A stretch of 41,312 bases of DNA. It comes from Brevinematales bacterium. GTDB taxonomy: Bacteria > Spirochaetota > Brevinematia > Brevinematales > GWF1-51-8. This document shows positions 1 through 41,312 of this stretch, one piece after another (the stretch's first letter is position 1; each line of letters opens with the position of its first letter). The stretch lies in NCBI GenBank assembly GCA_013177895.1, contig JABLXV010000038.1, forward strand, positions 1-41,312, read 5' to 3'. The notes under the pieces were generated by a model. That model saw only the letters and a list, made by a program, of their open reading frames with translations, was not told the origin of the DNA and searched no databases. Position numbers and translations under genes: made by a program.

Positions 1-106
1 CTTTAGATACTACGACCATGAAAGACCGCACCAGAGCCTGGGTTATAAGCCGCCGGCTTCGATATACTTTTCGCCTGTTGACAAAACCGGAAAGGCGGCT
101 TAGAAT

Positions 107-292
107 GACTGATGTAAGAAAAGAGCACAGCAAGATTCAACTTAACTTGCCCCTAAATCTGTCCAAACACAGGGGCGCACCTTAACGATTGTGCTTGAAG
201 AGTTCCCAGTGTCGGCAATTGAAGCGAATATCACCCGCGAAACCGCGCCGGACAAGAAAACCATGGGCAAATCGGGCGGAAATGTGAAATAG
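107..292 (+). other. possible small gene remnant (weak)
   Basis: The first 411 bases hold no convincing gene. A 27-codon reading frame opens with ATG at 107 and stops at TAA near 185. A second open frame, closed by TAG at 290-292, runs through roughly 160-292 and reads like a basic, Lys/Gly-ended protein C-terminus (it includes VLEEFPVSAIEANITRE). The two could be one short coding sequence broken by a frameshift around 165-175, or chance. No clear ribosome binding site precedes ATG 107. I do not recognise a family. Listed only so that the region is described. Confidence 0.15.
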
Positions 293-308
293 AAAAAGTA
301 TAAAACTT

Positions 309-371
309 TTGACATTTTTACCTGTCGATTTTACCCTATGTTTTAACAAAATTTCTACCCGGGTAAAATCG
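309..371 (+). promoter_or_regulatory. candidate promoter with inverted repeat upstream of the DUF3592-like gene
   Basis: A consensus -35 hexamer TTGACA lies at 309-314; the matching -10 (TACCCT, 332-337) is poor. Overlapping it is a perfect 11-bp inverted repeat, CGATTTTACCC at 326-336 and GGGTAAAATCG at 361-371, separated by 24 bases. It could be an operator or an RNA hairpin in the leader. The gene start follows 41 bases later with a good GGAGG site. Confidence 0.35.
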
Positions 372-411
372 GAGCAAATATTGAAGTAAATGATATTATC
401 GGAGGTGATAT

Positions 412-924
412 ATGAAAGGGAAAATCTTTTTATTTGTGGGAATCATCCTGATCGGTGTTGCGGCAACTGTGTTTTTTAGTGTCAGCGGCGCGAATTTGAA
501 TTTCCACGGTATGGCTTATCAGCAGGTATCGGGTCAGACCGCGGAAATCGGAACCATAATTATCAAATTTGGTGTACCGGGTCTGCTGGGCGTATTAGGA
601 CTGATCTTTCTCATCCTCGGGATTAGCGGTATGGGAAAAGATGCGGGTAGAGTAAAAATGATGAAATATATCCTTCAAACCGGCGCTGACGCCGAGGGTA
701 CGGTCACATTCGTGGATAAAAACTTCAGAATTCTGATCAATCATCTGCCCATCTATTCTATTGTCGAATATAAATTCACGGATATGAACGGACAGGAATA
801 TGTGAAAAGAAGCGATAACGTGAGTTCTGAAATGGTAGTCAGAAGTGGAATAGCGGTCGGCAAAAAAGTTAAAGTTAAATATCTGCAAACCGACCCAAGT
901 CAAAGCGTGATGTTCTTTGCATAA
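412..924 (+). CDS. DUF3592-like membrane protein
   Basis: A 170-residue protein. Two hydrophobic segments are visible, about residues 5-25 and 48-70, the second ending in a Gly-rich turn (GISGMGK). They are followed by a soluble beta-rich region of about 95 residues with the pattern AEGTV...YSIVEYKFTDMNGQEY...GKKVKVKYLQTDPSQSVM. This two-helix plus beta-domain layout with a closing VxYxxxxPxxS motif is the hallmark of DUF3592 proteins, whose function is unknown. The start is well supported: GGAGG lies seven bases before ATG. It stands alone; the next gene is on the other strand. Family assignment is by motif memory, not by a search. Confidence 0.7.
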   Translation: MKGKIFLFVGIILIGVAATVFFSVSGANLNFHGMAYQQVSGQTAEIGTIIIKFGVPGLLGVLGLIFLILGISGMGKDAGRVKMMKYILQTGADAEGTVTFVDKNFRILINHLPIYSIVEYKFTDMNGQEYVKRSDNVSSEMVVRSGIAVGKKVKVKYLQTDPSQSVMFFA

Positions 925-1150
925 AGTGAATTTGGTTAAACATTTTCAGCAAGTTTGAGGTGTTTTTTAACCGTTCTCAAAAAAGTAGGCAAGTTATATT
1001 ACTTTATCCTATAATAGTGATAGAAAATGGGTTAATCGTTATTCATCATTCTGAATAGTAAAACTTTGATGTAAAAAATCCTACTGGGGTACTGCGTGTA
1101 CTACTTACCCTAATCCCGATGCGAATCAGTCTTGAAGGTTATCATTTTGC

Positions 1151-1180
1151 CCGTGATAATGGAAAAATTATCCATCACGG
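1151..1180. repeat. imperfect inverted repeat / hairpin
   Basis: The arms CCGTGAT (1151-1157) and ATCACGG (1174-1180) pair, with a further TGGA/TCCA inner pairing if three bases bulge. It sits about 20 bases past the end of the minus-strand Cys-rich gene, but no T-run follows on either strand, so it is not a standard intrinsic terminator. Apart from this hairpin and a weak GGTTAAA/TTTAACC pair at 934-972, the 925-1201 gap shows nothing. Confidence 0.4.
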
Positions 1181-1201
1181 ACTATTTTATCATCCGGGGA
1201 T

Positions 1202-1489
1202 TCACTTCTTTCCCTTCTTCGATACGTGCTTTCCTGTCGTCTCTCCGATAAACTTCTCTTTATCGAACGTTTCCCAGAATCCTTTCCCCGGCCGGGTGTC
1301 GCTTACCTCGTACTCGACCATTGCCGATAATTTCCGTATCTCGGGCCGTATCAGGTTCTGAATGCATTCCGGGATATGCCGTTTATGGTCTAAGTGGTTC
1401 TGGACACAGAGCACGCAGTTTCCCCGGATCGGGCATTCCCCTTGAGTGCACGTACAGGATTTGTTATAAGAAATTCCGAAATCTTTCAT
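1202..1489 (-). CDS. Cys-rich DUF6485-like protein
   Basis: A 95-residue protein with a compact cysteine cluster near the N-terminus: C12, C14, C19, C25, C28, H32 and C42, spaced CxCxxxxCxxxxxCxxC-x3-H-x9-C. This matches the small cytosolic DUF6485 family (pattern CTC..C...G.C..C...H....P.C), likely a metal-binding fold of unknown function. The C-terminal half (residues 45-95) is charged, ends in a Lys-rich tail and has no clear match. Start ATG 1489 has GGGAAGG upstream at a good distance. The ribosome binding site begins immediately after the T-run of the terminator of the upstream permease gene, so transcription must come from read-through or a hidden promoter. Confidence 0.65.
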   Translation of the reverse strand: MKDFGISYNKSCTCTQGECPIRGNCVLCVQNHLDHKRHIPECIQNLIRPEIRKLSAMVEYEVSDTRPGKGFWETFDKEKFIGETTGKHVSKKGKK

Positions 1490-1500
1490 AATACCTTCCC

Positions 1501-1537
1501 ATAAATAAAAAATCCGGCAGGGACCGCCCCGCCGGAT
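1501..1537 (-). terminator. intrinsic terminator after the CbiM-type permease gene
   Basis: On the minus strand the stem ATCCGGC / GCCGGAT (1531-1537 with 1512-1518) with a 12-base GC-rich loop is followed by TTTTTTATTTAT (1511 down to 1500). It lies 20 bases after the permease stop codon and directly ahead of the next gene's ribosome binding site. Confidence 0.85.
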
Positions 1538-1557
1538 AGATAATCAAAGTTCTATTA

Positions 1558-2475
1558 TTATATTTTCTGCGGTACGGTTTTTCTATTGAACACGAGCCCC
1601 AAGAGGTACATCACGCCGAATGTTAGCGCGACGCCGATCAGCCCGGCGATACCTGTCGATAACGCGGGATTGGCGATACCCGCGACCGAGTAATCCGTTA
1701 AAGGAGAAACGAATGACGGAGCCGTTTCATGGAGCGCGTTAAATTTCGCCGCGACCCATTCCAGCCCGTCGGGAAAACCGCTCGCGAGCGGGCTCAGTAC
1801 GAGCGCGACCACCGCCGCCGAGACGAGGGGGATACCCGCCGACATCTTCCGTGACGACGCGACTTTCTGGTTAGCGAACGCCAGCCCGAGGAGCGCGGTC
1901 AGGAGACCCTCGCCGATGCCGATCAGGATATGCACCGAAAGCATCGCGGGCAATCCCTGCGCTAACGCGATCTCGCCGCCGACGCCGATTTCCAGCGCGC
2001 ATGCGACGGACGCGAGCACGGTGGAGAGCCATGCCCCCGCGAACAGGAGGCCGTATTTCATCACCGGGTTAGCGGAGATTTTTTCATTCTTATAGAGGCG
2101 GGTCAGGATGATGCCGGGGATCGCGCCGATCAGCGCCATATTGATAATATTCGCGCCGAGGACATTGAGACCCCCGTCGGAGAAGATGAGCCCCTGGATA
2201 GCGAGGATAATGGACATGGAGATGACTCCGAACGGCGCGCCGAGGAGCAGGATGGCAAGGGTGGTGCCGATCAGGTGGCCGGAAGTCCCGTCCATAACGG
2301 GGAAATTCATCATCTGCGCCGCGAATATCAGGGAGGTTACCGCCGCGAACTTCAACGCGGTGGGCTTTTCCTTCGCGCGTAACGCCAGAACCGACGCGGT
2401 GGTGATTCCCGCGGCGGCTATGCCTGCCGTGACCGGACAAATCGCGCCCTGTAACATATACTGAGGAATATGCAT
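1558..2475 (-). CDS. cbiM: CbiM-type cobalt/nickel transporter substrate-binding membrane subunit (CbiMN-like)
   Basis: Integral membrane subunit of an ECF-type Co2+/Ni2+ importer. It starts MHIPQYM, and the N-terminal Met-His pair is the known metal-binding feature of CbiM/NikM. Further family motifs are NFPVMDGTSGHLIGT and IQGLIFSDGGLNVLGAN, with about seven hydrophobic segments. The C-terminal part carries FPDGLEWVA and a final membrane helix, as in fused CbiN/NikN (PDGLE) domains, so this is an MN fusion of 305 residues. I chose ATG 2475 because MHIP is the family start and GGAG lies six bases before it; an ATG at 2487 has no binding site. No ATPase or EcfT partner gene is in this window, and no cobalamin biosynthesis gene either, so whether the ion is cobalt or nickel is open. 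Confidence 0.85.
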   Translation of the reverse strand: MHIPQYMLQGAICPVTAGIAAAGITTASVLALRAKEKPTALKFAAVTSLIFAAQMMNFPVMDGTSGHLIGTTLAILLLGAPFGVISMSIILAIQGLIFSDGGLNVLGANIINMALIGAIPGIILTRLYKNEKISANPVMKYGLLFAGAWLSTVLASVACALEIGVGGEIALAQGLPAMLSVHILIGIGEGLLTALLGLAFANQKVASSRKMSAGIPLVSAAVVALVLSPLASGFPDGLEWVAAKFNALHETAPSFVSPLTDYSVAGIANPALSTGIAGLIGVALTFGVMYLLGLVFNRKTVPQKI

Positions 2476-2500
2476 AGTTTTCTCCATGAAATTTGTTTCT

Positions 2501-2531
2501 ATTATAGTAATTTATAGAAAATATTTGTCAA
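2501..2531 (-). promoter_or_regulatory. candidate promoter for cbiM
   Basis: Reading the minus strand, TTGACA (2531-2526) and TATAAT (2506-2501) are both perfect hexamers, separated by 19 bases, which is longer than the optimal 17. The start codon at 2475 lies about 25 bases downstream. The short leader leaves no room for a cobalamin or NiCo riboswitch. Confidence 0.5.
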
Positions 2532-2713
2532 GCAAAAAGCGGTATAAATCATTGTAAATCAGGCGGTTATAAACATTAGTAACAATAAACGATTGCAGGG
2601 AGGGGAAAGGTAATAAGACTCGCCGGATATGAAAATAAGTGCCCGCGTATTTGCTTTATTTTCAAGTCCCCGTTAAAATTAATATTTGCAATTTTCATTG
2701 TAGAGGTTGAATT

Positions 2714-4648
2714 ATGCCCGGGATCAAAATCGGAAGCGGAAAGCTGGACGTACAGGACGGAAAGCGGATTATCGATGTGCTGAAGGAATTGAAGGAGAAC
2801 CGCGCAACGGCGAAAGAGTTCGGCGTGGCCGGCGACCTGGACGAGGCGATTATCGCCGAGTATAACGGTGTCATGCGCGATTTGTCCGCCCCCCTCGACG
2901 AAGAGGGTTACGTCAGGTTTCTCACGCCCCGCACGATCGAGGGACTGGATACCCTGCGTCACAGCGCGTCGCATATTATGGCGATGGCGGTGATGCGCCT
3001 CTTCCCCGGCGCCAAGCTCGGCATCGGCCCGACGATTAAGGACGGGTTCTACTACGATATGGATATCCCCGGCACTGTGGTCGACGAAGACCTCGCGCGT
3101 ATCGAGGAGGAGATGCAGAAGATTATCGACGAGAATCTCCCGGTAGCGCGGAAGGATATTTCCTACGACGAAGCGAAGAAACTGTTTGCTAAAATGGGAC
3201 AGGACTATAAGATAGAGCTGATCGACGAACTGAAGGCGCAGAATATCACCATTTACACTCAGGGCGATTTTACCGATCTCTGCCGCGGACCGCATATCCC
3301 GTCCACCCGTCACCTGAAGGCGTTCAAACTCCTTTCGGTTGCGGGAGCGTACTGGCGGGGCAGCGAAAAGAACAAGATGCTCACCCGTATCTACGGGACC
3401 GCGTTCGCCGATAAGAAGGAGCTCAAGGAGCATCTCGAACTGATCGAGGAGCTCAAGAAGCGCGACCACCGCAAGCTCGGAAAGGAGCTCGGCCTGTTCA
3501 GTTTCCATGAGGAAGCGCCCGGGATGCCGTTCTGGCTCCCCAACGGTGTGATCATGAAGAATATACTGGTCGATTTCATGCGCGGCAAGCTGAACGAACT
3601 GAACTATATCGAGATACAGACCCCGCAGATACTGAAGGATACTTTGTGGACACGCTCGGGGCATATGGATAAGTATAAAGAGAACATGTTCTTTACCGGT
3701 ACCGTCGAGGGGGAAAACCTCGCGATCAAGCCGATGAGCTGTCCCGGCGGATTTCTCGTATACCGCGAGACCAAGCACTCGTACCGCGAGCTTCCTCTCA
3801 AGGTCGCCGAATTCGGAATCGTGCACCGTTACGAACGATCCGGGAACCTGCACGGGCTTTTCAGGGTACGCGGTTTTACGCAGGATGACGCGCATATATT
3901 TATGACCCCCGACCAGATCGAGGGACAGATTATAGAACTGATCAAGCTGATCGACGAGGTTTACTCGGCGTTCGGATTCCAGTACAAGCTGGAGTTGTCG
4001 ACCCGGCCGGAGATGTCGGTCGGTTCCGAGGAGATGTGGGAAAATTCCACTGAGGCGCTGCGTCAGGCGCTGGTCAAGTCCGGCAGGGAGTTCAAGATCA
4101 ACGAAGGCGACGGGGCGTTCTACGGCCCGAAGATCGACTTCCATCTCGAGGACGCGCTCGGGCGCACTCACCAGTGCGGGACTATCCAGCTCGATATGAA
4201 CCTGACCGAACGTTTCGACCTGAACTATACCGCGGCGGACGGGCAGGAGCACCGGGTGGTGATGCTGCACCGCGCGATCTACGGCAGCCTCGAGCGTTTT
4301 ATCGGCATACTGATCGAGCACCTCGCCGGGAAGTTCCCGGTATGGATATCGCCGGTTCAGGCGGTCATACTGCCGGTATCGGATAAGTTCAACGATTACG
4401 CCGCGACTGTCCTTGCCGAATTGAAGAAGGCGGGTATCCGCGCGGAAGCGGATTATACATCGGAGAAGCTGGGGTATAAAATCCGTCAGGCGACGCTTAA
4501 AAAAGTCCCGTATATGCTGATAGTCGGCGAGAAAGAGGTCGAGGGCGGGAATATTTCCGTCCGCAGCCGCGATAAAGGCGATCTCGGCGCAACGGGTATT
4601 TCCGAATTTATTAAAAATATACTTGAGGAAAATCAAAAAAGACTATAA
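2714..4648 (+). CDS. thrS: threonine--tRNA ligase
   Basis: Charges tRNA-Thr with threonine in the cytoplasm; 644 residues, the usual length. Domains in order: a TGS-like N-terminus (1-60), editing domain with HSASH (H83, H87) and DLCRGPH (C190, H194), class II catalytic core (about 260-540) and anticodon-binding domain (about 548-640). The zinc ligands are visible: C343 in MSCPGG, H394 in DDAHIF and H519 in VVMLHRAIYGS. Motif 2 is HRYERSG. One oddity is MSCPGG where the better-known enzymes read MNCPGH. Start ATG 2714 has an AGAGG site nearby. It heads the cluster running into infC-rpmI-rplT, a common gene neighbourhood. A very long antisense frame over this gene is a shadow. Confidence 0.97.
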   Translation: MPGIKIGSGKLDVQDGKRIIDVLKELKENRATAKEFGVAGDLDEAIIAEYNGVMRDLSAPLDEEGYVRFLTPRTIEGLDTLRHSASHIMAMAVMRLFPGAKLGIGPTIKDGFYYDMDIPGTVVDEDLARIEEEMQKIIDENLPVARKDISYDEAKKLFAKMGQDYKIELIDELKAQNITIYTQGDFTDLCRGPHIPSTRHLKAFKLLSVAGAYWRGSEKNKMLTRIYGTAFADKKELKEHLELIEELKKRDHRKLGKELGLFSFHEEAPGMPFWLPNGVIMKNILVDFMRGKLNELNYIEIQTPQILKDTLWTRSGHMDKYKENMFFTGTVEGENLAIKPMSCPGGFLVYRETKHSYRELPLKVAEFGIVHRYERSGNLHGLFRVRGFTQDDAHIFMTPDQIEGQIIELIKLIDEVYSAFGFQYKLELSTRPEMSVGSEEMWENSTEALRQALVKSGREFKINEGDGAFYGPKIDFHLEDALGRTHQCGTIQLDMNLTERFDLNYTAADGQEHRVVMLHRAIYGSLERFIGILIEHLAGKFPVWISPVQAVILPVSDKFNDYAATVLAELKKAGIRAEADYTSEKLGYKIRQATLKKVPYMLIVGEKEVEGGNISVRSRDKGDLGATGISEFIKNILEENQKRL

Positions 4649-4681
4649 AATAAAGGCGGCTCTAAGCGCCGTGCTGACGAA

Positions 4682-4820
4682 GACGGAAATTTAACTATTT
4701 TCCGTCACTGCGATGAGCAACGCGAAGAAGCAGTCTATATAACATTTTACACATTAATGAAATAGATTGCTTCTACCGCGCTTTAAAAATGCAATGTATC
4801 GCGGGGCTCGCAAAGACATT
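4682..4820. repeat. degenerate extragenic palindromic repeat
   Basis: The 311-base gap between thrS and infC holds a degraded inverted repeat. The left arm starts GTCACTGCGATGAGCAACGC at 4704 and runs into GAAGAAGCAGTCTAT. The right arm contains ATAGATTGCTTCT (4762-4774) and ends GGGGCTCGCAAAGACAT. This resembles the widespread extragenic repeat that pairs GAAGCAATC with GATTGCTTC around a GAGC...GCTC core. A small hairpin GACGGAAA/TTTCCGTC (4682-4705) precedes it. The remainder (4821-4946) is infC leader, where ribosomal-protein leader structures are often found, but I cannot recognise a specific one. Confidence 0.55.
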
Positions 4821-4959
4821 ATGAGTTTGTCATCAAGCTCTAAGCGCAGGGTAATTGTATGCAATTAATAGCGAATTGAGATTTTAACCGGGAACGCCCT
4901 ATGGTGGATTTCGGTTCATAGAAAGACCATGTTTCACCGTATTGTAAAGGAGGATTCAC

Positions 4960-5511
4960 ATCGCAGAAAAAGACGGGCTGCCGCCCAAACCACAACCGAA
5001 GGATAAACTTCGGATTAACGATGAAATCAAGGCGAAGGAAATCCGTGTCATCGGAAGCGACGGTTCCCAAGTCGGAGTGATTACGGTGGAAGAAGCGTTG
5101 AAGATGGCGGCGCTGGACGAGCTCGATTTAGTCGAGATTTCTCCCGAAGCGGATCCGCCAGTATGTAAAATCGTCGATTTCGGCAAGTTTATATACCAGC
5201 GTGAGAAGAAGGTCAAAGAGGCGAAAAAGAAGCAGAAGATTATCGAACTGAAAGAGATGAAGTTCAGCCCGAAGATCGATAAGCACGATTACCAGTACCG
5301 GGTACAGCATATCCTGAACTTCCTCGATAAGGGCGATAAGGTAAAAGTGACCATCCGTTTCCGCGGGCGCGAGATGAGCCATACGGAATTCGGGTTCGAA
5401 CTGATACAGAAGATACTGGAAGAAGTGAAGGAATTTTGTACGATAGAAAAACCGCCGAAACTCGAGGGACGCAGCCTCACCGCGGTACTTTCACCGTTAA
5501 AGAAAAAATAA
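4960..5511 (+). CDS. infC: translation initiation factor IF-3, with ATC start codon
   Basis: IF-3 binds the 30S subunit and checks the start codon and initiator tRNA. The protein has the N-domain signature RINDEIKAKEIRVIGSDG, the linker KVKEAKKKQK, and the C-domain with KGDKVKVTIRFRGREMSH. The full N-domain only fits if translation begins before the first ATG/GTG in frame (GTG at 5077). The only start with correct spacing is ATC at 4960, six bases after AAAGGAGG (4946-4953); an ATT at 4954 abuts the binding site. This gives 183 residues, a normal IF-3 length. Rare ATT/ATC/ATA starts are the known basis of infC autoregulation, because IF-3 itself rejects them. It is followed 18 bases later by rpmI. 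Confidence 0.93.
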   Translation: MAEKDGLPPKPQPKDKLRINDEIKAKEIRVIGSDGSQVGVITVEEALKMAALDELDLVEISPEADPPVCKIVDFGKFIYQREKKVKEAKKKQKIIELKEMKFSPKIDKHDYQYRVQHILNFLDKGDKVKVTIRFRGREMSHTEFGFELIQKILEEVKEFCTIEKPPKLEGRSLTAVLSPLKKK

Positions 5512-5529
5512 ACTGTTCGGAGGAATTAG

Positions 5530-5727
5530 ATGCCCAAGCTTAAAACGAACCGTTCCGCCGCGAAGCGTTTTTATGTCAGCGGAAGCGGAAAACTTTTGCG
5601 CAGAATGGCGGGCAAGAGCCATCTTTTATCACATAAATCGAGAAGACGAAAACGGGTTCTTTCGATGCCTACTGAGATTTTCAAGGGCGATCAGGCACGT
5701 ATCAAGCACCTGATTCCCTATCTATAA
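5530..5727 (+). CDS. rpmI: 50S ribosomal protein L35
   Basis: A 65-residue, very basic protein starting MPKLKTNRSAAKRF, the L35 signature, with the typical GKLLRRMAGKSHLLSHKS core and a closing RIKHLIPYL. L35 is a component of the large ribosomal subunit. GGAGG lies five bases before ATG. It lies between infC and rplT in the canonical order, separated by 18 bases on each side, so it is almost certainly cotranscribed with them. Confidence 0.97.
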   Translation: MPKLKTNRSAAKRFYVSGSGKLLRRMAGKSHLLSHKSRRRKRVLSMPTEIFKGDQARIKHLIPYL

Positions 5728-5745
5728 AATGAACGGAGGAAATGA

Positions 5746-6102
5746 ATGAGAGCACGATACACGGTTGCCGGGCGCGAGAGACATAAACAGGTCCTGAAGC
5801 GCGCCAAAGGCTTTTTAGCTTCCCGCAGATACCGTATCAAGGTCGCTAAGGAAGCAGTCACGCATGCGATGCGTCACGAATATGTGGGGCGCAAGCAGAA
5901 AAAGAGAGATTTCCGCGCTCTCTGGATTACCCGCCTCAACGCGTTTGTGCGCGCGGAGGGGATTACCTACTCCCGTTTTATCAACGGGCTGAACAAATCG
6001 AAAGTCGATATTAACCGTAAGATACTTGCCTATCTCGCTGTTACCGATCCTGATGCGTTGCGGAAATATGTCGAGATTGCCAAGGCGGCAGTCGGCAAAT
6101 GA
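5746..6102 (+). CDS. rplT: 50S ribosomal protein L20
   Basis: A 118-residue basic protein with the L20 pattern: RERHKQVLKRAKGF, RRYRIKVAKEAVTHAMRHEY, GRKQKKRDFRALWITRLNA and a C-terminal RNA-binding globular part. L20 is needed for 50S assembly and in many bacteria represses its own operon by binding the leader mRNA. GGAGG precedes ATG. Its stop overlaps the next gene's start by four bases (ATGA), so the downstream secreted protein is translationally coupled to a ribosomal protein, an unusual partner. Confidence 0.97.
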   Translation: MRARYTVAGRERHKQVLKRAKGFLASRRYRIKVAKEAVTHAMRHEYVGRKQKKRDFRALWITRLNAFVRAEGITYSRFINGLNKSKVDINRKILAYLAVTDPDALRKYVEIAKAAVGK

Positions 6103-6956
6103 GAAGAGTCCGCACTTTTGCGACTTTCTTCTTATTTATACTGATTATCATCACTTCGGGAGCCCGCCCTTTATGGGGTAGGCTTCCGAATTTGCATTTA
6201 TTGGATAACTACTATTGTAAAGAGAACGAGACCCTCCTGTTTCTGGAATACCAGAATATCGGCTTGGAAAAAACATCCCTGCACGCGATGATTTTTTCGG
6301 TGGAGTATGGGATTAACCAGAATCTCCAGCTCGGGTTCAATGTCCCTTATCTCATTATGAGCGGGGCTTATGATTCCGGCGCGCTGGGTAACCTGTCTGC
6401 TTTCATCAAGTTCTCCATCGCGAAATCGGACGTGCTGACATGGCTGTTTTCCGGCGAGCTTTATTTCCGTTTCGCGACAGGCATCTCGTCGGACGAGGGG
6501 ATTCGCTGGGTGGGCGGCGTCCCGCATAATTATTACCCATTCGTGTCGCGGACGACATTGTTTTCTCCGTCGGTAATCGGCTCCCTTCTGATAGGCGAGG
6601 TGATGCTGAATGCGTCGTTCGGATATAAGAGCGAGGGTTCTGCCGACGAGGGGCTTTTCGATTTCGCTATCGAGTACGACCGGATCGATTTCCAGGTATC
6701 CGCCGATTATTTTTTTAAATTTATCCTCAATCCCGTCGACGAACTGTTTTTATTCTTCCGTCCCGTGGGTTATTTAGAGTATAAGCTGAATCTCAGCGAA
6801 AAAATTATGATCCCGGACGGGTTCTATACGACGCTGGAATTGAATTTCAAGCTGAAGAATATCCTGCGATGGAAGTTTTTATTCTCGTTACCCGTGTTCA
6901 GTATGGCGCCCATCGGCAGTTATGTGTTTTCCGTCCAGATAGGAAAATCCTTTTAG
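6099..6956 (+). CDS. secreted, probable outer-membrane beta-barrel protein of unknown function
   Basis: 285 residues. The N-terminus RRVRTF followed by a hydrophobic stretch (about residues 7-22) and a small-residue region is a likely signal peptide. The rest alternates hydrophobic and polar residues with many aromatics and Gly (for example EYGINQNLQLGFNVPYL, ELYFRFATGI, GYKSEGSADEGLFDFAIEYD), and ends SVQIGKSF with a C-terminal Phe, as in outer-membrane barrels. I recognise no named family; a transporter-like or DUF3187-type barrel is possible. It overlaps rplT by four bases. No terminator follows. Confidence 0.6.
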   Translation: MRRVRTFATFFLFILIIITSGARPLWGRLPNLHLLDNYYCKENETLLFLEYQNIGLEKTSLHAMIFSVEYGINQNLQLGFNVPYLIMSGAYDSGALGNLSAFIKFSIAKSDVLTWLFSGELYFRFATGISSDEGIRWVGGVPHNYYPFVSRTTLFSPSVIGSLLIGEVMLNASFGYKSEGSADEGLFDFAIEYDRIDFQVSADYFFKFILNPVDELFLFFRPVGYLEYKLNLSEKIMIPDGFYTTLELNFKLKNILRWKFLFSLPVFSMAPIGSYVFSVQIGKSF

Positions 6957-6994
6957 AATTGGATAGGGAAAGTCGATAAATATTCATGCGCGGT

Positions 6995-7060
6995 TTGACA
7001 TTACAGGTAATGTAATCTTCATGATTTAACAATAGAATCCCCCGTTTTAGTGGCGGGGTA
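6995..7060 (+). promoter_or_regulatory. leader and candidate promoter/operator before the ECF sigma gene
   Basis: TTGACA lies at 6995-7000 and overlaps a perfect inverted repeat ACATTAC-AG-GTAATGT (6998-7013). No good -10 stands at 17 bases, so this could be an operator or an alternative-sigma promoter. A GC hairpin (CCCCG...CGGGG, about 7040-7058) follows in the leader. Confidence 0.3.
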
Positions 7061-7090
7061 GATAAGCGGCATTACAAATTTGAGGGTTTC

Positions 7091-7654
7091 ATGGATATCA
7101 GAGAACTCTCTGAAAAAGATTTTACTATCCGGCTGAAAGAAACTGCGCTCAAAAGTGGGGTATACTCCGATGAATTCTCGCGTTATGCCAGCGAGTTATT
7201 TAACCGTTATTACCCCCAGGGATATAATATCGCCCGGTATTACGGGCTTGCGCATGACGACGCTTCGGACGCGGTGCAGAACGCGATCATCAAGACATTC
7301 CATTCCATAAAAAAGTACGATACGAAGCGGCTTTTCAAGCCGTGGTTTTTTAAAATTGTGATGAACTGCGTCCGGGATAAGTATAACGAGCTTCGGCGGG
7401 TTCGCCATGAAAAACTGGAAAAAGCTCAGGAGATGTCAAAAGAAATTTTCGAAGAATTTCACATTAAGGAGTCTTTGAACGGTATTATTAGTAGATTGCC
7501 GGAAAAATTGAAATCGGTCGTCCTTCTCCGCGTTTATGCCGATCTGGAGTTCGAATCGATATCGAAAGTTCTCGGAGTAAGCGTCCGGCAGTTGCATAAT
7601 AGACTAAAAGAGGCGTATAATATGATAGAAAAATCGCTCAACGAAGGGGCGTAA
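7091..7654 (+). CDS. ECF-type RNA polymerase sigma factor
   Basis: 187 residues. Region 2 is visible at about residues 32-100 (YYGLAHDDASDAVQNAIIKTF followed by KPWFFKIVMNCVRDKYNELRR), and region 4 at about 135-185 (LPEKLKSVVLLRVYADLEFE and the helix-turn-helix ISKVLGVSVRQLHNRLKEA). Region 3 is absent, as expected for the ECF group. It would direct RNA polymerase to a special promoter set. The next gene, four bases downstream, encodes a single-span FecR-domain protein, the classic anti-sigma/regulator partner. GAGGG lies ahead of the ATG. Confidence 0.88.
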   Translation: MDIRELSEKDFTIRLKETALKSGVYSDEFSRYASELFNRYYPQGYNIARYYGLAHDDASDAVQNAIIKTFHSIKKYDTKRLFKPWFFKIVMNCVRDKYNELRRVRHEKLEKAQEMSKEIFEEFHIKESLNGIISRLPEKLKSVVLLRVYADLEFESISKVLGVSVRQLHNRLKEAYNMIEKSLNEGA

Positions 7655-7658
7655 AAAA

Positions 7659-10172
7659 ATGCCCAAACGCATTGATAATGTAGAAAACTTTTTACGTGAA
7701 CATACATATTCTCATCATCGCACCGAGTTCGGCGATGTATGGAAGAACTTTTATCAAACAAGATTTAAGGAGGAACATATGGCTGAGAAAAAGGGAGGCC
7801 TGAAGGTCTTTATCTGGGTATTCAGTTTTCTTGTGGTAGTCGGCGTAGGCTGGTTCGCGCTCACCAAGTTCAGCGCGGTTCAGCTGAAAGGTAAAATAGA
7901 CAGCGGCGAAGCGATGCTGGTCTCCATGACTGTCGGGCAGGTGGACGCCAAGAAGGGCGACGCCGCCGAATGGAATCCGCTCTACTCTGACGATACGCTC
8001 CAGATGGGCGATATTGTCCGCACCGGCACTAAATCTTACTGCGAGCTCCAGATGGTCAATAAAGGGATGTTCCGTGTAGAGGGCGATACCGAACTCGTAA
8101 TCGCTTCTCTTATCGGGGATACCGGTAAAATGGACGCGAAGATCAAGCTATCGAAGGGACAGGTCGCTATCAAGCCGAAGAAACTCGGCGAAGGCGAAGT
8201 GTTCCAGGTCGAAACTTCGTCCGCGATAGCCGCCGTCCGCGGTACTACGTTCAGTATCACGGTTGACGATCAGGGTTCGACTAAGGTTGCTGTTTCGGAA
8301 GGTAAGGTCTCGGTGACCCCCAAGATTAACGCTATTAATAACGCCGAGAAGAAAGGGCAAATCAGCAAGGACTCTGTCGCTATGCTGAACGAGGAACTCG
8401 TTAAAGCCGTCGATGTATCTCCCGGCGAAGAAATGGTGATGGATCAGAAGAAAATCAACACGATGGATAAAGCGATCGCGCAGGCTATCGACGAGGTTTC
8501 GAAGGAAAGCGGCCCCATCACCGGTGAAAAGATGATGGCGTCGAAGGCCGAGATTTCCGGCGCGATTGTCACCAAGGCGATGGCCGTCATCGTATCCGAA
8601 GATGATCTGAAGGTTACCCCGCAGGAAATGGTAAATGCTTACAGCATCTCCGCGAGCGTGGTGACCAAGCAGAACCTGACCGAAGAGAGCAAGAAGACTC
8701 TCGAAACGGTCAGCGAGGATAAGATTGTTAAGGATGTCGATCTGTTTGCTAAGATTACGATCGGCGCGACCCCCGCGGGCGCGGAAGTTTATCTGAACGA
8801 CGAATTTATCGGCCTCGCTCCGGTACAGAAACTGATATTAAAAGACAAAACTTACAACCTGATGCTTGTGAAAGAAGGGTATGAAAATTACACTTCGTCT
8901 ATTAACGCCGGCGGAAATATCAATATCGAGATGAAGGTCGAGGCTCAGCCTGTTGCGGTTGTCCCGGAGACCAACGCGGTCAGTCCTGTAGTTACTAACG
9001 AAATAGAAACTGACGTAACCCCCGTGGAACCGGAGAAGCCGGTTGTCGATAAACCGAAGGTGAATAAACCTAAAGTAGATAAGCCCAAAGTGGACAAGCC
9101 TAAGGTAGATAAACCTGTAGTAGATAAGAATCCTGTTATAGAGCCGGACAAGACCCCCATAGTCCAGAAGCCCAAGGCCGGCGATTTGATTTGGAATAAG
9201 CCTACCGGCGTCAGCTTGGGCGCGGGTACGATCAACGACCCGTTGTATTACGACGGTAAAATATTCGCTACGTCGGGAAATAATCTCTATATCCTTTCCA
9301 TCGACGGTACGCTGCTGAAATCGATTGCGATTTCCCCCAACGACCAGACCCTGACCCGTCCCGAGGCCGGTAACGGTCTCATCATGGTAGGTTCCGATAA
9401 GGGTAAGGTATATGCTTATAAGCCTAACGGCGACCTCGCATGGAAGTCCGACTCCGGCAGTCCCGCGTTCCCGTCCGCGTCTCCTGTAGGAAGCGGCGGT
9501 GTGGTCGCGGTGCCGACTATGGACAAGGGCTTGCAGGTATTCGATAAGAACGGTTCGCTGAAGGCGTCGGTCGAGTCGAAAGAAGTCATTTTCTCATCGC
9601 CGATCATCCTGAAGAACGGTACTCTGTTGGTTTACGCCAACGATACCGGCGACGTTATCGGTTACGATATCGCGAGCAAGTCCAAAATTTGGACGCAGGC
9701 GTTCGGTATCAAACGTATCACCTATCCGTTTGTCGGCAGCGACAGCGTGGTGGTCATCCTCGACCGGAGCACCGGCATGCTGATCGGGTTCAACCCCGAG
9801 ACGGGTAAGGAATTGTGGAGGAACACGATTGCCGACCTGAAATCCACCGAGGTCAACCCGGTGTATGACGACGGTTATGTCATCCTTGTGAACGCGAGCA
9901 AGACTACGGTTTACGCGGTCAAAGCGTCGAGCGGTAGCAAGGTGCTCGATAAAGATATCAAGGGCAAGATTTCCGGCAAGCCTTATGTGACTAAGAAAGT
10001 GGTCTATGTCGGGACTGCCGACGGTAAGGTATTCGGCTACGATCTGAATACGAAGAAGGAAGTAGTCAAGTACGCGCCTGAGAGCGATACCGGCGAAGTT
10101 TCTATCATTGTCGCGGACAGCGAGGGTGTTTACTCGGTGAATGAGACGGATATGACTAAGATTCAGAATTAA
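7659..10172 (+). CDS. membrane-anchored FecR-PEGA-beta-propeller protein, probable sigma-factor regulator
   Basis: 837 residues if read from ATG 7659. Order: a 45-residue cytoplasmic tail, one membrane helix (about 49-68), a FecR domain (about 105-225, with the motif SAIAAVRGTTFSI), a long charged linker, a PEGA domain (about 364-431, ATPAGAEVYLNDEFIG), a Lys-Pro-Val repeat region (460-489), and a PQQ-type beta-propeller (about 500-837, repeated GKVYAY, GKELWRN, GKVFGYDL blades). FecR proteins of this layout gate an ECF sigma factor from the periplasm. A second in-frame start, ATG 7779, has a much better site (AAGGAGG) than 7659 and would give 797 residues without the cytoplasmic tail. The 7659 start follows the sigma gene by four bases. 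Start choice is therefore uncertain. Confidence 0.85.
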   Translation: MPKRIDNVENFLREHTYSHHRTEFGDVWKNFYQTRFKEEHMAEKKGGLKVFIWVFSFLVVVGVGWFALTKFSAVQLKGKIDSGEAMLVSMTVGQVDAKKGDAAEWNPLYSDDTLQMGDIVRTGTKSYCELQMVNKGMFRVEGDTELVIASLIGDTGKMDAKIKLSKGQVAIKPKKLGEGEVFQVETSSAIAAVRGTTFSITVDDQGSTKVAVSEGKVSVTPKINAINNAEKKGQISKDSVAMLNEELVKAVDVSPGEEMVMDQKKINTMDKAIAQAIDEVSKESGPITGEKMMASKAEISGAIVTKAMAVIVSEDDLKVTPQEMVNAYSISASVVTKQNLTEESKKTLETVSEDKIVKDVDLFAKITIGATPAGAEVYLNDEFIGLAPVQKLILKDKTYNLMLVKEGYENYTSSINAGGNINIEMKVEAQPVAVVPETNAVSPVVTNEIETDVTPVEPEKPVVDKPKVNKPKVDKPKVDKPKVDKPVVDKNPVIEPDKTPIVQKPKAGDLIWNKPTGVSLGAGTINDPLYYDGKIFATSGNNLYILSIDGTLLKSIAISPNDQTLTRPEAGNGLIMVGSDKGKVYAYKPNGDLAWKSDSGSPAFPSASPVGSGGVVAVPTMDKGLQVFDKNGSLKASVESKEVIFSSPIILKNGTLLVYANDTGDVIGYDIASKSKIWTQAFGIKRITYPFVGSDSVVVILDRSTGMLIGFNPETGKELWRNTIADLKSTEVNPVYDDGYVILVNASKTTVYAVKASSGSKVLDKDIKGKISGKPYVTKKVVYVGTADGKVFGYDLNTKKEVVKYAPESDTGEVSIIVADSEGVYSVNETDMTKIQN
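9036..9125 (+). repeat. six 15-bp tandem repeats coding for KP(K/V)V(D/N)
   Basis: Six consecutive 15-base units (for example AAACCTAAAGTAGAT and AAGCCCAAAGTGGAC) code for K-P-K-V-D style pentapeptides, residues 460-489 of the FecR protein. The units differ at synonymous positions, so they are old or under protein-level selection. The likely role is an extended, positively charged spacer between the PEGA and propeller domains, perhaps crossing peptidoglycan. Confidence 0.9.
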
Positions 10173-10189
10173 GCTCACGAGAATAGCGA

Positions 10190-10217
10190 AACGCCCGGTC
10201 TTAGGATCGGGCGTTTT
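10190..10217 (+). terminator. intrinsic terminator after the FecR-propeller gene
   Basis: AACGCCCG (10190-10197) pairs with CGGGCGTT (10207-10214), extended inward by a few pairs around a TTAG loop, and is followed by a run of T residues. It closes the sigma/FecR operon and means the TPR gene downstream needs its own promoter. Confidence 0.92.
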
Positions 10218-10388
10218 TTATTGCCAAATCGGCGATTCATTCTTATAATAATTCGTTATGGGGAATGGTGGCATGCAGATTGTCATTGCCTGTCCGTATT
10301 GCGGAAGGCAGGATTTGCGAAGCAATTTATGCAAATCTCTAATGAACGAACAGATATTTTTATTTCGGATATTTTTACGGAGACGCCT

Positions 10389-11132
10389 ATGAAACCTGGG
10401 ACGATGGGTTATTGGATATTCACGGGACTGCTGGCGGTTCTGGTCGGATTTGTGGGATTCGGCATCGGGAGCTATAATTGCCCGATCAACCGGATGATCC
10501 GGAAGGCGCAGGCGCTTGCCGCGAAGCCCGATGTCGAGAGCAAGAAAAACTCCATCGAGGCGCTCAACGAGGCGAGGGAGTTTATCGATGTGGCGATGGA
10601 GAATCTGAAGATAGAGGAGTCCCGCCAGATGTTCGCGCTCGCGCTCGGCGAAATGCTGATGAAGAGCGACATGTGGCTCGAGGCGATCAGGTACCTCGAT
10701 ATCGCGTATTCCATTCTCCCCGGCGATTATTCGATCAATTACGACATCGCGTTCTGTTATATGCGGATGTACCAGTTCGCCACCGATACGCAGAAGAAGG
10801 AGGACTATTACCAGAAGACCCTTCATCACGGCACGGTCGCGTACGGACTCCGCCCCGACAACCCGAATATCAACTACCTGATGGGTGTCCTGAAATTCGA
10901 TAAGGGCGACCTTAAAGGCGCGCTGCGGAATTTTCTTGTGATACTCGCGAAATACCCCGACGATGTGGATACCCTGCTGGCCGCCGCCCGGATTTACTTC
11001 GAGACCGGGGATTACACGAAGGCGCAGAAAATATACATCAAGCTGGAAAGTATCCTGCCGGAAGGCCATCCCAAACTGAAACTGGTCGAGCAGAATATGC
11101 AGAACCTCAGCGGGAGTATGGCGAATGAGTGA
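10389..11132 (+). CDS. membrane-anchored TPR protein
   Basis: 247 residues from ATG 10389, which has a CGGAGA site. An upstream in-frame ATG (10221) lies against the terminator and gives a non-protein-like leader, so I reject it. One N-terminal helix (about residues 8-28, WIFTGLLAVLVGFVGFGIG) anchors it. The rest is helical and matches tetratricopeptide spacing: EAREFIDVAMENLKIEESRQ, EMLMKSDMWLEAIRYLDIAY, IAFCYMRMYQFA, LMGVLKFDKGDLKGALRNFL, AARIYFETGDYTKAQKIYIK. TPR units bind partner proteins; no specific role is visible. It overlaps dprA by eight bases. Confidence 0.8.
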   Translation: MKPGTMGYWIFTGLLAVLVGFVGFGIGSYNCPINRMIRKAQALAAKPDVESKKNSIEALNEAREFIDVAMENLKIEESRQMFALALGEMLMKSDMWLEAIRYLDIAYSILPGDYSINYDIAFCYMRMYQFATDTQKKEDYYQKTLHHGTVAYGLRPDNPNINYLMGVLKFDKGDLKGALRNFLVILAKYPDDVDTLLAAARIYFETGDYTKAQKIYIKLESILPEGHPKLKLVEQNMQNLSGSMANE

Positions 11133-12204
11133 ACTGGCATACTATGCCGCGTTGAGTTCCAACGACCTGATCGGGCCGAAGCGTTATGCTAAAATTATGG
11201 ACGAGTTCGGCGGCTTGAAACCGTTCTTCGATCTCCCCGCCGGCGAGCAGATGGGTTTCCTCGGGATAAAGAGCGAGGACGCCCCCGCGCGTTTCGAGCG
11301 GATGCCCGAATCGGGGGAGAAGGTGCTCGCCGATTGCGCGAAAAAGGGCATCCGCATAGTCACTATCGCCGATAACGAATACCCCGCGCCCCTGAAAACA
11401 ATCGCCGACCCGCCGTATATCCTCTACTATTACGGGGAGTTTAATCTCTCCATCCCGCTGGTCGCCGTCGTCGGTACCCGCGAACCCTCGGCGGAAGCGT
11501 TGAATATCAACCGTTACTTCGTGTCGGAACTGGTCAATTATAATATAGGGATAGTCAGCGGGATGGCGCGCGGGCATGATACCGCCGCGCACGAGGCTGT
11601 TATCGAGAATAACGGTTACACGATCGCGGTGCTCGCGTGCGGAGTGGATATCGTCTATCCCACGTCGAACCGCGAACTCTACCGAACCCTGCGGGAGAGC
11701 GGGACGATTGTCTCGGAGTATCCGCCGGGAGTGCGCCCCGATAAATGGCGGTTCCCGTTACGCAACCGTATCATCAGCGGGCTCGCGAATATCGTACTGA
11801 TCGTGCAGGCTCCGGTAAACTCCGGCGCGCTGATTACCGCGAAGTACGCGGAAGCCCAGGGGCGCGACGTGTACGCGGTGCCGGGTAACCCGATGGATAT
11901 CCGTTACGGCGGCACCAATCAGCTCATCCAGCGCGGCGCGAAGGTGGCGCTCAGCCCGGAGGAGATCGTGCTCGACCTCACCGGGACGAAACACCCGTCA
12001 GTACGCCGGAAGGTGTCCGAAATGCCCGCGCTCGAACCGGACGAGATGCAGGTGATCGATATCCTCGTAAGCGAGACGCATATCGACGAGATTGCCGGGA
12101 TGACGAAGATTCCCATAGGGGATTTGAACGCGTTGCTGACACGGCTCGAACTGAAGGGAATCGTTCTCCAGTACCCGGGCCGCTTTTATATCAGGAACCT
12201 CTGA
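11125..12204 (+). CDS. dprA: DNA processing protein DprA
   Basis: 359 residues. DprA binds incoming single-stranded DNA in natural transformation and loads RecA. Order: an N-terminal HhH/SAM-like segment (about 1-70), the Rossmann-fold core (about 85-290: VAVVGTREPS, GIVSGMARGHDTAAHEAV, GALITAKYAEAQGRDVYAVPG, GGTNQLIQRGAKV), and a C-terminal winged-helix-like region (about 305-359, IDEIAGMTKIPIGDLNALLT). All conserved parts are present. Its start lies inside the TPR gene and its stop overlaps the next start (TGATG), so translation is coupled through the operon. Many bacteria keep dprA without being known to be competent. Confidence 0.95.
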   Translation: MSELAYYAALSSNDLIGPKRYAKIMDEFGGLKPFFDLPAGEQMGFLGIKSEDAPARFERMPESGEKVLADCAKKGIRIVTIADNEYPAPLKTIADPPYILYYYGEFNLSIPLVAVVGTREPSAEALNINRYFVSELVNYNIGIVSGMARGHDTAAHEAVIENNGYTIAVLACGVDIVYPTSNRELYRTLRESGTIVSEYPPGVRPDKWRFPLRNRIISGLANIVLIVQAPVNSGALITAKYAEAQGRDVYAVPGNPMDIRYGGTNQLIQRGAKVALSPEEIVLDLTGTKHPSVRRKVSEMPALEPDEMQVIDILVSETHIDEIAGMTKIPIGDLNALLTRLELKGIVLQYPGRFYIRNL

Positions 12205-13118
12205 TGACGGAATGGATTATTCTTTCTATCGCCGCTTTTATTACTGCGCTTATCCTTATTATCAATCTGACGGATTTTTGGATGAAGCCCCCGGTATGCC
12301 CGGCGCGTTCGTTCTGCCCGGATATCGTGATAACATCGAAGGGTAACCGTACCGCCGCGCTTCTGCTGCACGAGTACCACGGTACGCCCGAGTCGATGCG
12401 TTACCAGGGCGAGGCGCTCGCGAAACGGGGGATGGATATCTACATCCCCGCGATGCCCGGCGCGTCCGATACGCTTGACGACCTGCGGAAACTCTGCCCG
12501 CCGGATTTCCGGCTCTGGTACGCATTTATCCATGATTATTATAACGATCTCGCGGCGAAGTACGACTGTATCCTGCCGGTCGGCGCGTCGATAGGCGGAA
12601 GCCTCGCGCTCAGGCTCGCGGCGGAGGTGAATCCTCAGCCCCGCGCGGTCGTGACTCTCGCCTCCCCGGTGGTGATTACCGGTAAACATTTCCGTAAACG
12701 CCTCCTGCGTAATACGATGCTCCGGTTTTCGGGAGTGCTCGCCCTGTTCGGGAACGAGGTAAAGACGCGCGGGATGTCTCCCGAGGCGCGCAGGATGGTG
12801 GATTACCACGGTATCGACGGGGTTCTTTTCCCGAAGTCGGTGCATAGCCAGAAAATCGGCCTGCGCGGTGTGCGGAAGGCGCTGCGCGGCGTAAAATGCC
12901 CGGTGCTGGCGTTCCACGCCGAAGGGGACGCGACCGTCGGGACGGAGAATATCGACCGGATCGCGCGCGGGGTATCGTCGGCGATAGTCGTCCGAAAGCG
13001 GCTCGACCTCTCAGGCGACACGGTCAGCCACCGCCACCGTCTCGCGTCGCACACTCTCGTACGCGCGGAAATCGCCCGATGGATCGCCGGGTTCCTCGAC
13101 CTGACGGAGGCGAAATGA
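12204..13118 (+). CDS. alpha/beta hydrolase, carboxylesterase-like
   Basis: 304 residues with an N-terminal membrane or signal helix (about 4-25, IILSIAAFITALILIINL). The hydrolase fold follows: LLLHEYHGTPESMR (oxyanion region), the nucleophile elbow VGASIGGS with Ser in GxSxGG, a likely acid in HAEGDATVG, and a catalytic His in the ASHTLVRAEIARWI segment. This most resembles monoacylglycerol-lipase/Est30-type esterases, with an inserted cap in the middle. The substrate is unknown. It overlaps dprA by one base and the next gene by four (ATGA). Confidence 0.8.
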   Translation: MTEWIILSIAAFITALILIINLTDFWMKPPVCPARSFCPDIVITSKGNRTAALLLHEYHGTPESMRYQGEALAKRGMDIYIPAMPGASDTLDDLRKLCPPDFRLWYAFIHDYYNDLAAKYDCILPVGASIGGSLALRLAAEVNPQPRAVVTLASPVVITGKHFRKRLLRNTMLRFSGVLALFGNEVKTRGMSPEARRMVDYHGIDGVLFPKSVHSQKIGLRGVRKALRGVKCPVLAFHAEGDATVGTENIDRIARGVSSAIVVRKRLDLSGDTVSHRHRLASHTLVRAEIARWIAGFLDLTEAK

Positions 13119-15280
13119 GCACCGCGTCGCTTACCCTTATTATCGCCGGGGCGATCATCCTGGGACTGGCCATCGATATTATCCTCCGCGGGACACGCAA
13201 GCTCAATATCGCGGCGTCCGTGTTCCTCGGGCTGACCGCGCTGGTGGTCGCGAGCGAGGGAATCAAGGGATACCTGCTGTCGGTCGCGCGAGCCGGGCTT
13301 GCGTCCGCGATCATCCGCGCGGAGTTCGCGTTCATTATCCTGCTCGCCTCGTCGTTCTACTTATTCACCAACCATTTCCCGCGCGGGGAGTACTGGAAGA
13401 CCAAACGGGGCTTCATGTACTCGCTGATCGCGGTAGCGGCGGTGTTCGTTATCATTTCCATGCTGGGGCTGGATAGGTCGTCCACCAGCTATATCATGGT
13501 GTTCGACAACGGGCAATATGTCCCGGAAGTCCTGATCGATTATAATCTCCTGCATTATATCATCGCCGCGGGCATTGTGGGAATAGTGCTCTATTCGTTG
13601 TACCTGATACTCGCGAAGATAAAACGGGTACGCCTGATGTACCAGAAGCAGCAAATCCGTTATTTCCTGACCGCGTCGGTAACATTCGGTTTTATCTGGT
13701 TCCTGACCCTGCTGTTCCGGAACGAACTTCCGCCGACGGTAAAATATATCATGATCGCGGCGGGCAGCGTGGTATTCGCGTCGGTAACATTCTATACGAT
13801 AGTGGTATACCGTTTCGGCAGCCTGCGGAAAACGGTATCGCGTCTGGCCTCCGAATTCGCGGTATCGCTGATCCTGATCGTCCCCGTGGCGGCGGTGCTG
13901 TTCATGGTGCGGAGCTGGATCAACGACCTATCGCCCGCGCTTTTCTTCCTGCTGATAACACCCTCGATCGCGGTCATCTTCCGGATCGTCGAGCTCGCGT
14001 ACCTGCTGATTCGGCAGATACTCGGGGGCGATACCGGCGGGACTGATGTCACCGAGCGGATTATCAACCGGTTATGGAACGCGCGGAATTATGAGGAGCT
14101 CGCGTTCAGGACGGTGACCCTGCTCGAGGAACTGATCGAGTGCGGTAACGCCGATTTCCTGATCTACGACGCGAAGGAGAAGGCGTTCAGGGTGCAATTC
14201 TCCTCGATGAACAATGATTACACGGTGCCGGGGGACGACCCGTTATTCCAGCAGTTCGAGAAGGACGCGGAGTTTTATCACCGCGATATGGTGAATATCG
14301 ACCCGCGTTACCACGCCATCAAGGACAACGCGGAAAAGTATTTCGCCGGCCACCGTTTCCAGATACTGATTCCCATTTTCTTCGAGAGCGAAATCCCCGC
14401 GCTGATCCATATTTCGCAGAAGCTGGACGAGAACTCATACACCAATCCCGAACTCGGGATGATCCGTAAGATCGGAAAGATTGTTACGATTGCGATGAAT
14501 AATATGATACTCTTCCAGAAGGAGGAGAACGCCAAATCGACGCTCCGCGACCTCAATCTCGCGATGCAGATACAGGAGTCCGTATTCCAGCACGATATTC
14601 CCAAGTTCGCCAAGATGGACGTGTATATGTTCCAGCAGCCCGCGAAGTGGGTGAGCGGCGATTATTATATGGTCGAGAAAACTCCCGACGAGGGCGCGGG
14701 TATGATTATCGCGGACGTATCCGGCAAGGGGATTCCCGCGGCGCTGGTCGCGATGCTGATTCATACGGTCGTGAAGACGCAGGAGTTTACCAGAACGTCG
14801 GTGGGCTCCATCGTTAAAAAGATCAACGAAGTGATGACGCAGAATCAGAGCATGTCGGGGTTTACCCGCATCTCGTCGTTCGCGACATTGTTCTGCGGGT
14901 ATATCGACTGCGGGAGCAACACCCTCTATTATAATAACGCCGGGCATATGCCGATGCTGATTTTCGACCGCGCGAAATCCCGTTTCGAATACCTCCCGCC
15001 CAATTCCAAACCGGTGGGGTTATTCCCGGAATTCGAGTACCCGACCGCGGTAAAGAAACTCGCCCGCAACCGGATACTGACGCTCTTCTCGGACGGGATC
15101 ACCGAGGCGATCAACCTGAAGGACGAGGAGTTCGGGCAGGAGCGCCTTGAGGCGGTGATTAGCGAGAACGAGGGGAAGGCCGCGCGGGAGATCGCGACAA
15201 GGATTATCGACGAAGTGACCCGTTTTACCCAGGGACGGGAGCAGTTCGACGATATCACTTTAATCGTTATTAAGTTGTAA
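13115..15280 (+). CDS. 7TM-GAF-PP2C (SpoIIE-type) serine phosphatase
   Basis: 721 residues from ATG 13115 (ATGA overlap with the hydrolase stop; CGGAGG upstream). An earlier in-frame ATG lies inside the hydrolase gene and yields an Arg-rich, non-protein-like leader. The N-terminal ~310 residues hold about eight hydrophobic segments, a 7TM-sensor-like module. A GAF-like domain follows (about 325-470), then a helical linker (FQKEENAKSTLRDLNLAMQI) and a PP2C/SpoIIE catalytic domain (about 490-721). Metal-binding motifs are intact: WVSGDYYM, IIADVSGKGIPAAL, YYNNAGHMPML, LFSDGITEAI, QFDDITLIVI. Such proteins dephosphorylate anti-sigma-factor antagonists in partner-switching pathways. No antagonist or anti-sigma kinase gene lies nearby. 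Confidence 0.9.
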   Translation: MSTASLTLIIAGAIILGLAIDIILRGTRKLNIAASVFLGLTALVVASEGIKGYLLSVARAGLASAIIRAEFAFIILLASSFYLFTNHFPRGEYWKTKRGFMYSLIAVAAVFVIISMLGLDRSSTSYIMVFDNGQYVPEVLIDYNLLHYIIAAGIVGIVLYSLYLILAKIKRVRLMYQKQQIRYFLTASVTFGFIWFLTLLFRNELPPTVKYIMIAAGSVVFASVTFYTIVVYRFGSLRKTVSRLASEFAVSLILIVPVAAVLFMVRSWINDLSPALFFLLITPSIAVIFRIVELAYLLIRQILGGDTGGTDVTERIINRLWNARNYEELAFRTVTLLEELIECGNADFLIYDAKEKAFRVQFSSMNNDYTVPGDDPLFQQFEKDAEFYHRDMVNIDPRYHAIKDNAEKYFAGHRFQILIPIFFESEIPALIHISQKLDENSYTNPELGMIRKIGKIVTIAMNNMILFQKEENAKSTLRDLNLAMQIQESVFQHDIPKFAKMDVYMFQQPAKWVSGDYYMVEKTPDEGAGMIIADVSGKGIPAALVAMLIHTVVKTQEFTRTSVGSIVKKINEVMTQNQSMSGFTRISSFATLFCGYIDCGSNTLYYNNAGHMPMLIFDRAKSRFEYLPPNSKPVGLFPEFEYPTAVKKLARNRILTLFSDGITEAINLKDEEFGQERLEAVISENEGKAAREIATRIIDEVTRFTQGREQFDDITLIVIKL

Positions 15281-15355
15281 AACGCCGATTCCGATGGTAA
15301 TATGTTATAGGGACTGAAAAAGTCTGATAATAATATATTATAGAAAGGGCGGGAA

Positions 15356-17023
15356 ATGCGTACCATAACGGGATTCGTTTTTTCAGTGATACTCCTCGCG
15401 GGGTTGTCGGCGTGCCAGAATAAACCTGTGATGAGCGAGTCGTTAGCGGAGATAATCAAACCCCCGTCGATATCCTGCGGTATCAGCGGGACGACGAATA
15501 ATGTAGAGACCGTTGTCGCGCTGTCGGTGCGTGTGATGGATACGAATTTTACCGGATTTACGGTAGAATTAACCAATCTTAATTATCAACCCTCCCCCGA
15601 ACTGTCGGACAATTTTACCGTCAGCGGCAGCCGTTTTATCCTGAAAAATAAAGAGATGATCAATACCAACTCCGTTTTCTATTTTTATTTTACGAGCGTC
15701 TATTCGCAGAAGTCCGGTATCGGAGTGCATCTTACCGGTTTGGACGGCGTCGAGACTGCGGTAACGAATTATACCCTGTACTGGATGACCAAAGATTGGA
15801 GTTCCGGCAAGGCGTTCGGGTATGTGGCCGACGGGGCCGAGTTACAGGTGGGGGATAATCTCCCGGTCGAGTCCCTGGGCGCGGCCAACACTATCCCGAT
15901 GATGGCTTATTTACAGACCGGATACCCGTCCGCCGCGTATATGGACGCCGTACTGATCGCGGAAAATACCACGAACAGTAACCGGACCGCGATCGCGGAG
16001 TTTAAGAACCTGAAGGTATTCGGCAACCGCGCGCAGTTCGGGTGGAATATCACCAACGGCGGGCTCGCAATCGGCGAGTATTACCTCTATATGAAGTACG
16101 ATGTTCTCGACGGGGCTTATTCGCCTATCGGGGAGTACGGGATTTACTGGAACGGCAAACAATCCGTCCTCGCGGTTACCGATGTTTATGTGCCGTATGT
16201 GCCCGAGCCGGAGCCGGAGGTAGTGACGCAGGCTATACCGGCGGTGGAATCCCTGATGATGCTCGGAGATAACGGGGAAGTGGTTACCGTGCGGGAGAAC
16301 GAATTCCCGACGCTGACGGCGCTTTTGAAATCCTCGCTTCCCGGCGCGGCGTCGGCCGACGCGGCGGTGATGATCGAAAGCCTCGCCGACGGAAAACAGA
16401 CCCGGCTCACGCAGTTCGAGGGATTGCCCATGATCGATGACCGGACGGTGTTCTACTGGAAATTTATCCCGAAAGATATCGCGATCGGCGGGTATTATTT
16501 CCTGATCGACTATATTATTTATGACGTCAGCGGTAATTCCCTGACGAACTTTACCGGCTACTGGAATGATAAGCTCAGCCACTGCAAGGTGCTGTGGGTT
16601 ACTCCCGAGCAGGAACCCGAACCCGAGACCAACCCCGCGCCCGTTGCGGCTGTTAAACCCGCGATTACCGGGCTGAAAATTATCCTGAAAGTGGAGAACA
16701 ACGAATGGATAGTCGACCTCGGGAGCATCAAGAGCGCGAAGGTGAATACGGTTCTCGAGACCGGGACGAACGCCGCATACGCGAATCTTTCCCTCGCGGC
16801 GGTGAATAAAAGCTCCGGCGGGGAGATTCTTGTTTCGTCCATCAAGGGCCTCGAATTCTTCGACGGGAGAATCCAGTACGGCTGGAACCTTCAATCGCCG
16901 CAGATCAAGCAGAAGGGCGAATTCTATATCCTCGTGCGCTACGAACTCCTTGACGCGGATATGAATCCTATCCAGACTATCGAGAAGTACTGGAACGAGA
17001 AATCGAGCATTATTTTAAACTAA
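15356..17023 (+). CDS. repeat-containing lipoprotein of unknown function
   Basis: 555 residues. A signal peptide ends in the lipobox AGLSAC with Cys20, so it is lipid-anchored, probably to the outer membrane. The mature part has one partial and three clear repeats of about 120-150 residues, each ending in a Y-W-(N/M)-x-K motif (YTLYWMTKDW, YGIYWNGKQS, FTGYWNDKLS, EKYWNEKSS) preceded by GEYYLYMKYD/GGYYFLIDYI/GEFYILVRYE. Each repeat also has a GW or YWKF strand. The repeats are joined by acidic Pro-Glu linkers (EPEPEVV, EPEPETNPAP). The fold looks like beta-sandwich modules; I do not recognise a family. Confidence 0.75.
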   Translation: MRTITGFVFSVILLAGLSACQNKPVMSESLAEIIKPPSISCGISGTTNNVETVVALSVRVMDTNFTGFTVELTNLNYQPSPELSDNFTVSGSRFILKNKEMINTNSVFYFYFTSVYSQKSGIGVHLTGLDGVETAVTNYTLYWMTKDWSSGKAFGYVADGAELQVGDNLPVESLGAANTIPMMAYLQTGYPSAAYMDAVLIAENTTNSNRTAIAEFKNLKVFGNRAQFGWNITNGGLAIGEYYLYMKYDVLDGAYSPIGEYGIYWNGKQSVLAVTDVYVPYVPEPEPEVVTQAIPAVESLMMLGDNGEVVTVRENEFPTLTALLKSSLPGAASADAAVMIESLADGKQTRLTQFEGLPMIDDRTVFYWKFIPKDIAIGGYYFLIDYIIYDVSGNSLTNFTGYWNDKLSHCKVLWVTPEQEPEPETNPAPVAAVKPAITGLKIILKVENNEWIVDLGSIKSAKVNTVLETGTNAAYANLSLAAVNKSSGGEILVSSIKGLEFFDGRIQYGWNLQSPQIKQKGEFYILVRYELLDADMNPIQTIEKYWNEKSSIILN

Positions 17024-17069
17024 GCCGCTCCAATTTTGCCGAAATCCTATAAATATAGTAATATTACCC

Positions 17070-17708
17070 ATGAGTGAATTAATCAGCCGGATCGTGTCCA
17101 TCTACGGGGAAATTCTCCCGCTAATCGAGCTCCGCGAAGGGGAGTTTGCGTTGCCGCGCGCGCCGGAGGAATTGTTCGCGGAACTGGCGTTCTGCCTATG
17201 CACCCCGCAGTCGAACGCGCATAGCTGTTCCGCGGCGGTCGAACGGTTGCGGGATACGGGATTGTTGACCAGCGGCGGCGCGCGGGAGATCGCGGAATCC
17301 ATCCGGGGCGGGGTACGTTTCCATCACACGAAGGGCGAGCGTATCCGCGCGGCGCGGGATTTTATGCTGGGGGGCGGCGCGGAGGAATTTGCCCGCGTAA
17401 TTGCCGTCGACGGGGATTTCGCCGCGCGGGAGTGGATCTATTCGCGCATTAACGGGATAGGCTTCAAGGAGGCGTCGCACTTCCTGCGGAATACCGGGCA
17501 TGGGGCGCGTCTCGCGATACTCGACCGGCATATCCTGCGGTTCCTCACGGAGGCTGGGGTGATCGATTCGATACCGTCGTCCATCTCCGTGAAACGTTAT
17601 CTAGAAATCGAGCAAAAAATGACTTATTTCGCGGATTCTGTTAAAATACCGTTAGGGCATCTGGATTTTGTCCTGTGGTATCGCCTGAAGGGCGAGGTAT
17701 TCAAATAA
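17070..17708 (+). CDS. ogg: Ogg2-type 8-oxoguanine DNA glycosylase/AP lyase
   Basis: 212 residues, typical for the compact Ogg2 family (HhH-GPD superfamily) that removes 8-oxoguanine and nicks the abasic site. Family marks are LCTPQSNAHSC (about 43-53), the HhH segment INGIGFKEASHFLRN with the catalytic Lys133, and AILDRHIL with Asp152. The N-terminal half is helical as expected. No clear ribosome binding site precedes ATG 17070; the bases ahead (TATAAATATAGTAATATTACCC) look more like a promoter, so it could be leaderless. It is followed 12 bases later by a flavin reductase and a flavodiiron protein, a coherent oxidative-stress set. Confidence 0.88.
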   Translation: MSELISRIVSIYGEILPLIELREGEFALPRAPEELFAELAFCLCTPQSNAHSCSAAVERLRDTGLLTSGGAREIAESIRGGVRFHHTKGERIRAARDFMLGGGAEEFARVIAVDGDFAAREWIYSRINGIGFKEASHFLRNTGHGARLAILDRHILRFLTEAGVIDSIPSSISVKRYLEIEQKMTYFADSVKIPLGHLDFVLWYRLKGEVFK

Positions 17709-17720
17709 ACGGAGGCGAGC

Positions 17721-18233
17721 ATGGATTTGAGCGCATTATTTAAGATCAGCTACGGCGTATATATTGTGAGCTCGAGGAAAGGGGACGAATTTAACGGGCA
17801 GATATCGAACACGGTATTCCAGATCAACTCGGAGCCGCCGACGATTGAAATCGTTATCAACAAGCTCAACCTGTCGCACGATTACCTGATGAACTCGGAG
17901 TACTTCGGGGTGGCGGTGCTGAACACTGAGGCGCCGATGACCTATATCGGGCGTTTCGGCTTCAAGTCGGGGCGCGACATCGACAAGTTCGAGGGAATCA
18001 AGTATATAGAAACTCCCAACGGGATCCGTGTACCTACCGATTACACGGTGGCATGGCTGGAATGCAGGATTATCAATCGGGTCGAGACGAGCACGCATAC
18101 GATAATCATCGGACAGCTGACGAACAGCGAAGTGCTGACGCAGGACGAACCGATGACCTACAGCTATTACCACCATGTGAAAAAAGGCAAGGAGCCGAAG
18201 ACCGCGCCGACCTATGTTAAGTTGGATCATTAA
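17721..18233 (+). CDS. flavin reductase-like FMN-binding protein
   Basis: 170 residues with the flavin-reductase (flavoredoxin) split-barrel pattern: YGVYIVSSRKGDEFNGQISN, PPTIEIVINKLNLSHDYL, FGVAVLNTEAP, FGFKSGRDIDKF, and a late WLECRIINRVETSTHTI strand. It binds FMN and passes electrons from NAD(P)H. Its sequence resembles the N-terminal part of high-molecular-weight rubredoxin (Hrb), but no rubredoxin domain with CxxC pairs follows. GGAGG precedes ATG. The next gene, 36 bases on, is the flavodiiron protein that Hrb reduces in Moorella-type systems, so this is the likely electron donor. Confidence 0.88.
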   Translation: MDLSALFKISYGVYIVSSRKGDEFNGQISNTVFQINSEPPTIEIVINKLNLSHDYLMNSEYFGVAVLNTEAPMTYIGRFGFKSGRDIDKFEGIKYIETPNGIRVPTDYTVAWLECRIINRVETSTHTIIIGQLTNSEVLTQDEPMTYSYYHHVKKGKEPKTAPTYVKLDH

Positions 18234-18269
18234 TAGACAGGAAGTACTTCGAACAAATAAGGAGGCTGT

Positions 18270-19466
18270 ATGGCAGTGAGAAAATTGACCGATAACGTGT
18301 TTGAAGTGGGTGTGATCCATTGGGACCGCGATATTTTTGACGACCTGATTCCTTTGCCCGAGGGTACGACCTACAACTCATATCTTGTTATCGGTAAAAA
18401 TAAAACCGTCCTGATCGATACGGCGGAGCCGACGAAGGTGGATATTCTGTTCCATAATCTCGATCTGGCGGGCGTCAAGAAGATCGATTATATCGTCTCC
18501 CAGCATGCCGAACAGGACCATTCCGGCTCCCTGCCGCTTGTCCTGAAACGTTACCCCGGATCGATCTGCGTCACGAACCAGAAGTGCAAGGACCTCCTTC
18601 AGCTTCACCTCGATCTTACCGACGATCAGTTCAAGGTGATCGCCGACGGGGAGAAGCTCGATATAGGCGGGAAGACGCTCGAATTTATCTTCGCCCCGTG
18701 GGTGCATTGGCCGGAAACCATGTTCACCTATGTCGCCGAAGACAGGCTTCTTTTCTCATGCGACTTCCTCGGCGGGCACCTGACCTCGACCGAGCTCTTT
18801 GTTCAGGATTATAAAAAGGTCGAGAATAAGGTAAAGCTCTATTACGCCGAGATTATGATGCCGTTCCGTAAGAATATCGTCAATCACCTGAACAAGCTCG
18901 GAGAGTATCAGATCGATATGATCGCTCCCAGCCACGGGCAGGTTCACAAACCTGTTGAGAACATTATCGCATCGTATAAAGATTGGGTTTCCGACGACGT
19001 GAAGAACCTCGTGGTAATCCCCTACGCGTCCACGCACGACTCGGTAGCGAAAATGGTCGAATATTTTATCGACGCGCTGGTCGCGCGCGGGGTGAACGCG
19101 AAACCGTACCATGTGACACGTTCGGATATCGGGGCGATGACATTGGATTTGGTCGACGCCGCGACAATCGTGCTCGCCAGCCCGACTATCATTTCCGGCC
19201 CGCATCCCGATATAGCATATTCGGCGTTCCTGGTAAATATGATACGTCCGAAATTCAAGTTCCTCTCGGTGATCTATTCGTTCGGATGGGCGTCGAAGGT
19301 GGTGGACGTACTGACCGGAATGGTGACGGCTGTCAAACCGGAGATTCTCCCCCCTGTCGCCTCGAAGGGTGTGCCCCGCGCGGAGGCGTTCGCGGAACTC
19401 GACCGCTTGGCCGGCCAGATCGCGGAGAAGCATAAAGCGTTGGGGATCATCAAAGAGGAAAAATAA
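18270..19466 (+). CDS. fprA: flavodiiron protein (FprA-type O2/NO reductase)
   Basis: 398 residues. The N-terminal metallo-beta-lactamase-like domain (1-250) has the full diiron ligand set: H79, E81 and D83 in SQHAEQDHSGS, H146 in WVHWPETM, D165 in CDFLGGH, H222 in PSHG. The C-terminal flavodoxin domain (about 252-390) has VVIPYASTHDSVAKM for FMN phosphate binding. The enzyme reduces O2 to water or NO to N2O in anaerobes. It sits behind a flavin reductase, its likely donor, and the Ogg2 gene. AAGGAGG precedes the start. No rubredoxin gene is visible in the window. Confidence 0.96.
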   Translation: MAVRKLTDNVFEVGVIHWDRDIFDDLIPLPEGTTYNSYLVIGKNKTVLIDTAEPTKVDILFHNLDLAGVKKIDYIVSQHAEQDHSGSLPLVLKRYPGSICVTNQKCKDLLQLHLDLTDDQFKVIADGEKLDIGGKTLEFIFAPWVHWPETMFTYVAEDRLLFSCDFLGGHLTSTELFVQDYKKVENKVKLYYAEIMMPFRKNIVNHLNKLGEYQIDMIAPSHGQVHKPVENIIASYKDWVSDDVKNLVVIPYASTHDSVAKMVEYFIDALVARGVNAKPYHVTRSDIGAMTLDLVDAATIVLASPTIISGPHPDIAYSAFLVNMIRPKFKFLSVIYSFGWASKVVDVLTGMVTAVKPEILPPVASKGVPRAEAFAELDRLAGQIAEKHKALGIIKEEK

Positions 19467-19544
19467 GGGCGGTTCCCCCCTGACGGGGACTGACGCAAAA
19501 ACTACTGATATTTATAACAATAGTACTTATATTTCTTTATAACA

Positions 19545-19561
19545 CGCCCAATGGTCACTTC
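19545..19561. repeat. 17-bp motif shared with 28505-28521 (inverted copy)
   Basis: CGCCCAATGGTCACTTC here is the exact reverse complement of the sequence at 28505-28521. Both lie in non-coding DNA. It is followed by a 12-bp palindrome CTTCGCGCGAAG (19568-19579). It may be a dispersed repeat or a binding site. Confidence 0.6.
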
Positions 19562-19591
19562 TTTATCTTCGCGCGAAGTGCGGAGGCTTGT

Positions 19592-19630
19592 CCTCTTTTC
19601 CTTTATAATCTGATTGAAAAGAGGGTTTTT
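19592..19630 (+). terminator. probable terminator after the flavodiiron operon
   Basis: CCTCTTTTC (19592-19600) pairs with GAAAAGAGG (19616-19624) over a 15-base loop and is followed by GTTTTT. It separates the flavodiiron gene group from the glutaredoxin-like gene. The stem is AT-rich in part, so strength is uncertain. Confidence 0.6.
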
Positions 19631-19649
19631 AGAGATGCCCATAAAAGAG

Positions 19650-19697
19650 TTGACGTTTTCCGCCGGATTCTATATATTAGTATATACTAATATATAG
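19650..19697 (+). promoter_or_regulatory. promoter with 28-bp perfect palindrome over the -10
   Basis: TTGACG (19650-19655) and TATATT (19673-19678) are spaced by 17 bases. A perfect 28-base palindrome covers 19670-19697 (half-site CTATATATTAGTAT), overlapping the -10 and start region, an ideal repressor position. The glutaredoxin-like gene begins 12 bases later. Confidence 0.7.
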
Positions 19698-19708
19698 TGA
19701 GGTGGATT

Positions 19709-19951
19709 ATGCAGGCTCAGCCGAATGTGGTTTTATTCAGTACGCCGTCGTGCTCGTGGTGCAAGCGCGCGAAGCAGTATTTCCAGGAGAAACGGATACG
19801 TTTCCGGGAGTTCGACGTGTCCAAGGACGCGCGCGCTCTCGACGATATGGTGAAGGCCTCAGGCCAGACCGGCGTCCCGGTCATCCTGATTAACAGGAAA
19901 CCCATAGTGGGCTTCGACCTCGGTAAAATCAACCGGTTATTGAGCATATAA
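19709..19951 (+). CDS. glutaredoxin-like protein
   Basis: 80 residues with the thioredoxin-fold glutaredoxin pattern: VVLFSTPSCSWCKRAKQYF with a CSWC active site near residues 14-17, the cis-Pro segment TGVPVILI, and the closing VGFDLGKINRLL. This is the NrdH/YruB-like short glutaredoxin type that reduces disulphides or carries electrons. Start ATG 19709 is preferred because GAGGTGG lies just before it; a GTG at 19697 sits within the palindrome. It lies 31 bases ahead of folC and is probably cotranscribed with it. Confidence 0.9.
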   Translation: MQAQPNVVLFSTPSCSWCKRAKQYFQEKRIRFREFDVSKDARALDDMVKASGQTGVPVILINRKPIVGFDLGKINRLLSI

Positions 19952-19982
19952 CAAAAGAACTATTCGTCCGTTAGGAATTTCT

Positions 19983-21263
19983 ATGAACGACGCGCTTCAA
20001 TTCCTCGAAAGCCTGATCAATTTCGAACGGAGTCTCGTCAAGTACGGGGATAACGCCTACGACCCGGGGAAACTCAAACGGATTCTCGGGCGGTTCAGCT
20101 ACGAGGCGCTGCCGTTCGGGATTATCCACATCGCCGGGACGAAGGGGAAGGGCAGCACGGCGAATTACTGCGCGGAGCTTCTCGGCGCGGCGGACGGCCC
20201 GGTCGGACTGTACACATCGCCCCACCTTGTCCGGCTGAACGAGCGCATAACGGTTGACGGGGTTCCTATTACGGACGGCGAACTTTCGGATATTATCATG
20301 CGCCGCAGGGACGGCATCACCGCGGAACGCCTCACTTATTTCGAGGCTCTCACCTTTATTGCCATTATCCACTTTATCATGAAACAATGCCGGTGGGTTG
20401 CGCTCGAGACCGGAATGGGCGGTCGTCTCGACGCGACCAATTTCTGCGTCCCGGCGGTATCGGTCATTACCCCGATTTCGTTCGACCACACTAAATACCT
20501 CGGGAATACGCTCGAGGCGATCGCGGGCGAGAAGGCGGGAATCGTCAAGCAGGGAATTCCCGTGGTCTGCGGGCCGCAGGCGGATGAGGCGATGAAGCCT
20601 ATTATCGAGGCCGCGCGCCGGAAAAACGCGCCGGTGATCAGGTTCGACGACGCCGTCAGTTATAAAATCACCGCCCGCTCGCCGGAAGGCTCCACTGTCG
20701 ACGCGGCTGTTAACGCGGGGGGTAAGTCCGTCGCGGTGGACGGGCTGAAGATCGCGCAGGCGGGAGATGTGTTCGCGGTCAACTTCCTGACCGCGCTTGC
20801 GGCGGCGCTCGCGGCAGGGGTAACCCCTGCTGAGGCGGCTATCCGGCGCGCCGCGTCGGTAAAAATCCCCGGGCGTATCGAACGCGCCGGGAATATCATC
20901 CTTGACGTCAGCCATAACGACGCTTCCCTGCGCGCGCTGTTCTCCGCACTGCGGGAGTATTACGGATTGGAGCGGGTCGACCTGTATATCGGGACGCTCG
21001 CGGATAAGGAAATCGGGCGGATCGCGGAATGTATCCATGCGGACGCTGGAATGTTCGGCGCGGTGGGGGTGTTCGATTTCCCCACGGAGGGCGAACGGAA
21101 AAGCGGCGGCGCGGCGCTCTACGAAATGCTGAAGGATATCCCGGACTGCGCGTACTACGCCGACCCTCGGGATATCCCGCTCGACGGCGGGAATATTTCA
21201 GTGTTCACAGGGTCGTTCTATGCGTACCCCATCCTGAAAGAGATCGCGCGGTCAGCCGGTTAG
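19983..21263 (+). CDS. folC: folylpolyglutamate synthase / dihydrofolate synthase
   Basis: 426 residues, usual length. The Mur-ligase-like ATPase has the P-loop HIAGTKGKGSTANYC (about 49-63), the folate-binding SPHLVRLNERITVDG, and the central FDHTKYLGNTLEAIAGEKAGIV. The C-terminal domain holds PGRIERAGNIILDVSHNDAS, where His-Asn binds ATP. It adds glutamate to dihydropteroate and/or folates. AGGAAT is a modest binding site. Its last 12 bases overlap the 3' end of recF on the opposite strand. Confidence 0.93.
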   Translation: MNDALQFLESLINFERSLVKYGDNAYDPGKLKRILGRFSYEALPFGIIHIAGTKGKGSTANYCAELLGAADGPVGLYTSPHLVRLNERITVDGVPITDGELSDIIMRRRDGITAERLTYFEALTFIAIIHFIMKQCRWVALETGMGGRLDATNFCVPAVSVITPISFDHTKYLGNTLEAIAGEKAGIVKQGIPVVCGPQADEAMKPIIEAARRKNAPVIRFDDAVSYKITARSPEGSTVDAAVNAGGKSVAVDGLKIAQAGDVFAVNFLTALAAALAAGVTPAEAAIRRAASVKIPGRIERAGNIILDVSHNDASLRALFSALREYYGLERVDLYIGTLADKEIGRIAECIHADAGMFGAVGVFDFPTEGERKSGGAALYEMLKDIPDCAYYADPRDIPLDGGNISVFTGSFYAYPILKEIARSAG

Positions 21264-22310
21264 GGCGATATCCCCGCCGGAGACCTGAAACACCGAGCAG
21301 TCGTCGAATACGCGGCGGAAAAGCGCGCCGTTCGTCATCGTGAAAAATATCTGGTAATCCCGTGAAATCATATCCAGAATCTGTTCCCGGCGCGGCTCGT
21401 CGATTTCGAGCAGGACGTCGTCGATCAGCAGGATAGGCCGTCCGCCGGAACTGTCCTCGATACTCCGCACCACCCCGAGCTTGAGCGCGAACGCGAGCGA
21501 GCGGAGCTGTCCCTGCGAGACGAACGCGTTGGAGTTTTTATCATCCATCTGGATGGAAAAATTGTCGCGGTGCGGGCCGAAAAGGGTGCACCGCCTGCGA
21601 AGCTCCTCGCGCGCGCCGTTTTTTACCGCGTCGCGGAACGACTCCTCCACAGACCCCTCGATACGGAACGGATTCATGTAGCGGATGCGGATTTCCTTCC
21701 CGTAGAGCTCGCGATACAGTTCGCGAATCTTATCGTTCAGCACCCGTATGTACGGCAGGCGTTTCATAATAATCATACTCCCCCAACCGATGAGTTCGGC
21801 GTCCCAGATGGGAACATCGCGGGGGTTCAGCTTGAATTGGGCGTTGCGCTGGCGGAGGGTACGGTAATACCGCCGGACGGCGGCCTCGTACTGCGGGTCG
21901 ATCGCGGACAACGCCCTGTCGAGGAACATCCTGCGGTTTTCAGGTGTGCCCCGGATAATATCGATATCGTCGGGCATAAACGCCACCACAGGGGCTATAC
22001 GGGCGAGATTCGCCTTGCCGGACTTGTCCCCGTCGAGCTTCAGGACGCGCTTCTTCTCGGAGAAGCCGAGCTCGACCGTATGGCCGTCGAACTCCCCGTG
22101 GAGATGGAAAAAGTCCGAGCTCCAGCGGATGAGTTCCGGGAAACCGACCGGGCGAAGAGGGGTGAGCGTCGACAGGGTCTGGATAGCCTCGAGGAAATTC
22201 GTCTTGCCGCTTCCGTTCTCGCCGATCAGCATATTGACGCGCGAGAAGCGGGGAAGGGTGATGCGGGTAAAATTGCGGAAATTGGTGATTTTTATATAAT
22301 CCAGTTTCAT
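21252..22310 (-). CDS. recF: DNA replication and repair protein RecF
   Basis: 352 residues from ATG 22310. RecF loads RecA at gaps through RecOR. Visible parts: an N-terminal KLDYIKITNFRNF strand pair, Walker A IGENGSGKTNFLEA, the helical arm, signature FVSQGQLRSLAFALKLG, and Walker B RPILLIDDVLLEIDE. An alternative upstream ATG (22340) lies inside the terminator of the preceding gene and is rejected. recF is normally found near dnaA/dnaN; here it is alone, converging on folC with a 12-base overlap. Its start codon lies only 10 bases after a terminator T-run, so how it is transcribed is unclear. Confidence 0.95.
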   Translation of the reverse strand: MKLDYIKITNFRNFTRITLPRFSRVNMLIGENGSGKTNFLEAIQTLSTLTPLRPVGFPELIRWSSDFFHLHGEFDGHTVELGFSEKKRVLKLDGDKSGKANLARIAPVVAFMPDDIDIIRGTPENRRMFLDRALSAIDPQYEAAVRRYYRTLRQRNAQFKLNPRDVPIWDAELIGWGSMIIMKRLPYIRVLNDKIRELYRELYGKEIRIRYMNPFRIEGSVEESFRDAVKNGAREELRRRCTLFGPHRDNFSIQMDDKNSNAFVSQGQLRSLAFALKLGVVRSIEDSSGGRPILLIDDVLLEIDEPRREQILDMISRDYQIFFTMTNGALFRRVFDDCSVFQVSGGDIALTG

Positions 22311-22319
22311 AACCACGCC

Positions 22320-22352
22320 TAAAAAAAGGCGAGATACCATCGGTATCCCGCC
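22320..22352 (-). terminator. intrinsic terminator after the LysM lipoprotein, just ahead of recF
   Basis: On the minus strand GGCGGGATACC (22352-22342) pairs with GGTATCTCGCC (22338-22328), 11 pairs with one G-T, followed by TTTTTTT down to about 22321. The recF start is at 22310, so terminated RNA would end just before it. Confidence 0.92.
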
Positions 22353-22360
22353 CGTTTATT

Positions 22361-23761
22361 TTACTTGATCAGAGACGGTGGAATTTTAAAGACCTGTCCG
22401 GGATAGATGAGATCGGGGTCTTTGATCTGGTCGGTGTTCGCCTTCCAGATGATCGGCCACATCCACGCGTTGTTGTCATACATTCTCGCCGCGATCTTCC
22501 AGAGGCAGTCGCGATCTTTGGGGTTCAGCACGACCGTATAGGACTTGCCTTCCTGCTTGTTCATCAGTATTTCCGCGAGACGCATCGCCTCACGGGCGTA
22601 ATCGATAGCGTCGAGGAATTCGCCGTTATCGTAGGCTTCCTGCGCGAGCGCATAGTACTTCTCGACCAGTTCGACAGTGACTTCCTCGTCGGAAATAACT
22701 TCGAGCGCTTCTCCGGAGTCGGAACTCCCGTTCTGCACGGCGTTGGTAGCCTCGACCGAATTGGTAGGCTGGGGAGCGATATATTTATCGTCGACTTCTT
22801 TGAACATTTGGCCGAGGTACATGATAGTCCCGGTCGAGAGGGCGAATTTATTCACGCCGTTTTCGAGCATGGAACCGGATTTATTTTTCTTTGCTTCTTG
22901 CTCTTTCAGTTGGTCGAGCATCTTTTTTGCTTTCTGGAGATATTCCTCGGCTTTGGCTTTTTCGGCCTTGAGTTCCTGCTCGCGCTGGATTTGGAACTGC
23001 TCGTAATCCTGCTGCTGTTTCTTCAGGTCGGCCTCATAGGCGGCCTGAGCTTTATCCTTCGCGGCCTGTATCAGCGCGAGGGCTTCCTCGGCCTTCTTGA
23101 CGGATTCGTCGAGCTTAGCGTCCTGATAAAGGCTGCGCGCCTCGTCGAGAGGAGCCAATGCCTGCTGGAGGTCGCTCATCGCGTACTTCTGCACGATCTG
23201 CGAATTCGCCGCGACATCGTACTCGTTCTGCGCCTTATTGATAGCGTTCTTGGCTTTTTCGGTCTGCGCCATACAATCCGCCACGATGTTCGTCAGGAGA
23301 AGATAGAGATTATAACCGTTGGTGTAGGCGGCCTCGAAGGTCTTCGCGGCCATCTGGCTCTCCAAAGTCACAAAATCACCCTTTGCCTTATTGTAGTCGT
23401 CGGCGCGAAGTACGGGCGCGAAATTCTCTTCCGCCTGTCCCATCAGGGTCTTGTCCTTCTCATAATAGTCTTTGGCGCGGTTTTCGACCGCGATACCGTA
23501 AGCGGTGACGGCTTTTTCTTTTGAAGATATTGCCTTCGTTTTAGCGTCGTCGTTCTTATTCTGTTCGACAAACAGATTAGCCTGTTTGTAATCGTCCTTG
23601 GCGTCGCCGATATCCGTTTTCGCGTAAGTGTCGGCATCAACCGCGTCGGCGCGTTCTATCGCGGCCTTAGCTTCTTCCAATTCTTTAGTAGGAGCCCCGG
23701 AACATGATACCATTATTCCAGCAATCATTACTAATAAAATGCGGCTCATCCAATTTTTCAT
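22361..23761 (-). CDS. LysM-type lipoprotein (paralogue of 28940-30319)
   Basis: 466 residues. The signal peptide ends in the lipobox IMVSC with Cys20. The mature protein is mostly alpha-helical and coiled-coil-like, rich in Ala, Lys, Glu and Gln (residues 25-310), including a KQQQDYEQFQIQREQELKAE stretch. The end (about 400-466) is a LysM-like peptidoglycan-binding domain: YTVVLNPKDRDCLWKIAARM, NNAWMWPIIWKANT and DLIYPGQVFKIPPSLIK. It probably links outer membrane and cell wall. GGAGG precedes ATG. Its paralogue lies 5 kb away on the other strand with almost the same final 115 residues. Confidence 0.85.
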   Translation of the reverse strand: MKNWMSRILLVMIAGIMVSCSGAPTKELEEAKAAIERADAVDADTYAKTDIGDAKDDYKQANLFVEQNKNDDAKTKAISSKEKAVTAYGIAVENRAKDYYEKDKTLMGQAEENFAPVLRADDYNKAKGDFVTLESQMAAKTFEAAYTNGYNLYLLLTNIVADCMAQTEKAKNAINKAQNEYDVAANSQIVQKYAMSDLQQALAPLDEARSLYQDAKLDESVKKAEEALALIQAAKDKAQAAYEADLKKQQQDYEQFQIQREQELKAEKAKAEEYLQKAKKMLDQLKEQEAKKNKSGSMLENGVNKFALSTGTIMYLGQMFKEVDDKYIAPQPTNSVEATNAVQNGSSDSGEALEVISDEEVTVELVEKYYALAQEAYDNGEFLDAIDYAREAMRLAEILMNKQEGKSYTVVLNPKDRDCLWKIAARMYDNNAWMWPIIWKANTDQIKDPDLIYPGQVFKIPPSLIK

Positions 23762-23797
23762 AAAGCCCTCCTGTCAAACAATATTCGCACTCTCTAT

Positions 23798-23825
23798 ATT
23801 TTAATGTATCGAATGAAAATAGCAA
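23798..23825 (-). promoter_or_regulatory. candidate promoter for the LysM lipoprotein
   Basis: On the minus strand TTGCTA (23825-23820) and TAAAAT (23803-23798) are spaced by 16 bases, with the gene start about 37 bases downstream. Confidence 0.4.
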
Positions 23826-23871
23826 GAAATTCCACTAATATTTCGGCATAAAAACAAATCTTCTGAAACTC

Positions 23872-23909
23872 TTGACTTTTTAGTATATAGGTATTATAAT
23901 ACCTATATA
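23872..23909 (+). promoter_or_regulatory. consensus promoter with 26-bp palindromic operator (Rrf2 autoregulation)
   Basis: TTGACT (23872-23877), 17-base spacer, perfect TATAAT (23895-23900). A perfect 26-base palindrome spans 23884-23909 (half-site TATATAGGTATTA) and covers the spacer, the -10 and the start point. The Rrf2-family gene begins 12 bases later, so autorepression is the obvious model. Confidence 0.8.
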
Positions 23910-23920
23910 AGGATGTGAGT

Positions 23921-24328
23921 ATGTCTGAATTAGTGCAGATTTCCGAGGCCGCGCTCCTCGCCCTTCATAGTATGGTACTGATCGCCCAGGCGAAGGGCGG
24001 TTGGGTGAGCGTGCATGATATGGCCCGCCGGACCGGGGCGTCGGAGAATCACCTCGCGAAGGTGATGCAGAGGCTGACGCGCGCGAATCTGGTGAGCTCG
24101 GTACGCGGCCCTAAAGGCGGATTTTTACTTACCGGCGCCCCCGACAAGATTTCCCTCCTCGATATCTATGAAGCCATCGAGGGGAAAGTGAATAATGCGG
24201 CATGCCCGTTCCATAAGGACTCATGCCTCTTCCAGTTCTGCATCTTCCATGGGCTGATCGGGAAGACCACCAATGAATTGGTGCGTCATCTCGCGGACAC
24301 ATCTCTTGCCTCGATGGCAGGGTCGTAG
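23921..24328 (+). CDS. Rrf2-family transcriptional regulator, likely Fe-S
   Basis: 135 residues. The winged helix-turn-helix of Rrf2 proteins is clear: SVHDMARRTGASENHLAKVM (recognition part) and the wing LVSSVRGPKGGFLLTG, then ISLLDIYEAIEG. Three cysteines, in ACPFHKDSCLFQFC, lie where IscR/NsrR members hold an Fe-S cluster; the spacing is C-x6-C-x4-C. ATG 23921 is chosen over GTG 23915 because AAGGA is correctly spaced. A palindrome covers its promoter, and a degenerate copy precedes the next gene, a hemerythrin, so it probably senses NO, O2 or iron and controls both. Confidence 0.88.
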   Translation: MSELVQISEAALLALHSMVLIAQAKGGWVSVHDMARRTGASENHLAKVMQRLTRANLVSSVRGPKGGFLLTGAPDKISLLDIYEAIEGKVNNAACPFHKDSCLFQFCIFHGLIGKTTNELVRHLADTSLASMAGS

Positions 24329-24343
24329 TTTTTTTTATGAATA

Positions 24344-24364
24344 ATAGGTATAATGGTACATATA
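24344..24364 (+). promoter_or_regulatory. degenerate Rrf2-like operator with -10 before the hemerythrin gene
   Basis: ATAGGTATAATGGTACATATA matches 17 of 21 positions of the inner part of the palindrome at 23884-23909 and contains TATAAT (24349-24354). The -35 is poor (TAGTTT). The gene starts 22 bases later. This suggests the same regulator acts here. Confidence 0.55.
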
Positions 24365-24385
24365 AGTATCTATAGGAGGTCAGCG

Positions 24386-25162
24386 ATGGCTGAAACTTTG
24401 GTAAAAGATGAACATGAGAGGAAAATAGCGCAGTTGAAGGAATTGTTCCGCTCGTTGAAAGACGAGTCCGACCATAAAAAAGCGCTCTATCTGCGAAAGG
24501 AATTCAAGGAGTTTCTTGCCCAGTGCGATGCGCGGGATATTTCCGACGCGGAGAAGGAGCTTGCGAAGGAGGGCTTCACGCTGAAGGATTTCCGCTCCGG
24601 GTGCGACGTGCATCTCGAGCTGATGCGGGAATCCCTCGGTCAGCAGGGTTCGGCTATCCCGGAGGGCCACCCGTTATACCGCTTCCACACTGAGCATGGA
24701 GTGATCTCCTGTTGGATAGAGGAGCTTCTCGGGGCGATTCGCGGCGCTGAGGGAGCGGAAACTTTCGGCGCGGCCGGGGCAGGCCTCGAAACGGTTAAGA
24801 AACTGGCCGCGAAACTGCGCGATTCCGAAAACCACAGCGTGCGGCAGGAAAACGCGTTATTCCCGCTGCTGGAACAGCGCGGCATCACCGAACCCCCGAG
24901 AGTGATGTGGGGCGAGCATAAGGAGATGAAGGAGATGAAGACCTCGATAGAAACCGCGCTGAACACGATTACCGCGGAAAATTATCAGATCGTGCTTTCA
25001 AAGATGGAAGAAACCGCGCTTCTTCTCGCGGAGTATTTCGCGGCGCATACGAGGAAGGAGGAAACAATCCTCTACCCGATCGCGATGAAATCGTTCACCG
25101 GTACGGATTGGAACGACTTTAAAAGCGCGTGCGACGAACTCGGATATTTTTCATTAGAATAA
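24386..25162 (+). CDS. DUF438-hemerythrin domain protein
   Basis: 258 residues from ATG 24386 (AGGAGG upstream; an earlier in-frame start at 24353 lies in the operator). The N-terminal part (1-80) matches DUF438 (KIAQLKELFRSL, LYLRKEFKEFL). The four-helix hemerythrin-like part (about 95-240) shows the diiron ligand pattern: H101/H104, H150-xxxx-E155, H178, H221-xxx-E225. Such proteins bind O2 or NO or help repair Fe-S clusters in anaerobes. In many relatives a PAS domain is fused at the C-terminus; here it is a separate gene 17 bases downstream. Confidence 0.88.
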   Translation: MAETLVKDEHERKIAQLKELFRSLKDESDHKKALYLRKEFKEFLAQCDARDISDAEKELAKEGFTLKDFRSGCDVHLELMRESLGQQGSAIPEGHPLYRFHTEHGVISCWIEELLGAIRGAEGAETFGAAGAGLETVKKLAAKLRDSENHSVRQENALFPLLEQRGITEPPRVMWGEHKEMKEMKTSIETALNTITAENYQIVLSKMEETALLLAEYFAAHTRKEETILYPIAMKSFTGTDWNDFKSACDELGYFSLE

Positions 25163-25179
25163 AACCGACAGGAGGAACT

Positions 25180-25572
25180 ATGAATATCAAAGAATTGCCT
25201 TATGAGACTATCGAGGCTATACTGGACGCGCTATCGATAGATATTTCGTTCGTGGACGCGGAGGATACGGTGAAGTATTTCAACACGCCCAAGAAGGGAC
25301 GGGTATTCCCGCGCTCGAAGCTCGACCTTCAGCGGAAGGTGCAGAACTGTCATCCGCCTCAGAGTCTGGATAAGGTGAATACCATTCTCGACGGGTTCCG
25401 TAACGGGACGCGCGAGGATGCCCCGTTCTGGCTGCAGCTTCACGGGAAGTTCCTGAAAATCGATTATTTCCCGGTAAGGGACGCGGACGGGAAATATCTC
25501 GGTACGCTGGAAATGCTTCAGGATGCGACGGAGTTGAGGGCGTTGGAGGGAGAAAAGAAACTGCTGGACTAA
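25180..25572 (+). CDS. PAS-domain protein (detached DUF438 C-terminal module)
   Basis: 130 residues from ATG 25180 (GGAGG six bases upstream). It begins PYETIEAILDALSIDISFVD and carries FNTPKKGRVFPRS, VQNCHPPQSLDKVNTIL, GKFLKIDYFPVRDADGKYLG and EMLQDATELRALEGEKKLL, exactly the PAS module found at the end of DUF438-hemerythrin proteins. The conserved Cys-His in NCHPP may be a cofactor ligand, possibly heme; this is inference. No DNA-binding or kinase domain is attached. It is the last gene of the Rrf2-hemerythrin group and is followed by a bidirectional terminator. Confidence 0.85.
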   Translation: MNIKELPYETIEAILDALSIDISFVDAEDTVKYFNTPKKGRVFPRSKLDLQRKVQNCHPPQSLDKVNTILDGFRNGTREDAPFWLQLHGKFLKIDYFPVRDADGKYLGTLEMLQDATELRALEGEKKLLD

Positions 25573-25580
25573 AATAAAAC

Positions 25581-25610
25581 GGGGATAGACATTGTCTATC
25601 CCCAGTTTTT
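25581..25610. terminator. bidirectional intrinsic terminator
   Basis: GGGGATAGAC (25581-25590) pairs with GTCTATCCCC (25594-25603) over a three-base loop. AGTTTTT follows on the plus strand and GTTTTATTTT on the minus strand. It serves both the PAS gene (plus) and the TetR gene (minus), which converge here. Confidence 0.9.
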
Positions 25611-25613
25611 AGG

Positions 25614-26195
25614 TTACTTTTTCAGAACCGTATTAATTACGTAGTCAAGGTACTTTTTCCTATCCGCGGGCTTGGAGAAATCCAGACCAGCCAGATATTT
25701 CAGGTAAGACCCCAACATGATGGGCTGAAGGATAGACGACATCAGCACGATACCCTTGAGGGAAACCTGCTCGTCATCCTTTATCCCGGTGATCTCGGCC
25801 GCGATGCTTTTAAACTTACCGAAACGGTTCTTTTCATCCTCTGCGACATGTTTATCATCGGGAACCTTGCCTATCAGGCCGCTGAAAATACTGCGTGTCA
25901 GCGCAGGTGATTTCATCTGATATTCCATCATCTGCTGGAAGAAAGCTTCGAGCCGTTCGACAGGGCTTTTTGACTTATCGTCCAATACGCTGAACATGGT
26001 GTTCATAGTCTCTAAGAAACTCTTGAGACTTTCCTGGATCAAGCTGTCCTTTGAGCCGAAATAGTAATTGATTGCGGCGATATTTACTTTCGCGGCGACA
26101 GCAATTTTCCTGACGGTGATGCTATGAACACCGTCCTTGGACATGATTTGAAGGGTAGATTTAATAATCTTATCCTTCGTCTTTTCACGTTTCAT
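25614..26195 (-). CDS. TetR-family transcriptional regulator
   Basis: 193 residues from ATG 26195, which has GGGGAGG upstream; an in-frame start at 26219 lacks one. The N-terminal helix-turn-helix is typical: DKIIKSTLQIMSKDGVHSIT, then VRKIAVAAKVNIAAINYYFGSKDSLI. The C-terminal ligand domain (about 60-193) is helical and does not point to a ligand. It is the second gene after a minus-strand Rrf2 regulator, 79 AT-rich bases apart. Neither has an obvious target gene in the window. Confidence 0.9.
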   Translation of the reverse strand: MKREKTKDKIIKSTLQIMSKDGVHSITVRKIAVAAKVNIAAINYYFGSKDSLIQESLKSFLETMNTMFSVLDDKSKSPVERLEAFFQQMMEYQMKSPALTRSIFSGLIGKVPDDKHVAEDEKNRFGKFKSIAAEITGIKDDEQVSLKGIVLMSSILQPIMLGSYLKYLAGLDFSKPADRKKYLDYVINTVLKK

Positions 26196-26274
26196 AAATA
26201 ACCTCCCCAGAGATTTCACAACAATAAAGTAATAAGAAAATAAAAATATTTCAAATATTTACTAAAATATTTTA

Positions 26275-26688
26275 TTAATTTTTAACTAATAAGTCATTTA
26301 AACTACGATTTTTCATTAAATCCACGACTTGGTCGGACATTTCATGCCAAAAGTCGCCTACCGCGCAGCGCTTCTTCGCCTTACGGTAACAATTTTTTAC
26401 TCCGCGAACGCACGGTACGAAGGTCATATCCTCGTTCAATGCAGACGCGATCTCATAAATATTGATCTTCTTAGGGTCTTTTATCAGCTTATACCCGCCG
26501 CCCTTACCCCTGTTTCCTTTGATAAACCCCGCCTTCACGAAGGAAGAAATAATCTGTTCCAGATATTTGTTGGATATCTGCTCCTCCTCGGCGATATGGG
26601 AAATGGAGACCAGTTCGTTGCGTCCGTAATACACCGCGATATTGGACATAAAACGGAGACCGTAACGAAGCTTTGTAGGCATTTTCAT
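26275..26688 (-). CDS. Rrf2-family regulator, IscR-like
   Basis: 137 residues. The start KLRYGLRFMSNIAVYYGR, the helix-turn-helix SISHIAEEEQISNKYLEQII, and the wing GFIKGNRGKGGGYKLIKDPK are classic Rrf2. The cysteine set FVPCVRGVKNCYRKAKKRCAV (C-x6-C-x6-C) fits a [2Fe-2S] or [4Fe-4S] sensor. The start has GAGGGG upstream. It differs clearly from the Rrf2 gene at 23.9 kb, so the locus has two such sensors. A promoter-like TTGACG-16-TATATT lies upstream on the minus strand near 26748-26775. Confidence 0.88.
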   Translation of the reverse strand: MKMPTKLRYGLRFMSNIAVYYGRNELVSISHIAEEEQISNKYLEQIISSFVKAGFIKGNRGKGGGYKLIKDPKKINIYEIASALNEDMTFVPCVRGVKNCYRKAKKRCAVGDFWHEMSDQVVDLMKNRSLNDLLVKN

Positions 26689-26792
26689 AGAAAATTCCCC
26701 TCAAGGTGTGTGATTCTTTCGATTAAAATTATATATTAAATAGGAAAATAATGCAATATAAAATAAAATATTTACTCGTCAAGTAGGATTTG

Positions 26793-26826
26793 AAAAAAAA
26801 ACTGTCCGCTGGCGCGGGCAGTTTTT
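26793..26826 (-). terminator. intrinsic terminator after the RlpA-like gene
   Basis: On the minus strand ACTGCCCGC pairs with GCGGACAGT (26821-26813 with 26809-26801), followed by eight or more T (26800-26793). The plus strand also has GTTTTT, so it could act both ways. Confidence 0.88.
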
Positions 26827-26845
26827 ATAGATAGCTTTTGTTTAT

Positions 26846-28453
26846 TTATTCGTCGGCGCTTTGAACCGTTATTTTAACCATCAGCGCGGGAAGGTTCATC
26901 GCTTTCATTTTATTTGCTACCATCAAAGCAGTATCCAGAGAATCGTAGTAACCGATTCGTACCCGGTAATACAGTACGCCCTTCACCACCGAATCGCGGA
27001 TAATAACATTATACCCCATCCCCTTGAGTTTGTCGTAAAGTTTCTGCGCGTTCTTCAGATCCTTAAACGCGCCGACCTGGATGAGATATTTCTCACCGTC
27101 GCCGATAGGGCCTAAATCGTTTTGCGTATTAATGTTAGCTGTGTTTTTATTCGGCGTCACTTTATCGACATTTAATTTATCGGTAGCGATCTTATAGTCC
27201 GACAGTTCGTCCGGCGATACCACTATAATCTTGTCATCAGGAACCACGTCTGTTTTACCGGTGTTTTTATTCGGCGTTACATTCTTATCCGGTTTGACCG
27301 GCTGGGTATCGACGTTCTGCACGTCTATCTCGATCTCGTCATAAATGATCGACTTCTCCTGGGTGATTGCGGTATCGTCCCATGTGTTATCCTCGGCGAT
27401 CAGTATATCGGGAGTGACCTCGCCGGTAACGACAGGCCCCTTGTCCTCGATCACTTTTTCATCGGGCACGTCAATCGTAAAGTCCTCGGCAACCTTTTCC
27501 TCAGGCACATCGATAGTAATATCCTCGATATCGGAATTATCGACCTCGGGGAGATCGTCGACGGGAACATTGAGGTCGACGACATTCTTGTCGGGCACGA
27601 GCGTATTGGTTTTCTTGATTACGTTATTCGTACCGGCGGTGTTCGCGGGTTTTACGGTAATATTATTATCGGACTGTTTAATTGTGTTGTTCGGTTTAAC
27701 CGTCTTGATACCCGGGTCGAACGGTTCCTCGAAGGGCTCCTCGATCACAAACTCGTTATCGTCGCTATTGACCGCGTCGGTATCGATAGGGTTCAGGCTG
27801 ATATCGTTCTCGACCACTTTTTGAGAAGTCTGTATCTTCGATGTGACCGAGTTGGTGTAAACATTCGTCACGACCTTGATAATCTTATTGGTCACGAAGA
27901 TCGCGTTGGTTTTCGTCAGGACTTTAGTGACAACGTTGGTGACATAATAATCGATCGAGATAACCCCGTTGGAGAGCTTCTCGGTCATAATCGGTTTCGG
28001 CGATGTCGGCGAGGCCATGGAGTTGGTATTGGTCATCGGGGCTTTTGACGTATCGTAATCGCTGAGGTTCACCCCGGCGGTATTCCCGTTACCCAGCTTA
28101 ATCATGGTGACCATGACGTAGGAAGTGCCCTTCTTGATAAAGTCGAGGGATTCGGCCGCGGCGCGCGAGAGGTCGATGAGGCGTCCGTCGGCGACAGGCC
28201 CTCGGTCGTTGATCATCACGATCACCTTTTTCCCGTTCTCGAGATTCTCCACCTCGACCACCGTACCGAACGGGAGTGTTTTATGCGCGGCGGTCATCTT
28301 CACGGGGTCGTACAGATCGCCGCTGGCGGTCTTTTTCCCGGCATACTCGTCGCTATAATACGACGCTACCCCATATAGGTACTTGGGCAGCTGGGAGAAA
28401 AGATTTATGGATATTCCCATCAATAAAATCGCAATCAATCCTCTGATTTTCAT
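26846..28453 (-). CDS. rlpA: secreted RlpA-like double-psi beta-barrel protein with SPOR domain
   Basis: 535 residues. A signal peptide (1-21, IAILLMGISINLFSQ) has no lipobox Cys, unlike classic RlpA. The DPBB domain (about 27-120) has GVASYYSDEYAGKKTASGD, MTAAHKTLPFGTVVEV and VMINDRGPVADGRLIDLSRA with the conserved His and Asp of RlpA lytic transglycosylases. A long low-complexity linker rich in Asp, Val, Thr and Asn (160-450) follows, with repeated DVP-E/D-EKV motifs. The end (about 458-530) is a SPOR domain (KYLIQVGAFKDLKNAQKLYD, YYRVRIGYYD) that binds denuded glycan at division sites. The linker is unusually long. Confidence 0.88.
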   Translation of the reverse strand: MKIRGLIAILLMGISINLFSQLPKYLYGVASYYSDEYAGKKTASGDLYDPVKMTAAHKTLPFGTVVEVENLENGKKVIVMINDRGPVADGRLIDLSRAAAESLDFIKKGTSYVMVTMIKLGNGNTAGVNLSDYDTSKAPMTNTNSMASPTSPKPIMTEKLSNGVISIDYYVTNVVTKVLTKTNAIFVTNKIIKVVTNVYTNSVTSKIQTSQKVVENDISLNPIDTDAVNSDDNEFVIEEPFEEPFDPGIKTVKPNNTIKQSDNNITVKPANTAGTNNVIKKTNTLVPDKNVVDLNVPVDDLPEVDNSDIEDITIDVPEEKVAEDFTIDVPDEKVIEDKGPVVTGEVTPDILIAEDNTWDDTAITQEKSIIYDEIEIDVQNVDTQPVKPDKNVTPNKNTGKTDVVPDDKIIVVSPDELSDYKIATDKLNVDKVTPNKNTANINTQNDLGPIGDGEKYLIQVGAFKDLKNAQKLYDKLKGMGYNVIIRDSVVKGVLYYRVRIGYYDSLDTALMVANKMKAMNLPALMVKITVQSADE

Positions 28454-28504
28454 CCGTATCCTCCGGCTTTTATTCTTATGGTCACTATGAAATACTAATT
28501 TTAG

Positions 28505-28521
28505 GAAGTGACCATTGGGCG
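28505..28521. repeat. 17-bp motif, inverted copy of 19545-19561
   Basis: GAAGTGACCATTGGGCG. Its AGTGACC part also pairs with GGTCACT at 28480-28486, forming a local inverted repeat upstream of the RlpA-like gene, where an operator would be expected. Confidence 0.6.
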
Positions 28522-28637
28522 AATGATGGTCAATAATGCCTTAAATAACTAATGAGTTCAGGGTATTCTAAAACCGCCCTTATATATGTATCGGCAGAAA
28601 AATAAAAGCGTTTAGAAATACCGACACTCGCACTTAC

Positions 28638-28666
28638 TTGACTTTTCAATGCCTCCTATATAAAAT
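28638..28666 (+). promoter_or_regulatory. promoter of tRNA-Pro
   Basis: TTGACT (28638-28643), 17-base spacer, TAAAAT (28661-28666). The tRNA starts 42 bases after the -10, a typical arrangement. Confidence 0.65.
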
Positions 28667-28707
28667 ATCATGCTCCGGTAAATAAGTAAAGCAATTCCAA
28701 ATATTTT

Positions 28708-28783
28708 CGGGCTGTAGCGCAGTTCGGTTTAGCGCACTACCTTGGGGTGGTAGGGGCCGAGAGTTCAAATCTCTCCAGCCCGA
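28708..28783 (+). tRNA. tRNA-Pro (anticodon GGG)
   Basis: All four stems are visible: acceptor CGGGCTG/CAGCCCG, D stem GCGC/GCGC, anticodon stem CTACC/GGTAG with loop TTGGGGT (anticodon GGG, reading CCC and CCT), T stem GAGAG/CTCTC with loop TTCAAAT. The discriminator base is A at 28783 and no CCA is encoded, so it is added after transcription. Confidence 0.95.
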
Positions 28784-28939
28784 AATTTATTTATATTTGC
28801 GTTCCTTTTTGCTGTTTTCGCACGTATTCTTCTTTGTACATGTTCCGGCGGCAGGGATTGGTAACTCCGGACTATGATATGAAACCGTACTCCGCTCGGA
28901 AGAGTCTAATAATTCAGTGTTCCCTCCAAGGAGGCGGAA

Positions 28940-30319
28940 ATGAAAAAGCGGATCGGTTTGATGAACGGGGTATTGGTAGCGGCGGTTTTTCTGCTGGTTT
29001 CCTGCGGCGGGGCTCCCGTAAAAGAAATGGACGAGGCGAAAGCCGCGTTGGAGAAAGCCAAACAGGCTGACGCGAAGGTCTACGCGGTTCAGGAGTATAA
29101 AGAGGCCGAAGACGATTTCCTGATGGCGGTCACCTACACCAATCAGAACCAGAACGGCGACGCTAAGGATAAAGCCCTTTCGTCCAAAGTTAAAGCCGAA
29201 GCATCCTATCAGCTTTCCATTCAGAACCGCGCCAAGGTCACCTTCGATAATAATAACTCCCTCATTTCGCAGGCGAAAAGTGTTTTCGCCGATAAGATCA
29301 AATCCGCCGAATATGCCGCGGCAATCTCGAATAATATGAAGGTCGGTAAACTGATCGATCAGTCGAATTTTACCGCCGCCTACGATCAGGGCGCGCCTAT
29401 CGGGAATAGCCTGAAATCGATTATCGCCGAGTGCCGGAAACTGCTGGACGGCGCGAAGGTTTCGCTCGAGAACGTCCAGTCGCGTTACGCATGGGCGGAG
29501 AAGTCCGAGATCGTCAAGAAGTACGCGATGGCCGATTTGGAACAGGCCAAGCCGCTCATCGCGGATTCCGCATCGTCGCTGTCGGCGGGCGACCCGAAAT
29601 TATCGTCTGATAAGTCCTATGAGGCGGACAAAATAATTACCGCCGCGCTCGATAAGGCTAACGCCGCCTATAAAAAATCGCTCGAGAAGCCGGTTGTCAA
29701 GCCCCAGCCCGATCCAGACCAGCAGACGGACGAGGAACTCGACAAGAAGAAGGCCGAGGACGAGATGAAGAAAGCCAACGAAGCTCTCGAGAAAATAAAG
29801 AAGGATAAAGAGAAGAAAGGGAGTTTCCTCGATAACAACACCCACACATTCACGCTTTCCTACTCCGGTATTATATATCTTGGTCAGGCTATGCCCCAGA
29901 TCGACTCCTCCCAGCTTATCCCGGAGACCAACAAGAATAATGGGCTCACCGCCGCCGAGAAGGAAGCGATGATGCCGAAGGAAGTCCCCGACGAGGAAGT
30001 GACGGTCGAACTGGTGGAGAAGTACTACGCGCTCGCGCAGGACGCCTACGATAAGGGCGAATATCTCGACGCGGTGGATTTCGCGCGGGAGGCGATGCGT
30101 CTCGCGGAAATTCTGTTAAATAAGCAGGAGGGCGCTACTTACACGGTCGTCCTGAACGTCAAGGATCGCGACTGCCTATGGAAGATCGCCGCGAAGATGT
30201 ATGAGAATAACGCGTGGATGTGGCCGATCATCTGGAAGGCGAACACCGACCAGATCAAGGACCCCGACCTGATCTATCCCGACCAGGTATTCAAGATACC
30301 GCCGTCATTGATTAAGTAA
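28940..30319 (+). CDS. LysM-type lipoprotein (paralogue of 22361-23761)
   Basis: 459 residues. Lipobox FLLVSC with Cys22, followed by GGAPVKEMDEAKAALEKA, closely parallel to the paralogue's start. The middle is helical and charged; a Pro-rich then Lys/Glu-rich stretch (about 245-295) resembles a stalk. The final part (about 345-459) is nearly identical to the paralogue: DEEVTVELVEKYYALAQDAY, DRDCLWKIAAKMYENNAWMW, WKANTDQIKDPDLIYPDQVF and IPPSLIK, a LysM-like domain. GGAGG precedes ATG. No terminator follows before the restriction gene 53 bases on. Confidence 0.85.
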   Translation: MKKRIGLMNGVLVAAVFLLVSCGGAPVKEMDEAKAALEKAKQADAKVYAVQEYKEAEDDFLMAVTYTNQNQNGDAKDKALSSKVKAEASYQLSIQNRAKVTFDNNNSLISQAKSVFADKIKSAEYAAAISNNMKVGKLIDQSNFTAAYDQGAPIGNSLKSIIAECRKLLDGAKVSLENVQSRYAWAEKSEIVKKYAMADLEQAKPLIADSASSLSAGDPKLSSDKSYEADKIITAALDKANAAYKKSLEKPVVKPQPDPDQQTDEELDKKKAEDEMKKANEALEKIKKDKEKKGSFLDNNTHTFTLSYSGIIYLGQAMPQIDSSQLIPETNKNNGLTAAEKEAMMPKEVPDEEVTVELVEKYYALAQDAYDKGEYLDAVDFAREAMRLAEILLNKQEGATYTVVLNVKDRDCLWKIAAKMYENNAWMWPIIWKANTDQIKDPDLIYPDQVFKIPPSLIK

Positions 30320-30372
30320 GGAATGACAGCATTATTACATAAAAACCACCCGTTAAATAACTTGGAGATAAT

Positions 30373-31497
30373 ATGTCTTGTGAATCGGTAGATAAACTTC
30401 AAAATTTATTAGCTGATAATGTTTTTTGTTATGCAACGGATAAAAAAAAAGCCGCAGGACGTGCATTAGGAACATTCATTGAAATCATAACCTATTATTT
30501 ATTAAAAAGTTGGCGATTGGAATCGTTTATCGCTATTGAAAGACCTCTTCCTGAGTATGCAAATGAAACAATTACCCATAATGTTGAATTTACATTACAT
30601 GGAAATAGCTTTTTATGTTCTGGAGAATATACGCAAAATGATTTTCCAATAAGCAGTAACAGGTTAAGATCAAAGCATAATGAGATTTCTAGCGAAGCAC
30701 CGAAGAAAAGCATTATGTTAGTTAGTAAAGATGGAATTATTCGAAATGCATGTACAATATACGAGAACCCTGACTCATTTGTAAATGTTTATATTAATAG
30801 TACAGATAGCACTTATGGTATCTATGAATTATTCGATCGTCCTTTTGCTATGTTTGAGTGTAAAAGAGTTGGAGTTGAAGAAGGAACAAGAAAAGGTCCT
30901 CAAACAATAGAGAAAGCGAAACAAGGTTCCTATGTGGCTAAAACTGTTTCATCATTGCAGAAAATTCGAAATAACGACGGTTCGCTTGGCGGATTAATTA
31001 ATTTACCTGACGGTACGTATAACATTAAAGAATACTATACCCTACTCGATGAAGTTATTAAATCTAATGAAAAACAACTGCTGAATAATTTTATTTTAAC
31101 TGTAGGAGTAGTAAGTAATCACGGAAATTGGTTTACCTCTGACACTCCGAATAAGGAATTGAGGGTTTTAGCGCAATCTTACGACTGGTTGATATTTTTA
31201 ACAGATAAAGGAATTTCCGAGTTTATTACCGATTTATTAATTAAACCGGCAGAAGAATACAAAGATGTTAAGATAGCATTTAATAAGAGTTATAATGCTG
31301 AAAAAAAGCAAAACGTTTTTACAAAAGTGAACATGGACTACTCTGCCGATATTGCTTTAGATCATTACTTTTCTGAAAATTCTAAGCGAATTGAAACTTG
31401 GTTTAATGTAATTGCTCCTCGGGAAAAAAGTCTTGATTTTCTTAAAGAAGAAATATTTACTCTTACAAAAAAAGATTGGGCTGGGGTATATAAATGA
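30373..31497 (+). CDS. probable type II restriction endonuclease (PD-(D/E)XK-like)
   Basis: 374 residues; I do not recognise the exact family. A FECKR strand (residues 161-165, E162 and K164) following YELFDRPFAM fits the ExK core of PD-(D/E)XK nucleases, and an upstream Glu/Asp (E37 region or D155) could complete it. The next gene is a DNA adenine methyltransferase overlapping by four bases (ATGA), which strongly suggests a restriction-modification pair. The coding sequence is far richer in A and T than its neighbours, with codons such as AAA, TTA and ATT dominating, a sign of transfer. GGAGATAATATG gives a fair start. Confidence 0.65.
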   Translation: MSCESVDKLQNLLADNVFCYATDKKKAAGRALGTFIEIITYYLLKSWRLESFIAIERPLPEYANETITHNVEFTLHGNSFLCSGEYTQNDFPISSNRLRSKHNEISSEAPKKSIMLVSKDGIIRNACTIYENPDSFVNVYINSTDSTYGIYELFDRPFAMFECKRVGVEEGTRKGPQTIEKAKQGSYVAKTVSSLQKIRNNDGSLGGLINLPDGTYNIKEYYTLLDEVIKSNEKQLLNNFILTVGVVSNHGNWFTSDTPNKELRVLAQSYDWLIFLTDKGISEFITDLLIKPAEEYKDVKIAFNKSYNAEKKQNVFTKVNMDYSADIALDHYFSENSKRIETWFNVIAPREKSLDFLKEEIFTLTKKDWAGVYK

Positions 31498-32114
31498 GTG
31501 CGGGGAGAAGTGTTAATTCGCAATCGCAGGATTGGTGTACGCCTCCTAAGTATGTGAACGCGGTCAAAGAAATGTATAATGGGGTAATAGAATTAGACCC
31601 TTGTGGGAGTACTTATTCTATCGTGGGGGCAAAAACGGAATTTATTTTACCTTTTTTCGATGGGTTAAAAGAAGAGTGGAATTATAAAAATGTATATGTA
31701 AATCCTCCTTATGGTGCTGATAGAATTAGAGGAACAACGATTAAAGATTGGTTGAAGAAATGCGCTGAGACGAATCAAAAGTATCATTCGGAAGTTCTTG
31801 CATTGGTACCGGTAGCAACAAACACCGCGCATTGGAAACATTATGTATTTGGAAAAGCATCTTCTGTTTGTTTTCTGTACGATACCAGATTGAAATTTAT
31901 TATAAATGGAAGTACAGATAATAAAGGGGCTCCTATGTCGTGTTGTATGTTGTACTGGGGTTCAAATATACAACGGTTTAAAGATATTTTTATGAAATAC
32001 GGCGCGGTAGTGAATATTTCTGATTTGATTGGTGAAAAAGCAGGTTATTTTTGTACTAAGGATAATCAAAGTCTTTTTTCGGAAACTAAAGATGATTTAT
32101 TTCTTGTAAAATAG
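31494..32114 (+). CDS. phage-type DNA N6-adenine methyltransferase (Dam family)
   Basis: 206 residues, the compact length of the phage-type Dam family (PF05869). The start NSQSQDWCTPPKYV, the LDPCGS loop (SAM region) and the catalytic motif NVYVNPPYG (N70-P-P-Y73) are in the expected order, with a WLKKC helix and LALVPVATNTAHWKH afterwards. It transfers a methyl group to adenine N6. It is coupled to the nuclease before it (ATGA overlap) and shares its AT-rich composition. These enzymes more often occur in phages; as partner of a nuclease it would protect host sites. Confidence 0.85.
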   Translation: MSAGRSVNSQSQDWCTPPKYVNAVKEMYNGVIELDPCGSTYSIVGAKTEFILPFFDGLKEEWNYKNVYVNPPYGADRIRGTTIKDWLKKCAETNQKYHSEVLALVPVATNTAHWKHYVFGKASSVCFLYDTRLKFIINGSTDNKGAPMSCCMLYWGSNIQRFKDIFMKYGAVVNISDLIGEKAGYFCTKDNQSLFSETKDDLFLVK

Positions 32115-32269
32115 ATTTCACGGATTGATTAGTTCCCTCCTCTCCCCTCTATTCCGTTTCCTCTTCCACGCCGGAAAACCCGCCCCCATCACGGGCAATC
32201 TCCTGATACCGGAATCATCCTTGAAACCGGGATTGGTGTACGCAGTACCCCTCGGCTTAGATAAAATAG

Positions 32270-32312
32270 CTGAAAAACAAAACCCCCGTCATTCCGGCGG
32301 GGGTTTCTTTAT
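32270..32312. terminator. bidirectional terminator between methyltransferase and SPFH genes
   Basis: AACCCCCG (32281-32288) pairs with CGGGGGTT (32298-32305); T-runs lie on both sides (TTTCTTT on plus; TTTTGTTTTTC on minus). The sequence between the methyltransferase stop (32114) and here has returned to the GC-rich host style and contains no convincing gene. Confidence 0.85.
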
Positions 32313-32324
32313 CGGGTCGATAAA

Positions 32325-33311
32325 CTATTTCTTTGTGGCCACATTCTCCAAGAGTTCCTTGATACCGCCGAGAGCGCCCATTAATGCGGAGCTTTCATAC
32401 GGGAGGAACACGACACGGTTTTCATTGGTTGCGGCGATCGCCTTATAAGCGTCGACATACTTGATCGCGACCAGGTACTGGGTGGGGTCGTTGCCGGGGA
32501 CGGCTTCGGCGATCTTCTTGAGCGCCATCGCCTCGGCTTCGGCGAGTTTCAGGCGCGCGTTCGCCTCGCCCTCCGCCTGCAGGATATTCGACTGGCGGAG
32601 ACCTTCGGCCTGCTTGATACGGGCTTCCATCTCGCCCTGCGCGCGCGTGATCGCGGCGTTCTTTTCACCCTCGGCGATCAGGATAATCTCGCGCTTTCCG
32701 CGCTCGGCGCGCATCTGTTTCTCCATCGCGGCCTTGATATCTTCGGGCGGATTGATATCCTGGAGCTCGACACGGTTGACCTTGACGCCCCACTTATCGG
32801 TGGCTTCGTCGAGGATCAGCCGGAGCTTCTGGTTGATATGGTCGCGGGAGATCAGGGTCTCGTCCAGCTCGAGTTCGCCGATCACGTTACGAAGGGTGGT
32901 CTGGGTGAGCTTCTCGATAGCATCGGGAAGGTTCTGAATTTCGTAGGTCGCCTTGACAGGGTCGGTGACCTGATAATAGAGCATGGCGTTGATTTCGATA
33001 GTGACGTTATCCTTAGTGATGACATTCTGGCGCGGGAAGTCCATGACGACTTCGCGGAGGTCGATCAGGTCGATTTCACGGCGTTCGTACCAGTACTGGC
33101 CGCGCGCTTCGCGGACGAATTTCCACTGAATCTTGCGCGCTTTATCGATGAGGGGAAAAACCAGGTTCATACCGGGCTTGAGGGTCTTTTTGTACCTCCC
33201 CAGACGCTCGATAATCATAGCTTGACTCTGCTGGATAATCTTGATCGACGATGCGATAACGATCAGCAGGGCAAGCGCGGCAATCGATAGAAAAATAATC
33301 AGTTCTGTCAT
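32325..33311 (-). CDS. SPFH/band-7 membrane protein (QmcA/paraslipin type)
   Basis: 328 residues. One N-terminal membrane helix (about 4-22) is followed by the SPFH core (AMIIERLGRYKKTLKPGMNLVFPLIDKA, then VITKDNVTIEINAMLYYQVTDPVKATYEI) and a long charged coiled coil (about 200-290; AEGEKNAAITRAQGEMEARI). These proteins form oligomeric rings in membrane microdomains. The usual NfeD partner gene is not next to it. AAGGAGG precedes ATG. Downstream is a terminator; thiC lies upstream on the same strand, 100 bases away. Confidence 0.92.
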   Translation of the reverse strand: MTELIIFLSIAALALLIVIASSIKIIQQSQAMIIERLGRYKKTLKPGMNLVFPLIDKARKIQWKFVREARGQYWYERREIDLIDLREVVMDFPRQNVITKDNVTIEINAMLYYQVTDPVKATYEIQNLPDAIEKLTQTTLRNVIGELELDETLISRDHINQKLRLILDEATDKWGVKVNRVELQDINPPEDIKAAMEKQMRAERGKREIILIAEGEKNAAITRAQGEMEARIKQAEGLRQSNILQAEGEANARLKLAEAEAMALKKIAEAVPGNDPTQYLVAIKYVDAYKAIAATNENRVVFLPYESSALMGALGGIKELLENVATKK

Positions 33312-33333
33312 AAAAGCCTCCTTATATAAGTAA

Positions 33334-33363
33334 AAAGTAGGAAGTTAAAAGTAAGAAGTTAAA
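33334..33363. repeat. two 14-bp direct repeats
   Basis: The unit AAAAGTAGGAAGTT is followed directly by AAAAGTAAGAAGTT, between thiC and the SPFH gene. Short tandem units of this type recur in some genomes; no function is visible. Confidence 0.6.
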
Positions 33364-33412
33364 ATCTACTTTTCCTTGTTTTATAGGTGAAAAAGGAAAT
33401 TATTCGTCTTGA

Positions 33413-34696
33413 CTATTTCATATCCCGTATTTCATTCAGCGACTTCACCGCGCAGTACTCCCCGCACATGGAGCAGTAGTCCTTATCGGCGACTCCGCTC
33501 GATTCACGGCGGTCGTGCGCGTTTTCGGGGTCGAGCGCCAGACGGTACATCTCGTCCCAGTCCAGCTTCTTGCGGGCTCGCGACATGGCGTCGTCCAATA
33601 CGCGGACGCGGCGGCCGTACTTCACCATATCGGCGGCATGCGCGGCTATCTTCGACGCGATCACGCCCTCGCGTACATCGGCCAGATCGGGCAGGCACAG
33701 GTGCTCGGCGGGAGTGAGGTAGCAGAGGAAATCCGCCCCCGCCGCTCCGGCAATCGCCCCGCCGATAGCGCCCGCTATATGGTCGTACCCCGGCGCGATA
33801 TCGGTCACCAGCGGGCCGAGGATATAGAACGGCGCGTTATCGCAAAGGGTTTTCTGTAAACGGATATTGGTCTCGACCTGGTCGAGCGGGACATGCCCCG
33901 GCCCTTCGATCATCACCTGCACATTCGCATCGCGCGCGCGCCGGCCGAGCTCGCCGAGGGTAATCAGTTCCTCGATCTGCGCGCGGTCGCTCGCGTCGGC
34001 GGTCGCCCCCGGACGCATCCCGTCCCCGAGCGACAACGTCACATCGTACTTATAGGCAATCTCGAGGATACGGTCGTAATAGGTATAGAGCGGGTTTTCG
34101 GCATTGTTGACTTCCATCCATACGCAGAGCATCGACCCGCCGCGGCTGACCACATCGAGGATACGCCCTCCGGTCTGTACATACTCCCATGCTTTCCGCG
34201 TGAGTCCCGCGTGCACGGTCATAAAGTCAACGCCTTCTTTAGCCTGGGTCTCGATTACCGCGAGGTATTCGTCTATCGTCATTTCGGCGATTTTTTTCTT
34301 TTTCTTGGATATCTCGAACCCCGCCTGATAGATAGGAACCGTGCCGAGCGGGATTTTCGCCTTCTCGAGGATGCGCGCGCGCACCGTGTTCAGGATAGCG
34401 CCGAGGCTCAGGTCCATCACCGTGTCCGCGCCGTACTTCTCGGATATCGAGAGCTTCGCGAGCTCGAGCTCGATATCCATCCGGTCGGGGGATGTGCCGA
34501 TATTAGCGTTCACCTTGGTCAGCAGGTTTTTCCCCACACCGGCCGGGGCGATATCGTGGATACTATTCTTCAATATGACGGCTTCGCCGTTAGCCACACT
34601 TTCGAGGAGACTGTTAACGTCTATTCCTTCTTTTTCGGCGACCGCTTTCATTTCCGGGGTGACTGTCCCTTTTTTAGCCGCCTCAATCTGAGTCAT
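33413..34696 (-). CDS. thiC: phosphomethylpyrimidine synthase ThiC
   Basis: 427 residues from ATG 34696 (GGAGG seven bases upstream). ThiC is a radical-SAM enzyme that turns aminoimidazole ribotide into the thiamine pyrimidine. Conserved parts are visible: KVNANIGTSP, ADTVMDLSLG, VPIYQ, FMTVHAGL, RGGSM, DGMRPG, MIEGPGHVPLDQ, LGPLVTDIAPGYDHI, CYLTPAEHLCLP and the C-terminal CxxCxxxxC cluster site DYCSMCGEYC. It is the shorter, anaerobe-type form. Its start overlaps the upstream gene by 14 bases. I see no TPP riboswitch ahead; the upstream sequence is coding. Confidence 0.96.
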   Translation of the reverse strand: MTQIEAAKKGTVTPEMKAVAEKEGIDVNSLLESVANGEAVILKNSIHDIAPAGVGKNLLTKVNANIGTSPDRMDIELELAKLSISEKYGADTVMDLSLGAILNTVRARILEKAKIPLGTVPIYQAGFEISKKKKKIAEMTIDEYLAVIETQAKEGVDFMTVHAGLTRKAWEYVQTGGRILDVVSRGGSMLCVWMEVNNAENPLYTYYDRILEIAYKYDVTLSLGDGMRPGATADASDRAQIEELITLGELGRRARDANVQVMIEGPGHVPLDQVETNIRLQKTLCDNAPFYILGPLVTDIAPGYDHIAGAIGGAIAGAAGADFLCYLTPAEHLCLPDLADVREGVIASKIAAHAADMVKYGRRVRVLDDAMSRARKKLDWDEMYRLALDPENAHDRRESSGVADKDYCSMCGEYCAVKSLNEIRDMK

Positions 34697-35222
34697 TATC
34701 TTTCCTCCGTTTTTCATACTCCGCCCACCGGAACGTGAACCCATAGCCGAATATCGCATACGGCGCGGGAAGTATCATCGCGAGCGACCAAACGAACACC
34801 CAGAACGACGAATTCCATGACGAACGGTATATCACATAACCTTCTACTATACTGAATATAAATAAGAACACCTTCCAGAACCACGGGGTAAATATCTCCT
34901 TCTTAAATCCCGCGCCGAAGATACCGATCAGCGCGATCATATCGAACAGCATGATACCGATGTATTCCGGGAGGGAATACTTGTAAACCTGCACAGTATC
35001 CGCCAGCGTATTCACCTCGTGCTCGTTCAGTATAGGAGCCGCCGCCTCATTAGAAGCCTGTACCTGTACAGGAACTGCAACCCCCGCGTTGGTCGTCATA
35101 TTGGTAGCCCCGGAGGCCGCGCCAGCGGGCAACGGGAAATTCATAAAGCCCCGGAGAATCGTTATCAGCAGGAAAAACCCGAAATAGACCTGGATAATTA
35201 TTAATACGCATGATAACCTCAA
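34683..35222 (-). CDS. hypothetical membrane protein
   Basis: 179 residues. Hydrophobic segments are at about 5-25, 86-104, 113-133 and 138-158; a low-complexity Ala/Val/Asn loop (about 30-75) separates the first two. The tail is charged (RWAEYEKRRKDNDSD). I recognise no family. The start codon appears to be TTG at 35222, overlapping the stop of the nucleotidyltransferase gene as TTGA, the classic coupling arrangement; the ATG nearby lies in another frame. The 3' end overlaps thiC by 14 bases, so three genes are coupled. Confidence 0.6.
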   Translation of the reverse strand: MRLSCVLIIIQVYFGFFLLITILRGFMNFPLPAGAASGATNMTTNAGVAVPVQVQASNEAAAPILNEHEVNTLADTVQVYKYSLPEYIGIMLFDMIALIGIFGAGFKKEIFTPWFWKVFLFIFSIVEGYVIYRSSWNSSFWVFVWSLAMILPAPYAIFGYGFTFRWAEYEKRRKDNDSD

Positions 35223-36202
35223 TCGGAAGTGGTGATTTCGGAATGCGGGCCGATGTTGTATTCCTGAGAGGATGCCCGCAGGAAAGCCTCGTCCCCGATC
35301 AGCGAGCTTTCCAGGATAGTGTTCTCCACCGTGCTCTCTTTCCCGATAATCGAGTTCTTGATAATCGAATCCTTGACCCTCGACCCCTCCGAGATGGATA
35401 CGTTGGGGCCGACTATCGAATTCTCGACTACTACGTCCTTACCGAGGAATACCGGCGGTATAATAATACTCCCCGGCATCCGGTCGTTGGTGGCGTGGCG
35501 GCTGAGCATGATCTTATTCGTATCGAGCAGGGAATCCTTGTCGCCGCAGTCGTACCATTCGAACACCTCGAACGTCTGGAACTTCTCGCCGCCGTACATC
35601 ATATTCTTCATCGCGTCGGTAAGCTGGTATTCGTTACGGGTCTGAATCTTTTCCTTCATCAGGTACTCCACCGCCGAGAAGAGACGGTACGCGCTCTTGA
35701 AGTAGTAGATACCGGCGATAGCGAGCTTGGACGGCGGGCGTTCGGGCTTCTCGAGCATATTGGTGACAAACCCCTCGGCGTCGGTCATCAGCACCCCGAA
35801 TTTGCGGGGATCCTCGACCTCCAGCGCGCCGATACGGTTATGCGGGGATTTGATCGCCGCGAGGATATCCGTATTGAATATGATATCGCCGAGCACGACG
35901 AGAATATCCTCGTCCTTGTCGAACGCTTTCTTGCTCTGGTAGATTGCGTGCCCGAGGCCGTTATACTCACGCTGGCGCATAAAGCTCATGGGGAAGCTGT
36001 AATGCCCCTCGAGATGGTCGCGGATCTGTTCGCCGAGATGCCCGATAATGAAGATCATCTCGGAGAAATCGACGGTCTGGAGCTGTTCGATGATATATTG
36101 AATGATCGGCTTACCCGCGACGCGGATCAGAGCCTTAGGAATGACATGGGTATGCGGCCAGAGACGGCTTCCTTTTCCTGCCACCGGCATGACGATTTTC
36201 AT
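35219..36202 (-). CDS. sugar-phosphate nucleotidyltransferase (RmlA-like)
   Basis: 327 residues. It makes an NDP-sugar from a sugar 1-phosphate and NTP. The N-terminal Rossmann-like domain starts MPVAGKGSRLWPHTHVIPKA (signature GxGxRL...PK) and has the base/metal motif LVVLGDIIF, then REYNGLGHAI, EKPERPPSKLAIAGIYYF and EWYDCGD. The C-terminal part (about 245-327) is a left-handed beta-helix with hexapeptide periodicity (VVVENSIVGPNVSISEGSRV, SIIGKESTVENTIL). The exact sugar (glucose 1-phosphate is the default) cannot be told. It heads the minus-strand group leading into thiC. Confidence 0.88.
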   Translation of the reverse strand: MKIVMPVAGKGSRLWPHTHVIPKALIRVAGKPIIQYIIEQLQTVDFSEMIFIIGHLGEQIRDHLEGHYSFPMSFMRQREYNGLGHAIYQSKKAFDKDEDILVVLGDIIFNTDILAAIKSPHNRIGALEVEDPRKFGVLMTDAEGFVTNMLEKPERPPSKLAIAGIYYFKSAYRLFSAVEYLMKEKIQTRNEYQLTDAMKNMMYGGEKFQTFEVFEWYDCGDKDSLLDTNKIMLSRHATNDRMPGSIIIPPVFLGKDVVVENSIVGPNVSISEGSRVKDSIIKNSIIGKESTVENTILESSLIGDEAFLRASSQEYNIGPHSEITTSD

Positions 36203-36401
36203 AGTTTCCCCCTCAGGGTTCGGATGAGTTTCGCTCTTATTATATTACGGAGTGGGAAGAAACGCAAGAGATATTTGAAAGAAAAGGATTGATTAATATA
36301 CAGATATTCCAGTGTGGGTCTGAAAAAAATTTATGGGATTGTGCTAAAGTATAGTAAAGCTAATAAAACGGAAAGTGTAGATATGCTTGGTAAGAAATCG
36401 G

Positions 36402-36593
36402 TTATCTTAGCCAAACTTCAAAGTGTTTGTATTCTGCATCTTCTTCTAAAGATAAAATATCTTCTTTTAAAACTTCAACAAAATCATTATCGTCGGTTGC
36501 AAAGCCTTTACAAACAATTACAGCTTTTTTATCATTAATTAATTCATTTTGTAAAAAAAACAGTGCTAATTTTTTCGATATTCGTTTATACAT
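36402..36593 (-). CDS. small protein at the end of the AT-rich island
   Basis: 63 residues, starting one base after the stop of the HARE-HTH gene. It is acidic (VEVLKEDILSLEEDAE) and lacks a recognisable motif; KKAVIVCKGFATDDNDFVEVL may form one strand-helix unit. It could be a genuine small partner or a remnant. AT-rich like the two genes before it. A gap of about 200 bases (36203-36401) to the nucleotidyltransferase holds nothing recognisable. Confidence 0.4.
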   Translation of the reverse strand: MYKRISKKLALFFLQNELINDKKAVIVCKGFATDDNDFVEVLKEDILSLEEDAEYKHFEVWLR

Positions 36594-36594
36594 T

Positions 36595-37320
36595 CTAAAG
36601 CCTGATTTTATTTTCTAATTTTTTATACTCATAAGTTTTTGAATGAAACTCAGTTAATTCTTCATAATCAATAAACTTAACTCTTTTTTTTATTGGTTTA
36701 AAAGCGCTTAAATCAATTTTAGAGTTAAACTCTCTTTCCCTAGTCAAATCTGCAACGATGTAGAATTTAGTATTAAAATCTTGCAGTTCAAGAAATTTTA
36801 ATAATGAATTCTGAATATCAGTTGAGTGCTCAATTTCAAAAAGTGAATAAGGCATTTTTCTTTCATTAAACCAACTAACATCAACTGTAATAGCTTTTCT
36901 AATGATACGCTCATATGTAAAATAGTAAAATTCTTTTATCGTAGAAATATCTCCTAGTTTTTTATTTAAGAATTTTTTATTTTTATCTTGATAAGGAATG
37001 AATGTTTCATAATTATTCATATTTCCAATTTCGAGAATTAATCCTTGATAGTAAGAATGATTAAATTCATTCTGTTGAGTAATTGGTATTTTTTTATTTG
37101 ATAATAACTCAACAGGTAATTTATCTTTATAGGAATTTAATGCCCAAAGACCTGGTTTAATTTTAAAAAAATATCTTGCGTTTTGGACAATGCGACGAAT
37201 ACTAGCAAATGGTGTTTTAGTTTTCCAATTTGATACATCAACCTTTTGATTTATATAACCAAGTGTGGCAAATCCACCATTATGTTCCATTACTTTTATT
37301 ACTTCTTCTCGTTGTGCCAT
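36595..37320 (-). CDS. HARE-HTH plus PD-(D/E)XK-like nuclease, probable restriction enzyme
   Basis: 241 residues. The N-terminal ~65 residues (REEVIKVMEHNGGFATLGYI and ARYFFKIKPGLWALN) match the HARE winged-helix domain used for reading modified or unmodified DNA. The C-terminal part has LILEIGNMNNYETFIPYQD, then TVDVSWF (D147) and LFEIEHSTDI (E162, E164) before a helix SLLKFLEL, an arrangement of the PD-(D/E)XK nuclease fold with E-x-E in place of E-x-K. It starts on the stop of a truncated methyltransferase (TAATG overlap), the layout of a restriction-modification operon. Strongly AT-rich. The nuclease assignment is inference. Confidence 0.55.
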   Translation of the reverse strand: MAQREEVIKVMEHNGGFATLGYINQKVDVSNWKTKTPFASIRRIVQNARYFFKIKPGLWALNSYKDKLPVELLSNKKIPITQQNEFNHSYYQGLILEIGNMNNYETFIPYQDKNKKFLNKKLGDISTIKEFYYFTYERIIRKAITVDVSWFNERKMPYSLFEIEHSTDIQNSLLKFLELQDFNTKFYIVADLTREREFNSKIDLSAFKPIKKRVKFIDYEELTEFHSKTYEYKKLENKIRL

Positions 37321-37583
37321 TAATGAAACTCGGAATTAAAATATTTTGTATTCGGCAAATCCCAATCGCCTTTTTTTACACTTACCCTTTTTCCATTCTG
37401 ACATGTAAAAGATCCATTAGATAAGAAATAGGGTGGGTCTGCAAAAATTAAATCAAAACTGTTTTCGGGTAAATGCTGAAGAAAGGATAAAGCATCTTCT
37501 TTATAAAGGACAAAATCATCGTCTTTAAAGTAGGGTATAACATTACGCTCAGGACTATAAATAGGTTTTATTTCATATGACAT
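37320..37583 (-). pseudogene. truncated DNA adenine methyltransferase
   Basis: 87 residues are left. They include the beta-class N6-adenine methyltransferase start FVLYKEDALSFLQHLPENSF and catalytic motif IV DLIFADPPYF (D49-P-P-Y52) followed by FTCQNGKRVSVKKGDWD. Full-length enzymes run to about 250-300 residues and carry the SAM motif (FxGxG type) at the C-terminus, here absent, so it should be inactive. The frame ends NSEFH at TAA, which overlaps the next ATG. The simplest reading is an internal deletion joining the front of the gene to its original end. Confidence 0.75.
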
Positions 37584-37735
37584 AATAAATAATAATATAT
37601 CTCTGAGAGTTTGTCAATTTATTAAACTATAAGAATTTGGGCTCAATTGGTTGCATATTTCCGCCTTAATGGTAAATAATTCTTCGCTGTTTCCTCTACA
37701 TTTCTGTGACTCTGCGATACTTTCCAGAAAACATG

Positions 37736-39001
37736 TCAACCCCGTATCTGCCCGCTGCCGTAGATCACCCATTTTTCGGTAGTCAGCCCCTCGAGGCCCA
37801 TCGGCCCGCGAACGTGCAGTTTCTGGGTGGATATCCCGACCTCCGCGCCCAGCCCGAACTCGCCGCCGTCGGTGAAACGCGTCGACGCGTTGGCGTAGAC
37901 CGCCGCGGAGTCCACCTTGTCGAGGAACGCCTGCACATTATCGTAATCCTCGCTGACTATCGCGTCGGAATGGTGCGAACCGTAGGTGTTGATATGTTCG
38001 ATCGCCTCGTCGGTGTTCTTTACCACGCGCGCGGAGATGATAGTGTCCAGGTACTCGGTCGTCCAGTCCGCCTCGGTGGCCTCGGGCAATCCGGCGGGAA
38101 GACCCTCGATATGCTTCGCGCTCTTTTTATCGATACGCACCTCTACCTTATTCTTAATGAGCGCCTTGATGACCGCGAGAGCATGGGGATAGTCCTTATG
38201 GATGAGTAAAGTCTCGGCGGCGTTGCATACGGACGGGCGCGAGACCTTCGCGTTGACCGTGATCGCCTCGGCCTTCGCCTTATCGGCGGACTTATCGATA
38301 TAGATATGGCATACGCCCTTATCGTGCTTGATAACCGGTATCCGTGACGCCTCGACTACCGCGCGGATAAGGCTTTCGCCGCCACGGGGTATGACGAGAT
38401 CGATATACCGGTCGAGCTTCAGCAGGAGGTTGACTATTTCATGCTCGGTACGGTCGACCAGCTGGACGGCGTCGCGGGGGAATTTGCACGCCTCGAGCGC
38501 CTCGCGGATCGACCCGGCGATCGCCTGGTTCGAGTTGACCGCCTCCTTACCGCCGCGCAGGATGACCGTGTTGCCGGACTTGAGGGTGAGTGCGGCCGCG
38601 TCGCTCGTGACATTCGGACGCGATTCATAGATCATCGCAACCACCCCGATAGGGACGCGCACCTTCTGTATCTTCAGCCCGTTGGGGCGGCGGGTAATCA
38701 AAGTACCGCTGCCGACGGGGTCGGGGAGCGCGATAATATCCTTGATCGCGCGAATCATCCCGTCAATACGCTGGTCGTTCAGAGTCAGGCGGTCGATATA
38801 CGCCGGGTTCTTGCCCTGCGACAGCGCGTACTCGAGGTCCTTTTTGTTGACGTCGGTGATGTACGACCGGTGGTCGTTGATGCTGTCGGCCATCGCCTTG
38901 AGGGCGGCGTTCTTCTCGGTCGTGCTTTTCGCGGCGACCTCGTAGACCACATCCTTCGCGCGTTTCGCGATACCCTCGGCGTATTCCTGCATGCCGTTCA
39001 T
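37736..39001 (-). CDS. proA: gamma-glutamyl phosphate reductase
   Basis: 421 residues from ATG 39001 (AAGGAG upstream). The enzyme reduces glutamyl phosphate to glutamate semialdehyde in proline synthesis. Aldehyde-dehydrogenase-like motifs are clear: VRVPIGVVAMIYESRPNVTS, AALTLKSGNTVILRGGKEA, and the catalytic C259 in KVSRPSVCNAAETLL. Length and C-terminal FGLGAEVGISTQKLHVRGPM are usual. No proB is in the window. It is bordered by the AT-rich remnant downstream (37584-37735 is non-coding) and has a good promoter upstream. Confidence 0.96.
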   Translation of the reverse strand: MNGMQEYAEGIAKRAKDVVYEVAAKSTTEKNAALKAMADSINDHRSYITDVNKKDLEYALSQGKNPAYIDRLTLNDQRIDGMIRAIKDIIALPDPVGSGTLITRRPNGLKIQKVRVPIGVVAMIYESRPNVTSDAAALTLKSGNTVILRGGKEAVNSNQAIAGSIREALEACKFPRDAVQLVDRTEHEIVNLLLKLDRYIDLVIPRGGESLIRAVVEASRIPVIKHDKGVCHIYIDKSADKAKAEAITVNAKVSRPSVCNAAETLLIHKDYPHALAVIKALIKNKVEVRIDKKSAKHIEGLPAGLPEATEADWTTEYLDTIISARVVKNTDEAIEHINTYGSHHSDAIVSEDYDNVQAFLDKVDSAAVYANASTRFTDGGEFGLGAEVGISTQKLHVRGPMGLEGLTTEKWVIYGSGQIRG

Positions 39002-39028
39002 GGGAAAACTCCTTACATAAGCTGGAAT

Positions 39029-39057
39029 ATTGTAAAACAGCGGGGATAATATATCAA
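39029..39057 (-). promoter_or_regulatory. promoter of proA
   Basis: On the minus strand TTGATA (39057-39052) and TACAAT (39034-39029) are spaced by 17 bases, about 28 bases ahead of the start codon. Confidence 0.6.
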
Positions 39058-39075
39058 GTTGCGGGGATGGTTTGG

Positions 39076-39117
39076 CACTTCGACTACGCTCAGTGTACGA
39101 TAATGACAAAGCTCAGT
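39076..39117. repeat. short extragenic palindrome with repeated CTCAGTGT
   Basis: CACTTCGACTACGCTCAGTG (39076-39095) has inverted CACT/AGTG ends and is a variant of a common extragenic repeat in environmental genomes; CTCAGTGT recurs 23 bases later. A small hairpin CCCCG...CGGGG (about 39124-39139) follows. The 39002-39299 gap otherwise holds the proA promoter and a terminator. Confidence 0.5.
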
Positions 39118-39176
39118 GTCCGACCCCCGTTACGCGGGGATAGGCTCGATGTTTAGTCGATAGTGAGCACGATATG

Positions 39177-39210
39177 AAAAAAAAAGGGACTCCCCGAAGG
39201 AAGTCCCTTG
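39177..39210 (-). terminator. intrinsic terminator after the FG-GAP-like lipoprotein
   Basis: On the minus strand AAGGGACT (39209-39202) pairs with AGTCCCTT (39191-39184), followed by a T-run down to 39177. Confidence 0.88.
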
Positions 39211-39299
39211 AAAAATAGCCCCCGCATATAAGTTAAGTCTGCTCTGGAGAGGTTAACCGAACCTGTACAGAGCGCTGCAAGGTATCATTCTATAGTGTC

Positions 39300-41090
39300 C
39301 TACTTATAGATTGAGAACACGAACACACTGCCGGATAAACTACCCATGTCATCATCCCCCTGTACTCCTATGACAGCGACACAGCCGTTATCGGAAACAG
39401 AGACGTTAATGCCGAATTTGTCCGCGGCCGCGCCGTCGTAGGCGTTCAGTTTCATTTCTTCTACCCAAATAAACCCGTTCCATGAATAGAGATAGGCAGA
39501 CCCGGAATCCGCGCCATAATCGTCGTCCTGAGGGGAACCGACCAATATCGTATTCCCGTCACCGGAAACCGAAACCGAATACCCGAACCAATCGGTGGCA
39601 GCGGCATCGGAAGGGGTAATCTGGTTGGTCGACCAAACGGAACCGGACTTCTTGTATACATAGACCGCGCCGCCCGTACCGCCCTGGATAGCTCCCGCGA
39701 CAACAACGTTGCCGTCATCGGAAATATCTACGGAACGTCCCATATATTGGGAACCGGCGCTGGAACTCGGGACAAACTTATTCGTGATCCAGTTCGCGCC
39801 GTCTTTAGTAAAGAGATACACTCCGCCCGCATCGGTCGCCTTATCGTCCAAACCCGGCGTTCCGACGGCAAACACTGTTCCGTCGCCGGATACCGCTACG
39901 CCATTGCCGAACTGATCGTTGTAATGGGGATCATACTGGCGGAGACTATTCGTCGACCATACCGATCCGATCTTCTGGAACCAATATGCCGATCCGGTAT
40001 TTGTCGCGCCGTCGTCGTCGTTAAAAGCCCCGACAATAAACGTGTACCCGTCATCGGAAATATCGATCCCTTTGCCGAAATTATCGTTGGAATTAACATC
40101 GGCGGGCACGAACTTGTTCGTTATCCATGATGAGCCGGTTTTCTGGAGCCAGTACACGGAGCCGGAAGCAACCCCGTTATCGTTATCGTTCGGTGCCGCA
40201 ACAAGCATGGTATTTCCATCGTCGGAAAGACTCGGTGTTCCGAAATAGGCGCTATCGGCCCCGTCGTACGCGATCAACTTATTCGTAATCCATCCGCTTC
40301 CGTTCTTCTTGAACCAGTATACCGAACCCGCGCGGGTGGCCTTCGTATCGTCACGCGAATATGCGGCAAAAACAAGGCCGTCGCCGGATACTGCGACAAT
40401 ATTACCGAAAGTGAAATTCGCCTGACCGTCAAACGCGACCAGCTTATTGGTCAGTATCACCTGATACACCGCGTGGAATGTCCCCGAGCCGATTACCCCG
40501 TTGGTGGAACGCGCGATCACGGTGATCGTATTCGAGCCCGGGTTGAGCGTCAGGGCATAGCTCCAGTTCGGCAGCGTAAGCGATGCGTCATTGGTAACGC
40601 CCGCATTCACGATCTTTACCCATTCAATCGTCGAGTTCGATACTGTTACCGTTCCGCTTAACGCTACCGACGGCTGGTTAGTAGTCCAGTTGTCCGTAGG
40701 CGCGCTAATAGTCACGACGGGAGTGTCGACAGCGTAGATGATATGTACGCTCGCCTGTCCGCTCACACCGTCGGCAGACGTAGCAACGACTGTTATCAGG
40801 TTCGTCCCCGGGGCGAGCGAGATCTGGTTGCTCCATGAGGGCAGCGCAAGCGCAGGGGTATTTGTGAACGCGCCGATTACAATCATCACCGTTTTGATGA
40901 GCGAGCCTTCCACCAACGCCGTACCCTTCACCCAGACGGACGAGCTATAGACAACAAGATTGTCCGACGGTGATGAAATAGTCACTGTCGGCGCATTCTT
41001 TTGCTCGACCGGTTGGGGCGCGCATCCTGAAAAAATCCCCCCTACTATTACCGATATCCCTAAGAGAATCCCAAACATCATTCTTCTCAT
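39300..41090 (-). CDS. lipoprotein with Ig-like and FG-GAP-like propeller repeats
   Basis: 596 residues. The lipobox GIFSGC gives Cys23. Two Ig-like modules of about 90 residues follow (about 33-120 and 121-215), each with PTVTISSPSDNLVVYSSSVW or PVVTISAPTDNWTTNQPSVA starts and a LPxWSxxxxLxPGxNxIxVxA core, the glucodextranase/Big_9-like pattern. The rest (about 217-596) is seven or so repeats of about 52 residues with the pattern FG..V..SGDG.....G...DD.....GS.Y.F.K.GS.W.TN, i.e. FG-GAP/integrin-like propeller blades. It probably acts at the cell surface in binding proteins or glycans. GGAGG precedes ATG. Confidence 0.82.
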   Translation of the reverse strand: MRRMMFGILLGISVIVGGIFSGCAPQPVEQKNAPTVTISSPSDNLVVYSSSVWVKGTALVEGSLIKTVMIVIGAFTNTPALALPSWSNQISLAPGTNLITVVATSADGVSGQASVHIIYAVDTPVVTISAPTDNWTTNQPSVALSGTVTVSNSTIEWVKIVNAGVTNDASLTLPNWSYALTLNPGSNTITVIARSTNGVIGSGTFHAVYQVILTNKLVAFDGQANFTFGNIVAVSGDGLVFAAYSRDDTKATRAGSVYWFKKNGSGWITNKLIAYDGADSAYFGTPSLSDDGNTMLVAAPNDNDNGVASGSVYWLQKTGSSWITNKFVPADVNSNDNFGKGIDISDDGYTFIVGAFNDDDGATNTGSAYWFQKIGSVWSTNSLRQYDPHYNDQFGNGVAVSGDGTVFAVGTPGLDDKATDAGGVYLFTKDGANWITNKFVPSSSAGSQYMGRSVDISDDGNVVVAGAIQGGTGGAVYVYKKSGSVWSTNQITPSDAAATDWFGYSVSVSGDGNTILVGSPQDDDYGADSGSAYLYSWNGFIWVEEMKLNAYDGAAADKFGINVSVSDNGCVAVIGVQGDDDMGSLSGSVFVFSIYK

Positions 41091-41191
41091 ATAACCTCCA
41101 TAAATATTTATGATACCTTACCAAAATACGTATAAGCTGAAAAGATGTAACGATAAAGTAAAAATATATTAATCATATCAACACTATATAA

Positions 41192-41312
41192 TGCGCCCCA
41201 AAAACTGGACAGGCAGTTAAGGTGAAATTTTGCTGTGGATATTGTAAAATACAGAAGGAGAAAAACAATGTCACAGCGAACCAAGCATTCAGCGGAATTC
41301 AAGGCGAAAGTT
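41192..41312 (+). mobile_element. left end of an IS3-family-like insertion sequence (cut by window end)
   Basis: TGCGCCCCAAAAACTGGACA begins at 41192 and resembles the terminal inverted repeats of IS3-family elements (TG start, CCCC..AAAAACTGGACA). About 75 bases later a transposase frame opens with a good GGAG site. The far end lies outside the window, so length and target duplication cannot be checked. Confidence 0.65.
41268..41312 (+). CDS. IS3-family transposase OrfA (partial)
   Basis: Only 15 codons are present, MSQRTKHSAEFKAKV, the usual opening of OrfA helix-turn-helix proteins (R-x-x-H/Y-S-A-E-F-K-A-K-V). AGAAGGAG precedes ATG. The frame is open at the window end. Confidence 0.75.
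   Translation, partial: MSQRTKHSAEFKAKV

Follow-up and report, generated by a model that had tools for sequence, protein, structure and literature searches.

An Rrf2-type regulator with a conserved palindromic promoter site next to a DUF438-hemerythrin gene in Spirochaetota

The window analysed here, a whole stretch of 41,312 nucleotides, comes from a Spirochaetota metagenome-assembled genome near the Brevinematales bins. It contains a gene for an Rrf2 regulator (P0001), whose closest relative is found in GWF1_49_6 (92% identity), and the promoter of this gene is covered by an exact palindrome (O1). This raises the question of which protein binds the palindrome, which genes are controlled from it and which signal they respond to. 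Taken as a whole, we consider it quite probable from sequence comparison that P0001 is an NsrR-related autorepressor of the Fe-S type, which would be bound at O1 and released by NO or related stress.

Gene order and promoter palindrome

The regulator gene (23921..24328, + strand; 135 aa) was assigned to the Rrf2 superfamily by PF02082 (96.7 bits, cut-off 30) and TIGR00738 (95.7 bits, cut-off 73.3), which bears out the identity proposed in a preliminary description of this DNA. It is followed consecutively on the same strand by the genes for a DUF438 and hemerythrin HHE protein (P0002, 258 aa; 24386..25162, + strand; PF04282 and PF01814), which is the predicted target, and for a PAS_10 protein (P0003, 130 aa; 25180..25572, + strand; PF13596) as the third gene of the operon. 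Neighbouring orthologues of P0003 were seen in loci L004-L006, L020 and L081, and P0002 and P0003 may be the split form of a single DUF438-hemerythrin-PAS protein. In two other loci (L139 and L140), a DUF438-type protein of 419-433 aa, compared with 258 aa for P0002, follows Hcp. Further downstream are a TetR gene (25614-26219) and a second Rrf2 gene (P0004; 26275-26688, - strand). P0004 is nearer to IscR/CymR-type models, under their cut-offs, and its gene and promoter region have been kept in L004-L006; an O1-type operator for this gene was rejected, as no such palindrome lies upstream. A promoter of its own, TTGACA...GATAAT, is also present at a third Rrf2 gene of the genome (L001, G000:C62:8892-9281), and an AT-rich inverted repeat at this promoter, although imperfect, suggests that the gene may likewise be autoregulated.

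The promoter of the P0001 gene consists of a -35 box TTGACT (23872..23877, + strand) and, at a spacing of 17 bp, a -10 box TATAAT (23895..23900, + strand). The latter lies inside O1, the exact 26-bp palindrome TATATAGGTATTATAATACCTATATA (23884..23909, unstranded; conserved in orthologues), whose half-sites are TATATAGGTATTA/TAATACCTATATA and which is followed by AAGGA and then by the Rrf2 ATG at 23921. The promoter-palindrome arrangement reported earlier is therefore present at 23872-23909. O1 is far beyond chance: no match with up to three mismatches was obtained in 100 dinucleotide shuffles of the window, and the longest perfect palindromes of the window itself are of 28 and 26 bp, all others having at most 16 bp. 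It is extremely unlikely that O1 is an accident of an AT-rich promoter or a hairpin of an RNA or terminator. The palindrome is AT-rich and lies over TATAAT, and palindromic AT promoters do occur; however, shuffles and reversed controls yielded none or almost none, and in the matrix described below no part carries more information than GG...CC. The transcription start is expected near 23907, so that a hairpin would hardly be transcribed, and the upstream gene is divergent, so that no terminator is needed at O1. On the basis of this geometry and of the lack of any Rfam match at O1, a terminator or RNA element was rejected.

The 28-bp perfect palindrome, CTATATATTAGTATATACTAATATATAG (19670-19697), lies over the -10 box of a promoter with TTGACG, ahead of a glutaredoxin-like gene (80 aa), and is kept at this gene in four of four genomes of the genus. 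One extra match is present per genome, in three of them at a small 4Fe-4S ferredoxin-like gene and in the remaining one upstream of a thioredoxin-reductase-like gene; the reversed control gave no matches. This palindrome looks like a separate, putative thiol/redox operator.

A weaker operator-like site (O2), ATAGGTATAATGGTACATATA (24343..24364, + strand; 12.7 bits), could be identified in the gap between the Rrf2 and DUF438 genes. In the register 24344-24364 it agrees with the inner O1 palindrome at 17 of 21 bases, and it overlies a TATAAT at 24349-24354, just as the preliminary description had noticed; in the register that begins one base earlier, the agreement is 16 of 21. At the proper distance, a recognisable -35 box is missing and TAGTTT is found. 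The second site proposed for the hemerythrin gene is thus real, albeit weak and without a good -35 box. Within the genus, rrf2 and O1 are present in all four genomes, and O2 is identical in L004, persists in a re-diverged form in L006 (14.9 bits) and has disappeared from L005.

In a scan of the whole 3.6-Mb genome, exact matches to TAGGTATNNTNNTACMTA, a pattern drawn up after both sites had been seen, were found only at O1 and O2. When one or two mismatches were allowed, the count in this genome was not above that of the reversed pattern, and consensus-pattern counts in six relatives were mostly equal to the reversed control. Thus, short patterns produce too much noise, and useful information comes only from the matrix applied near homologues. 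In this genome, the regulon appears to be confined to one operon, which would serve the hemerythrin protein. The idea of a small regulon is supported by conservation and by independent genomes.

Conservation of the operator

Searching GTDB species genomes at the protein level yielded 80 loci, and 78 upstream regions were used to build a matrix by expectation-maximisation with palindromic symmetry. The matrix consensus is TAGGTATTnnAATACCTA (wwTAGGTATTnnAATACCTAww); the asymmetric half-motif suggested before gave way to the conserved motif (T)AGGTATTnnAATACC(T). An O1-type palindrome occurs upstream of Rrf2 orthologues in about a dozen phyla, its carriers being found in Spirochaetota, Atribacterota, Cloacimonadota, Bacillota, Neomarinimicrobiota, Planctomycetota, Synergistota, Glassbacteria, Kiritimatiellota/Victivallales, Armatimonadota, Sumerlaeota, Gastranaerophilales and Desulfarculus-type bacteria. 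This footprint and the independent genomes discussed below support the palindrome as the operator of the Rrf2 regulator, as well as autoregulation; instances of the motif beyond chance AT-rich matches do occur. Scores of at least 14 bits were reached in 36 of the 78 upstream regions, the 99.9% quantile of the maxima in shuffled regions being 13.8. When 559 kb of homologous loci were scanned with the matrix, 63 sites of at least 13 bits were found compared with one in the reversed control; it should be noted that these are the same loci that built the matrix, and that independent support comes from L134-L138 and the Hcp-selected set.

Of these 63 sites, 36 lie at rrf2, and other sites were located before frdX, hcp, cupin or DUF438 genes, among others; 27 were not tagged as rrf2-start, a few of which still are (overlap by a longer ORF). 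The non-rrf2 sites precede a DUF438 gene in L006, a cupin gene in L014, ferredoxin-like genes in L017 and L028, hcp in L022, a radical SAM-BATS (hydG-like) gene in L018, L019, L021 and L044, and a PNPOx-like gene in L062. In half of the homologues, mostly Bacteroidota, no clear site lies immediately upstream, and for some of these the operator stands at the head of a longer operon, among them that of the hydG-like gene. Part of the clade may therefore have another role. In the Bacteroidota loci L018, L019, L021 and L044, the operator (near 1670-1825) lies before the hydG-like gene, which precedes the Rrf2 orthologue by about 2 kb; this may point to a hydrogenase-maturation operon under the same regulator. 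Where present, the sites of Bacteroidota tend to GGTAAT and accompany an HHV recognition helix, a pairing that may reflect co-evolution or simple lineage.

The position of the operator relative to the promoter was also conserved. In 33 of 67 sites, the distance from the start of a TTGAC-type -35 box to the operator centre was 25 bp (19 sites), 27 bp (8) or 28 bp (6), and the distances in the reversed control were scattered. The operator is thus centred on the -10 box, which is the classical position of an occluding repressor.

Five Spirochaetota relatives (L134-L138), which were found by protein alone and lie outside the matrix set, all carry the operator (18-23 bits). A second site follows rrf2 in L136, L137 and L138, and in L136 and L137, whose loci are long enough, the arrangement Rrf2 - site - Hcp - DUF438-hemerythrin is seen; here the DUF438-hemerythrin gene was named because its beginning looks like that of DUF438 proteins, and not from a Pfam run. 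In addition, 30 Hcp loci were picked by Hcp score regardless of Rrf2. A site of at least 14 bits was present in 11 of them, and all 11 of these genomes have a P0001-type Rrf2. Among the 19 lacking a site, only four have it (Fisher 2.5e-5); the number of events is small, however, since a single genus accounts for ten of the 11.

These distributions also bear on the ownership of the palindrome. Both Rrf2 and TetR proteins are palindrome binders, and the TetR gene (25614-26219) and the second Rrf2 gene (26275-26688) are both near, so that either of their products, or an unlinked factor, might be the owner. We regard this as very unlikely, because the operator accompanies P0001 orthologues in different phyla where the second Rrf2 is absent, TetR was never recurrent among the clustered neighbours and the promoter of the second Rrf2 has no such palindrome. 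Moreover, the base after GGTA tends to vary with the recognition helix (xxHL with GGTATT, HHV with GGTAAT), a tendency that is confounded by lineage. We thus strongly infer that P0001 is the protein that binds the operator.

Protein features and the probable signal

Two of the three C-terminal-loop cysteines typical of Fe-S Rrf2 regulators, Cys95 and Cys107, are present in 78 of 78 members and the third, Cys102, in 66 of 78; all three show no or almost no variation among 20 diverse members. In the helix-turn-helix (N43-H44..K47), H44 and K47 are invariant. Elsewhere in the alignment, E9, H16 and S41 vary hardly or not at all. H44 and K47 align with His42 and Lys45 of the NsrR recognition helix, which contact DNA in S. 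coelicolor NsrR (PMC9338935). The NsrR ligand Asp8 is absent at the aligned position in the P0001 family: column 12, which is aligned with NsrR Asp8 and RsrR Glu8 and was placed via the RsrR sequence alignment, is mostly S, A or L. H16, which aligns with RsrR His12, is invariant; the E8 position is non-acidic, and E9, three residues earlier, is nearly invariant. As Asp8 is replaced and Glu9 and His16 are invariant or nearly so, the cluster type and the signal could differ, and these two residues are candidates for the fourth ligand of the putative cluster. None of the NCBIfam equivalogs (IscR, NsrR, RirA, CymR, HypR and SufR-type) reached its cut-off with P0001.

The signal, which may be NO, oxygen or Fe-S status, is less certain and was judged from gene content. 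The operator-bearing neighbours in relatives are mostly an FrdX-like two-cluster ferredoxin (15), Hcp (13), cupin (9) and DUF438-hemerythrin plus PAS (5). Hcp and FrdX form the core of HcpR regulons, and hcp is also found in NsrR regulons for nitrogen oxides (PMC1274295). Since the commonest neighbours are core NO-response genes, NO or nitrosative damage appears to be the likeliest signal. A genome search revealed that hcp is absent from the genome of the window; hence, the NO link in this genome rests on the DUF438-hemerythrin protein and on the relatives.

Hemerythrin domains are oxygen-binding, and the same autorepressor and operator might instead respond to oxygen/redox or to iron/Fe-S supply, with the hemerythrin protein as an oxygen/redox sensor or scavenger of an anaerobe. 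The invariant H16, aligned with His12 as a [2Fe-2S] ligand of the redox sensor RsrR, would be consistent with this, as would the position of some Bacteroidota members beside the hydG-like radical SAM-BATS gene, an oxygen-labile hydrogenase context, and the H2O2 induction of P. gingivalis PG_0686, a hemerythrin-PAS10-DUF1858 protein (PMC10101095). However, the commonest operator neighbours are Hcp and FrdX, the core of predicted NO regulons (PMC1274295), and the position aligned with E8, a ligand of RsrR, does not keep this residue. An oxygen/redox or iron signal seems rather unlikely.

Sequence comparison shows the palindrome, its overlap with the promoter, the phylogenetic footprint, the conserved Cys triad and the gene linkage, from which binding, repression, an Fe-S cluster and the NO signal are inferred. 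According to the preferred NO reading, a P0001 homodimer would sit on TAGGTATTnnAATACCTA centred on the -10 box and block RNA polymerase at its own promoter, so that rrf2, the DUF438-hemerythrin gene and the PAS gene would be repressed. The site O2 would add a second control point, as an internal promoter or an extra operator. NO, or damage to the cluster that Cys95/102/107 are predicted to hold, would release the repressor, and the di-iron protein would be made. In relatives, the same repressor and operator would control Hcp, FrdX-type ferredoxin and cupin genes. More broadly, we give about an even chance to the proposal that an unnamed Rrf2 subfamily, distinct from NsrR and IscR in its ligation (three Cys plus Glu9/His16) and in its operator (TAGGTATTnnAATACCTA), serves anaerobes from about a dozen phyla as their standing NO-stress repressor and would replace HcpR/NsrR over hcp, frdX and DUF438-hemerythrin genes.

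Such a circuit would offer a specific operator and a testable NO-defence regulon for mostly uncultivated anaerobes, and a candidate regulator for hcp-frdX modules whose neighbour is a P0001-type Rrf2 rather than HcpR/NsrR. It would also place uncharacterised DUF438-hemerythrin-PAS proteins in one circuit with Hcp, and Glu9/His16 could be probed as a fresh Rrf2 ligand set.

Comparison with known systems

In the literature searched (subscription papers and RegPrecise lay outside the search), no report combining Rrf2, DUF438 and hemerythrin and no title or abstract on an Rrf2 protein with a GGTATT operator could be found. Thus, we found no earlier description of the Rrf2-operator circuit, and a first description is not claimed.

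Among known regulators, NsrR resembles P0001 in its Rrf2 fold, three-Cys cluster motif and H42/K45-type recognition helix, and its repressor sites likewise lie at NO-defence promoters, including those of hcp and the hemerythrin-like dnrN/ytfE. In contrast, the NsrR operator is gATGyAT-N5-ATrCATc (PMC1274295), compared with TAGGTATTnnAATACCTA for the P0001 family, and P0001 lacks Asp8 and has a Cys spacing of X6/X4 instead of X4/X6. P0001 was thus rejected as NsrR proper, with 38.1 bits against the NCBIfam NsrR cut-off of 182, Asp8 missing and a different operator. IscR shares the Rrf2 fold with three Cys and is an autorepressor. An identity of P0001 with IscR was rejected on the NCBIfam score (61 against a cut-off of 207.55 bits) and because the His ligand after the third Cys is not conserved, column 110 (the IscR His position) having H in 3 of 78 members and mostly Gly. 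RsrR is also an Rrf2 autorepressor, and its ligand His12 is aligned with H16 of P0001, but it has a two-Cys [2Fe-2S] site and its E8 is missing at the aligned position of P0001. As for the target, a hemerythrin-like di-iron fold is expected for P0002 as in YtfE/RIC di-iron proteins, whereas P0002 scored 21 and 20 bits against their cut-offs of 254 and 204.7 and has DUF438 instead. Finally, HcpR/HcpR2, whose motifs wTGTGAnnnnnnTCACAw, wyTTGACnnnnGTCAArw and GTAACnnnnGTTAC (PMC1274295) differ from TAGGTATTnnAATACCTA, resemble the proposed system in the control of the hcp-frdX module in anaerobes, but they belong to the CRP/FNR family and are unrelated to the Rrf2 protein P0001.
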